A stretch of DNA of 54,379 bases, taken from IMG/VR virus record IMGVR_UViG_3300009551_000054, positions 1 to 54,379 of that record; one strand, written 5' to 3'. Positions 1 through 54,379 of the stretch are shown one piece after another. Each line of letters starts with the position of its first letter. The stretch's first letter is position 1. Below the pieces are notes generated by a model. The model worked only from the letters and a program-made list of their open reading frames with translations. It was not told the DNA's origin and did not search any database. A program made the translations under genes and the position numbers. This stretch comes from a virus.

Positions 1-1077
1 ATTTCGACCGACATGGACAAGCCGGGCCAGGAGGCTGCTGAGGCCATTGCCTCGCGTCTTGGTCGACATAGGTGCTTCCGGGTATCTCTGCCACTTAAGG
101 ACGCGAACGAATGCTTGGTAGACGGCCGTCCGCAGGATTTCATGGATGCTGCGATTGCGGGGGCGTCAAATCTGGACCCCGAAGGGCTCCGTAAGGCCGC
201 TCACTACACCGACGCGGTGATCCGGCTGTTCTGGCCAACGCAGGGCGAGCACGTCGGCTATTCATGCCCCTACGGCAAGTTGGACGACAAGCTCATGTTC
301 CGCCCCGGCGAGGTCACTCTGTGGACCGGGGCTAGCGGAGCGGGAAAGTCACAAATCCTGTCGGACTGCTCGGTTGATTGGATTGCGCAGGGATCTAGGA
401 TTTGTCTCTCCAGCCTCGAGATGAAGCCGGCGCAGACTCTCAAGCGCATGGTGAAGCAGGCCGGCAACCTTGACCGGCCCAGCGAGCAATTTATCGAGCG
501 CATTTTGTCCTTCATCGACCAAGGACTGCTGATCTACGACCGAGTGGGGAAGGCTGGCGTAGAAGGCCTTATTGCTGTTTTCGACTATGCCCGCGCCAAG
601 TACGGCTGCGACCAGTTCATCATCGACAGCCTGATGCGTCTTGGCATCGCCGGGGACGACTATTCTGGGCAGGAAAAGGTCATGTTCGCGATCGTGGACT
701 GGGCCATCAAAAACAACGTCCACGTCCACATGGTAGCGCACGCTCGAAAGGGAGAGCGCGGTGTTGGCGCCCCGGAAACAGAGGACATCAAGGGCGCAAT
801 GGAGATCGGCGCCAACGCCTTCAACATCATTTCGGTTTGGCGCAATCGCCGGCACGAGGAAGACTTGAAGGTCGCGGTCGAAGGTTCCGCGGAGTGGCGC
901 GACCTGATCGAAAAGCCGGGCGTCTTGCTCAACGTCGCGAAGCAGCGCAACGGGGATTTCGAGGGCAAGGTTGGGCTTTGGTTTGACCAGGCCAGCTATC
1001 GCTACGCCAGCTCGCATGATCGCGGCATTTGGAATGCGCGTCGGTACGATATCGAGCCACAGCGAGACGCAGCATGA
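1..1077 (+). CDS. Primase-helicase (Twinkle / T7 gp4 type), C-terminal part
   Basis: The open frame runs in from base 1 with no start, so the ATG at 13 is internal. It begins with the second TOPRIM metal motif (DMDKPGQEAAE), then carries a RecA-like hexameric helicase domain with Walker A GASGAGKS at about residues 106-113 counted from that ATG, and a Walker B-like stretch FIIDSLMRLG. The family unwinds the fork and, in its TOPRIM half, primes DNA synthesis. The N-terminal half with the first TOPRIM motif is at 53676-54379, so this is one gene cut by the window boundary. The missing joint should be about 10-15 codons. Family assignment is firm; active priming is inferred, since no zinc-binding cysteines are seen in the N-terminal half. 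Confidence 0.93.
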   Translation: MSTDMDKPGQEAAEAIASRLGRHRCFRVSLPLKDANECLVDGRPQDFMDAAIAGASNLDPEGLRKAAHYTDAVIRLFWPTQGEHVGYSCPYGKLDDKLMFRPGEVTLWTGASGAGKSQILSDCSVDWIAQGSRICLSSLEMKPAQTLKRMVKQAGNLDRPSEQFIERILSFIDQGLLIYDRVGKAGVEGLIAVFDYARAKYGCDQFIIDSLMRLGIAGDDYSGQEKVMFAIVDWAIKNNVHVHMVAHARKGERGVGAPETEDIKGAMEIGANAFNIISVWRNRRHEEDLKVAVEGSAEWRDLIEKPGVLLNVAKQRNGDFEGKVGLWFDQASYRYASSHDRGIWNARRYDIEPQRDAA

Positions 1078-1119
1078 CCCTCATACACAAGCAGAAGGCA
1101 ACGGAAGGGAAGGGGAGCG

Positions 1120-1776
1120 ATGTACGGCTGGTTTGATTTCAGCGGCGGTAGCAACGCTGGCATTTTCGGCATCGGCATCTATGGCGGTCGTATTGGCCGC
1201 AAGGACTGGTGGCGAGAATGCCTGGTTAAGCCCGTCTGGCGGGTAGGGCATGCGGCCCACAACGCCAAATGGAAGGTGCTGCACAGACTCCATCCGGCGC
1301 ATAGATATCACATGGTCGATACCGGACTGACGCCGGCCTACTACGACGTTGATACCCTGATGCTCAACGCCTGTTTTACGCTGCTTTGTCGCTATGTGGA
1401 ACGCGAGATGGGAGGCGCGGAAGAGATCGAGAAATTCAACCGGGAGCTAACGCAGTCTCCCGACCCGAATGCTCCTGATGGTTGGGAAAACGGCCAAGTC
1501 GATCGTCAGGCTGAATCCGTCAAGCTGTACCGCTGGTGGAAAACCGAGCGCCATGCTGATCAAAAGCGTTGCGACGAAATGCTTACCAAACTCTACGGTC
1601 GAGCACGAGAGACGGTCAAGATTAATGGCGTCTGGACGTCACGGGTGGTGACGCCGTGGAGCGAAGAAGACGAGGCGTTGGAGCCAGTTTTCCGCGCCCT
1701 GGAAAAGAAGATCGACGACGACGAACAGCAGATGCTTCATCGCCTCATCGACATTCGCCGGTCGCTTTGGACCTAG
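1120..1776 (+). CDS. Conserved-looking hypothetical phage protein, 218 aa
   Basis: This follows the primase-helicase by 42 bases, with a purine-rich ribosome site (gaaggggagcg) before the ATG. The N-terminus is glycine- and aromatic-rich (FDFSGGSNAGIFGIGIYGG), then the protein becomes charged and tryptophan-rich with a helical C-terminus (EEDEALEPVFRALEKK). There is no signal peptide, membrane span or catalytic motif I can name. Its place in the replication operon suggests a DNA metabolism or early function, but that rests on position only. Confidence 0.8.
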   Translation: MYGWFDFSGGSNAGIFGIGIYGGRIGRKDWWRECLVKPVWRVGHAAHNAKWKVLHRLHPAHRYHMVDTGLTPAYYDVDTLMLNACFTLLCRYVEREMGGAEEIEKFNRELTQSPDPNAPDGWENGQVDRQAESVKLYRWWKTERHADQKRCDEMLTKLYGRARETVKINGVWTSRVVTPWSEEDEALEPVFRALEKKIDDDEQQMLHRLIDIRRSLWT

Positions 1777-1811
1777 CCTCCATTCCACAGAAACAGAAGG
1801 GGACGCGATAG

Positions 1812-2213
1812 ATGCTGACGCCGTTTAAGCGCTTTGAACCTTCGCAGGGCTGGCAGTTCATTTTGGACTACGACATCTCAGCCGATGGCTACCGGCTCTT
1901 TGTCAAATACGGTGCTGACTTTGCGCTGCCGATGGCCTTCACGGATCCCATGGCGGTCGGTGCGTTCCCGCCCCCGCGCGAACCGTTCATTGCAAGCGCT
2001 TCGCGCCAGCGTCGAGACGATAACCTGCCGGACCCGAATGGCCAAGACTTCCTACGCGCCGCTCTAAACGCTGCATGGGAACTTGGTATGAGGCCCGACG
2101 GCTTTGACGACACACGCGAAAGCATGAAGGCGACCGCTGCGCACCTCGAAGATATGCGCGCCATCGCCTTTCACAAGGTCGGAGCGCCGGTTCCGCAGAA
2201 TGGGACGAGATGA
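1812..2213 (+). CDS. Hypothetical early phage protein, 133 aa
   Basis: The ATG at 1812 is preceded by gaaggggacgcgatag, a good ribosome site. The protein is soluble, with a conserved-looking core (DYDISADGYRLFVKYG) and a helical second half typical of small phage early proteins (DFLRAALNAAWELGMRPDG). Its stop overlaps the next start (ATGA at 2210), so it is translationally coupled to its neighbour. No function recognised. Confidence 0.75.
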   Translation: MLTPFKRFEPSQGWQFILDYDISADGYRLFVKYGADFALPMAFTDPMAVGAFPPPREPFIASASRQRRDDNLPDPNGQDFLRAALNAAWELGMRPDGFDDTRESMKATAAHLEDMRAIAFHKVGAPVPQNGTR

Positions 2214-2350
2214 GCACGGCTGGCGACGGCTCATTCGAGCGAGACGAAGACAGCTCCGGCGACTACCGCATTTACAGCGCCGATGCCGGCAAATGCTGGC
2301 GCGCCATGATCGATGCCGCTCTCGCCTCCAATGAACCACAAGCGGGATAG
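2210..2350 (+). CDS. Small hypothetical protein, 46 aa
   Basis: A short frame starts at the ATGA overlap with the previous gene and ends seven bases before the HNH gene. It is acidic at the N-terminus and helical at the C-terminus (CWRAMIDAALASNEPQ). Tight packing between two real genes is the main support. No family recognised. Confidence 0.55.
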   Translation: MSTAGDGSFERDEDSSGDYRIYSADAGKCWRAMIDAALASNEPQAG

Positions 2351-2356
2351 GGCGAG

Positions 2357-2650
2357 ATGGGGCGCGAGCGCATAAAGCGGCAAAAGCAGCGGCTATTCAT
2401 CGAGCAGGACGGTCGCTGCTATTACTGTGGGTGCGAGATGGTCATGCCGGAGGGCCACACCAAGCGTCAGCCCGCGAACCTAGCGACGCTCGAACATTTG
2501 GACGACCGGTTCTCGCCACTTCGAGGCAAGATGTTCGGTCAGCGTCGCCACGTCTTGGCCTGCGTCACCTGCAACGGCCAACGGGGGCGCGCTCGCGAAA
2601 TCGAAGTCGGCATTGAAGTGCTGCGCGAGCGATCTCGTCACGCAGCCTAA
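2357..2650 (+). CDS. HNH endonuclease, small
   Basis: 97 residues with the ordered elements of a zinc-containing HNH nuclease: CYYCGCEM at about 22-29, the catalytic-strand segment ATLEHLDDRF at about 45-54, and CVTCNGQRG at about 70-78. The two CxxC pairs would bind the structural zinc and His48 would be the general base. Phage HNH proteins of this size act as homing-type nickases or help packaging nucleases. Here it lies in the replication operon, far from the terminase, so a homing or recombination role is as likely as packaging. A second HNH gene is at 43334-43732. Confidence 0.85.
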   Translation: MGRERIKRQKQRLFIEQDGRCYYCGCEMVMPEGHTKRQPANLATLEHLDDRFSPLRGKMFGQRRHVLACVTCNGQRGRAREIEVGIEVLRERSRHAA

Positions 2651-2680
2651 CACCGACTATCACACTAAGGGGCATACATC

Positions 2681-3334
2681 TTGGGAAAACGCGGACCCAA
2701 ACCACAATCCGGGAAGAGGCAGCCGAAGACCGGTCGCCTCTCTCAGGCTCTAGAATTTGAAAAAGCTCGCGTGAAAGCCAAAGGCGACCGTGAGCAGTGG
2801 AACACTATGTCGACCGCGTTGATGGCGAGAAACCGAATGTACGGCCTCCCGTTCCACGCTGAGAAGCAGGCTGGCCAGAAGCCGAGGCCAACGGCGCACG
2901 ATCAGAACGCCGGCTCACTTGTCGGCCGCATGGTCATGCAGGGGGAGCTTTCCAGATCCCAGGGTGATGCGGCGTTCCGGTATTGCGAGGATGTCGACAA
3001 TTACCGCAAGGCGATTTCGGCTCCGAAAATACCAGGGGCGGTGAACCTTAATGCGGTTCGTGGCGCTTCGGCTGATAATGCGGATCATGAGGCTTTCGTT
3101 CGTCGGGCCACCCTTCGCTATTTAGGGGATCGCGAGAGGGGAATTACCGGATCACGAGGCGCTGTATCGGCCTGTCAATGCGAGCCATCCAATCGCGGCT
3201 CAAACCTATTCGCAGCGCTCGACTATATGGTCCTGCGCGACGAGTATTTTAAGCACATGATGGGCGATCTGAGGATTGGTCTCAATGCCTTGGTCAAGTT
3301 TTATCGGTTCGTGGACGAGAGCGAGGCGGCATGA
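2681..3334 (+). CDS. Hypothetical protein with N-terminal KRGPKP motif, 217 aa
   Basis: It starts with TTG, chosen because AAGGGG lies about 10 bases upstream and the frame opens there. The N-terminus MGKRGPKPQSGKRQPKTG is basic and resembles both AT-hooks and the first residues of P27-type small terminases. The rest does not look like a small terminase, and a better terminase pair is at 11654-13601. The C-terminal third is helical and aromatic (FAALDYMVLRDEYFKHMMG). A DNA-binding early protein is a reasonable guess; no family is recognised. Confidence 0.7.
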   Translation: MGKRGPKPQSGKRQPKTGRLSQALEFEKARVKAKGDREQWNTMSTALMARNRMYGLPFHAEKQAGQKPRPTAHDQNAGSLVGRMVMQGELSRSQGDAAFRYCEDVDNYRKAISAPKIPGAVNLNAVRGASADNADHEAFVRRATLRYLGDRERGITGSRGAVSACQCEPSNRGSNLFAALDYMVLRDEYFKHMMGDLRIGLNALVKFYRFVDESEAA

Positions 3335-3690
3335 GCGAATTCGCCCCAGTTTGGCGTCCGCCTGTTCAACAGCCGGGCGTAAACAAAAGACGTATGGTCG
3401 CAGAAATCGAGCAGTTACGGCAGGAATGCTTCGCACTCGCGGCGACACAATGCGAGGAACCGACCGTCGGCGAACACGGGACGTTAGTCTGCCTCCGTGT
3501 CAGATCGGAGCGCCACAAGACGCTTAGCGACGCCGAGAATGTGGCCCGCGGCTATGCCAAGTTGGCGAAAGAATGCGAGGCTGCGGCCACGCCTCAAATG
3601 GCGGTCTACCACAGAATCTATCAGGACATCGCGAACGCTATCGCAGACGATATCATTGCGCTTGATGCTGACGTCAAGTCAGGAGGCTAG
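3331..3690 (+). CDS. Hypothetical early protein, 119 aa
   Basis: The start overlaps the previous stop (ATGA at 3331), so it is coupled. The protein has a helical N-terminal third (RRMVAEIEQLRQECFALAA) and a helical, alanine-rich C-terminus. No domain recognised. It closes a tight run of genes before an AT-rich gap of about 90 bases. Confidence 0.7.
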   Translation: MSEFAPVWRPPVQQPGVNKRRMVAEIEQLRQECFALAATQCEEPTVGEHGTLVCLRVRSERHKTLSDAENVARGYAKLAKECEAAATPQMAVYHRIYQDIANAIADDIIALDADVKSGG

Positions 3691-3700
3691 CCGATATGTT

Positions 3701-3729
3701 TTGATAGAAAATATAAGCAAAATCATGAT
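3701..3729 (+). promoter_or_regulatory. Candidate sigma-70 promoter before the 3780 regulator
   Basis: TTGATA (3701-3706), a 17-base spacer and CATGAT (3724-3729) lie in the AT-rich gap upstream of the TTG start at 3780. Match is 5/6 and 4/6 to consensus. The box sits in a small palindrome (atcatgat). Moderate to low confidence because AT-rich spacers often look like promoters. Confidence 0.35.
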
Positions 3730-3779
3730 GTTGATAGCGACGTCAACCTGAACGAAATCGAAGAAATTGGAGGACGCAG

Positions 3780-4313
3780 TTGAGTAAGGCCGGAAACAGA
3801 ATGATCGAAGCTGCCAAAGAGGCCGTTGGGATAGCGCGTGGAGAAATCCCCGCCGCTCGGGTCACGATGCAGGGCTTCCATTACGTGCCGGTGGATGACG
3901 TCGACGTGCTGGGCGCCATCCGAAAAGTTCAACGCTACCTGCGCGACGCGTACATCTCAGACAGTTGTCGCGATCATCCAGTGATGGGCTGCATGTCGTG
4001 CGAAGCGATCGAGATCGAGCGGCAACTAGAAAAGCTGACTCTCGATATAGACGTCGACGGTAAGACCGCAGGCGACGACAAATTGCCACCAGGTAAGGTC
4101 GTAAAAGGGGCCAGAGCCCGAGCTGGGCTATCGCAAGCCGAGTTGGCCGAGCGAGTTGAGGCTCACTGGATTACGATCAGCAAGCTCGAACGCGGCGAAA
4201 TGGAATTGTCCCCAAAGTGGATTGGTATGCTCGCACCTCATCTGGGCGGCGCAAAGTTCGTGATTGATTGCCGCGACGCCATATTCCGCGAACTGCTCAT
4301 CATTACACACTGA
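3780..4313 (+). CDS. XRE-family helix-turn-helix regulator with extra N-terminal domain
   Basis: 177 residues, TTG start with GGAGG eight bases upstream. The first 100 residues are not HTH; they include a cysteine cluster (CRDHPVMGCMSCEAIE) that could bind metal. Residues about 110-150 form an XRE HTH (ARAGLSQAELAERVEAHWI, then TISKLERGEMELSP). This two-part build, plus its place before two further HTH genes, suggests a phage transcription regulator of the delayed-early to late switch. Target unknown. Confidence 0.8.
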   Translation: MSKAGNRMIEAAKEAVGIARGEIPAARVTMQGFHYVPVDDVDVLGAIRKVQRYLRDAYISDSCRDHPVMGCMSCEAIEIERQLEKLTLDIDVDGKTAGDDKLPPGKVVKGARARAGLSQAELAERVEAHWITISKLERGEMELSPKWIGMLAPHLGGAKFVIDCRDAIFRELLIITH

Positions 4314-4331
4314 CGAAAGGCAACCGTCACT

Positions 4332-4553
4332 ATGCTCACTGGTCCTCGCGTCTCGAAATTTACCGAGGGGTGGGCGCTCCCCATCATGTCGTGGGGCGTC
4401 GCGCACTATTTTAAGCGAGATGGCTTGGGCCCGGCGATAGCGCTCTGCAGTGGTAAGTCGATACGCGCTGGCGGCCTTTTCGAAGCCGGTCTGCGGCCCA
4501 GATGCAAGAATTGCGAAAAACGCTTACGGATTGCTGAAAGAGGTTTACACTAA
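4332..4553 (+). CDS. Small hypothetical protein, possible zinc site
   Basis: 73 residues starting 18 bases after the preceding stop, with gaaaggcaac upstream. A cysteine at about 39 (ALCSGKS) and a CKNCEKRL motif near the C-terminus could form a small metal site. No family recognised. The tRNA-like tail of sequence after it (4554-4603) holds an inverted repeat, CTCGTT...AACGAG, ahead of the next regulator. Confidence 0.6.
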   Translation: MLTGPRVSKFTEGWALPIMSWGVAHYFKRDGLGPAIALCSGKSIRAGGLFEAGLRPRCKNCEKRLRIAERGLH

Positions 4554-4603
4554 TCTCGTTATAGGCTAATCACCGGCCAGTAAACGAGAATAAGGTGTCA
4601 ATA

Positions 4604-5182
4604 ATGGCAAACCGTATAGCGGAAATCAGAAAGATGCGAGGAATTAGCCAGCGGCAGTTGGCCGAGCGTCTAGGGACGCACCTAGTCAGCGTGTCGAGGA
4701 TGGAGAGGGGAATTACGTCGATGAGCGTTGAACGACTTGGCGAAGTAGCGAAGGCACTTTCGGTGCGCCCTTCCGATTTGCTGGATGAGAAAGCCGGCAC
4801 TCCCTCTTCGAATGACGGAGTCGGCGCCCCGCGTCCAATCCTGATGTACGCTGGCCTGAAGTGGGTTCTCGCCGACGAACACAACGCATCGCGGCCGATG
4901 GTGGAAATCGATCTTGGCGACGGCCAGATCGTGACGCGCGAGGCGAGCGACGAGGATATGCTAGACGCGCGGCAACCCCATGAACGGTTGCGCGAGGCTC
5001 GCGGTAAAAGCGGCTTCCGTACGGCGCGCGATGCCTCCAACTACATCGGCATAAGCTATGGCGTCTACGCAGCGCATGAGAACGGTACGCGTCCGCTAAA
5101 GGCGTCTATCGCTGCAAGGTACGCAGAGATTTTTCGCGTTAGCGCTGCGTGGATTATGTTCGGAGAATCTGGCGGTCACTGA
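4604..5182 (+). CDS. Double XRE helix-turn-helix regulator
   Basis: 192 residues from the ATG at 4604; a GTG at 4595 in frame is possible, but AATAAGG is spaced well for the ATG. Residues 1-60 are a textbook XRE domain (GISQRQLAERLGTHLVSVSR). Residues about 126-187 form a second, different HTH that closely resembles residues 7-68 of the repressor at 48564-49229: both have the HENGTR element and matching helices. It lacks any protease domain. A Cro- or CII-like regulator that reads the repressor operators through its C-terminal half is a reasonable inference. Confidence 0.85.
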   Translation: MANRIAEIRKMRGISQRQLAERLGTHLVSVSRMERGITSMSVERLGEVAKALSVRPSDLLDEKAGTPSSNDGVGAPRPILMYAGLKWVLADEHNASRPMVEIDLGDGQIVTREASDEDMLDARQPHERLREARGKSGFRTARDASNYIGISYGVYAAHENGTRPLKASIAARYAEIFRVSAAWIMFGESGGH

Positions 5183-5237
5183 GCCATTTCGACCGCTTGA
5201 TAGTAGGCACGTCGCTCCTACTCGGGAAAATGCGACC

Positions 5238-5269
5238 AGCCGGGAGGTGTTTGCTGCCGCCTCCTGGCT
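5238..5269 (+). other. Strong hairpin, 10 bp stem, in 5183-5435 gap
   Basis: AGCCGGGAGG (5238-5247) pairs with CCTCCTGGCT (5260-5269), one G-T pair, around a 12-base loop. No T-run follows, so it is not an ordinary intrinsic terminator. It is one of two strong hairpins in a 253-base gene-free stretch between two HTH genes. Confidence 0.6.
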
Positions 5270-5342
5270 ACAAATTCAGCGCGGTTCCAAGGGATCGGGA
5301 GTTCTCGGTCGCGAGGTAACGTTGCAACGCCGCGCCGGGAGC

Positions 5343-5385
5343 CTGAGTTGGATATGGGGCCTTTCGCGTCCTGTATCCAACTCAG
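5343..5385 (+). other. Perfect 12-bp inverted repeat, possible RNA element or operator
   Basis: CTGAGTTGGATA (5343-5354) and TATCCAACTCAG (5374-5385) are perfect complements around a 19-base loop. The repeat lies 50 bases before the GTG of the next HTH gene. Such length and perfection is unlikely by chance and suggests either a structured leader RNA or a binding site for a dimeric regulator. Confidence 0.65.
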
Positions 5386-5435
5386 AAATATACATGTCGG
5401 CGGAACGTGCATAGAAAACGGGAAGATTTCGACAA

Positions 5436-5855
5436 GTGACCACGACGCTGCACGACCAGATCAATGACATCCTCGGGCTTCCTGATTGGACGCAGGAGCG
5501 CCTTTCTCATGAGTTAACTGTTTCGCAGTCAACGGTTCACCGCTGGACGCAGGGTGCCGAGCCCAGAGGAAATTATCGGGATGACATTCGGGCATTGTGG
5601 GGCCGATTGTTCGGCACTGTCCTGTCGCCTAGCCCAATCTGGAAGGAAGTCCTCCACAAAGCTCTAGCCGCCAGCAGTTGGAATATGAAGACTGCTTCAC
5701 TAGCCGCAGGCCTTAATGAGACATACCTACGCGACGTATTGGAACGAGGCCGCGTACCAAGCATAGAGGGCTACCTAGCACTGGCTCGCGTTCTTCACGT
5801 CGACGTCATTTTCAGAACAGACGCAGATCGCGCAGGATTCGCTCGGCCAAAATGA
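5436..5855 (+). CDS. Two-HTH DNA-binding protein, possible late regulator
   Basis: 139 residues with a GTG start; the upstream gggaag is a weak ribosome site. Residues about 18-45 form one HTH (TQERLSHELTVSQSTVHRW) and about 83-112 a second (MKTASLAAGLNETYLRDVL). It is the last clear regulator before the candidate late promoter and terminator at 6107-6189, the map place of lambda Q. No sequence match to Q is claimed. Confidence 0.75.
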   Translation: MTTTLHDQINDILGLPDWTQERLSHELTVSQSTVHRWTQGAEPRGNYRDDIRALWGRLFGTVLSPSPIWKEVLHKALAASSWNMKTASLAAGLNETYLRDVLERGRVPSIEGYLALARVLHVDVIFRTDADRAGFARPK

Positions 5856-6097
5856 GCCGTCAGAGCCTACTGGTGTTGGCCTGCTACCGACAAGCTTCCG
5901 CTGCGACGAGCGCCGCTGCTGCGCGATATTGGCGTGATGAGCCGGGCGGCAATCTGGATAGCCGCGTGACCTATTGGCAGAAAATGCAAGCGCAAGGAGC
6001 AGCCGCAGCTCGTCTGGTTTTGTGGCGCGCGTTGTGGCCGGAATCGACTGGTCGCGACGGAAGAGTGCGAGCGCGGTTTACCGTGACGCAACCCTAA
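5852..6097 (+). CDS. Small hypothetical protein, 81 aa
   Basis: It starts in an ATGA overlap with the preceding HTH gene and stops ten bases before the candidate late promoter. The sequence is alanine- and arginine-rich and helical (RYWRDEPGGNLDSRVTYW). The overlap argues for a real coupled gene; composition alone is not decisive. Confidence 0.5.
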   Translation: MSRQSLLVLACYRQASAATSAAAARYWRDEPGGNLDSRVTYWQKMQAQGAAAARLVLWRALWPESTGRDGRVRARFTVTQP

Positions 6098-6106
6098 AGT
6101 TGCCTA

Positions 6107-6136
6107 TTGACGCTTCCGGCCAAATCACCATACAAC
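6107..6136 (+). promoter_or_regulatory. Candidate late promoter
   Basis: TTGACG (6107-6112), an 18-base spacer and TACAAC (6131-6136). A short inverted repeat, GCAAC-N6-GTTGC (6088-6103), lies immediately upstream of the -35 box. Transcription would start near 6143 and meet an intrinsic terminator after about 45 bases, the layout of the lambda late promoter and its early terminator. Confidence 0.45.
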
Positions 6137-6166
6137 GAGTTTCCAGTATCGGACGTGTGTCCGTAG

Positions 6167-6189
6167 AGGCCGCCAAGCGCGGCCTTTTT
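6167..6189 (+). terminator. Intrinsic terminator upstream of the tRNA genes
   Basis: AGGCCGC (6167-6173) and GCGGCCT (6179-6185) form a perfect 7-bp stem with a 5-base loop, followed by a T-run at 6185-6189. It lies between the last early gene and the tRNA/late block, so late genes would need antitermination or a start further on. Confidence 0.8.
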
Positions 6190-6232
6190 GATTCCGAGGT
6201 CAACGGTTATGAACAGCGACAGCTATTATCGC

Positions 6233-6321
6233 GGGACGCCTTCCCGCGCGCGGTCTGTAAAACCGTTGGCTATGAAATCCGCGGGCGGTGCCGAGAGGTT
6301 CGACTCCTCGGCGTCCCACCA
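6233..6321 (+). tRNA. tRNA-Tyr (GTA)-like, D-arm truncated
   Basis: Acceptor GGGACGC pairs with GCGTCCC and an encoded ACCA end is present (6318-6321). The anticodon loop CTGTAAA with GTA at 6257-6259 is the usual tyrosine loop, on a stem CGGT/ACCG. The T-loop is TTCGACT. Only ten bases (CTTCCCGCGC) separate acceptor and anticodon stems, so the D-arm cannot form, while the variable region is long at about 27 bases. It is either a decayed gene or an unusual phage tRNA. Confidence 0.65.
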
Positions 6322-6358
6322 ATTCATTCGATTGCCGTTAGCGCTCCTCAACATCTGA

Positions 6359-6434
6359 GCGCTGGTAGCCCAACGGTAGAGGCAGCGGCTTCAAAACCCG
6401 CATAGTGTCAGTTCAAGTCTGGCCAAGCGCACCA
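6359..6434 (+). tRNA. tRNA-like gene, anticodon CAA (or TCA) in a strained loop
   Basis: 76 bases with encoded CCA. Acceptor GCGCTGG/CAAGCGC has one mismatch; the T-arm GTCAG-TTCAAGT-CTGGC is well paired; the D-stem is GCC/GGC. The anticodon arm GCGGC-TTCAAAA-CCCGC has a C-C mismatch at the loop base, giving a four-pair stem and nine-base loop. Standard spacing reads CAA (6392-6394, leucine), but the variable loop is short, unlike bacterial leucine tRNAs. A one-base shift would read TCA. Identity is uncertain. Confidence 0.6.
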
Positions 6435-6438
6435 TTTA

Positions 6439-6515
6439 GGCTCTCTAGCCCAATTGGTAGAGGCGCTGGTCTTAGAAACCAGGCGGTCGGAGTTCGAATC
6501 TCCGGAGAGCCACCA
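6439..6515 (+). tRNA. tRNA with anticodon TAG (leucine codon CUA), short variable loop
   Basis: All four arms pair well: acceptor GGCTCTC/GAGAGCC, anticodon stem CTGGT/ACCAG, T-arm CGGAG-TTCGAAT-CTCCG, and an encoded ACCA end. The loop CTTAGAA puts TAG at 6473-6475. The five-base variable loop (GCGGT) makes it class I, whereas bacterial leucine tRNAs have a long variable arm. The D-arm resembles that of the tRNA just upstream, so the two may be duplicates. Confidence 0.85.
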
Positions 6516-6557
6516 AATTAAGCAGGACCGAAAATGTCATCGTCATCTAGTAGCTCC

Positions 6558-6644
6558 GGATGGGTGGCAGAGCGGTCATTGCAGCGGTTTGCTAAGCCGT
6601 AGGGTGTAACAGCCCCGCGAGTTCGAATCTCGCCCCATCCGCCA
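6558..6644 (+). tRNA. tRNA-Ser (GCT)
   Basis: 87 bases. Acceptor GGATGGG/CCCATCC, anticodon arm CGGT-TTGCTAA-GCCG with GCT at 6591-6593, a long variable arm (AGGGTGTAACAGCCCC), T-arm GCGAG-TTCGAAT-CTCGC and an encoded GCCA end. It has the class II form expected of serine tRNAs and reads AGC/AGT codons. The best-formed gene of the cluster. Confidence 0.92.
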
Positions 6645-6649
6645 AGTTC

Positions 6650-6742
6650 GGAAGGTTGGGCGAGTGGTTGTATGCCAACGGTCCCGAAAACCGTCAGGCC
6701 CGTGATGAGCGTGGTCCGTGGGTTCGAATCCCACACCTTCCG
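6650..6742 (+). tRNA. tRNA-Ser (CGA)-like, C33 and no encoded CCA
   Basis: Acceptor GGAAGGT/ACCTTCC, anticodon stem ACGGT/ACCGT, long variable arm and T-arm GTGGG-TTCGAAT-CCCAC support a class II serine tRNA with CGA at 6685-6687. The loop is CCCGAAA, so the almost universal U33 is C. The 3' end reads GCCG, so the terminal A is not encoded and would have to be added by the host CCA enzyme after trimming. Confidence 0.8.
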
Positions 6743-6850
6743 CCGAATTCCCCGCGAGGCGATTTGTTCGACCTCTACACCATTGCAATTTGCTCTGCAG
6801 TGATCGGCTTCATTGCCGGTCGTTTTATATCCGTCCGAAAGGAATCCATC

Positions 6851-7054
6851 ATGGCCAATAGCGCTGACAAGCTCACCGCGGCTTTCGATAAAGTGTCCGC
6901 TGCGCTCAAAGCAGAGCAGGCGAAGAACGCGGACCTCACTGCGCAGATCGCGGCCGTGGACCCGACTGCTACCGCTGATCTCGCCGCAGATGAATCTGCA
7001 ATCGCCAACGTTGTATCGCAGGCCGATGCTCTCGTGCCCGATCCGGTGAGCTAA
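6851..7054 (+). CDS. Small coiled-coil protein, 67 aa
   Basis: The ATG at 6851 follows GAAAGGAATCC. The product is alanine-rich and helical (KLTAAFDKVSAALKAEQAK), a type common at the start of phage fibre regions. In the same frame a TTG at 6764 with CGCGAGG upstream would add a hydrophobic segment (LYTIAICSAVIGFIAGRF), making a 96-residue membrane-anchored form; I favour the ATG but cannot exclude this. Confidence 0.65.
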   Translation: MANSADKLTAAFDKVSAALKAEQAKNADLTAQIAAVDPTATADLAADESAIANVVSQADALVPDPVS

Positions 7055-7082
7055 CCGCTATCCAAATTGCCAAGCCTGCCCA

Positions 7083-7102
7083 ACCCGCTTCGGCGGGGTT
7101 TT
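7083..7102 (+). terminator. Intrinsic terminator-like hairpin
   Basis: CCCGC (7084-7088), a TTCG tetraloop and GCGGG (7093-7097) are followed by GTTTTG. The stem is short (5 bp) but stable. It lies between the small coiled-coil gene and the first virion-type gene. Confidence 0.6.
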
Positions 7103-7123
7103 GTTTGTCCGAGAGGATAGCTG

Positions 7124-7456
7124 ATGCGCACGCCGATTTCGCAGAGGGTCTCGACGATCCCTGCCGGGACCGAATGGATTCCGGTAGCGGCATCTCAATC
7201 GGCAACAGCGTTGAGCGCAACTGGTGCCGCAGGCGATATTCTGCTGCGCGTTGTTTGCGTTGTGGCAACTGCGGCAACCGCTCAGGTTCAGATTCAGGAC
7301 GGCGCGAGCGGCACGCCTCGCACCATCCTGCCAAACTCACCAGGCGGCGGCATCGGCACCTATTCCGTCGAACTCGGCGTCCAGTCTTCTGCTGGCGGCT
7401 GGTACGTCATCACTGCGGCCGGCGTCTCGATCATCGCCATCGGTCAGTTCAGCTAA
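7124..7456 (+). CDS. Putative virion surface protein, 110 aa
   Basis: ATG preceded by GAGAGGATAGCTG. The protein is alanine-, threonine- and valine-rich with beta-type sequence (DILLRVVCVVATAATAQVQI) and no charged clusters. Its neighbours at 7548, 8055 and 8700 have the same look, so it is probably a decoration or fibre-associated protein. No family recognised. Confidence 0.65.
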   Translation: MRTPISQRVSTIPAGTEWIPVAASQSATALSATGAAGDILLRVVCVVATAATAQVQIQDGASGTPRTILPNSPGGGIGTYSVELGVQSSAGGWYVITAAGVSIIAIGQFS

Positions 7457-7547
7457 CTCCATCCATTCAGTTTATGCGCTCGCGGGGCTGACCCACTGCC
7501 GCCGAGAACTCGCACGTCTGTTCGGGTCGTGAAAGGAGCGCAAGCTC

Positions 7548-8009
7548 ATGGCCAATCTGAACGTCATCACAGAAAGTCAGTTTACTCCGGGGCGCGCCCT
7601 TCAGGACGGCTCCAAGCTCAACAATATCTTCAACCGCATCAACAAGGCCTTCGGTTCGGCCACTGGTGGTCCCGCTACCACAGCGTCATGGCCGATTGGC
7701 AGCACGGCTGATGGCCTCACAGCCACGCCAAGCGGCAACCAGTCGACGGCGCTCGCTCTCACCGCACAGATCAACCGTATTTCTACTGTTGGGACGGCGG
7801 CCGACAGCGTGAAGCTTGTTCCTGCCTCTCCCGGCATTTGGCAGGTCGTCATCAACGATGCGGCCTCCAATTCCATGCAGGTCTATGGGTCCGGTACGGA
7901 CACCATCAATGATGTCGCGACGGCCACGGGCGTTGCGCAGGCCGCCGGCAAGACGGCCACTTACTACTGCTCCGTCGCGGGCAAGTGGTACCGCAATCTG
8001 TCGGCGTAA
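7548..8009 (+). CDS. Phage structural protein with beta-repeat C-terminus, 153 aa
   Basis: Good ribosome site (GAAAGGAG). Residues about 70-153 (INRISTVGTAADSVKLVPA, then GTDTINDVATATGVAQ and KWYRNLS) match a pattern widely seen in small virion and fibre proteins of tailed phages. The N-terminal 60 residues are different and may be the attachment part. Probably a particle component; exact role unknown. Confidence 0.75.
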   Translation: MANLNVITESQFTPGRALQDGSKLNNIFNRINKAFGSATGGPATTASWPIGSTADGLTATPSGNQSTALALTAQINRISTVGTAADSVKLVPASPGIWQVVINDAASNSMQVYGSGTDTINDVATATGVAQAAGKTATYYCSVAGKWYRNLSA

Positions 8010-8054
8010 TCCGCAGCAACCCCTCACACACCTTCGAAAGGATACCCAACCAAA

Positions 8055-8630
8055 ATGGCTGGTCTTATCACCAATGGTCTTCCTCAGATGGCGCAGCCGA
8101 CCGGCGCCGAACAGACGTATTTTGACACCAATCTGTCTCAGGGCTCGGCGCCGCAGGACGCGATGTCGTCCCTGTCGGAACTCGCCATCATCCTGCGCCA
8201 GCAAGGCTCGAGCATCGACAAAACGACGGTTGCCGGCACTCGCTATTACCGCTCGGTCGTTATCGGCAGCCAGAAGACGCTCACCGGCATTTCGGTACTG
8301 GTCGGTGGCACTGGTGGTACTGATAACTGGATTGTGGAACTCCACGATGTCAACGGCAACCTGGTTGCGACCTCGACGACTTCCGGTACCGCAGCTGGCA
8401 CCGCCAATAACTGGCAGCAGATCGCCTTCACTGCGACCTATACCGCGGTTCCGGGCACCTACTACGTCGCCGTCCAGTCCAACGGTACTACGGCCAAGTT
8501 CGCAGTGCTCGATAGCCCGGTGTCCTCGCTGACGGCGGGGTCTGCCACCGGCACATTCGGCACTGGCGCTGCCATTACGCCGCCCACGACCTATACGGTC
8601 AATCTGGGGCCGATGGCTCTCCCGTACTGA
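8055..8630 (+). CDS. Phage structural protein with jelly-roll-like domain, 191 aa
   Basis: ATG follows CGAAAGGATACCC. The first 60 residues are helical and polar (MSSLSELAIILRQQGSS). The rest is beta-rich with strands such as YYRSVVIGSQKTLTGISVLV and YYVAVQSNGTTAKFAVLD, resembling carbohydrate-binding or fibre-head folds. Probably part of the virion exterior. An intrinsic terminator follows at 8660. Confidence 0.7.
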   Translation: MAGLITNGLPQMAQPTGAEQTYFDTNLSQGSAPQDAMSSLSELAIILRQQGSSIDKTTVAGTRYYRSVVIGSQKTLTGISVLVGGTGGTDNWIVELHDVNGNLVATSTTSGTAAGTANNWQQIAFTATYTAVPGTYYVAVQSNGTTAKFAVLDSPVSSLTAGSATGTFGTGAAITPPTTYTVNLGPMALPY

Positions 8631-8659
8631 TCGGGCATCACAACATAGACCTGCAAGAG

Positions 8660-8680
8660 GCCTCCTTCGGGAGGCTTTTT
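8660..8680 (+). terminator. Intrinsic terminator
   Basis: GCCTCC (8660-8665), a TTCG tetraloop and GGAGGC (8670-8675) are followed by TTTTT. Classic form with a stable loop; it would limit read-through from the upstream structural genes. Confidence 0.85.
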
Positions 8681-8699
8681 GCTTTCTGAGGGGCGTTGA

Positions 8700-9131
8700 A
8701 TGGGTAAAAGCACGACAACGTCGAACAACTGGCTCAAGCTCGTCTTCAACGCCACCGCAATTGCGAACATCGCGGACAACGCTGCGAGTTCGCCCAACAC
8801 CCAACTCTTCGTCGCCCTTCACACCGCCGATCCGACGGCAAGCGGCAACCAGTCGAGCAACGAGGTCACGTACACCGGCTACGCCCGCGTTGCCGTCAAT
8901 CGGACAACAGGCGGATGGACGGCCTCCTCTGCGGCATCTACATCGCCCGTAGCGGCCATTACCTTCCCCGCTGGGACTGGCGGCTCGGGCACGGCGACAT
9001 TTGCCTCCGTGGGCATGCTGACGAGCGGTGCTGGTATCATTCTCTACAGCGGGCCAATTACGCCCAACATAATCACCGGAAACGGGATCACTCCCCAGCT
9101 TACCACAAGCTCAACCATCACGGAGTCCTGA
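8700..9131 (+). CDS. Tail-fibre-type structural protein, 143 aa
   Basis: Carries the motif LFVALHTADPTASGNQSSNE followed by YTGYARVAVNRTTGGW, a signature of a large family of small phage tail or fibre proteins. The C-terminal half is glycine- and threonine-rich beta sequence. Family-level recognition is good; its exact place in the particle is not known. Confidence 0.8.
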   Translation: MGKSTTTSNNWLKLVFNATAIANIADNAASSPNTQLFVALHTADPTASGNQSSNEVTYTGYARVAVNRTTGGWTASSAASTSPVAAITFPAGTGGSGTATFASVGMLTSGAGIILYSGPITPNIITGNGITPQLTTSSTITES

Positions 9132-9133
9132 CA

Positions 9134-9355
9134 ATGGGTTCGGATGATGACGGTTCGTCGGTTGTGGTTGAGGCGGTTGCGTCAATGACCGCGCATGGTG
9201 AGCAGGGGACTTCGTCTGCCGCTGCTGATCTCAACGCCAAGATACAGGCCGCAATGGTCGCGGCAATTGTTGATGCGCAGGCTCGCGGCGTCACCGACGT
9301 TGAGGAGATGCGCGCTGTCCAGTTGGCGGCTCGTGACAAGGTGTTGGCCGAATAA
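9134..9355 (+). CDS. Small hypothetical protein, 73 aa
   Basis: The ATG at 9134 lies two bases after the preceding stop. The frame stays open upstream, but this start fits the gene spacing. Alanine- and valine-rich helical protein (IQAAMVAAIVDAQARGVTD), of a kind often found between phage fibre genes. The stop is immediately followed by the next ATG. Confidence 0.65.
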   Translation: MGSDDDGSSVVVEAVASMTAHGEQGTSSAAADLNAKIQAAMVAAIVDAQARGVTDVEEMRAVQLAARDKVLAE

Positions 9356-10015
9356 ATGGCGGGCCCTCTTTTCTTTGATCGCGTGCAGGAAAATTCGACC
9401 ACCACCGGGACCGGCACATACACGCTTTCCGGTGCTACGACTGGCTATCAGGCTTGGTCGGTCGTCGGTAACGCAAACACCGCCTACTATATGGCGACGG
9501 ACGGCATTGGCTGGGAAGTCGGGTTAGGCACCTACACGCTCAGCGGCACGACGCTAGCCCGCACGACGATCCTTTCGAGTTCGAATGCAAATGCAGCGGT
9601 AAGCTGGGCTGCTGGTACGCGAACAATTTCGCAAGTCGATCCGGCGTCATGGCTCAGCGGACTCGCGACGCTTTCGTCTCCAGCCCTCACCGGCTCGCCG
9701 ACGGCGCCGACGCAAACGGCCAACGACAACAGTACCAAGCTCGCGACGACCGCCTATGTAGATTCAAAGGCCTCCGGCCAACCAATCCCATCGAGCACCA
9801 CGTTCGCGATTGGCACGTTTATGTTGCTTGGCGTGGGTGCAAGTTCAGTCAACGCCGGTTCAACTATAGCCGGATCAAATCTTAGAATGTACCAGAATAA
9901 CTCAGGTACGCTGATAATGACTGCTAACGCAGTGACTGGAACGTGGATGAATCTGTCATCCGTTAATCTCGGAACGTCGAGCCCGAACGGCGGCTACTTC
10001 GTGAGGACGGTATGA
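9356..10015 (+). CDS. Tail fibre protein, 219 aa
   Basis: The N-terminal half (FFDRVQENSTTTGTGTYTLS) matches a domain common in tail proteins. The middle has the fibre motif PALTGSPTAPTQTANDNSTK followed by LATTAYVDSKA, seen near the C-terminal part of many phage fibres. The ATG directly abuts the previous stop and its own stop overlaps the next start (10012). Confidence 0.82.
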   Translation: MAGPLFFDRVQENSTTTGTGTYTLSGATTGYQAWSVVGNANTAYYMATDGIGWEVGLGTYTLSGTTLARTTILSSSNANAAVSWAAGTRTISQVDPASWLSGLATLSSPALTGSPTAPTQTANDNSTKLATTAYVDSKASGQPIPSSTTFAIGTFMLLGVGASSVNAGSTIAGSNLRMYQNNSGTLIMTANAVTGTWMNLSSVNLGTSSPNGGYFVRTV

Positions 10016-10314
10016 AGCTTCTCTCCGTCCTTTCTGCGTCCGAGACCACTACCGAGTGTCTTGAGCTAAACGTCGCCTACCTTGATGACGCCGGAGCATC
10101 TCAAACCGTGCCATATGGATGGGCGCCGGGTGATCCGCATGGACTCGGACCGCAAATTGACGAGTGGATGGCGGCGGATCATCCCGGTTTAGTGGTGTCC
10201 AAATATCAGGCGAGCCTTCCAACCGCTGAGCAGAACGAGGCCGAGAAGGCCGAACTACTGAAGTCGGTGGCTGCTGGAGTCCAACGTCTACGTGAACTAG
10301 GCGTCGATCTTTAG
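10012..10314 (+). CDS. Small protein downstream of fibre gene, 100 aa
   Basis: ATGA overlap with the fibre gene. A mixed alpha/beta N-terminal half (ECLELNVAYLDDAG) and a helical C-terminus (AEKAELLKSVAAGVQRLREL). Position right after a fibre gene suggests a fibre-assembly helper, but this is only from context. Confidence 0.65.
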   Translation: MKLLSVLSASETTTECLELNVAYLDDAGASQTVPYGWAPGDPHGLGPQIDEWMAADHPGLVVSKYQASLPTAEQNEAEKAELLKSVAAGVQRLRELGVDL

Positions 10315-10324
10315 GACATTATAG

Positions 10325-11092
10325 ATGCCCAGCTTCGGCCCGATATCGTCGGCGCCGATAAGCGCGCTTCCATCCACAGGAACGGTCATCGTTACAAGCG
10401 TCCTCGCCGCTAGCGGGGCAAGTGCACTCAGCGCAGTTGGCGCGTCTACTGCGACGAGCACGCTGGCGTCTGCTGGTGTTGGCGCAGGTTCGTTCGTCGG
10501 GATCGGACTCGGCATTGGAACGCTTACGGCGGCTGGTTCTGGCGTCGCCTCGTGGGTTGGTACGGGTATCAATTTTGCGACGTGGTCTGCCGCTGGCGCA
10601 GGCTCGCTAGCAGCGGTCGGCCGCAGTACAGCGGCAACGATTTGGGCGGCGAGTGGGGCAGGGACTCTCGCTGGCGTAGGGGCTGCCACCGCCGCAACCA
10701 TCTGGTCATCGGTTGGCGCAGGAGCGCTCGCTGCAGTTGGTGCAGGAACCAGCGCAGCGACATTCGTTTCGTCTGGCGCGTCAGCGTTTGCAGCATTTGG
10801 TGCTTCAACGGCTGCGTCGCTCTGGCGCGCGATCGGCGCGGCGGTTGTTTCGTGGTTTTCAGTACCACCGACACCGGCGAGCCGATCGGTCACTGTCCCC
10901 TTCGTCAGCCGAGTGCTCGACGGCGACGCGTACGACAGAAACCAGGATGTCCCTGACGTATCTCGGGTTCTCGAACTCGTTGGCGTTTCACGCTCCGATG
11001 ATGCCGCACTGCGCCCCCATCGCTCGGTTGAGCCGGACTTGATCTCTCGCGTGATTGTGCTGACCCAACTCCCTCGCGACCCGTCTGCCTAA
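10325..11092 (+). CDS. Ala/Gly-rich repeat protein, virion component
   Basis: 255 residues. The N-terminus (FGPISSAPISALP) is of a type common to phage structural proteins. Residues 31-170 are seven unbroken tandem repeats of 20 residues with consensus close to GAGxLAAVGAxTAATxWAAS, glycine at positions 1 and 10 and usually an aromatic residue near 17. The C-terminal 80 residues are polar and charged with three DVSRVL-like elements. The repeats could stack as a glycine-zippered helix bundle or solenoid. Probably a fibre or appendage component; no activity assigned. Confidence 0.75.
   Translation: MPSFGPISSAPISALPSTGTVIVTSVLAASGASALSAVGASTATSTLASAGVGAGSFVGIGLGIGTLTAAGSGVASWVGTGINFATWSAAGAGSLAAVGRSTAATIWAASGAGTLAGVGAATAATIWSSVGAGALAAVGAGTSAATFVSSGASAFAAFGASTAASLWRAIGAAVVSWFSVPPTPASRSVTVPFVSRVLDGDAYDRNQDVPDVSRVLELVGVSRSDDAALRPHRSVEPDLISRVIVLTQLPRDPSA
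10415..10834 (+). repeat. Seven tandem 60-bp coding repeats
   Basis: These encode the seven 20-residue units in the 10325 protein. Nucleotide identity between units is only moderate while glycine positions are kept, which points to old duplication under protein-level selection. Confidence 0.8.
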
Positions 11093-11104
11093 AGGAATAG
11101 CCCA

Positions 11105-11383
11105 ATGGCACTGAACTGGCCCCAAGAGACGGTCGGCGAGCTGCTAGACTACTCGATCAATTGGGCAAAGGCGCTCACTACGGACACGATCACCGCCTCG
11201 TCGTGGACAATCTCCGACCCGAGCCTCGTTGAGGATCACGCAACGTTCGCGCCCAGCGCCACGACCATCTGGCTTACTGGCGGCACGCCCAACAACACCT
11301 ACACCGTCACCAACACAATCATGACGGCAGGCGGCCGCACCTTCGTTCAGGCTGTACTGATCAAGGTGGTGAGCGCATCGTGA
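11105..11383 (+). CDS. Fibre-tail adaptor-like protein, 92 aa
   Basis: It has the order typical of small phage adaptor proteins: LLDYSINWAKALTTDTITAS with a tryptophan strand, then TTIWLTGGTPNNTYTVTN and a final beta strand. These proteins are thought to link fibres to the tail or neck. The stop overlaps the next start at 11380. Confidence 0.7.
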   Translation: MALNWPQETVGELLDYSINWAKALTTDTITASSWTISDPSLVEDHATFAPSATTIWLTGGTPNNTYTVTNTIMTAGGRTFVQAVLIKVVSAS

Positions 11384-11571
11384 GCGACCGCAAGTGCGAA
11401 TATTTTTCTATCGCCTTCGATGCCGTACTTGCGACCTACGCAGACGGTAGGCAGGGCTGGCTGCAAGCTAGCGGTCTGCGCAAGCGCCTACAGCGCGGCG
11501 CGCCCAAAGGGACTTGGCGTTACGACCGCAAAGAGCGTTGCTGGTTCCGAACCGATGGAGCCAAAGCATGA
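11380..11571 (+). CDS. Small basic hypothetical protein, 63 aa
   Basis: GTG start overlapping the previous stop. Rich in lysine, arginine and aromatics (KGTWRYDRKERCWFRTDG). Coupled at both ends (next start 11568). No family recognised. Confidence 0.6.
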   Translation: MSDRKCEYFSIAFDAVLATYADGRQGWLQASGLRKRLQRGAPKGTWRYDRKERCWFRTDGAKA

Positions 11572-11648
11572 CGGTTCCCATCGTCCTCGGCGCTCTCGTC
11601 ATCATCGCTTTCGCAGCGCTCACAATCTACCTCGCAAGGATAGACTGA
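11568..11648 (+). CDS. Single-span membrane peptide, 26 aa
   Basis: The ATG at 11568 overlaps the previous stop. The product is almost entirely one hydrophobic helix (VPIVLGALVIIAFAALTIYL) with a charged tail. Small peptides of this kind are common in phage operons; function unknown. Confidence 0.55.
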   Translation: MTVPIVLGALVIIAFAALTIYLARID

Positions 11649-11653
11649 ACGGT

Positions 11654-12037
11654 ATGGGCGTCCTCCCTAACAGCAAGCACGAGCGTTTCGCCCAAGCCAT
11701 AGCAAAAGGCGAGACTGCGGACGCAGCGTATGTGAGCGCCGGCTACAAAGCGAACCGCGGCAATGCAGCTACGCTTAAAGCAAATCAAAGCGTTTTAGAC
11801 CGCATCACAGAGATCCAATCGAAGGCAGCAGCAAAAGCGGTTTTGACCATTGATGACATTGCCCGCCAGCTCGACGAAGACCGACTCTTTGCCAAGGAAT
11901 GCGGCTCTGCCTCGGCCGCTGTGGCGGCCACCATGGGCAAGGCAAAAGTGCTCGGGCTCATCGTCGATCGCAGTGAGTTGAGCGGCAATCTCGACATTAC
12001 CTCGCACGAGGCCGCGCTAGATGAGCTTGACGGCTAG
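11654..12037 (+). CDS. Terminase small subunit
   Basis: 127 residues from the ATG at 11654. The N-terminal segment (KHERFAQAIAKGETADAAYV, then AGYKANRGNAATLKANQ) is the DNA-binding helix-turn-helix part typical of small terminases, followed by an oligomerisation region. It would recognise the packaging site and feed DNA to the large subunit, whose gene overlaps its end by 17 bases. The open frame extends upstream to 11420, but that part overlaps two coupled genes and is not kept. Confidence 0.85.
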   Translation: MGVLPNSKHERFAQAIAKGETADAAYVSAGYKANRGNAATLKANQSVLDRITEIQSKAAAKAVLTIDDIARQLDEDRLFAKECGSASAAVAATMGKAKVLGLIVDRSELSGNLDITSHEAALDELDG

Positions 12038-13601
12038 AGAGAAGGGAATCCGACGCCGATTGCGCGACGATTTCCCCCACTACGCCGTCAAGTGCCTGAA
12101 GATCAGACCGAAAGACCCGCGCGGCGGTCCGCAGCCTTTTGTTCTCAACCATGCGCAGGAGTATTTGCATCAGCGCTTTGAGGCTCAGCGCGAGCGAACT
12201 GGCAAGGTGCGCGCTCTTGTTCTTAAAGGGCGCCAGCAGGGTATCTCCACCTACATCGGTGGAAGGTTCTATCACCGCGTCACGCACACCAAGGGCGTTC
12301 GTTGCTTCATCCTCACGCATGAGCAGGACGCTACCGATAATCTGTTTGGCATGGTCGATCGATACCATGAGCATTGCCCGGATTTAGTTAAGCCAAGCAC
12401 TGGGGCTTCGAACGCGAAGGAATTGTATTTCGATAAGCTGGAGAGCGGCTACGCGGTCGGCACCGCTGGCACAAAGGCCGTAGGCCGGTCGCAAACAATT
12501 CAGTTATTCCACGGCTCCGAAGTCGCCTTCTGGCCTAATGCTGCGACGCATTTTGCTGGGGTAGTACAGGCGATCCCTGATCTTCCTGGCACTGAGATCG
12601 TGCTGGAAAGCACGGCTAACGGGGTTGGCGGCGAATTTCATGAGCGCTGGCAGCAGGCTGAAGCCGGCATCGGCGATTACGAAGCGATCTTCATACCTTG
12701 GTTCTGGTCGGCGGAATACGCAAGGGAAGTCCCTGCCGGCTTCGTCCTCGACGATGAGGAGCGTGAATACGCCGCCCTTCATGGGCTCACCCTCGAACAA
12801 ATGGCGTGGCGTCGCAACAAGATTGCGGAACTGAAAGACCCGCTACTGTTCAGGCAGGAATACCCGGCTACCGCTGCCGAAGCATTCCAAATGACCGGCC
12901 ATGATAGCTTCATCAAGCCGGAACTGGTCCTCAAGGCCCGCAAGGCAACGATTGAAGCGGTCGGCCCACTTATCATCGGCGTCGATCCTAAGCGCGAAGG
13001 CGCAGACAGATTTGCCATCGCGTGGCGGCAGGGCCGAAAGCTAGTCAAAGTCGAGAGTGACCCATCACCGATCGACACGCTGCGCGCCGCCACTAAACTC
13101 AAGGAAATCATCGACGCGGACGAGCCGGCGAGGATGTTCATAGACGCTGGCGGCGGTGGCGGCATTTTCGACGTTCTGGTGAGCTGGGGCGCTCCGTACG
13201 GCGACATCGTCAGGCTCATCAACTTCGGCTCGTCGCCAATTCATCCGCCGAAGAACGACAAAGACGGCAAGCCGATGGCTGGTCCGCTCAACAGGCGCGC
13301 GGAGATGTGGTCGCTGTCCCGAGACTGGCTCGAGGATGATGCCGGTGCCGACATCCCTGACAGCGACGCGCTGCAGGCGGATGCGTGCGGTCCTGGCTAT
13401 CACTACCACCCGACCACCTCGAAGCTGATCCTCGAAAGCAAAGAACACATGCGCGAGGTGCGAAAGGTTCGATCGCCGGATGAATGGGACGCCGTTGTCC
13501 TCACGTTCGCCGAACCTGTTGGGCAGCGCCGCGCGCCGCTTAAGAAGCCGGTGTTGCGGCCTCCGTCGAATCTCGGTGCTCAAGGATGGATGGGTCGATG
13601 A
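12021..13601 (+). CDS. Terminase large subunit
   Basis: 526 residues. The ATPase half has a Walker A-type GRQQGIST at about 70-77 and a Walker B region around residue 167 (LFHGSEVAFW). The nuclease half starts with IIGVDPKREGADRFAI (Asp322), then MFIDAGGGGG (Asp375) and a late acidic site in SPDEWDAVVLTFA, the RNase H-like set. It translocates DNA into the prohead and cuts it. Followed with overlap by the portal gene, as in P22. Confidence 0.95.
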   Translation: MSLTAREKGIRRRLRDDFPHYAVKCLKIRPKDPRGGPQPFVLNHAQEYLHQRFEAQRERTGKVRALVLKGRQQGISTYIGGRFYHRVTHTKGVRCFILTHEQDATDNLFGMVDRYHEHCPDLVKPSTGASNAKELYFDKLESGYAVGTAGTKAVGRSQTIQLFHGSEVAFWPNAATHFAGVVQAIPDLPGTEIVLESTANGVGGEFHERWQQAEAGIGDYEAIFIPWFWSAEYAREVPAGFVLDDEEREYAALHGLTLEQMAWRRNKIAELKDPLLFRQEYPATAAEAFQMTGHDSFIKPELVLKARKATIEAVGPLIIGVDPKREGADRFAIAWRQGRKLVKVESDPSPIDTLRAATKLKEIIDADEPARMFIDAGGGGGIFDVLVSWGAPYGDIVRLINFGSSPIHPPKNDKDGKPMAGPLNRRAEMWSLSRDWLEDDAGADIPDSDALQADACGPGYHYHPTTSKLILESKEHMREVRKVRSPDEWDAVVLTFAEPVGQRRAPLKKPVLRPPSNLGAQGWMGR

Positions 13602-15730
13602 GCGGCGAGACCGATGATGACGAGCTCGACCCTAAGGCCGACAAGGAAGTCCTGAAGGAAGCCCGCACCAACTTTGCCACCTGCGAAGGCTATTACTCGC
13701 ATGCCTATTCAATGTGGCGCGAAGACTACCGCTTCGGCCATGGCGATTCCGACAACCAGGCGCAGTGGCCAGACGCCCTGTTGACTACGCGTGAGATCGA
13801 CCAAAAGCCCACGCTTACGGTCAACAAGACGCGCATCCACTGCCTGCAGATCATCAATGACGGCAAGCAGAACAAGCCGGGCATTGTCGTCCATCCTACG
13901 ACCAATGAAGCGACCTACGAAGCCGCTCAGGTCTATGAAGATGTCGTCCGCCACATCGAATACGCCTCAAAAGCCCAGCAGGCCTACGACAAGGCGATGG
14001 AGAACCAGGTCTTTGGTGGCCTCGGTTTTTGCCGCATCTACACCGAGTATGCGAGCCCCAACGGCTTCGATCAGGAAATCCGCATTGGCGGTGTCCGCGA
14101 CCCGCTGACCATCTATCTCGACCCCGACGCGAAGGAGCCGGACAAGTCGGACGCTGAGTATGGCTTTGAGTTCGACGACATGTCGATCAAGGCGTTCAAG
14201 CGCAAGTTTTCAGGTCACGAGGATGCCATCACGGCGCAGCCCATCGAAATGTCGGGCTACGACACGTGGATGAGCGAGAATCACATCCGGGTCGCGAATT
14301 ACTGGCGCAAGAAGCACAAGAAAGTGACGCTGGTTTCGGTCGTTGACCCGAACACTGGCGAGCGTCGGACAGCGCCGAAGAAAAGCATCAGCACCGCGCT
14401 CTTGCGACAGATCAAGAAAGACCCGCAGTGGGACTATCGCGAGCGCGATAGCGACATCGTGACGGTCGAGTGCGTCAAGATCGCCGGCAATACAGTGATC
14501 GATCGTTACGACTGGTTGGGGAAGTACATTCCGCTAGTGCCGTGCTTCGGCGAAGAGGTGGTCATCGAGGGGCAATTGGACCTCAAGGGTCACGTCCGCT
14601 ACCTCAAGGACGCCCAGCGGATGTACAATTACAACACCTCTGCGGAAGTGGAATTTGGGGCACTGCAGACCAAGATTCCGTTCCTTGGCCCGGCGGAAGC
14701 CTTTGAAGGATATGAGGAATATTACGCCTCCGCCAATCTGCAGAACCTTGGCTTCCTGCCCTTCAAGCATCGCGACGAGAACGGCAATGAGATCCCTGCG
14801 CCGCAACGCCTAGACCCTCCGCAGATGTCGGCGGTGTTCCTCAAGGGCCTCGAGGTTGCCCAGCAGGAAATGATGATGGCCTCCGGCCAGTATCAGGCCC
14901 AAATGGGCGAGAACGAGAACGCCAAGTCCGGCAAAGCCATCGCCGAGCGCCAGCGCCAGGGTGACAACGCGACGTACGGATTTGTCGACAACCACGCCAT
15001 AATGGTTCGCGGCATTGGGCGACAAGTTGTCGACCTGATCCCCAAGATTTACGACACGAAGCGGATCATGCGCATTCGTGGCGACGATGGGACTATGAAG
15101 AACATCGTTATTGATCCGCAGGCTCAGGCCGCGGTGCAAAAGCAGCAGGATCAGGCCAAGCAAGAAGCGCAGATCATCTTCAACCCGAATATCGGGGAGT
15201 TCGGTGTCGAGGTCGATATCGGGCCGAGCTACGCGACGCGCCGTCAGGAAGCGTGGAACGCTATTGTTCAAATCCTCACGCAGTCACCGAACCTTATTCC
15301 GATCGTGGGCGACCTGTTGTTCCAGAACGCGGACTTCCCCGGCGCTGATGAGATTGCCCAGCGTCTCCGTCGTATGGCTCCGCCGCAGGCCCTCGGCGAT
15401 GGACCGCCGCCGCAGGATCAGGCAATGCAGGCCCATATCGGGCAACTCACCAACTTGGTGGCCGAGCTCAATCAGAAGCTGGCGAGCAAGGACGCCGACG
15501 CCAATATCAAGGCCTTCGAGGCTTCGGTCAAAGCGTTCGATGCCATGTCGAAGCGGTTGCAGGTTATCGGCAATGCCGGACCGATCGTTACGGCTCAGCA
15601 GGAGCAACCGCTGATCGCTTCGACGCTGAGCGGAATGGAATCGCAGCCAGCACCGGCGCCGATACCGCAACTTATGCAGCAGCCCCCGCAAATGCCGCCG
15701 CAGCAGGGTCAAATGCCCAATGCCGGCTGA
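13586..15730 (+). CDS. Portal protein, P22 gp1-like
   Basis: 714 residues, close to the usual length of P22-type portals. The N-terminal part has the expected order: a helical acidic start, QWPDALLTTREIDQKPTLTV, and the NPxxIYLDPDA-like segment (DPLTIYLDPDAKEPDKSDAE). The C-terminal 120 residues are glutamine/proline-rich and helical, fitting the barrel and tail of this family. The ATG at 13598 (ATGA with the terminase stop) is an alternative to 13586. Forms the dodecameric DNA gate. Confidence 0.92.
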   Translation: MDGSMSGETDDDELDPKADKEVLKEARTNFATCEGYYSHAYSMWREDYRFGHGDSDNQAQWPDALLTTREIDQKPTLTVNKTRIHCLQIINDGKQNKPGIVVHPTTNEATYEAAQVYEDVVRHIEYASKAQQAYDKAMENQVFGGLGFCRIYTEYASPNGFDQEIRIGGVRDPLTIYLDPDAKEPDKSDAEYGFEFDDMSIKAFKRKFSGHEDAITAQPIEMSGYDTWMSENHIRVANYWRKKHKKVTLVSVVDPNTGERRTAPKKSISTALLRQIKKDPQWDYRERDSDIVTVECVKIAGNTVIDRYDWLGKYIPLVPCFGEEVVIEGQLDLKGHVRYLKDAQRMYNYNTSAEVEFGALQTKIPFLGPAEAFEGYEEYYASANLQNLGFLPFKHRDENGNEIPAPQRLDPPQMSAVFLKGLEVAQQEMMMASGQYQAQMGENENAKSGKAIAERQRQGDNATYGFVDNHAIMVRGIGRQVVDLIPKIYDTKRIMRIRGDDGTMKNIVIDPQAQAAVQKQQDQAKQEAQIIFNPNIGEFGVEVDIGPSYATRRQEAWNAIVQILTQSPNLIPIVGDLLFQNADFPGADEIAQRLRRMAPPQALGDGPPPQDQAMQAHIGQLTNLVAELNQKLASKDADANIKAFEASVKAFDAMSKRLQVIGNAGPIVTAQQEQPLIASTLSGMESQPAPAPIPQLMQQPPQMPPQQGQMPNAG

Positions 15731-15935
15731 GGCGGTTACGGCAACGCTGTTGCACCCGACGGCCAAGTCCATTCGCGACACGAAACTTCAGATGTGGCGC
15801 GATTGGGAAGAGGCCACCGGCGAGCCGGGCGAGATACGCGTCTATCGCGTCTATGACCTTGAGCGCGACTGTCCGAGCGCAGTGATCGTCGTGCGCTCGT
15901 CAGTACCGCGCGGATTCCGATGGGGTAAGCAGTGA
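15720..15935 (+). CDS. Small hypothetical protein, 71 aa
   Basis: It overlaps the end of the portal gene by 11 bases and its stop overlaps the next start (15932). Contains IRDTKLQMWRDWEEATGEPG and a basic C-terminus. Lies between portal and scaffold genes, where small assembly proteins are often found. Confidence 0.65.
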   Translation: MPAEAVTATLLHPTAKSIRDTKLQMWRDWEEATGEPGEIRVYRVYDLERDCPSAVIVVRSSVPRGFRWGKQ

Positions 15936-16276
15936 AATATCTGACTGGAAATGCACCCGCGGGCCGTTCGACAAAGCTGGTGCGCGACACCGCCAAGGGT
16001 ATGGCAGGGGCGTTCTTTGACGGTCAAGACATGTTCCGCGACGGTCGCACCGAACGCAGCGTGTTGTTCCGCATCAAGGCCCGCAGCCAGGACGAGTTCG
16101 TTCGCACCTACTGGCGCGACTTTGTCCCGCTCGCCCGGCAGCAGTTGGGCAAGATGCTGTCCATGCCCGGTGTAACGCAAGGGGACAAAGACCAGATTTA
16201 CGACGCGTTGCTCAAGGAGCGCGGTGCGGCAACCGATGCCGATCTCGCTGCCCCTTCAATTATGAGGATGAACTGA
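15932..16276 (+). CDS. Hypothetical protein of the portal-scaffold interval, 114 aa
   Basis: GTG start in an overlap with the previous gene. Mostly helical and charged (RTERSVLFRIKARSQDEFVR). No membrane span or known motif. Stop and next start share base 16276. Confidence 0.7.
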   Translation: MKYLTGNAPAGRSTKLVRDTAKGMAGAFFDGQDMFRDGRTERSVLFRIKARSQDEFVRTYWRDFVPLARQQLGKMLSMPGVTQGDKDQIYDALLKERGAATDADLAAPSIMRMN

Positions 16277-16626
16277 TGAACGTACTCGGTGCAATTGATG
16301 AAGCTGGCGAACTCGGAACTCCGGAAATCTACGATCTGAGCATCGATCAGATGCGAGCCGCGACGCAGGCGGACATCGACCGCTTGCTGCTCGGTTCAGA
16401 GGCGCAGGGCCTCTTCCGCAAGGGCGTTCGCCTCCTTGAGCATGTGTGTTCCGATACGTGCCGCGGCGACGTCTCCATCCAACAGATGCGCTCCATCGTT
16501 GGCGCTCTGGCGCATGCGTATACGAGCCCGCAGGCGCAGCGTGACGAGCAGGATTTGGCCGCCGGCCGGATGCTGCGCGAAGAGCGCGATCGGAAGGCCC
16601 GTTCATCCATCAAAGTTGTGGAGTGA
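16276..16626 (+). CDS. Hypothetical protein, 116 aa
   Basis: Helical acidic protein (LSIDQMRAATQADIDRLLLG). Coupled with neighbours on both sides. No family recognised. Confidence 0.7.
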   Translation: MNVLGAIDEAGELGTPEIYDLSIDQMRAATQADIDRLLLGSEAQGLFRKGVRLLEHVCSDTCRGDVSIQQMRSIVGALAHAYTSPQAQRDEQDLAAGRMLREERDRKARSSIKVVE

Positions 16627-16631
16627 CGAGC

Positions 16632-16895
16632 ATGGCTAAACTTACCGCTGCCGCCCGCAAGAAGATGCCGAAAAAGGAATTCGCCGGCCCGGGCAAAAGC
16701 TACCCGATCGAAAACAAATCTCATGCTGCGAATGCGAAGGCTCGTGCCTCGCAGATGGAGGCCAAAGGCAAGCTGTCCGCGTCCGAGAAGGCCAAGATCG
16801 ACGCCAAGGCAAACAAGGTCCTCGGCGAAAAGGGCGGGAAGAAGCGCCCGAAGAAAGACGCCGTGAAGGTCGAACGCTCAAGGATGACTCGCTAA
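16632..16895 (+). CDS. Small lysine-rich protein of a widespread phage/host family, 87 aa
   Basis: From the ATG at 16632 (a GTG at 16623 is possible). The core MPKKEFAGPGKSYPIENKSH plus the following AANAKARASQ matches a small conserved domain seen in many phage structural regions and bacterial proteins, usually annotated only as a domain of unknown function. The second half is a lysine-rich helix. May bind nucleic acid, but there is no direct evidence. Confidence 0.78.
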   Translation: MAKLTAAARKKMPKKEFAGPGKSYPIENKSHAANAKARASQMEAKGKLSASEKAKIDAKANKVLGEKGGKKRPKKDAVKVERSRMTR

Positions 16896-17125
16896 TGGCC
16901 AGCAAACCAAAAGGCCCCGTTGTCGAGGTCGCAGAGAACTCGATGAACTCCGAGCGCGAACGCAAATGGCGCGCTGAAGATGGCCTGCGCACTCTCACCG
17001 AAGCCGAGCGCATCCGCGGCGACAAAGCCCTGATGGGCGATATCGAGAAGGCCCGTAAGGCACGGATGAAGGAACTCGAAAGCATCAAGTGTGAGGTCTC
17101 GCCACGCACGATGGGGAAACGATGA
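16895..17125 (+). CDS. Small charged helical protein, 76 aa
   Basis: Shares one base with the previous stop. Strongly helical and charged (ERERKWRAEDGLRTLTEAER). Coupled by a four-base overlap to the next gene. Function unknown. Confidence 0.7.
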   Translation: MASKPKGPVVEVAENSMNSERERKWRAEDGLRTLTEAERIRGDKALMGDIEKARKARMKELESIKCEVSPRTMGKR

Positions 17126-17310
17126 CGCCTGAAGAGCGCATCTGCCGCGCACCGTGGCGACACCCGATGCTGCCCGCCGAGCGTCTTTGGGATCATCCGA
17201 CCCGCGCGCCCTATTCCGGCTCTTTCTCACAGGGTCGCGCCTTAGTTCGCAGCGCTCTCTGTGATTGGGACGCCATCCTCGCTTTCATCGAAGAGCTGGC
17301 GGCCAAATAA
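17122..17310 (+). CDS. Small hypothetical protein, 62 aa
   Basis: ATGA overlap with the previous gene. Contains several prolines and tryptophans (CRAPWRHPMLPAERLWDHP). Lies directly upstream of the scaffold gene. Confidence 0.6.
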   Translation: MTPEERICRAPWRHPMLPAERLWDHPTRAPYSGSFSQGRALVRSALCDWDAILAFIEELAAK

Positions 17311-17363
17311 TCCCGAACGGAGGCGGTTCCTCCGAACTCCCATACCCTGAAAAGGTGAAAAGC

Positions 17364-18272
17364 ATGACGCCTGATAATGAAGGCGCAGCCGCTGTTGCGG
17401 AAGCGCATCCGTCTGATTCCGTGCCTGTTGATGTTGGTGAAGCCGCCCCGCTTGTTGTGGCCAAGGAACCGCCCGCTGCTGACGGTGGCGATCCCGCGGT
17501 TCCGGTCGCGGACGCCACTGCAGCCGATGCACCAGGCGCCGATGGCCAGCCCAAGCCCGGCAAGCCGCCGAAGCTGCCCGAATACGCGCAGAAAATCCTC
17601 AATGATCTGGCGGCCGAGAAGCGCATCGCGGATCGCGAGAACAAGCGCCTCGCCGACGAGCTCGCCGCTCTCAAGGCCCCGAAGCCCGAACCAGCCCCTG
17701 CCGCCGCTGTTCCCACTGCCGCTGATGCTGCGGCCGTCACGGCTGCTGCCCCGCAAGGTGGCTTCCGCTCTGATGCAGACTTCAATGCTGCGGTTCAGGC
17801 TGAAGCGACCAAGCGCACTGCACAGGCGGCTTTCAACAAGAGGTCCAATGACGCCTTCACCGCAGGCAACACCACGTTCGGCGAGGAGAGTTTTAAGGAC
17901 GCGATTGCCAATCTGCACCAGGTTGGCGTGCTGCCCTATGCCGATCAGTCTGGGAACGTCTTCAACAACGAAATCCTCGAAATGGTCCTGGCGACGGATG
18001 ATCCGTCAAAGGTGCTGTACGAACTCGGCAGCAATCCCGACAAGGCTTCCTCCATCGTCAGCATGACTCCGGCCGCGCGGGCCATCGAAATCGCCAAGCT
18101 TGCGGTCTCGCCGCAGGCCAAGGGAGCGCCGCCCCCTCTCTCCAAGGCCCCCCGCCCAATTCCTCCCGTCGACGGTAGCGCCCGAGTAAATGCGGCGCCC
18201 AGCGATGCGGACGATGACGACACCTTCTTCGCCAAGCGCGAAGCTGAACTTGAAGCCTCCGGGCGCTGGTAA
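17364..18272 (+). CDS. Scaffolding protein, P22 gp8-like
   Basis: 302 residues from the ATG at 17364 (AAAGGTGAAAAGC upstream); the longer frame to 17265 overlaps the previous gene and is not kept. The N-terminal third is acidic and Ala/Pro-rich, a coiled-coil segment follows (ILNDLAAEKRIADRENKRLA), and the C-terminal part is helical. Composition, length and place immediately before the coat gene match P22-type scaffolds, which direct procapsid assembly and then leave. No residue-level match is claimed. Confidence 0.8.
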   Translation: MTPDNEGAAAVAEAHPSDSVPVDVGEAAPLVVAKEPPAADGGDPAVPVADATAADAPGADGQPKPGKPPKLPEYAQKILNDLAAEKRIADRENKRLADELAALKAPKPEPAPAAAVPTAADAAAVTAAAPQGGFRSDADFNAAVQAEATKRTAQAAFNKRSNDAFTAGNTTFGEESFKDAIANLHQVGVLPYADQSGNVFNNEILEMVLATDDPSKVLYELGSNPDKASSIVSMTPAARAIEIAKLAVSPQAKGAPPPLSKAPRPIPPVDGSARVNAAPSDADDDDTFFAKREAELEASGRW

Positions 18273-18476
18273 CAGCGCCGCCTAGCCTGCCCGACGCGAT
18301 CCGGAACTGATCGCTGAATAGCTCGACCAAACTGTGCGGCCGACGAGCACCGCACCGCTTACCGAGGCGTCACCTCGAGACTGGCCCGCTTTCACCTCGC
18401 TTACGGGCGGCGAGAACTCACCGGCACTGCACTGAGCATAACCCATCCGCCTAAGCAGCGGACGCTCCCTGTTGTG

Positions 18477-18504
18477 CCTCGAAAGCAATCCGGCCACTTC
18501 GAGG
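18477..18504 (+). promoter_or_regulatory. Hairpin that hides the coat gene ribosome site
   Basis: CCTCGAA (18477-18483) pairs perfectly with TTCGAGG (18498-18504) around a 14-base loop. The 3' arm contains GAGG (18501-18504), which sits seven bases before the coat ATG at 18512 and is the only good Shine-Dalgarno match. The 239-base gap 18273-18511 also holds a CGAGG-N5-CCTCG stem near 18362. Translational control of the coat gene is inferred. Confidence 0.6.
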
Positions 18505-18511
18505 TAATTCA

Positions 18512-19795
18512 ATGGCTAACGCTCTTCTCACGACGAGCCGTATCACGCGTGAAGCTGTGATGCTGTTCGTCAACTCCAATGCCCTTCTTGCCAACGTCGA
18601 CCGCCAGTATGACGGCGATTTCGGCAAGGCCGGCGAAAAGATCGGCTCGCAGCTCCGCATTCGCCTGCCGAATGATTATGTCCCGGTCAAAGGCCCTGCG
18701 GCATCCGTTCAGGATACCACGGAACAGCAGACCGTTCTCACCATGGCCACTCAGGCTCACGTCGACGTGTCATTCTCGACCGCCGATATGCTCCTGAGCG
18801 TCGACGACTTCCGCGATATCATCCTCAAGCCGATGATGAACAACCTCGCGGGCCAGGTCGCCGTCGACGTCATGGGCGTCTTCGAATACGGGTATATCCC
18901 GCTGCCCGTGGTCAACGGCTCGAACCCCATTGCGGCCCCCCTCTCGGCCACGACTGGCGGCTCGTGCAATATCGCTCCGAACTACCAGAGCGACAACGTC
19001 ACGCTGACCAGCCCGACCAGTGGCACCATGCTTGATGCGCGCGCCATTCTCGCCAACAATTCGGCGCCCGGCGACAATCGCAAGCTCGTTTTCGATCCGC
19101 GCACCAATGCTCGTATCGTCAACTCGCTGACCGGACTCCTCAATCCCGCCACCAAGATTTCGAAGCAGTTCGAATCTGGCGAGATGATGAGCGGTCTTGG
19201 CTATGCGGCGATCTTCGAAGACCAGACCACGATCAAGCACACCACCGGCACCTTCACCGCCGGCACGGTGTCAGGTGGCAACCAGACCGGCTATACGCTC
19301 ACCACGGGCGCGATTACCGGCACCCTCAACGTCGGCGACATCATCACGATTGCCGGCGTGAATGCGGTCAACCGCGTTACCAAGGCTACCACTGGCGAAC
19401 TTCGTCAGTTCGTGGTGACGGCCAACGTGGCGAGCGGCGCGACATCGATCCCGATCTATCCGGCGATCATCCCTCCGGTGAATGGCAACGCGGTCCAGTA
19501 CCAGACCGTGACGACTTCTCCGCTCACTAGCGCTACGATCACTCTGATCATTGCGCCGAGCACGACCTACCGCAAGAACATCGCGTTCGCCCCTCAGGCG
19601 CTCACGATGGTCAGCGGCGATCTGCCGTTGCCTAAGAACGTCGATGCCGCCCGCGCCAAGTACCAGAACGTCTCGATGCGCATGGCCACGCAGTGGCAGG
19701 TTGGTACGGACCAGGAAGTGACGCGTCTCGACACCCTCTACGGTGCACTCATGACGCGTCCTGAGTGGTCGGCAATCGTTCCTGACATCATCTAG
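18512..19795 (+). CDS. Major coat protein, P22 gp5-like
   Basis: 427 residues, the usual length for this HK97-fold family. The start NALLTTSRITREAVMLFVNS, the early basic stretch GEKIGSQLRIRLPNDYVPVK and the C-terminal segment SMRMATQWQVGTDQEVTRLD fit P22-type coat proteins. A glycine/threonine-rich insertion at about 250-330 is probably the telokin-like I-domain. Follows the scaffold gene, and a strong hairpin at 19812 ends the pair. Confidence 0.93.
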   Translation: MANALLTTSRITREAVMLFVNSNALLANVDRQYDGDFGKAGEKIGSQLRIRLPNDYVPVKGPAASVQDTTEQQTVLTMATQAHVDVSFSTADMLLSVDDFRDIILKPMMNNLAGQVAVDVMGVFEYGYIPLPVVNGSNPIAAPLSATTGGSCNIAPNYQSDNVTLTSPTSGTMLDARAILANNSAPGDNRKLVFDPRTNARIVNSLTGLLNPATKISKQFESGEMMSGLGYAAIFEDQTTIKHTTGTFTAGTVSGGNQTGYTLTTGAITGTLNVGDIITIAGVNAVNRVTKATTGELRQFVVTANVASGATSIPIYPAIIPPVNGNAVQYQTVTTSPLTSATITLIIAPSTTYRKNIAFAPQALTMVSGDLPLPKNVDAARAKYQNVSMRMATQWQVGTDQEVTRLDTLYGALMTRPEWSAIVPDII

Positions 19796-19811
19796 CGGCC
19801 ACACGATTTAC

Positions 19812-19835
19812 GGCAGGGTGCTTCGGTGCCCTGCC
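19812..19835 (+). terminator. Strong hairpin after the coat gene
   Basis: GGCAGGGTGC (19812-19821), TTCG loop and GTGCCCTGCC (19826-19835): ten pairs including wobbles. Only TGTCT follows, so it may protect the coat mRNA 3' end or attenuate rather than stop transcription fully. Confidence 0.6.
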
Positions 19836-19859
19836 TGTCTCCAACGCGAGATTCTCCAC

Positions 19860-20096
19860 ATGACCGATCGAGAATATCCCAGGTGGATACACCGCGAGGG
19901 ACGGCCGAAGGATTCCGTCGTCGCTGAGACGGCAGAGGAAGAGGCGGCCATCCTTGCCCGCTGGAAAGCGGCTGACCTAGAGGCATCGCGCCCGAACCAG
20001 CTTACCGGCCTCACGAAGCCGCCCGTGGCCCCGAAAGGGAAGGGTGGCTGGCCGAAGGGTAAGCCGCGCACCTCTCGCAATGTCGCGGTGAACTAA
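19860..20096 (+). CDS. Small basic-tailed protein, 78 aa
   Basis: The ATG at 19860 lies beyond the coat hairpin, so the longer frame from 19818 is rejected. The N-terminal part is acidic (AETAEEEAAILARWKAADLE); the C-terminus is basic with an AT-hook-like GGWPKGKPRTS. Lies between coat and head-completion genes. Confidence 0.7.
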   Translation: MTDREYPRWIHREGRPKDSVVAETAEEEAAILARWKAADLEASRPNQLTGLTKPPVAPKGKGGWPKGKPRTSRNVAVN

Positions 20097-20097
20097 C

Positions 20098-20844
20098 ATG
20101 GCTGGTCTGGCGATCAGCACATTCGGGGATCTGATTACCCTGGCGCTGAAGAACGCAGGCATTATCGGTGTTGGCCAGACGCCGGCCGCCGAAGACATGA
20201 ACGACGCCGCTCAATTGCTCAACCTCATACTGGCTGAGTGGCAGCGTCTTCGTTACCTCGTCTATCACCTCGTCGAGCAGAGCGTCTCCTGCACGGGAGC
20301 GCAGAGCTATTCGCTTGGGCCGGGCGGCGATTTCTCGATGACCTCGCGGCCGTCGATCGTCAATTACGCCTTTGCGCGGCAGGTGATCGATTCCAACCCC
20401 AACCAGATCGACTATCCGATTCAGATTTTGCCGTCGCGCGAGACCTATGCGCGCATTGCGATGAAGTCGTTGCAGTCCTTCCCTCAATGGGCTTGGTATG
20501 ACGCGGATTTCCCGCTGGCGAACCTGCTCGTCTATCCCGTCATTACCTCGCAGTTCTCGCTCTTCATCGGGTATCCGGCGCTTCTCCAGTCTGTCGACTC
20601 GCTGACCACGACCATCAACATGCCGCCCGAATATGCCGGCGGACTGATGTACAATCTGGCCGTTGATCTGGCCGGCGCCTACCAGCTCACGCCCAATCCG
20701 CGGGTGGTCGCGAAAGCCTCGTACTTCCTGCAGACAATGCGGGTCGCGAACGCTCAAATCCCGCAGATGACGATGCCCCGTATTCTGAACAACGGGGCGC
20801 GTTACAACATCTTTAGCGATCGGGCTGGACCGGGCAACTACTGA
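20098..20844 (+). CDS. Head-completion / tail accessory factor, P22 gp4-like
   Basis: 248 residues. The N-terminal part (DLITLALKNAGIIGVGQTPA, then AAQLLNLILAEWQRLRYLVY) and the middle (PPEYAGGLMYNLAVDLAGAY) match the family of P22 gp4, which plugs below the portal and holds packaged DNA in. Position after coat and before the gp10-like gene agrees. Confidence 0.88.
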   Translation: MAGLAISTFGDLITLALKNAGIIGVGQTPAAEDMNDAAQLLNLILAEWQRLRYLVYHLVEQSVSCTGAQSYSLGPGGDFSMTSRPSIVNYAFARQVIDSNPNQIDYPIQILPSRETYARIAMKSLQSFPQWAWYDADFPLANLLVYPVITSQFSLFIGYPALLQSVDSLTTTINMPPEYAGGLMYNLAVDLAGAYQLTPNPRVVAKASYFLQTMRVANAQIPQMTMPRILNNGARYNIFSDRAGPGNY

Positions 20845-21083
20845 TGCATCCCTTCCAAGCGCTTGAGCATATGGAGATGGGCCTCTCGACCCGGCTCTTT
20901 GACGCGGCATGGCCACTCACCGGGCACGAGACGAATTCCCAAGGCGCTGACATCTGGTACTGCGCTCCCCCACCGTATCGCCGCGGCTTTCTGTGCGCGC
21001 CGTCTGAACAAGGAGTCACGGCACAGCGAAGCGCTCTTCGAGCGTCGCTGATCGACGGCACCAAATCCATTCCTTGGTGCTAG
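20844..21083 (+). CDS. Small hypothetical protein, 79 aa
   Basis: TGATG overlap with the gp4-like gene and three bases from the next start. Contains DAAWPLTGHETNSQGADIWY, which looks like real protein. Unknown role between head-completion genes. Confidence 0.65.
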   Translation: MHPFQALEHMEMGLSTRLFDAAWPLTGHETNSQGADIWYCAPPPYRRGFLCAPSEQGVTAQRSALRASLIDGTKSIPWC

Positions 21084-21086
21084 CGC

Positions 21087-22802
21087 ATGCCATTGGTTCC
21101 GTTGCTCGGAGGTAACTACGAGGGCCGTAGTACCCAAGCCTCCGCACGCAACCTCGCGGTCAACGTCTATCCCGAGCGGAACCCGCCTGACGGCCAACCT
21201 CTAACGCCCGTCACCTACTACCAGACGCCGGGCCTTCTGTCCGTCGGCGTTAGCCCGAATATCGAAGCCGTTCGGACGAGCTACCGGGCCACTAACGGCA
21301 ATCTCTATGTGATCGTCGGACCAACCGTCTACGCAGTCTCGAACACCTTCACATGGACGATACTCGGCACGGTCGCCGACGCCACGACGCCGCTCAATGT
21401 CACCGACAATGGACTGGCCATCGTTCTGGTTGACGGCTCGACCACTGGCTACGCCATCGACATGGGGACCAATAGTTTCGGGGTGATTACCGATCCAAGT
21501 TTTCTTGGTGCTCTTTCTGCCGCTCAGCAGGATGGGTTCTTCATCTTCAACAATCCAGGGACCAACCAGTTCTACATCAGCCTCGAGAACGTCACATTCG
21601 CCATGCTGACGGGCGTAACGGGGCGCATCCTGTCGTCCTCAATAGCCGCGCCAGGTACGGGCTACGTCAATGGCTCCTATACCAACGTGCCGCTCACTGG
21701 CGGAACCGGTACCGGGGCCACGGCCAATATCACCGTGGCGGGTACGGCGGTCACCGTTGCTACGATCGTCAATCCCGGCACTGGCTATGCGCAGAACGAT
21801 ACGCTCTCGGCCTCGAATACCAATCTGGGCGGCACAGGCTCAGGCTTCGCACTCGCGGTTGATGAAGTCGCGACGGCCTTCGATCCGCTCGATATTGCGA
21901 CCAAGTCTAGCTCGGCTGATCCGATTGTCGAAGTCGCGGCCATTCACGGCGTGCTCTGGCTCATCGGGCAGTTGACCTCTGAGATTTGGGCGCCGAGCGG
22001 GGCGGCCGACTTCTATTTCCAGCGCATTCCCGGCGCTGTGATCGATCACGGGAGTGCCGCCCCTTATTCGCTGTCCCAGCAGGACGTGGCGCTGTTCTGG
22101 CTCTCTCAGGACCGGCAGGGACACGGCATCGTTGTTCGGGGGCAGGATACCTCAATTCAGCGTATCTCGACCAATGCGATTGAAGAGGCGATTCAGACCT
22201 ACACCACGATTTCGGATGCGATCGGCTTCTGCCATCAGGTCGAAGGGCACAGCTTCTTCGTCCTGATCTTTCCTTCGGCTGATGTGACGTGGGTCTATGA
22301 CCTCTCGACGGGGCAGTGGCATCGCAGGGCGTCTATCGACGGGAACGGCGTTCTGCATCGCTGGCGGGCGAACTGCTTCGCCTTCGCCTACGGCATGAAC
22401 CTCGTCGGGGACTACCAGAACGGCAAGCTCTATGCGCTCGACTCTACGTTCTTCACTGATGACGGGACGGCAATACCGCGCATCATCAGCTTTCCGCACA
22501 TGGCCAATGGCGGGAGGCGCTGCATGTATAACCAGTTCCAAGCGAAAATGATGGTCGGCCAGATCGATAACACCGAGACCGATGATCCTCCGCTTGCCGC
22601 TCTGCGCTTCAGCGATGATGCCGGGCAGACCTACAGCAACGCGGTGACGCAATCGATCGGCGCATCCGGGCAATATCTAACCTCTCCGCAATGGCAAAGG
22701 CTTGGCATGGCGCGTGATCGAGTGTTCGAGCTCTCGTGGTCGGCGAATGCTGACATCGCCCTGGCAGCGGCTTGGGTCAACTTCCGCGTGGCTCAAACCT
22801 AG
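21087..22802 (+). CDS. Packaged-DNA stabilisation protein, P22 gp10-like, with inserted domain
   Basis: 571 residues, about 100 longer than P22 gp10. The ends fit the family: NLAVNVYPERNPP near the start, QLTSEIWAPSGAADFYFQRI in the middle and WQRLGMARDRVFELSWS at the end, the beta-propeller-like tail accessory protein. Residues about 180-255 (TGYVNGSYTNVPLTGGTGTG and GTGYAQNDTLSASNTNLGGT) are an extra beta domain of a type that recurs in unrelated phage fibres, so it looks inserted. Confidence 0.88.
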   Translation: MPLVPLLGGNYEGRSTQASARNLAVNVYPERNPPDGQPLTPVTYYQTPGLLSVGVSPNIEAVRTSYRATNGNLYVIVGPTVYAVSNTFTWTILGTVADATTPLNVTDNGLAIVLVDGSTTGYAIDMGTNSFGVITDPSFLGALSAAQQDGFFIFNNPGTNQFYISLENVTFAMLTGVTGRILSSSIAAPGTGYVNGSYTNVPLTGGTGTGATANITVAGTAVTVATIVNPGTGYAQNDTLSASNTNLGGTGSGFALAVDEVATAFDPLDIATKSSSADPIVEVAAIHGVLWLIGQLTSEIWAPSGAADFYFQRIPGAVIDHGSAAPYSLSQQDVALFWLSQDRQGHGIVVRGQDTSIQRISTNAIEEAIQTYTTISDAIGFCHQVEGHSFFVLIFPSADVTWVYDLSTGQWHRRASIDGNGVLHRWRANCFAFAYGMNLVGDYQNGKLYALDSTFFTDDGTAIPRIISFPHMANGGRRCMYNQFQAKMMVGQIDNTETDDPPLAALRFSDDAGQTYSNAVTQSIGASGQYLTSPQWQRLGMARDRVFELSWSANADIALAAAWVNFRVAQT

Positions 22803-23132
22803 ATGGCCCAGCAGACCTTTCCAACCGCCGCAACCCCGGCGGTCGCGCAGCAGAACGGCTCGTGGTTCTTCACCAACCCGTGGATGATCTGGTTTCAGCA
22901 GCTTGCCAGCCAGCCGGCCGCTCCGTTTTCTGTCGCGCCGACCGGTTCGCCGTTCAACTACACAGCATCGGGGAAGGGCTCGCTAGCGGTCAGCGGCGGA
23001 ACGGTCTCGGCGATAACGCTTACGCGCGGCGGTGAGACTGTGCCGATGGGCAACCTCATTCCGATGGTCAACAACGACGTGGCGACCATCACATATTCTG
23101 TCGCACCAACGCTTAGTTTCGTGCCGGGCTAG
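22803..23132 (+). CDS. Small tail-associated protein, 109 aa
   Basis: The ATG directly follows the gp10-like stop. A proline/threonine-rich start with WFFTNPWMIWFQQLASQP, a pattern common in small tail proteins, then beta strands. It is in the map place of the P22 tail needle gene but lacks the needle's long coiled coil, so needle function is doubtful. Confidence 0.65.
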   Translation: MAQQTFPTAATPAVAQQNGSWFFTNPWMIWFQQLASQPAAPFSVAPTGSPFNYTASGKGSLAVSGGTVSAITLTRGGETVPMGNLIPMVNNDVATITYSVAPTLSFVPG

Positions 23133-23138
23133 CGCTTT

Positions 23139-23906
23139 ATGGCGTTTCCGAGCCTTTCCGTCTGCCGTGAGTTCGCGGCCGAGAACATCAACGCCGTCTG
23201 TAATCATCCTGATGTACGGCCCTGGCTTGGTGGCGGCGTCGGTCCGATCGATCTAGCCCCGCTCGTTGCCAATCCAGCACATTGCCTCTTGATGGGGAAG
23301 GGGGGCGGCGTTCTCTTCCAGTGTCTCGAGCCCGGTCTATATGAGGCGCATACGCAGTTCTTACCTGATGCGCGCGGGGCATCATCGGTTCAGTCCGTCA
23401 AGGACGCGCTCCGCTGGATGTTCACCCGCACGGATGCGGTCGAAATCGTCACCAAAGTGCCAGAGGGCAACAAGGGTGCCCTCGGGTTAGTTCGTGCAAT
23501 CCACGGGCAACTACAGTTCACACGTGAGAATGTCTGGCCGATAGGCAATCAAATGGTTGCGGTTGGCCATTACGCGCTCCCGATCATGTCATGGGCCGGC
23601 AAGTGCGAGGAAGTCGCCGCGTCGGGCGAGTGGTTTCACGGGAAACTCGAAGCGGCAAAGGCAGAAACAGCCGGCGCGGCACCGCTCCATGACGATGACG
23701 AAGCCCATGATCGGTATGTCGGCGCGACCGTCGAGATGATCGCCGCAGGCCAAGTCGCTAAGGGTCTCGCGTTCTATAATCGGTGGGCGAAATTCTCGGG
23801 CTATGGTCCTGTCTCGCTCATCGCTACCAATCCAGTCGTGATCGACATCGGCGACGCCATTTTGGCCGTTCGCGGCGACGATTTCGACGTTCTGCTCTGC
23901 CGCTAA
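23139..23906 (+). CDS. GNAT-like virion or assembly protein, 255 aa
   Basis: The segment FLPDARGASSVQSVKDALRW followed by VEIVTKVPEGNKGALGLVRA looks like an acetyltransferase-type (GNAT) fold; several P22-like phages have such a protein next to their ejection genes. A cofactor-binding Q/RxxGxG/A motif is only weakly present, so it may be structural. C-terminal part has VVIDIGDAILAVRGDD. Confidence 0.7.
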   Translation: MAFPSLSVCREFAAENINAVCNHPDVRPWLGGGVGPIDLAPLVANPAHCLLMGKGGGVLFQCLEPGLYEAHTQFLPDARGASSVQSVKDALRWMFTRTDAVEIVTKVPEGNKGALGLVRAIHGQLQFTRENVWPIGNQMVAVGHYALPIMSWAGKCEEVAASGEWFHGKLEAAKAETAGAAPLHDDDEAHDRYVGATVEMIAAGQVAKGLAFYNRWAKFSGYGPVSLIATNPVVIDIGDAILAVRGDDFDVLLCR

Positions 23907-23942
23907 GGCTCTCCTAGACATCTGAATTTGCGAGGTATCACG

Positions 23943-24617
23943 ATGCCTGTGGGCGCCGCGATCGGTATCTCTGGCGTCGTTGGCGCCGGAGCAAATCTGC
24001 TTGGGTCATCCCAACAGGCAAACGCGGCAACTAACGCCGCCAACCTGCAAAAGCAGCAGTACGAACAAACCCGTACCGACCTCATGCCCTATAACCAGGC
24101 GGGGCAGAACGCGACCAATATGCTGACGGCACAATTGCCGCAGCTCACTGCACCAGTCTCAATGGACGAAGCCACGCTGCGCACGACGCCGGGCTACCAG
24201 TTCAACCTTAATCAGGGCCTCAAATCGGTCCAGAACGGCGCGGCGGCACGCGGGCTCGGCTCGTCCGGAGCGGCGTTTAAAGGGGCCGCCAACTACGCCA
24301 CTGGCTTGGCGGATTCGACCTATCAGAACCAGTTCGCGAACGCCGTCACCAACCAGACGAACGCCTATAACAGATTGCTGGGTGTTGCCGGCCTCGGTGC
24401 CAATGCTGCGGCTCAAAGCGGACAGATCGGCGTGCAGGGCGCGGCGAATGCCGGCAACTCACTCATCGGGGCAGGGACGGCACAAGCGGCTGGTCTGACG
24501 GGTGCGGCAAACTCGCTCACCAACGCCGCTAATTCCTATGCCGGCTACACGTATGCCAATCAAAACAATCCGCTCATGGCGCCCGGTCTTTACGGCGCTG
24601 GCGCGTGGGGAGGCTGA
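23943..24617 (+). CDS. Ejection protein, P22 gp7-like position
   Basis: The ATG at 23943 has GAGG seven bases upstream and is preferred to the TTG at 23928. 224 residues, rich in Ala, Asn, Gln and Gly, with a hydrophobic glycine-rich N-terminus (GAAIGISGVVGAGANLLGSS) and long amphipathic helices (TYQNQFANAVTNQTNAYNRL). These are typical of proteins carried in the head and ejected with DNA. First of three such genes in a row. Confidence 0.8.
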   Translation: MPVGAAIGISGVVGAGANLLGSSQQANAATNAANLQKQQYEQTRTDLMPYNQAGQNATNMLTAQLPQLTAPVSMDEATLRTTPGYQFNLNQGLKSVQNGAAARGLGSSGAAFKGAANYATGLADSTYQNQFANAVTNQTNAYNRLLGVAGLGANAAAQSGQIGVQGAANAGNSLIGAGTAQAAGLTGAANSLTNAANSYAGYTYANQNNPLMAPGLYGAGAWGG

Positions 24618-24619
24618 CC

Positions 24620-25885
24620 ATGGCTGGTCTTGATACCTCGTTTTACACCCAGGCTCAGCCAAATGCGCTTCTCGGTACGGCATCTGAAGCTATCGGCGTC
24701 CGCAATGCGCAGCAGCAAAACCAGCTCTTGCAGACGGCTAACCAGCAGTCGCACATGGATCTGGTCAAAAACCAAGTGGGATATCTCACCAGCGGGTTTG
24801 GGGCTCTCCTGTCGAAGCCCGATCTTTCGGCGCAGGACTTCTTGTCATTCGGCCAGCGGGCTCTGCAGGAAGGCATTATCTCACCGCAGACCTACCAGGC
24901 TGAAGCGGCCAATGTGCAGGCGGCCGGCAATGACCCGGTGAAGCTCCGTGGGCTGGCCCAGCAGTATATCGCTCGAGCGAGCGACGCGGCGCAGCAGTTT
25001 TCCTTGGCGACGGGCTATTCCCCCGCGGCGGGTGCGGCTCCCGTTCAGTACACCGGACCGACCGGGGCTACTGTAACGACAACGCAGGCGAATTTTGCAG
25101 GCGCAAATGGCAGCAACCCGCTAATGGCGCAGCCTCCAGCGTCATCGCCCAACCCCTTGGCGCCGCAGCAGACCGGTTCTGGTGTCCCTGCGAAGCCCAG
25201 CACGCCTGTCCCGCTGGCACCGCAAAAATCGAATGCCGGCGCGGCCGGTGGTATTGCCGGACCCACTCCGCAGCAGCAGGCACAATTCACGGCGTCGGCG
25301 CAGCAACAGCAGGAAGACCTCACTTCGGACGCCAATTACACGTCCAACATTGTGCCTATCCAGAAGGTTATTTCTCTTCTGCCCAAAACGCCGCTGTTTG
25401 GTTCCGGGGCCGAGGTTCCGACGCAAGTAGCCAAGGTGCTCAACACCTTTGGCATTCCGATCGGCTCGGATCAGGCCAAGAACGCTTCTGAACTCGACAA
25501 ATACCTGACCCAGCTCACGCGCTCGTCGGGTGCGGCGCCGAACTCAGATGCGCAACTCGTCGCTGCCTATTCCGCCAATCCCAATATGACCACGGACAAG
25601 GCCGCAGCGACCGATGTTATCAAGACCATGATGGCGCTTTCCCGTATGCAGCACGCCAAGGTGGCCATTGCTCAGTCTCAGGGGGTTGCTCCTGAGCAGT
25701 ATTCGACGTTTGCCTCGCAGTGGGGCGCTGGCCAAGATCCTCGAGCCTATGGCTTCGACTTGATGGACCCAAACGCGAAAGCGGCCCTCAAGGCGGAATT
25801 GAAGGCCAATCCCGCAGAAGCGCAGAAGTTCATCAACTCGTACAACACTGCCCAGCAGGCCGGCATCTTCGGGCAGGCGCAATAA
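24620..25885 (+). CDS. Ejection protein, P22 gp20-like position
   Basis: 421 residues; ATG with GGAGG upstream. Glutamine- and alanine-rich N-terminal helices (NAQQQNQLLQTANQQSHMDL), a proline-rich linker, then a helical C-terminal half. Composition and order between two other ejection genes support the call; sequence identity to P22 gp20 is not evident. Confidence 0.78.
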   Translation: MAGLDTSFYTQAQPNALLGTASEAIGVRNAQQQNQLLQTANQQSHMDLVKNQVGYLTSGFGALLSKPDLSAQDFLSFGQRALQEGIISPQTYQAEAANVQAAGNDPVKLRGLAQQYIARASDAAQQFSLATGYSPAAGAAPVQYTGPTGATVTTTQANFAGANGSNPLMAQPPASSPNPLAPQQTGSGVPAKPSTPVPLAPQKSNAGAAGGIAGPTPQQQAQFTASAQQQQEDLTSDANYTSNIVPIQKVISLLPKTPLFGSGAEVPTQVAKVLNTFGIPIGSDQAKNASELDKYLTQLTRSSGAAPNSDAQLVAAYSANPNMTTDKAAATDVIKTMMALSRMQHAKVAIAQSQGVAPEQYSTFASQWGAGQDPRAYGFDLMDPNAKAALKAELKANPAEAQKFINSYNTAQQAGIFGQAQ

Positions 25886-25891
25886 TAGCCC

Positions 25892-28279
25892 ATGGCTGAC
25901 AACGGCGATGCAGTTTACCAAGGCTTGATCGCCCGCGGCTTTAGCGCGCCTCAAGCGGCGGTGCTTGCCGGAAATGCTCAGCAGGAATCGTCATTCAATC
26001 CGAACGCGGTAAACCCGACATCGGGCGCCTACGGCCTCATGCAGTGGCTAGGACCGCGCCGCACAGCGCTCAATAATTACGCCCAATCAACGGGACGTAG
26101 TGCGGCTGATCCGAACGCCCAACTCGACTTCATCGCAACCGAGATGAACGGACCGGAAGCGGGGAACGTCAAAGACTTCCTGACGGCGCCTGACGTGTCT
26201 TCAGCGAACGCGGCGCTGAAGCAGTATCTTCGCTACGGCGCCAATGAGGGCGGCAATCGCCTGCAATACTCGATGGCCTTTGCGAACGGCGGACAAGGAA
26301 ACAGCATGGCTAAATCGCCTGTCCCGCTGGCGCCGCCTGACACCTCGAAAGCTCTGGACGACATTTTTGGCGCCACATCTAGCGCAGCGAGTACGTCGTC
26401 GTCGCAGCCAGTAGACGCTGCGACGGGGCAATCTCTTAACGCGATATTCGGGCCCGACACAAACGCTTTCGGCACGACATCGAAGCCTGGGACGCCGCAA
26501 TTCGCGCAGGACGCGATCGCCTATGTGAAGGCGGGGAAACCAGCGCCTATTCCTGCGTCCGGGCCTCCTCCCGAAGCATCGCCACAGGGTGATGTTGTCC
26601 CCGGCTGGGCACGTGCGTTCAGCGAAAACGCCGTCAACTCGGTACCGATTGCTGGACCGGCTATCCACACGCTGAGAAACGACCTCATGGGGCCGTCGGG
26701 CGGCGCTCAGATGGATGCGCTTGGGCAGTCTGCCTTGGCTGCTAATCCGCTGGCGGCGGGGGCGGGAAGCGTCTTTGGCACGGTCGCCCCGTTCCTCGCG
26801 GTTGGGCCCGAAACGCTCGGCGCGAAAGTATTGGGAACCGCAACCGATTACGGTCTAGGGACTGTTGGGAACCTTGCAGCTCGCACAGCGGCTGATGGGC
26901 TCTCTGCCGGCGCAATTGCGGCAGGCGACACGCTGGCGCGCGGCGGGTCACTCGAAGACGCCAAGCACAACGCTCTGGTTGGCGGCATTGTTGGCGGCGC
27001 GGCAGCGCCAGTTGCTTCCGCGCTTGGTTCTGTCGGTGGCCTCATAGGGAAATCCGCTGTCGGTGCCGGCGCGGGCGCCGCACTCGGCGGCGGTGCAACG
27101 CTGGCCAATGGCGGCTCCCTGCAAGACGCAGGACAAAATGCGCTGATCGGCGCTGGCGCAGGTGCCGGAGTGGGTGCTGGAGCCAGTGTCGTCGGAACGC
27201 TCGCAAATCGTCTCATGCAAGGCGGCATCGCGCCGGACGCGGCGGCTTTGGCTGACAAGGCAATCAATCAATTCGGCATTCCCCTCGGTGCTGCGGACGT
27301 AAGCGGCAACCCAATGGTGAAAGTCGCCAAGTCGGTCGTGGACAAAATGCCGTTCAGCGGCGGCACGACCTCCAACGCAGCTCAGAACGCGGCGTTCACA
27401 CACGCCGTGGCGAACGAGATGGGCACGGACGCGACCGCGCTAACGCCGGATGTAATGTCGGCCACTCGCGACCGTATCGGGAAGGTCTTCGACGGCGTCG
27501 CGACCAGCGTCCCCAGCATCCCGGCCGACACGCAATTCCAGAACGACGTTTTGCAGGCAATGCAGGACGCCGAAGGCTCTCTTGGCGCCGACAAGATGAA
27601 GCCGTTCAACAACCAGGTCGACAACATCCTCAAGACCTTTGGTGGCGGCAATGCGATCACCGGCCAGCAGTTCCTTTCGCTGACCGACAAAAATTCGATC
27701 TTGAGCAAAGCAATCGCGAATGGCGGAGATCTAGGAAACGCCGCCTCAGGCCTGAAAGATGCGCTCTATGGCGCGATGGAACGGGCCGCCCCTCCCGATG
27801 TTATCCCGGCGCTGCAGCAAGCCCGTTATCAGTGGAAAGTAATGCGCTCGATCGAGGACAATGTTGCCAAATCTACAGATGGCGTCCTGAGTCCGCCAAC
27901 GCTCATGCAAGCGGTGGTCAAGAACTTCCCCAACATGGCCTATGACGGCGCTGGAAACATGGGCGACTTGGCACGTATCGGCCAACGATTCCTCAAGTCG
28001 CCCGGCAGCTCGCAGACCTCGGAACGGGGCGTCATCAACAACCTGCTCACCGGCGGCGGCTTGGCTGGACTCGTGACAGCGCCGCACATCGCTATTCCGG
28101 CACTCGCTGGCACGCTTGGAGCTTCTACGGCGGCTGGTGCTGCAATGCGCAGTCGTTGGCTGGCAAACAGCCTTATCCGGCCCCAGACTTATGATCCGAC
28201 GATGAACATCTTCACGCGGGCCGCGGTGCCTGCCGTCACGCCGCCAGTTCAGAACGCGTTGCTGGGGCCTGCTCAGTAG
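25892..28279 (+). CDS. Ejection protein with N-terminal tail lysozyme, P22 gp16-like position
   Basis: 795 residues. The first 130 match a phage tail lysozyme / transglycosylase domain: IARGFSAPQAAVLAGNAQQE with the catalytic Glu in QQESSFNPNAVN, then GAYGLMQWLGPRR. The remainder is a long Ala/Gly-rich region with hydrophobic stretches (GGIVGGAAAPVASALGSVGG) and a helical C-terminus. It probably enters the periplasm, opens the wall locally and helps DNA cross, as gp16 does. Its stop overlaps a convergent minus-strand gene by seven bases. Confidence 0.88.
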   Translation: MADNGDAVYQGLIARGFSAPQAAVLAGNAQQESSFNPNAVNPTSGAYGLMQWLGPRRTALNNYAQSTGRSAADPNAQLDFIATEMNGPEAGNVKDFLTAPDVSSANAALKQYLRYGANEGGNRLQYSMAFANGGQGNSMAKSPVPLAPPDTSKALDDIFGATSSAASTSSSQPVDAATGQSLNAIFGPDTNAFGTTSKPGTPQFAQDAIAYVKAGKPAPIPASGPPPEASPQGDVVPGWARAFSENAVNSVPIAGPAIHTLRNDLMGPSGGAQMDALGQSALAANPLAAGAGSVFGTVAPFLAVGPETLGAKVLGTATDYGLGTVGNLAARTAADGLSAGAIAAGDTLARGGSLEDAKHNALVGGIVGGAAAPVASALGSVGGLIGKSAVGAGAGAALGGGATLANGGSLQDAGQNALIGAGAGAGVGAGASVVGTLANRLMQGGIAPDAAALADKAINQFGIPLGAADVSGNPMVKVAKSVVDKMPFSGGTTSNAAQNAAFTHAVANEMGTDATALTPDVMSATRDRIGKVFDGVATSVPSIPADTQFQNDVLQAMQDAEGSLGADKMKPFNNQVDNILKTFGGGNAITGQQFLSLTDKNSILSKAIANGGDLGNAASGLKDALYGAMERAAPPDVIPALQQARYQWKVMRSIEDNVAKSTDGVLSPPTLMQAVVKNFPNMAYDGAGNMGDLARIGQRFLKSPGSSQTSERGVINNLLTGGGLAGLVTAPHIAIPALAGTLGASTAAGAAMRSRWLANSLIRPQTYDPTMNIFTRAAVPAVTPPVQNALLGPAQ

Positions 28280-28551
28280 ATGTTTTTGAGCCAGTTCGCA
28301 GCTGTGATGCCACCAAAGAACGCGAACAGGCCAGTCTCGGCGAAAAGCATGTCTCGCGTTCCGGTGTCGCGCGTAAAGAAGATGAACGCCAGCAGCCCGA
28401 TTGCCACAAACGTCATGTTGCGCATGAACTTAGGCGAGTAGTCGCGGACCATCTTCCCGGACCGCTTGTCGAAGCGGCTGTACTCGTGTGGGCCTAGGTC
28501 GATCGGATCGGGCATTCCCGCAAAATAGGTATCTACCCATCCTTTGTCCAT
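28273..28551 (-). CDS. Two-span membrane protein on the opposite strand, 92 aa
   Basis: The N-terminal half is soluble (PDPIDLGPHEYSRFDKRSGK) and is followed by two hydrophobic helices (FVAIGLLAFIFF and LFAFFGGITAANWL). It lies alone on the minus strand between the ejection and tailspike genes. Its ATG at 28551 abuts a plus-strand terminator. It has the look of an independently expressed accessory gene, for example one active in the lysogen. No promoter is clear. Confidence 0.7.
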   Translation of the reverse strand: MDKGWVDTYFAGMPDPIDLGPHEYSRFDKRSGKMVRDYSPKFMRNMTFVAIGLLAFIFFTRDTGTRDMLFAETGLFAFFGGITAANWLKNIY

Positions 28552-28552
28552 T

Positions 28553-28582
28553 GGCTCGCTGAGAAGCGGGCCTTTTTCTTTT
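28553..28582 (+). terminator. Intrinsic terminator after the ejection genes
   Basis: GGCTCGC (28553-28559) pairs with GCGGGCC (28566-28572), one T-G pair, loop TGAGAA, followed by TTTTTCTTTT. Strong for plus-strand transcripts. Tailspike expression would then need read-through or its own start. Confidence 0.85.
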
Positions 28583-28596
28583 CGTGAGGGCCGCTA

Positions 28597-30213
28597 ATGG
28601 CGACTTTGCTTCCTCTTCCCGAACAGCAGTGGACCGATGCAAACGGCAATCCATTGGCCGCCGGCACGGTCCAGACGCTGATCCCAGGAACGTTTGTCGC
28701 GAAACAGACGTGGCAGGATTCCGGAAGCACGATCCTCAATTCCAACCCGATCACGCTCGACGCGGCTGGCCGCGCCATCATCTACGGCAGCGGCTCTTAT
28801 CGCCTGATCGTTAAGGATTCGGCCAGCAACCTCATCTACGACCAGTTGACGGCTGACACGGCGGTCGGTGGCCTCTCGTGGGGTGGCACATCAACTGGAA
28901 CCGCCAACGCTCAGGTTATCGCGGCTTCGAGCTTTTCGCAGCAGGACGGCCAGCAGATTTCTTTCCTCGTCGGGGCTGGGCTGACCAACACGGGTGGCAC
29001 CACGATTGCGCCAGGCGGCGGCTCTGGCATCGCCATCCTCAAAGATACCATAAACGGCCCGACGGCGCTGACTGGCGGCGAGCTCGTCGCGGGCAACGCG
29101 GTAACGTTGATCTACGATCAGGTCCGCGGCGCTTTCCATCTGGTGGACAATCCCCAAGTCATCAACTTCGGGGGCCCGCTGACCACGATTGCGAGCGCCA
29201 CGACCACGGACCTCGGCAGCGTCACATCGCACAACATCAATGTAACAGGCACAACGACGATCACGAGCTTCGGATCGTCAGCCTCGACCAATAATCCGCT
29301 CTATCAGGTGGTCTTCGCCGGCTCGTTGTTTCTGACCTACAACGCCACGTCGATGATCCTGCAGGGTGGCGCGAATATCCTTACCGCCGCAAGCGACACG
29401 GCCGTGATGCTGTATCTCGGCTCCGGCAACTGGCAGATGCTGAGCTATACTCGTGGGAATATAGCTCCGAATGCCAGTGCGGGGATTTCGGGCGGCTTCC
29501 GGAACATGGTTGTCACTGCAACAGGAGCCACTACTGCCACTGTAACAGCCGATGGCATGACGCTCTACAATGTGGCCGGCAATGCGGTCTATCTGTCCGC
29601 CGTAAGCCAGACGAACACGAACAGCGGCACGGGCGCGGGTGGCCTTGATACCGGCACGATCGCGACATCGACCTGGTACTATATCTGGGTGATCTACAAC
29701 CCCACGACGACCGCCGTTTCGTCTATCGTTTCGCTCTCGTCCTCTGCTCCGACAATGCCGAGTGGCTATACCCATAGATTGAGGGTAGGAGCCCTTCGTA
29801 ATGCAGCCAGCGGCGGCTATTGGCGGACTCTGCAAAGCGGGCGCCGGGCGACAATCACCCTCGGCACGAATCCGACGGTTGTTCCCATCATTGCGTCGGG
29901 CAGTGTAGGCAATGTGTCAACGCCTACGTGGGTAGCGCAATCACTTGTCAACTTCGCGCCCTCGACGGCAGCGTCGGTCTTGGTGATCGCCTCTAAGGGC
30001 GGTGGAAGCACGGCTATCGTGGCTCCCAGCAATTCCTACGGAGCGCTGGGTTCTGTCACAAATCCTCCCCCCATCGGCTTAAGCGACAACGGCGCTGGGG
30101 TCTTCGCGCAGAACATCTCAGCGTGGATCGCCCTAGAAAGCTCAAACGTCTATTTTGCTGCGGGGGGCGGGACTAGCTCACTTGGCATAACTGGCTGGGA
30201 AGACAATCTATAG
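28597..30213 (+). CDS. Tailspike / tail fibre with head-binding domain
   Basis: 538 residues. The N-terminal 90 (QQWTDANGNPLAAGTVQTLI, LDAAGRAIIYGSGSYRLIV) match the capsid-attachment domain seen in tailspikes of short-tailed phages. The rest is Gly/Thr/Ser-rich beta sequence with strands such as SLFLTYNATSMILQGG. No catalytic motif for polysaccharide cleavage is evident, so receptor binding is more certain than enzyme activity. Follows a terminator at 28553. Confidence 0.85.
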   Translation: MATLLPLPEQQWTDANGNPLAAGTVQTLIPGTFVAKQTWQDSGSTILNSNPITLDAAGRAIIYGSGSYRLIVKDSASNLIYDQLTADTAVGGLSWGGTSTGTANAQVIAASSFSQQDGQQISFLVGAGLTNTGGTTIAPGGGSGIAILKDTINGPTALTGGELVAGNAVTLIYDQVRGAFHLVDNPQVINFGGPLTTIASATTTDLGSVTSHNINVTGTTTITSFGSSASTNNPLYQVVFAGSLFLTYNATSMILQGGANILTAASDTAVMLYLGSGNWQMLSYTRGNIAPNASAGISGGFRNMVVTATGATTATVTADGMTLYNVAGNAVYLSAVSQTNTNSGTGAGGLDTGTIATSTWYYIWVIYNPTTTAVSSIVSLSSSAPTMPSGYTHRLRVGALRNAASGGYWRTLQSGRRATITLGTNPTVVPIIASGSVGNVSTPTWVAQSLVNFAPSTAASVLVIASKGGGSTAIVAPSNSYGALGSVTNPPPIGLSDNGAGVFAQNISAWIALESSNVYFAAGGGTSSLGITGWEDNL

Positions 30214-30216
30214 GTC

Positions 30217-30245
30217 TTGACGCGTGTACCCAAAGCGCCTTGAAT
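30217..30245 (+). promoter_or_regulatory. Candidate promoter of the FkbM gene
   Basis: TTGACG (30217-30222), 17-base spacer, TTGAAT (30240-30245). The predicted start (about 30252) coincides with the ATG at 30253, and no ribosome site precedes that ATG, so the message could be leaderless. It would let the gene be expressed separately from the late operon. Confidence 0.4.
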
Positions 30246-30252
30246 CTACCGC

Positions 30253-31050
30253 ATGCTCGATGCAGCAGCCTATAGTAGCCAGTTTGGTCAGGATCGTCTC
30301 CTCGATACCATGCTGTTCGAAGGCATGCGCGACGGCGTCTTTTTGGACGTTGGCGCGAACGACGGCATTAAATTCAGCAATACGCTGTTCTTTGAGAGAA
30401 CTCGCGGGTGGTCTGGCCTTTGCATAGAGGCCGATCCGGCCAGTTTTGACGCTCTGGCAAAGAACGGACGGACTGCTGAATGCCTGAATATCGGGGTCGG
30501 CGTCGCTGATGCCACACTCCCGTTCCTTCAGGTGGACGGCTACCACCAGATGCTCAGTGGCCTTCTGGCGACCGCAGATATGAAGGCGGTAGACAAAGCC
30601 ATTCGCAGGAACGGCGGCACAAAGCGGATCATTGATGTGCCAGTGCGGCGCCTGGGAGACGTACTCGCTGAGCGGTCGATCAGAGAGGTTCACTACCTCA
30701 GTCTAGATATCGAAGGCGGTGAGGCGAACGTACTCCGAGGCGTCGATTTCTCTCGCGTGATGCTTCATGTCGCAACAATCGAATGCAGCTCACCAAAAAA
30801 CCTAGCAGCGGCGCGCTCGCTTACGGCCGACGCCTTCGAGGCCGTCGGCATGATCGAAGGTGATCTGTTGGTGGTGAACCGCCGAAGCGGCGTCAGTCAG
30901 AAAGTTGGCCTCTTAGCCAAACATCTTGCTGACGAACATCTGCGCCGTGTCGAGGCAATTGAGACCGACCGCGAGCAGCGGAATAAGGGCCTTCGCGGCC
31001 TTATCGTTCGCCCGCTAATGCACCTAGGACGACAAGCCTCTCGCTGGTAG
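30253..31050 (+). CDS. FkbM-family methyltransferase
   Basis: 265 residues. It starts SSQFGQDRLLDTMLFEG, then the SAM-binding motif FLDVGANDG (about 30-38), CIEADP (about 57-62) and LSLDIEGGEANVLRG, the usual order of the FkbM family. Members methylate sugar hydroxyls on polysaccharides and other small substrates. Lying just after the tailspike, it could modify host surface glycans to block superinfection or alter the receptor; this is inference. The C-terminal 40 residues are basic. Confidence 0.88.
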   Translation: MLDAAAYSSQFGQDRLLDTMLFEGMRDGVFLDVGANDGIKFSNTLFFERTRGWSGLCIEADPASFDALAKNGRTAECLNIGVGVADATLPFLQVDGYHQMLSGLLATADMKAVDKAIRRNGGTKRIIDVPVRRLGDVLAERSIREVHYLSLDIEGGEANVLRGVDFSRVMLHVATIECSSPKNLAAARSLTADAFEAVGMIEGDLLVVNRRSGVSQKVGLLAKHLADEHLRRVEAIETDREQRNKGLRGLIVRPLMHLGRQASRW

Positions 31051-31112
31051 TCCGTAAGTAGGTCGTCCTTTTCAGGGGCGCCCCTTTCCCTACACAATCG
31101 TCCGGAGTTCCC

Positions 31113-31676
31113 ATGCAGCAGCTTTCGTTGCCGTCGCTAAAGCACGTCGCGAGCCCAAACTTTTCCAGCCGCAACGGCCGAGCAATCGACCTCATCGTTT
31201 GCCATGACTGCGAAGGGAGCTATGCGGGCTCTATCTCGTGGTTCTCACAAAAAGCCTCTCAGGTGAGCGCTCACATCGTGCTCCGCGAGGATGGTGGCGA
31301 GGCGACGCAGATGGTGGATTTTGCCGACAAGGCATGGCACGCCATGGCCTTCAATTCCCGCTCCATCGGTATAGAGATGGCCGGCTATGCCGCGAAGGGT
31401 TTTGGAGCATCTGAGTGGCAAGAAGCGGCTGATATCGTCGCCTATCTACTTCACAAGTTCCAGATCCCTTGCGTCTGGTCGCAGCGTGGCGCTGTACCGG
31501 GATTTTGCTCGCATTTCGACCTTGGACAGGCTGGGGGCGGCCACAAAGACCCGACGACTGATCCGGTCGTCTGGTCACACTTCGCGGGGCTCGTGAAGAC
31601 CTCTTACCTGCTTACGCCGCCCGCGTCGTGGACGCCTGCGCCGTTCGTGCCGACGCCAACCGTTCGCAAAGACTAA
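31113..31676 (+). CDS. Endolysin, N-acetylmuramoyl-L-alanine amidase
   Basis: 187 residues of the Amidase_2 / peptidoglycan-recognition fold. Likely zinc ligands are His31 (IVCHDCEG), His134 (CSHFDLG) and Asp146 (GGHKDP), with HAMAFNSRSIGIEMAGYA the conserved core strand. It cuts the bond between N-acetylmuramic acid and L-alanine at the end of infection. No signal peptide, so a holin is needed; candidates follow at 32367 and 32817. Confidence 0.9.
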   Translation: MQQLSLPSLKHVASPNFSSRNGRAIDLIVCHDCEGSYAGSISWFSQKASQVSAHIVLREDGGEATQMVDFADKAWHAMAFNSRSIGIEMAGYAAKGFGASEWQEAADIVAYLLHKFQIPCVWSQRGAVPGFCSHFDLGQAGGGHKDPTTDPVVWSHFAGLVKTSYLLTPPASWTPAPFVPTPTVRKD

Positions 31677-31691
31677 CTCCAAGGAGAAATC

Positions 31692-32114
31692 ATGAAACTG
31701 CTCAAGCCCCTCGCGGGGATCGCCTTGCTATGCCTGCCGCTTGCCGGCTGTTCGAGCCTCGGCACGGCAATTAGCGCCATCGGCACTGCCGAGACAGCCG
31801 TCAGCTTCGCTCAGAAAACATGGTCGAAGGCTGGTGTAACGCTGTTCAGCGTCGAGGCGACCTACGGCATTATCCAGACTGCCACAGTCAATTTTGAGAA
31901 GGCCGAGTGCCCGACCGCATCAGCGCATAGCTGGTGCCAAACGCTGCATGACCAAGCCGCGAAGGCCGACGGCGTCGTGCGCCAGAAGTTCGCCGATGGC
32001 GAGACCTTCATCAAAAGCAATCCAACCCTTTCGCCGTCTGCTGCAATCGCTGCTGCTGAGGGCGCGGTTAATGCCGCCGCCGCCGTGGCCGATTCCTTCG
32101 GAGTGAAACTATGA
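31692..32114 (+). CDS. Lipoprotein of the lysis region
   Basis: 140 residues with a clear lipoprotein signal, hydrophobic span ending LPLAGCSSL (lipobox LAGC, Cys at about 20). The mature part is helical and alanine-rich with two further cysteines (ECPTASAHSWC). ATG with AAGGAG upstream. In a lysis cassette it could be an outer-membrane spanin subunit, but it is larger than usual o-spanins, so this is only a guess. Confidence 0.8.
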   Translation: MKLLKPLAGIALLCLPLAGCSSLGTAISAIGTAETAVSFAQKTWSKAGVTLFSVEATYGIIQTATVNFEKAECPTASAHSWCQTLHDQAAKADGVVRQKFADGETFIKSNPTLSPSAAIAAAEGAVNAAAAVADSFGVKL

Positions 32115-32356
32115 CCGACATTGTCCAGAACATCGAGGCTGGGGCGCAGACTATTGGCACCGACCTCCAAGCCTTTCTCACCGCTGCCGGCAACCTGATC
32201 GCCGCTGGGGTTTCAACCATCGCCACGGCCCAGAAGCTCGTCGCCCTGACGGCTAGCGTCATCGAGAAGGGCAATCCTGAGCAGGCCGATTGGGACGCGC
32301 TGCACGTCATCCTCGACGCCAACACGGCGGCGCTGAACACGCCGCTCGCACCATAA
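32111..32356 (+). CDS. Small helical protein, 81 aa
   Basis: ATGA overlap with the lipoprotein gene. Amphipathic and moderately hydrophobic (LTAAGNLIAAGVSTIATAQK), without a clear membrane span. Lies within the lysis cassette; role unknown. Confidence 0.7.
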   Translation: MTDIVQNIEAGAQTIGTDLQAFLTAAGNLIAAGVSTIATAQKLVALTASVIEKGNPEQADWDALHVILDANTAALNTPLAP

Positions 32357-32366
32357 GGAGCACGCT

Positions 32367-32693
32367 ATGACTTTCCCAAATTTTCAGCTTCCGAACCAGA
32401 AAGAGTGGGGCGCTGGCATTGGCGGCATCCTCGCTTTCCTCGCGATTGCCGCGCTTCAGTATTTCCACATCAGCTTCGGGTCGCAGGGGGACGCCAGTAT
32501 CGACGGCGCGTTGCTCGTGTTCTTCCCGTGGCTCGTGGCGAAACTTACCCCTGCGTCGGACCAAGACACGCTCAAGAGCGTCAACGACACGATCGCTCAA
32601 GCCGGAACGATCCTCGGCAAGCTTACGCCGGCCAGTGACAGCACGGCGCCCGTCACCCCGGCCGCTGCAAGTCTCGCGGCGAAAGCGAGTTGA
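32367..32693 (+). CDS. Holin-like membrane protein, 108 aa
   Basis: Two hydrophobic segments, GAGIGGILAFLAIAALQYF and DGALLVFFPWLVAKL, followed by a polar Pro/Ala/Thr-rich tail. Size, two spans and place after the endolysin fit a holin; no family match is claimed. Confidence 0.65.
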   Translation: MTFPNFQLPNQKEWGAGIGGILAFLAIAALQYFHISFGSQGDASIDGALLVFFPWLVAKLTPASDQDTLKSVNDTIAQAGTILGKLTPASDSTAPVTPAAASLAAKAS

Positions 32694-32816
32694 TCAAGCG
32701 GCTCCCCAACGGCGATTGCGTCACCGCCGGAGAGCCTTCCACCATCTATGACCAAAAGGACTTGGCCACACATGACGGCGATCCCAACCTGCCTTCAACC
32801 TGTTGCGGAGGCGTAA

Positions 32817-33227
32817 ATGAGCACAATACGAAACGCCGCAGACAGTACGTTTGTCGTCGTCACAGCCAGAGCGGCTATGTTCGTCACGCCGTTCCTGTTC
32901 GGGGCCGCAGTCTATTTCGGTGGCCAATGGCTCGATGGTAGGTTCGACAAGATCAGCGATGCCGCAGCCGCCGCGTCGCTTGCCGCATCTGACGCAGCCA
33001 ATACCGCTGACTCTGCCAAAGACAAGGCTGCGACCGTCGCCAGCGATGTTGCGGTGATCAAGGCGACACAGGCCGATAACGCCGCGACACAGGCTCATAT
33101 TGCCCGTCAGGTGGACAAGCTCACCGACGTAGCGACCACGACCTCGATCCAGGTATCGGCGATTAGCGCCACGCTCGACTCGATGCGCAGTACGGGGCCG
33201 ATAGGCTCGTTGGACCACGTTCGCTGA
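32817..33227 (+). CDS. Membrane-anchored coiled-coil protein, holin or i-spanin-like
   Basis: 136 residues. One hydrophobic segment near the N-terminus (AAMFVTPFLFGAAVYFGGQW), then a long alanine-rich coiled coil (DAAAAASLAASDAANTADSA). This layout fits an inner-membrane spanin subunit that could pair with the lipoprotein at 31692, or a holin partner. It ends one base before a convergent gene. The 123 bases before it hold only a weak frame (see rejected items). Confidence 0.65.
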   Translation: MSTIRNAADSTFVVVTARAAMFVTPFLFGAAVYFGGQWLDGRFDKISDAAAAASLAASDAANTADSAKDKAATVASDVAVIKATQADNAATQAHIARQVDKLTDVATTTSIQVSAISATLDSMRSTGPIGSLDHVR

Positions 33228-33228
33228 T

Positions 33229-33648
33229 CTAGCCGTGATGCTCCGGCTCGCCCGTTTGCTGGACGGCCACAACGCCGTGGAATAGTCGCCAGAGCGGCGT
33301 TGCGACCATCAGCCATCCGATGATGGCGAAAAGGGCACCAATCCCCCACGTCAGCCAAAATTGCAGTGTCGACGGATCGACAAAGCGAGCCTGAGCGGCC
33401 GAGACGGCACAAATGCCGAAGATAATCGCAAGCAGTACAACCGTCGTCCGACTGAACATCCAGAGCGGCAGCGGCAAAAGCAGCATCAGAAATGCGAACC
33501 AGACACAGGCGAAGACGGCCACTGGTATCTGATGCAACGGGAATAGCCCGGTCATAGTGAAGACCAAGCCAACGTTCGGCCAGAACGTGACGAGGCCGAA
33601 GATGATGGCGATCACAAAGCGGGCGAGCGCCCAGCGAAATCCGCGCAT
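33229..33648 (-). CDS. Multi-span membrane protein, possible conversion gene
   Basis: 139 residues from the ATG at 33648, chosen because AGGAGG precedes it by five bases; a longer frame to 33723 lacks this. About four hydrophobic helices (FVIAIIFGLVTFWPNVGLVF, VFACVWFAFLMLLLPLPLWM, VVLLAIIFGICAVSAAQ, GIGALFAIIGWLMVAT). It is downstream of the secreted-protein gene on the same strand and opposite to the lysis genes. No transporter family recognised. Confidence 0.75.
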   Translation of the reverse strand: MRGFRWALARFVIAIIFGLVTFWPNVGLVFTMTGLFPLHQIPVAVFACVWFAFLMLLLPLPLWMFSRTTVVLLAIIFGICAVSAAQARFVDPSTLQFWLTWGIGALFAIIGWLMVATPLWRLFHGVVAVQQTGEPEHHG

Positions 33649-33669
33649 GTTGCCTCCTCGATAGTAGAC

Positions 33670-33695
33670 GCGGGAGTAGCCGTGACCACTCCCGC
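33670..33695 (-). other. Hairpin between the two minus-strand accessory genes
   Basis: GCGGGAGT (33670-33677) and ACTCCCGC (33688-33695) pair perfectly around a ten-base loop. No T-run on the minus strand, so attenuation or mRNA processing is more likely than full termination. Confidence 0.55.
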
Positions 33696-33715
33696 CGCCG
33701 TTGATGTGATGATGA

Positions 33716-34738
33716 TTACGCACCGAACAGATTGTCCGAGAGCAGCCCGAAGATGACTGCCAGCGAACGCACGACCGGGAGAGGCACGCCGTTGCCGGTC
33801 AAGGTGCCGGAAGCATCGACGTGGCTCGGCGTGTCGGTATCCTGACCGTCGACCTGAACCGTGACGTTATCCGAGTTCTTCTGAAGAATGACGCCCTGAA
33901 TTCCGGGGACTTGCGCGAAGAGATCGGAACTGGCGAACATCGAATTGTTGCCCGTTGTGTCCTGCGTCGGGAGTGCCAGATTGAGATTGTAGGTCATCTG
34001 GTTCGACGCGCCCTTCACCGCCGCCCAAGGCATGTTTCCCTTGAGGTCGTACTTGGAGCCGTTGCACGTGCCGGAAAGGTCGAGGAACCACGAGTTGGTC
34101 TGATATGCGAAGACCATCTTACCGTCCCAAGTGCAGCCCTTGTCATCGGGCCAGCCGGCGGATGGGATAAACAGCCCGTCGAGGGCGACCGAATCCAGGC
34201 GCTTGTCGATGGTGCCATTAGCAGCGGCGCTGTCGAGTTGCAGCTTGTCGTAGACGGCCTGCTCGACAGCATCCATGCCCGTGGCGCTGAGAGACGCTTT
34301 GAGCTTCAGACGGCCACTGAACTGCGTTGCTGAGGCCGGCGCATTGCCGAGCGACAGATAGTTGATCGACATCTGCTCGGCTTCAGCCGAGCCGGCGCTG
34401 CTCACGTCATAGCCGCCGAGGTACTGCGTCCGCTGATATTCCTGCTTGTTGGACGGATTGATGACCGAACCAGCACCGCTAACACCGCACACCTTGTCCT
34501 TATGGAAGATGAGCAGGCTTGATCCGCCCGGGGTGCAGGTAACCGTCATGGTGAGGTCGACCTGACTGTCAACGATGCCGACCTTGAAGGTGTTCTTCTG
34601 GTTCGGGTCGGTGAGTCCCGGCATGTCGGCAATATCGGTGAACACGACCGACGCCGCAGTCGCCGGAGGCGTCGCTGCCTGTTGTGCATAAGCCCCGGTC
34701 GTCAACACGAGCAGGGTCGCAATTGCCAATTTGATCAT
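33716..34738 (-). CDS. Secreted protein of unknown function, 340 aa
   Basis: Starts MIKLAIATLLVLTTGAYAQQ, a standard Sec signal peptide with cleavage after AYA; the TTG further upstream at 34771 is not needed. AAGGAC lies before the ATG. The mature protein has four cysteines (VTCTPGG, KVCGV, KGCTWD, GTCNGS), which could make two disulfides, and beta-rich sequence. It shows no resemblance to virion or lysis proteins. Transcribed against the late genes, next to a regulator, it fits a lysogenic-conversion gene whose product goes to the periplasm or outside. Confidence 0.8.
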   Translation of the reverse strand: MIKLAIATLLVLTTGAYAQQAATPPATAASVVFTDIADMPGLTDPNQKNTFKVGIVDSQVDLTMTVTCTPGGSSLLIFHKDKVCGVSGAGSVINPSNKQEYQRTQYLGGYDVSSAGSAEAEQMSINYLSLGNAPASATQFSGRLKLKASLSATGMDAVEQAVYDKLQLDSAAANGTIDKRLDSVALDGLFIPSAGWPDDKGCTWDGKMVFAYQTNSWFLDLSGTCNGSKYDLKGNMPWAAVKGASNQMTYNLNLALPTQDTTGNNSMFASSDLFAQVPGIQGVILQKNSDNVTVQVDGQDTDTPSHVDASGTLTGNGVPLPVVRSLAVIFGLLSDNLFGA

Positions 34739-34803
34739 TGGCGAGTCCTTTCTCAGTGGGAGAGCGGGCAATCGAATGTGCCCCTATCGTTTACAAAAAT
34801 AAA

Positions 34804-34816
34804 CGTAAGGGTTACG
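34804..34816. promoter_or_regulatory. Short inverted repeat in the divergent spacer
   Basis: CGTAA-GGG-TTACG, five perfect pairs around three bases, about 20 bases from the larger palindrome at 34837. It may be a second site for the XRE regulator or part of the leftward promoter. Confidence 0.4.
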
Positions 34817-34836
34817 GTAGCCAACGTCAAGATAAA

Positions 34837-34853
34837 ATAACCGCAGCGGTTAT
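34837..34853. promoter_or_regulatory. Perfect 17-bp palindrome, likely operator
   Basis: ATAACCGC-A-GCGGTTAT lies between the secreted-protein gene (minus) and the XRE gene (plus), 14 bases before the TTG at 34867. TAAAAT (34833-34838), a possible -10 box, overlaps it. The size and symmetry fit a dimeric XRE repressor. Confidence 0.65.
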
Positions 34854-34866
34854 CGGAGTTGGTGAT

Positions 34867-35130
34867 TTGGATATTAGCGTGCTACCAGCGGACATGATCA
34901 CGGCGGCTCAAATCCGCGCCGCGCGCGCGCTTATCGGATGGAAACAGACCGATTTGGCCGTTGCTTCTGGTCTTTCAGAGATGAGCATCAAGAACATCGA
35001 GCGCGACGCGACCGACCCGCGCGCCAGTACGCTGCTCAAAATCCAAGAAGCGCTAGAGGCGGCTGGAGTCGTCTTTCTCGATCCAGGCGTCCATCTCGAC
35101 GGCGGCCACGGCCTCAGGCTGCGCCGCTAG
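34867..35130 (+). CDS. XRE-family regulator, divergent from the secreted-protein gene
   Basis: 87 residues from the TTG at 34867 (CGGAG seven bases upstream) or 78 from the ATG at 34894. The HTH is complete: QIRAARALIGWKQTDLAVAS, then GLSEMSIKNIERDATDPRAS and TLLKIQEALEAAGVVFLDPG. This small single-domain form is common in alphaproteobacterial genomes. It probably controls itself and the divergent genes through the palindrome at 34837. Confidence 0.85.
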   Translation: MDISVLPADMITAAQIRAARALIGWKQTDLAVASGLSEMSIKNIERDATDPRASTLLKIQEALEAAGVVFLDPGVHLDGGHGLRLRR

Positions 35131-35206
35131 CCCAACCCCTCAACGACATCGCTGCGCGTCTGGCCTCGTGCCAGCGTGCTTTGTCGCGTCTGCCAATGGA
35201 GGTGCT

Positions 35207-35575
35207 ATGACCGCCCGACAATGGTTCGCCCTCATCTTCGGAGCTGGGCTTATATGCTTCGGCATGTGCATTTGGATAACGCATGCAAAGGCGGGGGAGT
35301 GTGGTATTGCGAGCTGGTACGGTCCAGAAAGCGGTCACCGAACGGCCAATGGTGAGCCGTTCCCCACCCGTGAGGCTACTGCAGCTCACCGCTCACTGCC
35401 GTTCAATTCCCGCGTGCAGGTAACGGATCAGCGCAGCGGTCGCTCTATCATCGTCCGCATCAATGATCGCGGGCCTGCGGCATGGACGCATCGGATCATT
35501 GATCTTTCGCCGGCAGCAAAGCGAGCACTCGGCATGAACGGGTTGGCCAGCGTCTGCCTTTCTCTAGCGCATTGA
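35207..35575 (+). CDS. RlpA-like double-psi beta-barrel protein with signal anchor
   Basis: 122 residues from the ATG at 35207 (GGAGG upstream). An N-terminal membrane segment or signal (WFALIFGAGLICFGMCIWIT) is followed by an RlpA-like domain: GIASWYGPESGHRTANGEPF, then PFNSRVQVTDQRSGRS and VRINDRGP with the likely catalytic Asp87. RlpA proteins cleave peptidoglycan glycan strands lacking stem peptides or act at the septum. It lacks the SPOR domain. It may aid lysis, entry exclusion, or be a conversion gene. Confidence 0.85.
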   Translation: MTARQWFALIFGAGLICFGMCIWITHAKAGECGIASWYGPESGHRTANGEPFPTREATAAHRSLPFNSRVQVTDQRSGRSIIVRINDRGPAAWTHRIIDLSPAAKRALGMNGLASVCLSLAH

Positions 35576-35627
35576 CTCCCGCTCCGAAGTGCTCCTAAGT
35601 TCCACGTGGAACAAATGCGGAACAAAG

Positions 35628-35873
35628 ATGAGCGTTTTCGAATACGGCGAGTTTCCATTTCATGTGGTCGAACTGCTTCCAGGCGGCAAAATCTATGACC
35701 ACATAGCGGTGTGCAAGAACTTCACGGCGGCCCGAGCGGCATTCTTTGCGGTGCTCCCGGAGCGCAAAGGGCGTGATATCGTGTTGAAGCAGGGGATTCG
35801 ATATATCCTTGAGGCAAAAGAGTTCGGCTATAGTGGGATCGATCCGCTCAGTGAGCCGAGGCGCAGGCCCTAA
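35628..35873 (+). CDS. Small hypothetical protein, 81 aa
   Basis: The ATG at 35628 is preferred to an upstream TTG at 35589. Starts MSVFEYGEFPFHVVELLPGG, looks like a genuine small alpha/beta protein. It ends 22 bases before the convergent end of the leftward operon. Unknown function. Confidence 0.6.
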   Translation: MSVFEYGEFPFHVVELLPGGKIYDHIAVCKNFTAARAAFFAVLPERKGRDIVLKQGIRYILEAKEFGYSGIDPLSEPRRRP

Positions 35874-35895
35874 GCTGGTGCTGGTGGGGTAGGGG

Positions 35896-36141
35896 CTAGG
35901 CCTTGCGCCAGTGGATTGTCGACTGTTCGGGGTCGTGTGCGTTGGCCCATGACAGCGCCTCGTCCTCGGTGGCGAAGGCGAACTCAGAACGCGCATAAGC
36001 CATGACCGCCGCATCAACGTCCTCGACGGGAGGATAATGCGCCGCGCCGATCCACGTTTCGGCTTCTCCGTCGGTTGATACGATGGCAAACCAGCCGTTC
36101 TGATCGAACTTGCTAAAGCCGACCCATCTATTTCCCCCCAT
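35896..36141 (-). CDS. Small hypothetical protein, last gene of the leftward operon
   Basis: 81 residues with aromatic-rich beta strands (WVGFSKFDQNGWFAIVSTDG) and a helical end (FATEDEALSWANAH). The last gene in a minus-strand run that starts at 48472. No terminator is clear after it. Confidence 0.7.
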   Translation of the reverse strand: MGGNRWVGFSKFDQNGWFAIVSTDGEAETWIGAAHYPPVEDVDAAVMAYARSEFAFATEDEALSWANAHDPEQSTIHWRKA

Positions 36142-36163
36142 TATCTTCTCCTCATGTGCTTGC

Positions 36164-36742
36164 TTAAGCAGCAGCGGCGTGCGCTTTCCGCTTAAACCCG
36201 AAGTCGCGTCCCTTGATTTTGGCCATGCGCCCGTCAGGGTGGTGGAATACGATGCCTTCCAGGTCCTTCCCGTCGATATAGGTTCGGATGCCGTCGAAAG
36301 TGCGCTCTGGCCCTTCGCCCATCAACAGGCTATCCCCGTGATGGGCAACGAGCACATGAAATGCGGAATGCTCTGGATTCCCCTGCACCTTCGGTCCTAC
36401 CAGCTCGTACGTCCCGTCCGGCATTGTCGGATCAAACGCTTCCAAATGCCAGCGGTCTTCCGGAGCATCGGTCACGGGCACCCAGCCAACCACCTTTCCG
36501 GTCGCGGCATCGCGGTCCGCGCTCTCGAAGCCTTCGGGCACGCGGTCCGCCAAGTCGCGCTCTGTAATCTCTCGGCGCTTGAAAAGCTTGCCTCCACGAA
36601 TAAGGCAGCACGTGCCATCGATCTTTCTGGTGGCGATGCCTTCGCCATTGAAGACCCATGCGGCTTCGGGATTGATCTGATCGACAACGCGACTACGGTC
36701 GCCGTTCCAATCACGCTCGAAAATCGTCGGAATTTTCCTCAA
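36164..36742 (-). CDS. RNA ligase-type nucleotidyltransferase
   Basis: 192 residues with the covalent nucleotidyltransferase motifs in order: motif I KIDG (Lys40 to be adenylated), KLFKRRE just after, motif III-type TYELVG (Glu113), motif IV EGIVFHHPDG (Glu162) and motif V KIKGRDFG (Lys175, Lys177). It is a compact catalytic domain without the oligonucleotide-binding fold of DNA ligases, as in small phage RNA ligases that reseal cut tRNA. The same phage carries five tRNA-like genes. Coupled by overlap to the GIY-YIG gene. Confidence 0.85.
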   Translation of the reverse strand: MRKIPTIFERDWNGDRSRVVDQINPEAAWVFNGEGIATRKIDGTCCLIRGGKLFKRREITERDLADRVPEGFESADRDAATGKVVGWVPVTDAPEDRWHLEAFDPTMPDGTYELVGPKVQGNPEHSAFHVLVAHHGDSLLMGEGPERTFDGIRTYIDGKDLEGIVFHHPDGRMAKIKGRDFGFKRKAHAAAA

Positions 36743-37317
36743 TTTCTCTCTCCTTGGAAGCCAATGGGGGCTAGCTCGGCCGGCGCCGGAATTCGCATGC
36801 GATCCTTCACCGGGATCATTGACGTCATGATCTCCAAAACGCGCTTCTCGAGATCGTCTTCCTCTGGCGGCGGTTCTTCCTCATCCTCGCAGCCAAATAC
36901 CCATTCGCGCAGCGCGTAGGGGACAATTGCCCTAATGTCGGCCTCGGTCAGATAGGCTTCAGCTTCGAACGCCTCGACAGCTTCGTCGCCGATCCCAGGG
37001 TGCGCGTCGCAGAAGTCCTCGACCTTGTCGTCGAGGCATTCCCAGAAGTCTCCCATCAGAGAGTCGAAGAAAACGCTCTCCGGATACCACTCTCGCGCAA
37101 TGCGGAGAGGTCTGAGCATTCGATGCAGGAGTTTCTCTGCCTCGAGACTACAACTCACCTCGTCGCGAAGCGCGAGTTTGTCTGGATTGCCGGTTTGAAG
37201 AATTGCGAGGCGAGTCCTCGTGTTGATGGCAAATCCGAGCTTGAAAGCCTGTTGGCCGGCCGAATGGATTTGGTAGAGCGAGCCGATGTCTTCTATGCGC
37301 TCACGACGCTTAGCCAT
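36739..37317 (-). CDS. GIY-YIG / T5orf172-like protein
   Basis: 192 residues from the ATG at 37317 (AAGGA six bases upstream). The N-terminal 90 fit the T5orf172 branch of the GIY-YIG fold: IGSLYQIHSAGQQAFKLGFA, then TRTRLAILQTGNPDKL and the helical SLEAEKLLHRMLRPLRIARE. The C-terminal half is acidic (EDEEEPPPEEDD). Nuclease activity is possible, but the strict GIY-YIG residues are altered. A second, divergent member is at 49548-50147. Confidence 0.72.
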   Translation of the reverse strand: MAKRRERIEDIGSLYQIHSAGQQAFKLGFAINTRTRLAILQTGNPDKLALRDEVSCSLEAEKLLHRMLRPLRIAREWYPESVFFDSLMGDFWECLDDKVEDFCDAHPGIGDEAVEAFEAEAYLTEADIRAIVPYALREWVFGCEDEEEPPPEEDDLEKRVLEIMTSMIPVKDRMRIPAPAELAPIGFQGERN

Positions 37318-38384
37318 TTCCAATCCTTGTATTTGTCGCCCGTTTGCCGGAGATGCGTATACCGCTTGAGCGAGGTCCAGCTTCGGTGTCCGCTGACAGG
37401 CGACACATGCGGGATATCCTTGCCCATCTCGAAAAGTCGGCTCACGCCGTCATGGCGCAGATCGTGGAAGTGCAGCCGCTCGTCGTCGGGCATTTCCGGG
37501 GTGTTGATCCCGAGCGTGTAGCAAGCCCGCGTAAAGGCAGCACCGATTGCATCCGAGGTGTAGGGGAATATCTCGTCGGCCGTCTTCGGCATCGACAAAG
37601 CGATAGCCAACGCCTCAGGCGGTAGATCACACCACACGTCATTGCCGATCTTCTGGCCGGGGTGCTTCATGTCCTCGATCAAGAGGCGCGAACCCTCGGC
37701 GTCGAGGTGTTCCCACTTGGCTCGTGTGATCTCGCTTTCGCGCCGCGTGGAGAAGATCGCAAAGGCGATGATCTTGTGCATGGGGGCCGATTCCGGAGCC
37801 CGTCCCTGCCTCTCGACAAAGAAGGCCATCAGCTTGTCGAGTTCCGCCAGTGTCGGACGCCTGTCTCGCTCCTGGCTCTTGGCTGTCACGCCCAGCCGGC
37901 GCAGCACCGCGTGCGCGTCCTGCACTGCCTGACGGTTGAGATCGTAGCCCCAAGCGGGCTTGGCGATCGCAAAGATTGCTGCAAGGTGGGACAGGTAATT
38001 CCCCACCGTCTGCGGCTGCATCGTCTTCGCCAGCTCCTGCGCGAACGACACGATGTGCTCGCTTCCGATCTCAGCCACGTCCATCTTCGCGATGGCATAG
38101 CGCTTGATCGAGCGAAGCACCTGCGCCTTGGTGCGGCCAATCTCCCTCAGACTCTCATCGACATAGCGGTCGATCACGTCGGCCAGCGTCACCTTTGCCT
38201 TGCGCTCAAGGGCGCCGGGCTGCGATAATGCTTCCTCGCGCTTCCGCATCCACGCCACTGCCGGCTGACGCCGGTCAAAGGTCTGCGTCTCACGATGGAC
38301 AATTTGCCCACCCTTCTTGATGACGATCTGAGCCGAGTAGCCCACGGTTCCGTCCTTCCGCTTGCGCGGGATAATGCTGCCCAT
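37293..38384 (-). CDS. int: Tyrosine-family integrase
   Basis: 363 residues from the ATG at 38384, which has GGAGGGG about 13 bases upstream; the open frame runs on to 38612 but that part covers the likely promoter region. An N-terminal arm-binding part (IIPRKRKDGTVGYSAQIVIK), a core-binding helical domain, and a catalytic domain with Arg215 (STRRESEI), Lys240, HxxR at 307-310 (FHDLRHDG), His333 (SGHRSW) and nucleophile Tyr342 (LKRYTHL). It catalyses site-specific integration and excision. No attachment core could be located. Confidence 0.93.
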   Translation of the reverse strand: MGSIIPRKRKDGTVGYSAQIVIKKGGQIVHRETQTFDRRQPAVAWMRKREEALSQPGALERKAKVTLADVIDRYVDESLREIGRTKAQVLRSIKRYAIAKMDVAEIGSEHIVSFAQELAKTMQPQTVGNYLSHLAAIFAIAKPAWGYDLNRQAVQDAHAVLRRLGVTAKSQERDRRPTLAELDKLMAFFVERQGRAPESAPMHKIIAFAIFSTRRESEITRAKWEHLDAEGSRLLIEDMKHPGQKIGNDVWCDLPPEALAIALSMPKTADEIFPYTSDAIGAAFTRACYTLGINTPEMPDDERLHFHDLRHDGVSRLFEMGKDIPHVSPVSGHRSWTSLKRYTHLRQTGDKYKDWKWLSVVSA

Positions 38385-38407
38385 CGGTACGTCGCGGCCC
38401 CTCCAAA

Positions 38408-38424
38408 GTACGTCGCCAACGTAC
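38408..38424. promoter_or_regulatory. Palindrome upstream of integrase
   Basis: GTACGT-CGCCA-ACGTAC, six perfect pairs around five bases, directly before the integrase ribosome site. The left half-sequence GTACGTCGC also recurs at 38387-38395, close to the start codon. Spacing like an operator that could silence int expression. Confidence 0.5.
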
Positions 38425-38619
38425 CGGAGTCGCCAAAACAAGCAATAATGAGCACAAATATAGAACAAACGAGCGGCGTTTGGAATGGCTGAGACGGCTG
38501 GAAATCGGGGAAAGTCGATTGTTTCCAATGCCCGTCGGTTCGCCATAGCCCCGATGATGGACTGGACGGACACACTGTAATCATTGATGTTTTCGGCGCG
38601 CGTCGCGACCATGACGTAC

Positions 38620-38883
38620 CTATGAGGCTTTCAGTTGCGCAATTTCTTTCTGCGCAGCGGCCCGGCGACGATCAATGTAGTCAGCAAGGTCTTGCAAATG
38701 CACACCTTTTGCACCCTTCTGGCTTAGCTCGATACGGACCAGGGGCAGGTCGATTTCTCCCTCACCAATCTTGCGGGCCAGTTTGTCCGCCGACAGGTGA
38801 GAAAAATAATCCCGACACACCCATTCGATCGGGATCACCGCGGTGCCGTTGTACTGCGCCATCAGCAGAAATGCGGTGTTCAT
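38620..38883 (-). CDS. Pyocin activator PrtN-family protein, excisionase-like position
   Basis: 87 residues matching the PrtN family along its whole length: MNTAFLLMAQYNGTAVIPIE, then HLSADKLARKIGEGEIDLPL and HLQDLADYIDRRRAAAQ. PrtN switches on pyocin genes in Pseudomonas; in phages such proteins usually sit beside the integrase and probably act as excisionase or regulator. Good ribosome site (AAGGA). Confidence 0.88.
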   Translation of the reverse strand: MNTAFLLMAQYNGTAVIPIEWVCRDYFSHLSADKLARKIGEGEIDLPLVRIELSQKGAKGVHLQDLADYIDRRRAAAQKEIAQLKAS

Positions 38884-38931
38884 GGCGTCTGTCCTTTCAC
38901 CACAACAATCCCCGATAGAGATGAGGGAGGG

Positions 38932-39141
38932 TCATGCTGAGCGCCTTCCAGCAACGAGATCAGCAATAAGCCGATCTGCTGCAGCGATAGTTAGGTCGGC
39001 ATTCCCGTGCTCAGGCAGTTCGTATTCCTTGACGACCCCCGTAGCCGACTTGGGGTCGTCGGTCTCGATCCGAAGCGTCATGCGGTCAGGGTAGTGATGA
39101 AAATCCCACCAATAAGACGGCGCGCGATATCGTTTCATCAC
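38932..39141 (-). CDS. Small hypothetical protein, 69 aa
   Basis: Basic, aromatic-rich start (KRYRAPSYWWDFHHYPDRMT) and a helical end. Overlaps the next gene by four bases. Unknown function. Confidence 0.65.
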   Translation of the reverse strand: MMKRYRAPSYWWDFHHYPDRMTLRIETDDPKSATGVVKEYELPEHGNADLTIAAADRLIADLVAGRRSA

Positions 39142-39515
39142 CGTTCCCCACCGGATGGGGATTGAGGACGGGCGGCGAGCATGGCGCGGTAGCGGATAGT
39201 GGCCTTGTATTCGGGTGTCACTGGAACGCCGCGCTCGTGGCCCTTGTAGTTGAGCTTCGTCTCCGCTGGCAGCGATTTGATGTGGTTGCCGAGTGCGTGA
39301 TAGCTCGCTGTAAGCATCGCTTCGGTGGGCTCTTTCGGGGCTATGACGAATCCGGCAGCGTCGAGAGCGGCGATGGCAGCGCGTCCGCAGTGCAACCGTC
39401 CGTCAACCCAATCCGGGTCTTTGTCGTCAATCGACCAGGGCGATGGCTCGCCCATCTGAGCGGCCTCTTCCCTGTCATAGGCCCTCGCGATAATCTCCTC
39501 TACCGTGGGTGTCAT
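39138..39515 (-). CDS. Hypothetical early protein, 125 aa
   Basis: From the ATG at 39515, which overlaps the upstream gene's stop. Helical with IARAYDREEAAQMGEPSP and AAIAALDAAGFVIAPKEPTE, a segment seen in many small phage proteins. Function unknown. Confidence 0.7.
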   Translation of the reverse strand: MTPTVEEIIARAYDREEAAQMGEPSPWSIDDKDPDWVDGRLHCGRAAIAALDAAGFVIAPKEPTEAMLTASYHALGNHIKSLPAETKLNYKGHERGVPVTPEYKATIRYRAMLAARPQSPSGGER

Positions 39516-40033
39516 TTGTCGGCACCTGTAAGGGAGAGCTTGGCGAGGAGGAAGGCTTGGCAAAGCGCTAGCGCTGCCGTGCGCCCGTGGCAGTATTCTT
39601 CCGGCCCGTAGGTTTCGGAGCCCGTGACTGGCTTGTAATAGGCGACGTGCGCCATCCAGCCGACGGTCACGCTGTTGTCAGGCCGGGCACGCGGATCATA
39701 GTCGCTGTCATCCGGCGACGACTGGTCGGGGAAAAGCTGACCGCCAGCAAAGAAACCGCAGATGACCTTGCGGCCCCACTCGTATTTGTCCTCGTGGATC
39801 AGCGTCACGATGGCATCGATGCTGCCCGTCAACTCCGGCACTTCTCGCTTGTACCAAGGGTCCGGCGCATGCCAGTAGACTGGCTCATCGCCAATGCATA
39901 GCGCTCCGAGATACGGAAGGCCACGCTGCGCCCACTTGAAGTTCGCGGCCATAATATCGGCGTCGATTTCCCGGTCAGGCGCTTTTGCCGCCTTCACCCT
40001 CTCCAGCAGAGCTTCGATTTCACCCCTTTGCAT
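39512..40033 (-). CDS. Hypothetical early protein, 173 aa
   Basis: From the ATG at 40033; the longer frame to 40159 overlaps the upstream gene heavily. Aromatic-rich core (IGDEPVYWHAPDPWYKREVP) and a helical C-terminus (AALALCQAFLLAKLSL). Resembles small phage proteins with an alpha-beta sandwich, but I cannot name a family with confidence. Confidence 0.7.
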   Translation of the reverse strand: MQRGEIEALLERVKAAKAPDREIDADIMAANFKWAQRGLPYLGALCIGDEPVYWHAPDPWYKREVPELTGSIDAIVTLIHEDKYEWGRKVICGFFAGGQLFPDQSSPDDSDYDPRARPDNSVTVGWMAHVAYYKPVTGSETYGPEEYCHGRTAALALCQAFLLAKLSLTGADK

Positions 40034-40370
40034 CAATGGACTCCTTGGTGAGAGCGCGGGCCGTGCGGAACAGGTGAATTTTGGCGATTGCGTAGCTCGT
40101 ACCGGCGTTCGATAGTCTCGGCTGTTCTTCCGCCCGTTTGGCGCGTCCGTATTCGACATCGGCCCGCTCGAAAGAACGGATGCGTTTCCGCAGTTCGGCG
40201 ATCACTGCATCCTTGTCGGCGTTTTCTTTCTCTAGGCGAGATAGGGCGGAGGCGGCTTCGTCCACAAGTCTGCGACGCGGACGGGTAGCACGGGGATCAT
40301 AAACCTTGCCGCCAATTGTCGGATGCGCTTCACGCTGAAGCCGCTCGATCAGGTCTTTGATGTCAGGCAT
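40020..40370 (-). CDS. Coiled-coil hypothetical protein, 116 aa
   Basis: A central coiled coil (DEAASALSRLEKENADKDAV) typical of small phage early proteins, flanked by basic segments. Overlaps both neighbours. Confidence 0.7.
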   Translation of the reverse strand: MPDIKDLIERLQREAHPTIGGKVYDPRATRPRRRLVDEAASALSRLEKENADKDAVIAELRKRIRSFERADVEYGRAKRAEEQPRLSNAGTSYAIAKIHLFRTARALTKESIDAKG

Positions 40371-40599
40371 TGGGCTTCTCCTGGATCCTTGGCGGATTGA
40401 CCTCAGCGAGATATGCCTTGTTGGTGATTAGGCGGCGGTACTCCAGACGCGATCCTTGGTCCACACCTAGTTGCCATGCTCGGTGAAGCGAATGTCGGCC
40501 GGCGACGATTAGGAACGCCTCGTAGAAACGCTGGTACCAACGCGGCCACCCGCGCCGATTACGAAAAATGGTCCAGTTGCGATTGTCGTCGCCCATCAC
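40363..40599 (-). CDS. Small basic hypothetical protein, 78 aa
   Basis: Arginine- and tryptophan-rich start (NWTIFRNRRGWPRWYQRFYE), then helical. Overlaps both neighbours by a few bases. No family recognised. Confidence 0.65.
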   Translation of the reverse strand: MMGDDNRNWTIFRNRRGWPRWYQRFYEAFLIVAGRHSLHRAWQLGVDQGSRLEYRRLITNKAYLAEVNPPRIQEKPNA

Positions 40600-40958
40600 A
40601 CCTTCTCCTGTGCTAGGGCTCGGATGAGCGACGGGAGAGCACGCATGCGGCCTTCCATGTAAGCCGCAGCGTTCAGAGCGGTGAAACCCTTGAACGCTCT
40701 GGTGCCGTCCTCTGCGGCTTCCTGCGCCACCTTTGCCGCTTCTTCCAGAGCTTGGAGACGCGCGGAGGCGAGGGCCGAAATGGCATCGTCAAGGACTGAT
40801 TGGCCGTATCCGCCGGCGGGCAACGAAGCCTGCACGGCACGCATCCGCTCCACCAGTTCATTCCCTGCTGGTGCGGCGCGGAGGGCTCTGGGATTGCTGC
40901 GCGCCGCTTCGCGTTCGGCATTCCGCTTGAGAATGCCTTCAAGATATTCGTCAGTCAT
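40596..40958 (-). CDS. Helical hypothetical protein, 120 aa
   Basis: All-helical and alanine-rich (SVLDDAISALASARLQALEE, MEGRMRALPSLIRALAQEKV). Coupled by overlap to the next gene. A tiny upstream frame (MIPTERLKEIAEGCHD, 40951-41001) overlaps its start and could be a leader peptide. Confidence 0.7.
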   Translation of the reverse strand: MTDEYLEGILKRNAEREAARSNPRALRAAPAGNELVERMRAVQASLPAGGYGQSVLDDAISALASARLQALEEAAKVAQEAAEDGTRAFKGFTALNAAAYMEGRMRALPSLIRALAQEKV

Positions 40959-40997
40959 GGCATCCCTCGGCTATCTCTTTGAGGCGTTCGGTGGGGA

Positions 40998-41207
40998 TCA
41001 TGGGGAGGGCTCCGCAGTCCATTTGGGCTTGAAAAGCTTGCCGTCCGGCTCGGTATCGACAGATAGAAAATCGCCGTTCTTGGCCTTCTCGATTGCCTCT
41101 CGTGGCGTGCGAGCGAAGACCTTCATCGTCGCCGCCGTGCGGTGATAGCCATGCACCGTAAACATTCGAGGGAAGAACTGAATTTCCTCGTACGGATTGC
41201 TGCCCAT
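40998..41207 (-). CDS. Small hypothetical protein, 69 aa
   Basis: TAAATG junction with the E2-like gene upstream. Beta strands then a helix (KVFARTPREAIEKAKNGDFL). Looks like a real small domain; not recognised. Confidence 0.65.
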   Translation of the reverse strand: MGSNPYEEIQFFPRMFTVHGYHRTAATMKVFARTPREAIEKAKNGDFLSVDTEPDGKLFKPKWTAEPSP

Positions 41208-41666
41208 TTATTCCCCTCCCTTGTGGGTGGGGGCGGGCTCGGCTGCGTTCAAAGCAACACGCATGAAATTGACGACTGTCACCATGTCGCAATCGTTGGG
41301 GTTCCACGTCCGAGGCCGCATACGCATCATCAGCCGAGTGAAACCAGGTATGCGACGTTGGCTCGGTCCGCCGAACAGTTCGTAAAACTCGAATGTTGAT
41401 GCGGGTATGCCACCATGGGCTAGCGTCAGATTGCTCTCATAGTAGAACTCGTTCGGCTCCGATTGCGGATAGCCGGGGGGCAATAGGGCCAGTAGGGTAG
41501 TGGTTGGGCGGTTCCAATCTTCAGGGTTGAAAAGTTTAGCAGCAGGGACCGAAAGGGCCGCAAAGCCGCCAGAATACGCGGCAAGGATGGCGTCGGGCCA
41601 CTTCGCCCTCACCTTGTCGAAGTGTCGCGATAGGATGCTATCGGGTAGAGCGGTTGAGGCTCTCAT
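41208..41666 (-). CDS. Putative E2-like (UBC-fold, Prok-E2_E type) protein
   Basis: 152 residues from the ATG at 41666. The central part TTTLLALLPPGYPQSEPNEF, then YYESNLTLAHGGIPAS and later WNPNDCDMVTVVNFMRVAL follow the order of the prokaryotic E2 family E, relatives of ubiquitin-conjugating enzymes usually found beside ubiquitin-like and E1-like genes. No such partner is seen in the window. Cys126 is the only late cysteine. Assignment is by pattern only; a solitary phage E2-like protein could act on a host or rival-phage system. Confidence 0.5.
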   Translation of the reverse strand: MRASTALPDSILSRHFDKVRAKWPDAILAAYSGGFAALSVPAAKLFNPEDWNRPTTTLLALLPPGYPQSEPNEFYYESNLTLAHGGIPASTFEFYELFGGPSQRRIPGFTRLMMRMRPRTWNPNDCDMVTVVNFMRVALNAAEPAPTHKGGE

Positions 41667-42655
41667 TTGACGCCCTCCAGCTTGTCGGCTACATCGCGCA
41701 TGACATCGCGAGCGCAATCTAACGTGTGCAGCGCGTCGCCGAGTTCTTCTTCGGCCACTAGATGAGTCGCGTTAAACCGAAGCGTCTCGATAGCATCCGA
41801 GATTGCCGTCGCCCCACTGGTGGAGGAGAGGGCGGCAATCCGCAGCAGATCGGTATAGGAAATGCGAGACCATTTGCTCGTCAGCGGGACACGCGCATCA
41901 TGCCCGGCGTCTTCACGCCTAGCGATCTCATTTCGCGCCTCCTCTGGAGTGGGGCCAATCACCTCCGCCCTTGGCTGGGATAAGGGTGGGGAGGCGAGGG
42001 CTGCCAGATCGAACTCGTGCGGCCGAAGCTGGACGTATTTCTTGCCGGCTTCCCAACCCGCGTCATAGATCGCCTTGTCGTGCGCTTCGACTTCCTCGCT
42101 CCCCCGCTCAGGCGGTAATGGTTTGAGGTAGAGGGGTTCGATCACATGGCGACGCTTGGCGGGAACTGTCTTGTTTTCTGCATACAATGCATCAGCTGCT
42201 GATTGGCTATATGCGTGCTTCCACGCGCCTTTCCCGTGCAGCAGGTAGCGCCACTCCACCGGCTCTGCGCCCACTTCCGGTTTGAGGTAGAGGGCAGACC
42301 TGATGCGAGCATAATCAGCCTGCGCAACCGCCTTGGCGCCTTCCAGTGTTGACTTCCATCCCGGAAATGCAGTGCCATTTTTGCAGGTCGTAAACACGAT
42401 TTCGGAGAGCCGATGTACCGTGTACAAATCGCCCGCCGCAGAGCGTGCCTCGCCATGCTGCCAGTCCAATTCTGTCGGCAGCGCCTTGACGCCCACTTCA
42501 CCCTTATCAGGGACCAGATGGGGAAGGGCGGCTTCGATTGCGGTTTTTACGATTGCCTTGGTTGACTCGGCGGGCGGGAGAGTTTCGTTGTTGAACATCT
42601 TCGCGACCGCTCGTGCTGCAGCCTCAACCGCTTCGTCCATCGTCACCTTATTCAT
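41663..42655 (-). CDS. Large hypothetical early protein, 330 aa
   Basis: From the ATG at 42655. A modular look: helical start (DEAVEAAARAVAKMFNNETL), a central part with AYSQSAADALYAENKTVPAK as found in phage proteins of variable composition, and a helical C-terminus. Function unknown. Overlaps both neighbours by four bases. Confidence 0.75.
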   Translation of the reverse strand: MNKVTMDEAVEAAARAVAKMFNNETLPPAESTKAIVKTAIEAALPHLVPDKGEVGVKALPTELDWQHGEARSAAGDLYTVHRLSEIVFTTCKNGTAFPGWKSTLEGAKAVAQADYARIRSALYLKPEVGAEPVEWRYLLHGKGAWKHAYSQSAADALYAENKTVPAKRRHVIEPLYLKPLPPERGSEEVEAHDKAIYDAGWEAGKKYVQLRPHEFDLAALASPPLSQPRAEVIGPTPEEARNEIARREDAGHDARVPLTSKWSRISYTDLLRIAALSSTSGATAISDAIETLRFNATHLVAEEELGDALHTLDCARDVMRDVADKLEGVK

Positions 42656-42918
42656 TTCGTCTCTCCTGATTGGAGGGCCTTGCGGCCGGCGGTGGAACAT
42701 TCCCAATGATAGCCGTTGGAGTTCAGGTACTCAGTTAGGAGACCGCGGCGCACCAAACTTTTCACAGTGCGGATGTTGACACCGATCACGGCCCAAAAGT
42801 CCCTAGAGACGAGCCGATCTGAAGCCTCGCGAAGCGCGTACGCTTGGTCTTCGCTCAGGCGAACCGCCCCATCCTTGCTATTCATCGGTCGGACCGCTTC
42901 ATCGGGGATGGGGGTCAT
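42652..42918 (-). CDS. Small DNA-binding-like protein, 88 aa
   Basis: Contains SRDFWAVIGVNIRTVKSLVR followed by RGLLTEY, which looks like a winged or simple helix-turn-helix. May be a regulator or a replication accessory. Confidence in function is low. Confidence 0.65.
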   Translation of the reverse strand: MTPIPDEAVRPMNSKDGAVRLSEDQAYALREASDRLVSRDFWAVIGVNIRTVKSLVRRGLLTEYLNSNGYHWECSTAGRKALQSGETK

Positions 42919-43337
42919 GGGGATGCTCCCACATTCGACGCCATATTTTCGGGCGAGAAGTTGGCGACGAACGAAGGGTAGTAGTCATCGTTATTGTCGG
43001 TGCCGACTACCAACACGACCTTGGCTGTTTGGGTGTCGATCAGCTCCAGCAGATCGCATGAATTGTAACCGTTTCGCTCACGGATGACGGCGAGAACCTG
43101 AATGGCCGGGAAGACGTTCACCGGCTTCTTGCGCGACCGCACTATCTCCCGCATGCTACTGCGGTAGCCGTCGCTCGGGTCTTCGACGACGCACCATACG
43201 GTGCCATCAAGTCGGAACCGGCAGGTGTTGGCATCTTCGTTGTAGTCGGCGCCTTCATAGGCTGGGAGGCTGACGTTCTCGAAGTCAACGGCGTCGAGCA
43301 AGTGAAGGCCGATCAGGTCTTTCAATTGCGTGCTCAT
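42915..43337 (-). CDS. Hypothetical protein, 140 aa
   Basis: From the ATG at 43337, which overlaps the HNH gene stop. Beta-rich with RFRLDGTVWCVVEDPSDGYR and KVVLVVGTDNNDDYYPSFVA; conserved-looking. Function unknown. Confidence 0.7.
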   Translation of the reverse strand: MSTQLKDLIGLHLLDAVDFENVSLPAYEGADYNEDANTCRFRLDGTVWCVVEDPSDGYRSSMREIVRSRKKPVNVFPAIQVLAVIRERNGYNSCDLLELIDTQTAKVVLVVGTDNNDDYYPSFVANFSPENMASNVGASP

Positions 43338-43732
43338 CTGGTTTCCTCTTCGAACTGGCCAATGTGTTTGTGATGGGGAGTCGTTGCGCGGTGTTGAGGT
43401 TTTGGCGGCGGGAATCCGCGGCTTTGGAATGACGAGCTGCGACCGGTTTCCGGTCGCCAGCCAGCGGTCACGAGACGGTCGCGCTTGGCCTTTGATTTTG
43501 CGTCCGCTGCGTCTTTTTCCTGCTTGCAGCTCTCGTGCGACGGCCACAGATCGGCGTCGTCATCAGAGCCGCCTTGAGCCAAGGATTCGGGATGCTCGAT
43601 AAACCACTTTTGGCCCTGACGGATTTGCTGACGGCAGTTGAAGCAGATGCCGTTGCGAGCGAGGAAGATGCGAGCCGCACGGGCCTTCGTCATCTTCCGT
43701 CGCGGCGTATGGGCGATGAACTCAACGGGCAT
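43334..43732 (-). CDS. HNH endonuclease, second
   Basis: 132 residues. ARNGICFNCRQQI supplies the first CxxC, FIEHPESLAQGGSDDDADLW the catalytic His and Asn-region, and PSHESCKQEKDAADAKSK the last metal/HNH part with only one cysteine. The C-terminal 50 residues are basic and disordered. Possible homing or packaging nuclease; unlike the 2357 gene it is in the recombination operon. Confidence 0.78.
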   Translation of the reverse strand: MPVEFIAHTPRRKMTKARAARIFLARNGICFNCRQQIRQGQKWFIEHPESLAQGGSDDDADLWPSHESCKQEKDAADAKSKAKRDRLVTAGWRPETGRSSSFQSRGFPPPKPQHRATTPHHKHIGQFEEETR

Positions 43733-43913
43733 GGTAGCGATTGCCCCCGTCTGTCACCTCAACGACCGCTCGCTTTTTCTTCACGAGGGCATCGAGAACA
43801 TCAGTCATCAATTGATGCGCGTGGGGCCGCAAATCGTCATGGCCGATCAGAACTGACCCCTCACGACAGAGGATCAGATAGGCGCCTTCCTCAAGTTCTG
43901 AGAGCTTGCGCAT
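43722..43913 (-). CDS. Small hypothetical protein, 63 aa
   Basis: From the ATG at 43913. MRKLSELEEGAYLILCREGS and a basic C-terminus. Overlaps both neighbours. No family recognised. Confidence 0.65.
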   Translation of the reverse strand: MRKLSELEEGAYLILCREGSVLIGHDDLRPHAHQLMTDVLDALVKKKRAVVEVTDGGNRYHAR

Positions 43914-44434
43914 TATGCCGCCCTCGCAGCGTGCTTTTCGACGGTGCCAGGCGCAGTGCCGAGCAGCGCGTCGATGAACTCCAGTACATCGCTCTTGCTT
44001 TGCTGGAACTCGCCATTGCCGGGCATTGCGGCGTGCGATTGGCTTTTGGCCGTCCAGATGCGGACAACACGCCCGCGCGTTTCGATGATGGCGTAGGTAT
44101 CGAGCGGTCGTATCGTCGCGGCAAGCCGGAGCGCCTCGGCATCGCTGCCGCAAACATGCTCGCGTTCGTCTCGGTATCCCTTGCGGATCAGCGCCTTTTT
44201 GCGAAGGTGTTCGGAGGTCGGGTAAATCTCGCGCAATTCGTCGGGAAGATTTTCGACGGCGTCGGCAATGGTCGCGAAATAGTGGTTGTGGCTGACCTTT
44301 GACCGCCCGCCTACCGGCTCCATAAGGTAGGCCTGACCGACAACGAATTGCTCATCAGCTTTGCGGGCAAAGAACGATCCGTCAGGCACCATTGCCTCGC
44401 CAGACCAGCGGAATTTTACGGGAGCGGTACTCAT
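43913..44434 (-). CDS. Conserved phage hypothetical protein, 173 aa
   Basis: ATG at 44434 in an ATGA overlap (a GTG at 44437 is also possible). The C-terminal two thirds, SHNHYFATIADAVENLPDEL, TSEHLRKKALIRKGYRDERE, and AIIETRGRVVRIWTAKSQSH, belong to a family frequent in phages of Alphaproteobacteria near recombination genes. Possible recombination helper by context. Confidence 0.75.
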   Translation of the reverse strand: MSTAPVKFRWSGEAMVPDGSFFARKADEQFVVGQAYLMEPVGGRSKVSHNHYFATIADAVENLPDELREIYPTSEHLRKKALIRKGYRDEREHVCGSDAEALRLAATIRPLDTYAIIETRGRVVRIWTAKSQSHAAMPGNGEFQQSKSDVLEFIDALLGTAPGTVEKHAARAA

Positions 44435-44619
44435 CACGCACCTGTCCCGCGACCGAGATATTCTCGGCGCTCTGGCAGAAATCGCTCAAGCAAGTTGACG
44501 CGCTCGACCTTATTGAGCCGCTTGTTGGTTTCTATGGTATGCTGGACGCGGCTCAGTTCTTCCAAGCCGTTCGTGTCGGCGATCCGGCGCTTGAACATGT
44601 CGTATGGCGACTGCGACAT
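44434..44619 (-). CDS. Small helical protein, 61 aa
   Basis: From the ATG at 44619: MSQSPYDMFKRRIADTNGLE then a coiled helix. The in-frame sequence just upstream (HKWDRPAPNKPGWINR) also looks like protein, so translation may start earlier at a non-ATG codon near the YqaJ stop. Confidence 0.6.
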   Translation of the reverse strand: MSQSPYDMFKRRIADTNGLEELSRVQHTIETNKRLNKVERVNLLERFLPERREYLGRGTGA

Positions 44620-44662
44620 TCGATTGATCCAGCCGGGCTTGTTAGGCGCCGGCCGGTCCCAT

Positions 44663-45310
44663 TTATGCGGCGGCAGCCGCTCGGAATTGGTTTCGTGTGT
44701 TGTAGAGGGTCGATAGTGACGCGAGCTTTTCAGCCAGTTCGGCGAGGAAGTTGACAACCTCGCGCTCAAGCTCGTGGATGTGCTGGTCGTCTCGGGAGAC
44801 GCGCTTGACGAACAGCCGCATTTCCTCCGGCATCCGAGGATCGAAAGACGCGAAATCGCACCAGGCGCGGCCCGTGCACGCCATCTGCCATTGCATCTGC
44901 GTCAGATATTTCGACGGGACAGTGCCGCTGAGCAGCGTGTCGATATGAGTTGCGGTGTTGGGGCACTTGATTTCTATCAGCCCGTCTTCCCCGACAAGGC
45001 CGTCAGGGCTCGCGCCAGACTCGGCGATCGACGGATGAGGCACAAAACCGACCTGCAGCACCGAGACGTCGCGGCGGAACTCGTATGCGGCCCGCGCTTC
45101 GGGCTCCGTCTCGGTGCCATGCACCATTGCGGCGTTCGTGAAGCTCTCGGCAACGTCGCCGGTCAGGCGCTCCGCCACAAGCTGCGCGAGATAGTTGGCG
45201 CGCGAGGCGCTTGGGCCGCTTTTGGTCTTGGCGATGATATCTGCGACACGCGAGGCCGTGACCTTGCCGCAGCGCTCAGCGAACCATTCCGTGGATCCCT
45301 GTTCGGTCAT
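44663..45310 (-). CDS. YqaJ/lambda Exo-type recombination exonuclease
   Basis: 215 residues. Starts with the family's QGSTEWFAERCGKVTASRVA, with active-site residues Asp103 (SPDGLVG), Glu113-x-Lys115 (LIEIKCP) and the motif QMQWQMACTG at about 138-147. It degrades one strand of double-stranded DNA to leave a 3' tail for the annealing protein encoded next door (ERF). Starts overlap, so the pair is coupled. Confidence 0.92.
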   Translation of the reverse strand: MTEQGSTEWFAERCGKVTASRVADIIAKTKSGPSASRANYLAQLVAERLTGDVAESFTNAAMVHGTETEPEARAAYEFRRDVSVLQVGFVPHPSIAESGASPDGLVGEDGLIEIKCPNTATHIDTLLSGTVPSKYLTQMQWQMACTGRAWCDFASFDPRMPEEMRLFVKRVSRDDQHIHELEREVVNFLAELAEKLASLSTLYNTRNQFRAAAAA

Positions 45311-46062
45311 TTCTGCGCCCTCTTGGAGTTGAGGGAAGCAATTGCACGGTCGTATTGCGCCGCTGGCAGATCGGGCAGGGCGTCGATTTTGAAGTAGGCG
45401 CAGAAGCGGGCCACATCCGACTTGGTTTCCTCGATCAGCGCCCGCAATGCGGTGAGTTGCGCTTCGGAAATCGTCTCAGCCATCCCGGCCGCTTTGCCGT
45501 CGTCGTCCTCACCGCGCGTGGTGATGTTGAGGAGGGCCATGGCAGTGTAGCGCTTGCCGTAGCTCGTGCTCGATCCGATCGCCTGCACGTTGTTTTTGCT
45601 GCCGGTCGAATCCATCGGCAGGCTCAGCGTCGTCTCATCGAAGTGGCCTTCGCGATGAGAAAGGACGCCGGTCACCTCAACACGGTCGGCCTCTTTCTTG
45701 ACCCGGAACGACAGCGCGAACCCGTACTCGGCAAGCAACGGACGGATTGCTTCGTTGATATCCTCCCAAAGCGCGTAGGGAGTGTCGTGTCCCGTTTTGC
45801 CGTCCTTCGCCGGGACGCTGATCATGCCACGACGCCCAATCACGGGTAGGCTGGGCTGCATTTCAGCGAGGGCGGCGGCGAATGCGCTGCGCGCCTGGCG
45901 CTCCGTCAGCCGCTCGTGCATCTGCATAAGCCGCTCCATCTTGTCGATATCGACGGTAGGGTCGGACGCAGCCCGGCTGATGACTTGGAGCAGGGTGGTG
46001 CTGTCGTTGAGAATGACGATATCGCCCTCGGAATTACGCTCGGCTACGGCTTGTGCGTTCAT
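45307..46062 (-). CDS. erf: ERF-family single-strand annealing protein
   Basis: 251 residues from the ATG at 46062 (ATGA with the upstream gene); a start at 46077 is possible. The ERF core is clear: YALWEDINEAIRPLLAEYGF, VTGVLSHREGHFDETTLSLP, GSKNNVQAIGSSTSYGKRYT and LLNITTRGEDDDG. It anneals complementary strands and, as in P22, supports genome circularisation and recombination together with the adjacent exonuclease. Confidence 0.93.
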   Translation of the reverse strand: MNAQAVAERNSEGDIVILNDSTTLLQVISRAASDPTVDIDKMERLMQMHERLTERQARSAFAAALAEMQPSLPVIGRRGMISVPAKDGKTGHDTPYALWEDINEAIRPLLAEYGFALSFRVKKEADRVEVTGVLSHREGHFDETTLSLPMDSTGSKNNVQAIGSSTSYGKRYTAMALLNITTRGEDDDGKAAGMAETISEAQLTALRALIEETKSDVARFCAYFKIDALPDLPAAQYDRAIASLNSKRAQK

Positions 46063-46259
46063 GGCGATTTGCTCCAATCTTCGGCCATGCGAAGCGCTTG
46101 CTCGCGGCCTTCGGGTGATGAGTTGAACAGGGCGACGAGCGAGCCATCTTCGATGCGTTCGAGCGTCAGCTGCGGGCGATCAATGACGATCTCAACGCTC
46201 TGCGGCGTGGATACTGCCCTCATTGCGGAGGGAGGGGATTCGATAGTATCGAGGGTCAT
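46059..46259 (-). CDS. Small hypothetical protein, 66 aa
   Basis: From the ATG at 46259. MTLDTIESPPSAMRAVSTPQ, then a beta strand and a helix. Coupled on both sides within the recombination operon. Confidence 0.65.
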   Translation of the reverse strand: MTLDTIESPPSAMRAVSTPQSVEIVIDRPQLTLERIEDGSLVALFNSSPEGREQALRMAEDWSKSP

Positions 46260-46504
46260 TTCGACCTCTCGGCAAGCATGGCATCTGCGACGGCATAGGC
46301 CGACTGAGCCCACGCCTTGATCTTGTCGGCTCCGGTCGTGAAGTCCGACCAATCGCGAAGCGGGAGGGAGGCTAAGGTTTGGCCCGCGAACCAGTCGCGC
46401 AGCGTCATGCCATAGAAACCGGGGTAAGCATCACCTGACGGTCCGATGGCTACGAATGTCGGGAACGCCGGCTCCATGCCAGCCTGCGCATCTTCGGTAC
46501 TCAT
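46256..46504 (-). CDS. Conserved small phage protein, 82 aa
   Basis: From the ATG at 46504. Contains GMTLRDWFAGQTLASLPLRD and YAVADAMLAER, a combination found in very many phage proteins of unknown function. Overlap with both neighbours. Confidence 0.78.
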   Translation of the reverse strand: MSTEDAQAGMEPAFPTFVAIGPSGDAYPGFYGMTLRDWFAGQTLASLPLRDWSDFTTGADKIKAWAQSAYAVADAMLAERSK

Positions 46505-46584
46505 AGCCCAAAACCTCCGAAGAACCACGGAACGACAGAGACAGAAGCAGCTACGAGAGCGAGAAGGGTAAAGACGGGGGTCAT
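46501..46584 (-). CDS. Single-span membrane peptide, 27 aa
   Basis: The ATG at 46584 overlaps the upstream stop and its own stop overlaps the next start. The product is one hydrophobic helix (VFTLLALVAASVSVVPWFFG). Its exact fit between coupled genes is the evidence. Confidence 0.6.
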   Translation of the reverse strand: MTPVFTLLALVAASVSVVPWFFGGFGL

Positions 46585-46808
46585 TCTTGTTCTGCCTTGA
46601 ACTCGGATGACGACCAATCCTTCAGGGCGTCGTCATAGCTGGTGAAGGGATGGCCGTGGGTGCCGCATGCTAGGCAGGCGATCTGCACGTCCTCCCAATT
46701 CGACTTACCCGGCTTTGGGTCGGGAAACGCCCAATTGAGCGCCATTTCGTCCTTGCAGCCGCATACGGGACAAGGCTCGGTAATCGCGGGCGCGCTGAAC
46801 GGGCTCAT
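46581..46808 (-). CDS. Lar-like zinc-ribbon protein (restriction alleviation type)
   Basis: 75 residues with CPVCGCKD and CLACGTHG forming a zinc ribbon, and the C-terminal SYDDALKDWSSSEF that matches the A..xWN end of Lar-family proteins. Lar of the Rac prophage reduces type I restriction; most phage relatives are untested. Early position fits an anti-restriction role. Confidence 0.7.
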   Translation of the reverse strand: MSPFSAPAITEPCPVCGCKDEMALNWAFPDPKPGKSNWEDVQIACLACGTHGHPFTSYDDALKDWSSSEFKAEQE

Positions 46809-47026
46809 GCTGCAGCCTCTTCACGTTCTGCCGGCGCTTCGATCTTCTCGATGCGATAGCCGAGGGAGGCGGCAAGCTTGCGGAATTGATCGTCGCCGGC
46901 CCTTTCCTTGAATGACGTGACGTGGCTGGACGCTCTGCCGACCCCGAGGTAGTAGGCCGCCGTCAGGCTGTCGGCGCACAGCCTTGCGTGCGTCATTGCG
47001 TCGAGTAGATTTGGTGTGCGGCTCAT
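46805..47026 (-). CDS. Small helical hypothetical protein, 73 aa
   Basis: HARLCADSLTAAYYLGVGRA and a helical C-terminus, with AASLGYRIEKIE. Four-base overlap with the Lar-like gene. Not recognised. Confidence 0.65.
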   Translation of the reverse strand: MSRTPNLLDAMTHARLCADSLTAAYYLGVGRASSHVTSFKERAGDDQFRKLAASLGYRIEKIEAPAEREEAAA

Positions 47027-47063
47027 TCGTGTATCCCCATGGTTGCCCGGGTATCGGGAGGGC

Positions 47064-47288
47064 TTAGGCGGCGGTTTCGGGGAGACCGTCGAGCATGTTC
47101 AGCACCATGGCGCGGGCCTGCGTGGCGTCGAGGAGGTTGGTGCCGCTCGGTTCGCGTTTGTATTCGTGCTGAGTGCCGGCGTTGCCGGTTGGCTCGAACT
47201 TGACGCCGCCATCCGGATGGAAATCGTAGGGCAGCTTCCACGAGAGGAAGCGGTTCACCATGTAATCGATCTGTGCTTCGGTAAGCAT
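47064..47288 (-). CDS. Conserved small phage protein, 74 aa
   Basis: The start IDYMVNRFLSWKLPYDFHPD is a pattern shared by many phage proteins of unknown function. Stand-alone gene with short spacers. Confidence 0.75.
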   Translation of the reverse strand: MLTEAQIDYMVNRFLSWKLPYDFHPDGGVKFEPTGNAGTQHEYKREPSGTNLLDATQARAMVLNMLDGLPETAA

Positions 47289-47325
47289 CCTCGTGCTCCT
47301 TTGGGTTTGCTATCGGGGGAAGGGG

Positions 47326-47535
47326 TTAGCCTTCGAAGCCCATTTGCAGCTTGCCGCCGCAGTCGGTCCCCTTGCAGACTGTAAATTTGGTGTGATCGAC
47401 GCAGGCGCGATTGGTGTAAGGATCGCGGCCTCGGTGGATCACCTCTTTGACGGTGAACCCGTCCTTCGGGTCAGCGGAGCCGCAATAGTTGCACTTCGGG
47501 TGATCCGACTTGTCGGTGCGGTCATAGTGTCCCAT
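47326..47535 (-). CDS. Small putative zinc-binding protein, 69 aa
   Basis: CNYCGSAD at about 15-22 and VCKGTDCGGKLQ near the C-terminus give four cysteines in two pairs. Likely a small zinc finger. Function unknown. Confidence 0.65.
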   Translation of the reverse strand: MGHYDRTDKSDHPKCNYCGSADPKDGFTVKEVIHRGRDPYTNRACVDHTKFTVCKGTDCGGKLQMGFEG

Positions 47536-47561
47536 CGTCTTCCTCTTTCCTTGTGCGGGGG

Positions 47562-47987
47562 TTAGGCGCTCGCCGGAACGTCGACGTATTCGCTCTTTGG
47601 CGTGTAGGGAAACGTCACCGGGACGCGGCTGTCGTAGCTGGTGAAGCAGACGCCGTTGGGTTCACGAAAGATGCGACCATTGATGTCGTAGGCCTCGCCA
47701 TTTTTCTTGAAAACGTGCGAGCAACGCTTATTCTGAAGCGTGCCTTCGCCGCCGATTTCGGTCCACTCGTCGTCATCGCCGGTAAGCGGAGTCAGCGGCT
47801 CGAAACGGGCGACCTTCTCGAACATCGAGATTGCCATTCCAGCACTGAAGCCTGAGTGACCCTCGTCGGCGAATTGCTCGACCATCTTCATGACGGCATC
47901 GCCCAGCATCCCGCCATAACTGCTGTCCTTGTCGAACATCCCAGCTTTTGTCAGTTCGAAGCGCGCGTGTTCGGTCAAATTGCTCAT
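47562..47987 (-). CDS. Conserved hypothetical phage protein, 141 aa
   Basis: Helical N-terminal part (YGGMLGDAVMKMVEQFADEG with SGFSAGMAISMFEKVARFEP) and beta-rich C-terminus ending in FPYTPKSEYVDVP. This layout is common among early phage proteins and looks well conserved. No known activity. Confidence 0.75.
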   Translation of the reverse strand: MSNLTEHARFELTKAGMFDKDSSYGGMLGDAVMKMVEQFADEGHSGFSAGMAISMFEKVARFEPLTPLTGDDDEWTEIGGEGTLQNKRCSHVFKKNGEAYDINGRIFREPNGVCFTSYDSRVPVTFPYTPKSEYVDVPASA

Positions 47988-48008
47988 GTGCGTATTCCTT
48001 TTTCCCGG

Positions 48009-48284
48009 CTATGCCTGAGCGGATGTGCGGTTGAGTGGTGTGATCGGCGGCAATGCGGCGCGAAACTCGCGCTCAAGCCGCTTGCCGAAGTTTTCGCGGA
48101 GGTAGTAGGGGAGTGTGTCGATGCCCGGCACGTCCTCAAGCGCGTATTGAGCCATGACGTATTCGCCGAAGGTTTTGGCACCGACCACGGCAGCAGTGAG
48201 CCGCGTTGCTTCCTCGCGGAACATCGGCGACACGCCAGCGAGATAGCGCGCAATCCGATCATCTGTGGCGAAGTTAGCAGTCAT
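48009..48284 (-). CDS. Small helical protein, 91 aa
   Basis: ARYLAGVSPMFREEATRLTA and a C-terminal basic segment. ATGA overlap with the first gene of the operon. Unknown function. Confidence 0.65.
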   Translation of the reverse strand: MTANFATDDRIARYLAGVSPMFREEATRLTAAVVGAKTFGEYVMAQYALEDVPGIDTLPYYLRENFGKRLEREFRAALPPITPLNRTSAQA

Positions 48285-48472
48285 GGCTGCTCAGCCAGAC
48301 GCTTGACGGCCTTCAGCTTGAAAACGGTGTCCACCGTGTCGCCAAAAGCCGATGTGTAGTGCTCCTCGTACGAGAGCGCGGCGAGGTCTTTCACCTCGGC
48401 GATTGCCTGCGATGACGTGACGGGCGTTTTGAACGTCGCCCTGACCAAAATGTAATGAACCTTGGATTTCAT
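48281..48472 (-). CDS. First gene of the leftward operon, 63 aa
   Basis: From the ATG at 48472, about 26 bases after the predicted leftward start site. An alpha/beta protein (VHYILVRATFKTPVTSSQAI). As first product of the early operon it could be a host-takeover or anti-termination factor, but there is no motif. Confidence 0.65.
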   Translation of the reverse strand: MKSKVHYILVRATFKTPVTSSQAIAEVKDLAALSYEEHYTSAFGDTVDTVFKLKAVKRLAEQP

Positions 48473-48504
48473 CTCGTCGGCCCCAGTTCGATTTGCTGAG
48501 GACG

Positions 48505-48532
48505 ACAATACACCATGTATCGGACTTGGCAA
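48505..48532 (-). promoter_or_regulatory. Leftward early promoter (pL-like)
   Basis: On the minus strand TTGCCA (48532-48527), a 16-base spacer and TATTGT (48510-48505). The -35 box overlaps one repressor operator and the -10 box the other, so repressor binding would block polymerase directly. Confidence 0.65.
48506..48522. promoter_or_regulatory. Repressor operator OL-a
   Basis: CAATAC-ACCAT-GTATCG, a 17-bp near-palindrome matching three other sites around the repressor gene. Covers the -10 box of the leftward promoter. Confidence 0.75.
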
Positions 48533-48546
48533 TACGAAATGTATCG
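48530..48546. promoter_or_regulatory. Repressor operator OL-b
   Basis: CAATAC-GAAAT-GTATCG, same half-sites, centre 24 bp from OL-a. Overlaps the -35 box of the leftward promoter. Confidence 0.75.
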
Positions 48547-48563
48547 CAGTGATGCAAAAAAAA

Positions 48564-49229
48564 TCACATAGGCTCGAATTTGCCGATCACGACGCCTTCG
48601 ATTCGAACGACTTCATCGGAATCCGAGCTATCCAACATCACGGGTTCTTGATAGCGGGGATCGTCGGAGCAAGGCATCAGGAAGGAACCTTTGCGCGAAT
48701 AACGCAGCTCCTTGATCGTGTGTTCGACGAGGCCGGAGCGCTCGCGCACGACATGGACTAGCTGGCCGTGTTGAGGGCCACCAGGGTAACGGTCATAGCG
48801 CGCACAGATTGCGAAAGCCCCATCCGCTATACGTAAATTAACGCTTGGCCCCTCAACCTTAAGACAGTATTGCGCGCTCGCCGGAATATCGGGGCGAGGC
48901 ACCGCAGGCACCAGAATCTCCATATCTTCTAGCGCGTTCCCTTCCCGGAATACGCCCGCCGAGACAGTGCCAACTAGTGGCACTTTTATGACGTGGTTAA
49001 CGACTTCTACGGTCGCCTCCCCGTTTTCACCCGCCAAGATCATCTGGGGTTTCACGCCATAGGCGAGAGCATAGCGCTGCGCTGCGCCGTAGGGAATGTT
49101 CCGCGTGCCGTTTTCGTGGCTCCGGTAGGTGACCTCGTTCCAACCGAAGGCGTCGGCCGCGTCTTTCGCCGTCTCGAAACCCTTTGCTTCTCTTAGCCTT
49201 TTGAGGCGGTCGCCCGCTGTCCGGTTCAT
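48564..49229 (-). CDS. CI/LexA-type prophage repressor (S24 peptidase)
   Basis: 221 residues. N-terminal HTH at about 7-68 (DAADAFGWNEVTYRSHENGT), a linker, and an S24 domain with the Ala91-Gly92 cleavage site in VGTVSAGVF, Ser129 (VEGPSVN) and Lys173 (HTIKEL). It should hold the lysogenic state and self-cleave when RecA is activated. Flanked by two operator pairs. No Shine-Dalgarno is evident before its ATG. Its HTH is also found at the C-terminus of the 4604 protein. Confidence 0.92.
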   Translation of the reverse strand: MNRTAGDRLKRLREAKGFETAKDAADAFGWNEVTYRSHENGTRNIPYGAAQRYALAYGVKPQMILAGENGEATVEVVNHVIKVPLVGTVSAGVFREGNALEDMEILVPAVPRPDIPASAQYCLKVEGPSVNLRIADGAFAICARYDRYPGGPQHGQLVHVVRERSGLVEHTIKELRYSRKGSFLMPCSDDPRYQEPVMLDSSDSDEVVRIEGVVIGKFEPM

Positions 49230-49252
49230 GGCGACACAAATCGCACGCTATA

Positions 49253-49269
49253 CGATACATTGGGTATTG
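49253..49269. promoter_or_regulatory. Repressor operator OR-a
   Basis: CGATAC-ATTGG-GTATTG, between the repressor and the Cro-like gene. Its right edge overlaps the -35 box of the rightward promoter. Confidence 0.75.
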
Positions 49270-49295
49270 CGTGGTCCCGATACTTTCTGTATCGT
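49267..49295 (+). promoter_or_regulatory. Rightward early promoter (pR-like)
   Basis: TTGCGT (49267-49272), 17-base spacer, TATCGT (49290-49295). The expected start is within a base or two of the ATG at 49303, so the first message could be leaderless; no ribosome site is present. Confidence 0.55.
49278..49294. promoter_or_regulatory. Repressor operator OR-b
   Basis: CGATAC-TTTCT-GTATCG, the only perfectly symmetric site of the four, so probably the tightest. It covers the spacer and -10 box of the rightward promoter; centre 25 bp from OR-a. Confidence 0.8.
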
Positions 49296-49302
49296 AAACG
49301 CC

Positions 49303-49551
49303 ATGCTGACCAAACCCCAGACATTCGACGAACTGCTGGCGCTCTGGGCGACGCCCAAGGCGCTGAGTGAGGAGGCCGGGCTTCCATACGTCTCCGCGCA
49401 GATGATGAAGCACCGCAAATCGATTGGCTCAGCGCATTGGCAGTCCTTGATCGACTGCCTTGCCGGGAAGGGGATTGAACTCACGCTCGAGGACTTCGCC
49501 AGGATGCAAATCCGTCGGCAGTCCGAGCGCCGCCAGCGGGTGGCAGCGTGA
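49303..49551 (+). CDS. Cro-like small regulator
   Basis: 82 residues from the ATG at 49303. The helical core TFDELLALWATPKALSEEAG then LPYVSAQMMKHRKSIGSAHW resembles Cro-type HTH proteins that read helix-turn-helix sites with a short recognition helix. First gene of the rightward operon, divergent from the repressor, so the lambda cro place. The longer frame to 49129 runs over the repressor and operators and is not kept. Confidence 0.75.
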   Translation: MLTKPQTFDELLALWATPKALSEEAGLPYVSAQMMKHRKSIGSAHWQSLIDCLAGKGIELTLEDFARMQIRRQSERRQRVAA

Positions 49552-50147
49552 ACAAGCTGAGGAATGTCTATTTCGCCCGCTGCTTGACGCCATTCGGAAC
49601 TCCGCTGGGAGCGATCAAGATTGGCTGCTCGTACGGCCACGAGCTGCGGCTGAAGAACATAGCATCTAACCAACCGTACAGCCTGGAGCTTATCGGCGTG
49701 GTTCCGGGCCAGATGATCACCGAGGCCATGTGCCACATTTACCTTAAGCGTCACCGGATTGCTGGAGAGTTTTTCTATGAAAACCCGGTAGTGATGTCGT
49801 TCGTGGATAGCGCCGTCGAGCGCGGGCGTGCTTTCTTTTTTATCGACGAGGCGGGCACTTCCGACTACTTGCCGAGCCCCGCGCTTGAGGCGTTTATGAA
49901 TTATCACGGGATCACCGTTGATGATGTATGCGCCTTTCTAGAGCGCGATCCGGCGGCTTACCGTGGGAAGCTTAATGAGCTTAAAAATCGGCGGTTTATA
50001 GCCGCTGCGCTGATCGTCGCACAGAGAGCCGACGGGCCCGGCGGCCGGTTCGTTTCTTGGCCGAATGACTGCGTCCTTGGGCTGATCGGCCAGCAACACC
50101 GCAACGTGAAGCAGCTGCCGGCGCCTTCGATGAAGGAGGCAGCATGA
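49548..50147 (+). CDS. GIY-YIG / T5orf172-like protein, second
   Basis: 199 residues, GTG start overlapping the Cro-like stop. VYFARCLTPFGTPLGAIKIG (a YxxxR/KIG-type core), then ELRLKNIASNQPYSLELIGV and a conserved-looking AGEFFYENP fit this nuclease-like fold. The C-terminal half is different and helical. Sharing this fold with 36739-37317 suggests two separately acquired members. Confidence 0.7.
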   Translation: MNKLRNVYFARCLTPFGTPLGAIKIGCSYGHELRLKNIASNQPYSLELIGVVPGQMITEAMCHIYLKRHRIAGEFFYENPVVMSFVDSAVERGRAFFFIDEAGTSDYLPSPALEAFMNYHGITVDDVCAFLERDPAAYRGKLNELKNRRFIAAALIVAQRADGPGGRFVSWPNDCVLGLIGQQHRNVKQLPAPSMKEAA

Positions 50148-50266
50148 CCCGCGCTCTCGGCTACCTCATTGCGGCTGCGTTTGCTGGCGTCTTCATTGTC
50201 GGCGTCGCCTATTTCACTGCCAACATGGTTTCGATGGCCTTGCTATCTCAGGCGCTCGGCAAATGA
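50144..50266 (+). CDS. Single-span membrane peptide, 40 aa
   Basis: ATGA overlap with the previous gene and ATGA overlap with the next. Hydrophobic helix LIAAAFAGVFIVGVAYFTAN. Small early membrane proteins of phages often block superinfection, but this is only a possibility. Confidence 0.65.
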   Translation: MTRALGYLIAAAFAGVFIVGVAYFTANMVSMALLSQALGK

Positions 50267-50556
50267 GCGCGTTCCGGGTTGGGCAGAAGGTCGTGTGCGT
50301 GGATGCGTCCGCGAACCCTATGATCACGAACCGTCCGCCCTTCACAGAAGGTGCGGTTTACTCGGTCGCGGCAGTTTACACCTCTCTGCTCGGCAACCTC
50401 ATACTCGACATTGCCGACGTAGCAAAAGGCGGCGGCTGGTATGCGCGCCGGTTCAGGCCGGTTGCCTACCGACCACAATCCCTCGAGCACGACGTAGAGG
50501 CCTTCCGCAAGATAGCTGCTCATCTCCCGGCTCCCGAAAAGGAGTCGGCGGAATGA
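50263..50556 (+). CDS. Conserved small phage protein, SH3-like, 97 aa
   Basis: Starts FRVGQKVVCVDASANP, with EGAVYSVAAVYTSLL and YARRFRPV further on. This pattern is widely conserved among phages of Alphaproteobacteria and resembles an SH3-like barrel. Function unknown. Confidence 0.78.
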   Translation: MSAFRVGQKVVCVDASANPMITNRPPFTEGAVYSVAAVYTSLLGNLILDIADVAKGGGWYARRFRPVAYRPQSLEHDVEAFRKIAAHLPAPEKESAE

Positions 50557-50891
50557 TTGTCATTGGCGGCAAAGCGTGGACGCACCCCGAGCGCGGGGGC
50601 AGCGCTCGCTGTTGGACGGATGCGTCCGCGTTTCACCGTCGGCGGTCGGACAATCCACTGATCGCCGCTTCTCGATTTCTTCCTTCCCGGCGCCGCGTCG
50701 TTGTTGACGCTTCCACGCGGCAGTTGACCTCCCTCAACGCCGGGCAACTCGGCGTCGGCTTCGGCCGGCGTCGTTTTCTCTCCCTCGGGCGCGCCATTTC
50801 CGGCTGCTGCCAGCGTCTTTCCCATGTCGCGCATCATGTCCTGCAAGACTCGTCCGATGCTCGTCATTTCGTTCCGTCGTTCGCCGCTCAT
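50520..50891 (-). CDS. Possible minus-strand gene inside the rightward operon, 123 aa
   Basis: The ATG at 50891 has AAAGGA eight bases upstream. MSGERRNEMTSIGRVLQDMM and MGKTLAAAGNGAPEGEKTTP look like protein, and the basic Pro/Ala-rich C-terminus ends like many rhizobial proteins (PRFAANDN). It overlaps the 3' end of 50263-50556. The opposing plus frame from 50553 has an excellent ribosome site but poor protein character, so strand is uncertain. Confidence 0.5.
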   Translation of the reverse strand: MSGERRNEMTSIGRVLQDMMRDMGKTLAAAGNGAPEGEKTTPAEADAELPGVEGGQLPRGSVNNDAAPGRKKSRSGDQWIVRPPTVKRGRIRPTASAAPALGVRPRFAANDNHSADSFSGAGR

Positions 50892-50916
50892 GTGTGCCGT
50901 CCTTTCGAGGAACACC

Positions 50917-51336
50917 ATGGAGCAAAACATGTCGGAAGTGCCCAAAGTCTCGTCGGAGTTTTCCAAAATGTCGACTGCTGAGTTCGCGCAATTCGCGATG
51001 CAGAACCGTCTCGCGCCGCGCTCGATGGGGCCAGTGCTCAAGGTGCGACTTCCGCACGCCGTACGAGCGCTTGCGAAGCGCAATTGGACGGCCAACAGGG
51101 TGCGCGACACTTGGTATCGAGACGCGAGGGCTTCCGAACCGACATGGGACGAAATCAGGGATTTGGAGGAGCTGACAGGGCTCCAATACGCGCGGCGGGA
51201 GCTCCATGAAGTCGACAACCTCATTCACAACGCGGATCGCCTCCTTAACGGCACCGATCCGGATTTTCACCGCCCGTTTGTTGCTGCGCTCCGCGCGCTC
51301 TTTGGCGCTCCGGATCGCTCCCGAACTGGCGACTGA
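50917..51336 (+). CDS. Hypothetical early protein, 139 aa
   Basis: ATG at 50917 with GAGGA upstream. KVRLPHAVRALAKRNWTANR, a basic helical part, and WDEIRDLEELTGLQYARREL. Possibly DNA-binding. Begins 26 bases from the divergent 50891 start. Confidence 0.7.
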   Translation: MEQNMSEVPKVSSEFSKMSTAEFAQFAMQNRLAPRSMGPVLKVRLPHAVRALAKRNWTANRVRDTWYRDARASEPTWDEIRDLEELTGLQYARRELHEVDNLIHNADRLLNGTDPDFHRPFVAALRALFGAPDRSRTGD

Positions 51337-51367
51337 ACCTCAACCCTCCGACGACTAGGGGCAGATC

Positions 51368-51661
51368 ATGGGGCTTCTACAGCGCATTTTCGGCAAAGAG
51401 CGCCGGGTGTTCAGCACCCGCGCTTCATCGCGAGAACAGGCCAAGGCGCTTCGGACGAAAGACGAAACGACAGCCGCTCTCCGAAGCTACGTGGCGAAGC
51501 GCAAAACCGCTGAGCTTATGCAGGCGAGGGGGCGGGGGTTGCTGACCAAGCACGCGGTCAGGCTGGGCTCGTCAAATCCGGATCGTCTCGCTTGGGCGAA
51601 GATCAATTTGTCTGGCGGTCCGCCGCATGATCCGCCAATCCCTCCCCACCAAGCGCGATAG
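51368..51661 (+). CDS. Small basic protein, 97 aa
   Basis: MGLLQRIFGKERRVFSTRAS followed by lysine/arginine-rich helices and a proline-rich end. Sixteen bases before the RuvC-like gene. No family recognised. Confidence 0.65.
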   Translation: MGLLQRIFGKERRVFSTRASSREQAKALRTKDETTAALRSYVAKRKTAELMQARGRGLLTKHAVRLGSSNPDRLAWAKINLSGGPPHDPPIPPHQAR

Positions 51662-51676
51662 AGCGGAGTCCCAGTA

Positions 51677-52141
51677 ATGGCTGATTGCGTTTTGGGTGTG
51701 GACCCAGGCCTGTCTGGTGCGATCTCGTTCTACTTCCCGAACGAGCCTGGGTTGATCACTGCCGAGGACGTTCCGGTTGCCGGCGGCGAGATCGATGTCG
51801 CGACGCTGGCGCGTCGTCTTGAGCAAATGCGGCCGACCGTCGCCATTGTCGAGCGGGTCGGAGCGATGCCGAAGCAGGGCGTCGCTTCGACCTTCAAGTT
51901 CGGCATGGCCTTCGGAATGGTGCGCGGCGTCATCGCCTCCTGCGGCGTTCCTATGCATCTCGTCACGCCGGCCGTGTGGAAGAAACACTATCGCCTCGAC
52001 AGCGACAAGGAAAAGGCCCGCGCGCTGGCGCTGAGGCTCTGGCCGTCGTCGGAGGCGTTCGGTCGCAAGAAAGACCACGGCAGGGCTGAGGCGGCGCTGA
52101 TCGCGCGCTACGGCGCCGAAATGATCGTGAGAGCGAAATGA
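51677..52141 (+). CDS. RuvC-like Holliday junction nuclease
   Basis: 154 residues with the RNase H-fold acidic set: Asp9 (LGVDPGLSGA), Glu59 (AIVERVGAMP) and Asp133/Glu138 (KKDHGRAEAALIARYG). It should cut branched DNA made during replication or recombination before packaging. Overlaps the GcrA gene by four bases. Confidence 0.9.
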   Translation: MADCVLGVDPGLSGAISFYFPNEPGLITAEDVPVAGGEIDVATLARRLEQMRPTVAIVERVGAMPKQGVASTFKFGMAFGMVRGVIASCGVPMHLVTPAVWKKHYRLDSDKEKARALALRLWPSSEAFGRKKDHGRAEAALIARYGAEMIVRAK

Positions 52142-52674
52142 CTCTGCCCTGGACAGATGAGCGCATCGAGACCTTGAAGCTCCGATGGCGCGAAGGTTTC
52201 AGCGCGTCCGAAATCGCTGCGGAGCTTGGCGGCTCGTCCCGCAATGCTGTGATCAGCAAAGTGCATCGGCTGAATCTACCCCGTCTGGCTCACAATCTCG
52301 AGCGCAAACGGCTCGTCGCTGCCGATCGTAAGAAGCCAGCGGTCAGCCGCATAGCGAAACACAAGCGCCGTCCGATTGGACCGCCGGCCGATCTGCCAAT
52401 CCCGCCAGTTCCGTCGGTAGGGCTTCTCTCGCTGCTGCAGTTGACCGAGCACACCTGCAAGTGGCCGATCGGTGATCCGAAGCTGGCCGGTTTTGGCTTC
52501 TGTGGGTCGGTGTCAGTTCCCGGCAAGCCGTATTGCGCTGACCATTGCAGTCAAGCGTATTCGCGAGTTTCCACGGTCGTCGGCCATATCGGGGAAAACT
52601 CACTTTCTGCGGGTCATTTCCAGCGAACCACCGCATCGTCGCTTCATGTGCAGAAGGGAACGCAAGGTGCCTAG
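52138..52674 (+). CDS. gcrA: GcrA-family cell-cycle regulator
   Basis: 178 residues. The N-terminal helix-turn-helix domain (WTDERIETLKLRWREGFSAS, EIAAELGGSSRNAVISKVHR) and the C-terminal cysteine motifs (TCKWPIGDP, GFCGSVSVPGKPYCADHC) are both present. In Caulobacter, GcrA binds RNA polymerase sigma-70 and acts at promoters with methylated GANTC. A phage copy could redirect sigma-70 transcription to phage promoters during infection. The last 40 residues are longer than in typical host copies. Confidence 0.92.
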   Translation: MTLPWTDERIETLKLRWREGFSASEIAAELGGSSRNAVISKVHRLNLPRLAHNLERKRLVAADRKKPAVSRIAKHKRRPIGPPADLPIPPVPSVGLLSLLQLTEHTCKWPIGDPKLAGFGFCGSVSVPGKPYCADHCSQAYSRVSTVVGHIGENSLSAGHFQRTTASSLHVQKGTQGA

Positions 52675-52909
52675 AAGAGCGGCGAAAGCGAGCTTGGACA
52701 TTCTGGAAGCCGGCATCGATGTCACCTCGATGGTCGGCGCTCAGCCGCTAGCCGAAGAGCGCTATCGCGAAGCGTTCGCAGTCGCGACCAGCAATCCAAC
52801 TGTACCGAATTTCAGGGCGTGTGTCGTCGCTTACGACGACCTGATCCGAATTATTGAAGGGGCAACTTATGGCACGAATCCGGAGCATCAAACCCGAGTT
52901 CTGGACTGA
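52667..52909 (+). CDS. Small hypothetical protein, 80 aa
   Basis: GTG at 52667 with AAGGG upstream (an ATG at 52646 is also in frame). Helical protein (LAEERYREAFAVATSNPTVP). It overlaps the start of the replication gene by 41 bases. Confidence 0.6.
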   Translation: MPRRAAKASLDILEAGIDVTSMVGAQPLAEERYREAFAVATSNPTVPNFRACVVAYDDLIRIIEGATYGTNPEHQTRVLD

Positions 52910-53676
52910 TAGCAAAACCGGGATTTTGTCCGAGTTTTCTAAATGTCTTTTTCTCGGGCTCTTGTCTCAAGCTGACGATTTCGGGGTGGTGGAGTGGCGC
53001 CCGATCGAATGGCGCGCGAAGATATTCCCGTACCACTCCGACACTACTACCGGAACGGTTCAAGCTGCCTTGGTGGACGAGTTATTGCCAGCGGCGCTCC
53101 TTCAAATTTTCTATCGGCAAGACGAGGATGGTCTGACCAAGCAGTACGCATTCATCAGAAATTTCGGCAAGCATCAGGTTATCAACAAGCCCAGCCTTCC
53201 GCTGCTGTTTGGCTGGAAAAAGAACGACACACCAAGGAGTTACGCAAATAGGAATGGAGATGATTTTGACGAAATCGGCGTTGCTTCCGACGGGATAACC
53301 CCAACTCCCCCTGAGGGCTCCCGGAGCACTACGGTAGTACTACCCTCTGGAGAGGAAAGGAAAGGAGAGGAAAGGAACAGTTCCGAAACTAACGTTTCGG
53401 GCGCCGAGGCGCCGGCAAGCAACGTTCATCCGATCGACGCGAAGACGGCGCTGTTTCGCGAAGGACTGACGGTCCTGTCGGAAATCACGGGCCGCAATGT
53501 CGGTAGCCTGCGATCCGAGGTCGGCAGATGGTAAGCTGACTGGCGATGATTACGCCACAGTGCTGGCTAGCATCAGGCGCGCTCGAGACCAGGGCGTGAT
53601 CGGCCCTATCGCGTGGATCGAAGCTTCGCTCAAGCCGAAAGATCCTGACGCCGCCATCTACCGCGGGGTGCTGTGA
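52869..53676 (+). CDS. Replication initiator-type protein, interrupted by a frameshift
   Basis: ATG at 52869 with AAGGGG upstream. The N-terminal part (ARIRSIKPEFWTDSKTGILS, FLGLLSQADDFGVVEWRPIE) is a winged-helix region found in phage replication proteins of the lambda O / DnaD-like kind. The frame stops at 53534 after GSLRSEVGRW. The plus-one frame then continues with KLTGDDYATVLASIRRARDQ and IGPIAWIEASLKPKDPDAAI to a stop at 53676 that overlaps the primase ATG. So the gene appears whole apart from one lost or gained base step near 53531. Product may be truncated or corrected in vivo; sequencing error is possible. Confidence 0.82.
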
Positions 53677-54379
53677 TGGCCGACATTATCGAAATCAAAC
53701 GGCTCTTGGCAGCATCGGCGCAAACGGTTGCCGAAATGCTTCTACCCGGCGGCCGGCGAGAGCAGCAGGAATGGCGAGCTGGGTCGACTGCCGGCGAAAA
53801 GGGACAATCGCTTGGCGTACACCTATCTGGACCGAAAGCGGGAATTTGGCAGGACTTCGCGACTGGCGAGGGCGGCGACCTGATCGACCTATGGTCCGTG
53901 TGCCGTGGCGTTCCCCTGGCGCAGGCCTTGGAACAGGCTCGTTCGTGGCTCGGCATTGAGCGTCCACAGGCGTATCGCCAGGACGAGCGCCAGACGTACA
54001 CGAGGCCGCCGAAGCCGAATTGCACTGCTCCTGTCGGCCGCGTGATGGACTACCTGACGCAAGACAGAAACATCCCTGCTGAGATTATCGCTCGGTACAA
54101 AATCGCGGCGTTCGGCGATCAGATCATTTTCCCGTACCTTCTACCCGACGGGACGCTGGCGCTAGCCAAGGCACGCAAGGCCGAGGCAGGCGCGTCACCG
54201 AAGCCGACCGCGGCGAATTGCGAGCCGATCCTGTTCGGCTGGCAGGCGGTGCCTGACGATGCGCGGGAGGTCGTAATTACTGAAGGCGAAATCGACGCGC
54301 TCTCGTGGGCCGCTTATGGCCGGGTGGCGATGTCGGTCCCGTTTGGGGGCGGTTCAGGCGGGAAACAAAACTGGATCGA
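53676..54379 (+). CDS. Primase-helicase, N-terminal part (continues at base 1)
   Basis: 234 residues to the window end, ATG in a TGATG overlap. The primase-type N-terminal domain is present (GIWQDFATGEGGDLIDLWSV), but the cysteine zinc site of T7 primase is absent. The TOPRIM fold begins with EVVITEGEIDALSWAAYG and MSVPFGGGSGGKQNW, and the sequence stops there. Base 1 resumes with ISTDMDKPGQEAA, the second TOPRIM motif. The final partial codon and the frame at base 1 mean that the missing piece must be 3n+1 bases long. Confidence 0.9.
   Translation, partial: MADIIEIKRLLAASAQTVAEMLLPGGRREQQEWRAGSTAGEKGQSLGVHLSGPKAGIWQDFATGEGGDLIDLWSVCRGVPLAQALEQARSWLGIERPQAYRQDERQTYTRPPKPNCTAPVGRVMDYLTQDRNIPAEIIARYKIAAFGDQIIFPYLLPDGTLALAKARKAEAGASPKPTAANCEPILFGWQAVPDDAREVVITEGEIDALSWAAYGRVAMSVPFGGGSGGKQNWI

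Follow-up and report, generated by a model that had tools for sequence, protein, structure and literature searches.

Phage morons, for example those of the TerB type (PHROG 632), lie between conserved genes, carry their own promoter, and are absent from sister phages. In acr operons, the core promoter contains one inverted repeat, or two, associated with the Aca repressors (PMC9410906). SieA of P22 is an inner-membrane protein that the phage can do without (PMC10883804), and phage T4 encodes both a membrane protein, Imm, and a periplasmic protein, Spackle (PMC7677548). The locus described here shares features with all of these. It lies in a 54,379-bp virus record, which was analyzed at its full length and is referred to below as the window. 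The window is a P22-like temperate phage: it encodes a portal protein (E 4e-153) and a coat protein of the P22 type, a tyrosine integrase (37296 to 38612), an S24-type repressor with a helix-turn-helix (HTH) domain (48567 to 49229), the recombination proteins ERF and YqaJ, and a tail lysozyme. IMG/VR contig 3300025924_000087 is 100% identical to the window where the two overlap and is the same virus. The relatives of two proteins of the locus, the XRE regulator and the exported protein secr, point to Hyphomicrobiales as the probable hosts of this phage of soil bacteria. The window also contains four clustered tRNA genes (6359 to 6744, plus strand; Leu, Leu, Ser, and Ser) and a phage-borne homologue of the cell-cycle regulator GcrA (52138 to 52674, plus strand; E 1.5e-39).

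The features of the locus are as follows, with O1 and O2 denoting predicted operators.

33228 to 35207, no strand: whole inserted module, from alignment to the sister phage, where the site is empty
33229 to 33648, minus: mem, a 139-aa four-span inner-membrane protein with homologues in two other phage contigs
33716 to 34738, minus: secr, a 340-aa exported protein with four cysteines, a signal-peptide-like start, and homologues
34739 to 34893: spacer between secr and the XRE gene
34799 to 34815, no strand: O1, ATAAACGTAAGGGTTAC, 17 bp, an imperfect second copy of the palindrome
34802 to 34807, minus: predicted -10 box of the secr-mem promoter, TACGTT, at a conserved place in the aligned spacers
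34825 to 34830, minus: predicted -35 box of the same promoter, TTGACG, 17 nt from the -10 box; its complement CGTCAA is invariant in alignment A2
34837 to 34853, no strand: O2, ATAACCGCAGCGGTTAT, 17 bp
34894 to 35130, plus: 78-aa XRE/Cro-type repressor (Pfam HTH_3, E 1.7e-09)

The module and its empty site in a sister phage

A sequence-only reading of this stretch had proposed a self-contained accessory module, and comparison with a sister phage (IMG/VR contig 3300025913_000057) strongly supports this. The lysis region of the sister phage is 90% identical to that of the window, and its gene for a double-psi beta-barrel (DPBB) protein is 83% identical. In the sister phage, the DPBB start codon (ATG; window 35208) comes directly after the stop codon of the left-hand gene (window 33225 to 33227), so that approximately 1,980 bp of the window (33228 to 35207) is missing at an exact empty site; no other match to the module DNA was found elsewhere in the sister record. 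The module thus separates two genes that are direct neighbors in the sister phage, and the secr-mem pair also recurs in two other phages (see below). The same reading had placed this minus-strand pair beside lysis genes, and these neighbors are real: the lysis cassette that the module abuts has an Amidase_2 endolysin gene (31113 to 31676), and this cassette is kept in the module-free sister phage. At the left end of the module, mem and the convergent left-hand gene have stop codons separated by 1 nt.

Like other morons, the module lies between conserved genes, has its own predicted promoter (TTGACG-N17-TACGTT), and is absent from a sister phage. It differs from them in having a dedicated repressor, a two-site operator, and cargo of undescribed families; in addition, a simple scan found no terminator-like site at the mem end, and the G+C content of the module does not differ from that of the rest of the phage. 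We conclude that it is very probably a moron with an autorepressor, inserted where the lysis region of this P22-like phage ends.

Other genes of this region deserve mention in their own right. The gene that adjoins the module (35208 to 35575, plus strand) encodes an exported, RlpA-like DPBB protein of the lytic transglycosylase type. An FkbM-type methyltransferase gene (30253 to 31050, plus strand) has the fiber gene on one side and the endolysin gene on the other. Among the plus-strand tail genes is a small minus-strand gene (28273 to 28551) for a 92-aa protein with a membrane segment; the sister phage has a relative (73%), followed by ~2.7 kb up to the fiber gene, and this region may be a second variable slot.

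The operator spacer and the XRE regulator

The divergent small XRE gene and the perfect 17-bp palindrome reported from the sequence are both present (a GTG at 34879 is a possible alternative start for XRE), except that the spacer contains two putative operators rather than one. O2 is the perfect palindrome, with 8-bp arms and a 1-nt center, and O1 lies 38 bp away. None of 300 dinucleotide shuffles of the spacer gave as good a pair of sites, and the only further operator copy in the window is a match with three mismatches at 51503. Between the two sites is CGTCAA, which reads TTGACG on the minus strand and is 17 nt from the TACGTT inside O1. This predicted promoter is omitted by a strict consensus scan, in which its -10 box falls under the threshold. 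O1 overlaps the -10 box, so that the core promoter of secr-mem itself contains an inverted repeat, and O2 is just upstream of the -35 box. Since the dual operator covers the -10 box, the arrangement points to tight self-repression rather than to constitutive expression from the prophage. The center of O2 is ~50 bp upstream of where transcription is expected to begin, and at low levels XRE may possibly activate the promoter, as CI does from OR2.

The same two-operator unit is found upstream of closely related XRE genes at 11 phage and Hyphomicrobiales loci (the window, L024 to L027, and L039 to L044; the spacers of L027 and L041 are the same, which leaves ten distinct). Counted from the XRE start, the predicted sites lie near -95 and -56, 38 to 40 bp apart, with CGTCAA between them, and at each of the 11 loci 0 of 300 shuffles was as good. 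CGTCAA is at the matching place in L039 to L045, apart from CATCAA in L044 and TGTCAA in L039. L045 has only one operator site, and none was found at five more distant XRE genes. The XRE proteins of L024 to L027 are 68 to 79% identical to that of the window, and the genes divergent from the unit differ among loci: L024 has a TerB moron, L025 and L026 have PHROG 4652, L040 has a protein with matches to single-strand DNA binding families, and the remainder have unknowns. L024 (7232 to 8234) parallels the window, in that its TerB moron has the same operators, an XRE that is 79% identical to the window's, and the same slot and layout (lysis genes, minus-strand cargo, operators, and XRE). Because the divergent genes differ and yet the arrangement is kept, the predicted XRE-operator unit is portable, with a moron role in the window. 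Since an S24-type repressor and an integrase are encoded elsewhere in the phage, XRE is a local extra.

The XRE protein resembles Aca repressors in being small and single-HTH, in having inverted repeats in a core promoter, and in the variety of its cargo. We do not class it as an Aca, since its gene is divergent from the cargo, whereas an aca gene is downstream within the cargo operon together with acr genes. Moreover, the cargo here is exported and membrane-bound rather than anti-CRISPR, and repression is predicted. Regulation of secr-mem by XRE at these putative operators has good support from the sequence.

The exported and membrane proteins and their relatives

Both cargo proteins have the properties first read from the sequence. 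secr has a signal-peptide-like start, an AGGA Shine-Dalgarno sequence, and cysteines at positions 68, 84, 202, and 225. mem has four hydrophobic spans in 139 aa and an ATG preceded by GAGGAGG; a GTG start that would give 164 aa is less likely. The statement that neither protein matches a known family holds for Pfam, PHROGs, and PADLOC (and, for secr, NCBIfam) but does not extend to relatives, as secr has chromosomal homologues and mem has phage homologues. Neither protein matches a virion, lysis, holin, or antiholin family, and neither matches a known exclusion or defense protein in PADLOC, PHROG, or Pfam. For secr, an exact-peptide search of genome contigs and of phage and plasmid records, as well as a PDB sequence search, returned nothing usable, and profile matches to M23 peptidases (E 0.03 and 0.35) were likewise unusable. 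AlphaFold models built on three-sequence alignments were poor and uninformative (mean pLDDT 54 and 59), and fold-search matches to them (TM about 0.1 to 0.2) were not used.

When 397 genomes from the order were searched with a sensitive method, five chromosomal relatives of secr were found, four full-length (33 to 48% identical) and one a fragment; P0002 matches in these genomes were dropped (E > 0.001, mostly partial or interrupted). The best chromosomal homologues reach 48 to 51% identity. In a family-level search, 16 of 136 sampled genomes of the Devosiaceae, the family that holds Devosia elaeis, have the secr family (about 12% of a partial genome sampling), as do a few other Hyphomicrobiales. 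A class-wide profile search of 385 genomes gave no match, so the family is patchy. The chromosomal copies that we examined have ordinary cellular genes around them and no mem, and a search of the 136 Devosiaceae genomes likewise gave no mem; within the searches made, mem is found in phages only. Two neighbors of chromosomal secr were considered as equivalents of mem and rejected: a DUF6524 protein (PF20134) in L071 (hhalign probability 0.3%, shuffle Z about -0.2) and a Transgly_assoc protein in L070 and L073, for which there was no support.

The two genes are near each other in two further, otherwise unrelated phage contigs. L121, a 12-kb contig with a portal protein, has secr (43% identical), two small open reading frames, and mem (8344 to 8763; 36% identity, with a small search giving E 1e-22) in that order on one strand. 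L106, a 107-kb contig with a phage-type DNA polymerase processivity factor and a queuine tRNA-ribosyltransferase, has mem (1538 to 1957) 4 kb upstream of secr (31% identical) on the same strand; this mem is 23% identical over its full length (Z 11.9 against 2,000 shuffles; BLASTP E 3e-8). No recognizable lysis cassette surrounds the pair in either contig. No integrase was detected in L106, which proves little, given that both contigs may be fragments. RNA-repair genes stand beside the pair in both phages: an RtcB ligase gene between mem and secr in L106 (1995 to 3179) and a TROVE/Ro60 gene after mem in L121 (9149 to 10498).

In a tree of secr, the L106 and L121 copies group with one chromosomal copy (100/99), and the window copy is apart from them. 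On this basis secr likely entered phages at least twice, although the tree has long branches and is read with reserve.

Proposed function and rival explanations

Based on the predicted promoter, operators, and protein locations, we propose that an XRE dimer binds O1 and O2 and so turns off secr-mem and probably its own gene as well. By the logic of Aca repressors, infection would be followed by a burst of secr and mem that lasts until XRE builds up; either this slow build-up or a release of repression could give the burst. The two proteins, secr from the periplasm and mem from within the inner membrane, would then act jointly on the envelope, and that they are an envelope-acting pair is probable. 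Their most likely action would be to block DNA entry of a second, related phage. Entry exclusion is our first choice in view of a pair that is carried by phages, can be dispensed with, and is directed at the envelope, with the locations of T4 Spackle and Imm and of P22 SieA, but as the specific function of secr-mem it is a tentative assignment. Like SieA, mem is a dispensable inner-membrane protein in a P22-like phage, a likeness by description; it differs in its 139 aa and four spans and in being paired with an exported protein. Like T4, the window phage pairs a membrane protein with a periplasmic one and encodes a virion tail lysozyme, which is a possible target of the kind that Spackle has. 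In contrast, no sequence relation of secr or mem to Imm or Spackle was detected in Pfam or PHROGs, and Spackle is only about one-third the size of secr. The complete explanation, a moron cassette with an Aca-like autorepressor that releases a burst of an envelope-acting pair for entry exclusion, has in our estimate somewhat less than an even chance of being right throughout. Counting against it are the poor structure models, the chromosomal secr genes that lack mem, the negative terminator scan and unchanged G+C content, and the 4-kb distance that separates the two genes in L106.

The main rival to entry exclusion is host conversion with a host-derived protein. Here the prophage would supply a periplasmic or surface protein of host type, secr, that changes physiology (stress tolerance, adhesion, or nutrient capture), with mem as a partner and XRE tuning the dose. 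The chromosomal secr genes of the Devosiaceae and other Hyphomicrobiales, with their cellular neighbors, and the likely two or more entries of secr into phages are consistent with this. Because chromosomal secr stands without mem, secr would have a cellular role of its own that is not necessarily exclusion. The same absence of mem beside these copies also argues against conversion by the pair, as does the presence of the pair in the 107-kb contig with no integrase found, and we consider this explanation rather unlikely. The tight self-repression to which the operators point and the occurrence in that contig suggest that strict lysogenic conversion may not be a broad enough label.

The position of the module against the lysis cassette with its amidase gene, together with a four-span protein and a periplasmic protein that fit such a role, could also suggest control of lysis timing, with mem as a holin or antiholin and secr as an RI-like periplasmic regulator that delays or triggers lysis. 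However, the pair is on the opposite strand with its own repressor and promoter, the sister phage dispenses with it and keeps the lysis cassette, the pair is outside any recognizable lysis cassette in L121 and L106, and a holin or lysis family match is absent, all of which make this improbable. More improbable still is a toxin-antitoxin or addiction-like locus in which XRE would serve as the antitoxin or as its regulator: a small XRE gene is divergent from small genes and there is a weak match to an addiction antidote (PF21716, E 0.083, under the cut-off), but antitoxin genes usually sit in the operon of the toxin, secr is large and exported with free-standing chromosomal homologues, and unrelated genes face the same XRE elsewhere.

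Since two unrelated phages also have the pair, and the switch is found elsewhere with other cargo, the module is probably a mobile and so far unnamed device, by which the surface of the host cell is altered or rival phages are blocked. It is rather unlikely, though conceivable, that secr-mem, with its own protein families, is the first phage system for exclusion or envelope takeover that has two parts (periplasmic and inner-membrane), its secreted half recruited from hosts at least twice and carried on a swappable XRE-operator cassette. secr and mem are in any case each members of a family that has no name in the libraries searched, and the natural pair of filled and empty sites in the window and its sister phage allows a clean test of both. 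The operator signature TRACCNTANSGGTTA, present twice, 38 to 40 bp apart, around CGTCAA, marks one regulator with exchangeable cargo in phages as well as in Hyphomicrobiales genomes. XRE could guide the discovery of more accessory genes of unknown function, as aca genes do, and, if our reading is true, the XRE-operator cassette would be an aca-like beacon for such genes in the phages of Hyphomicrobiales.
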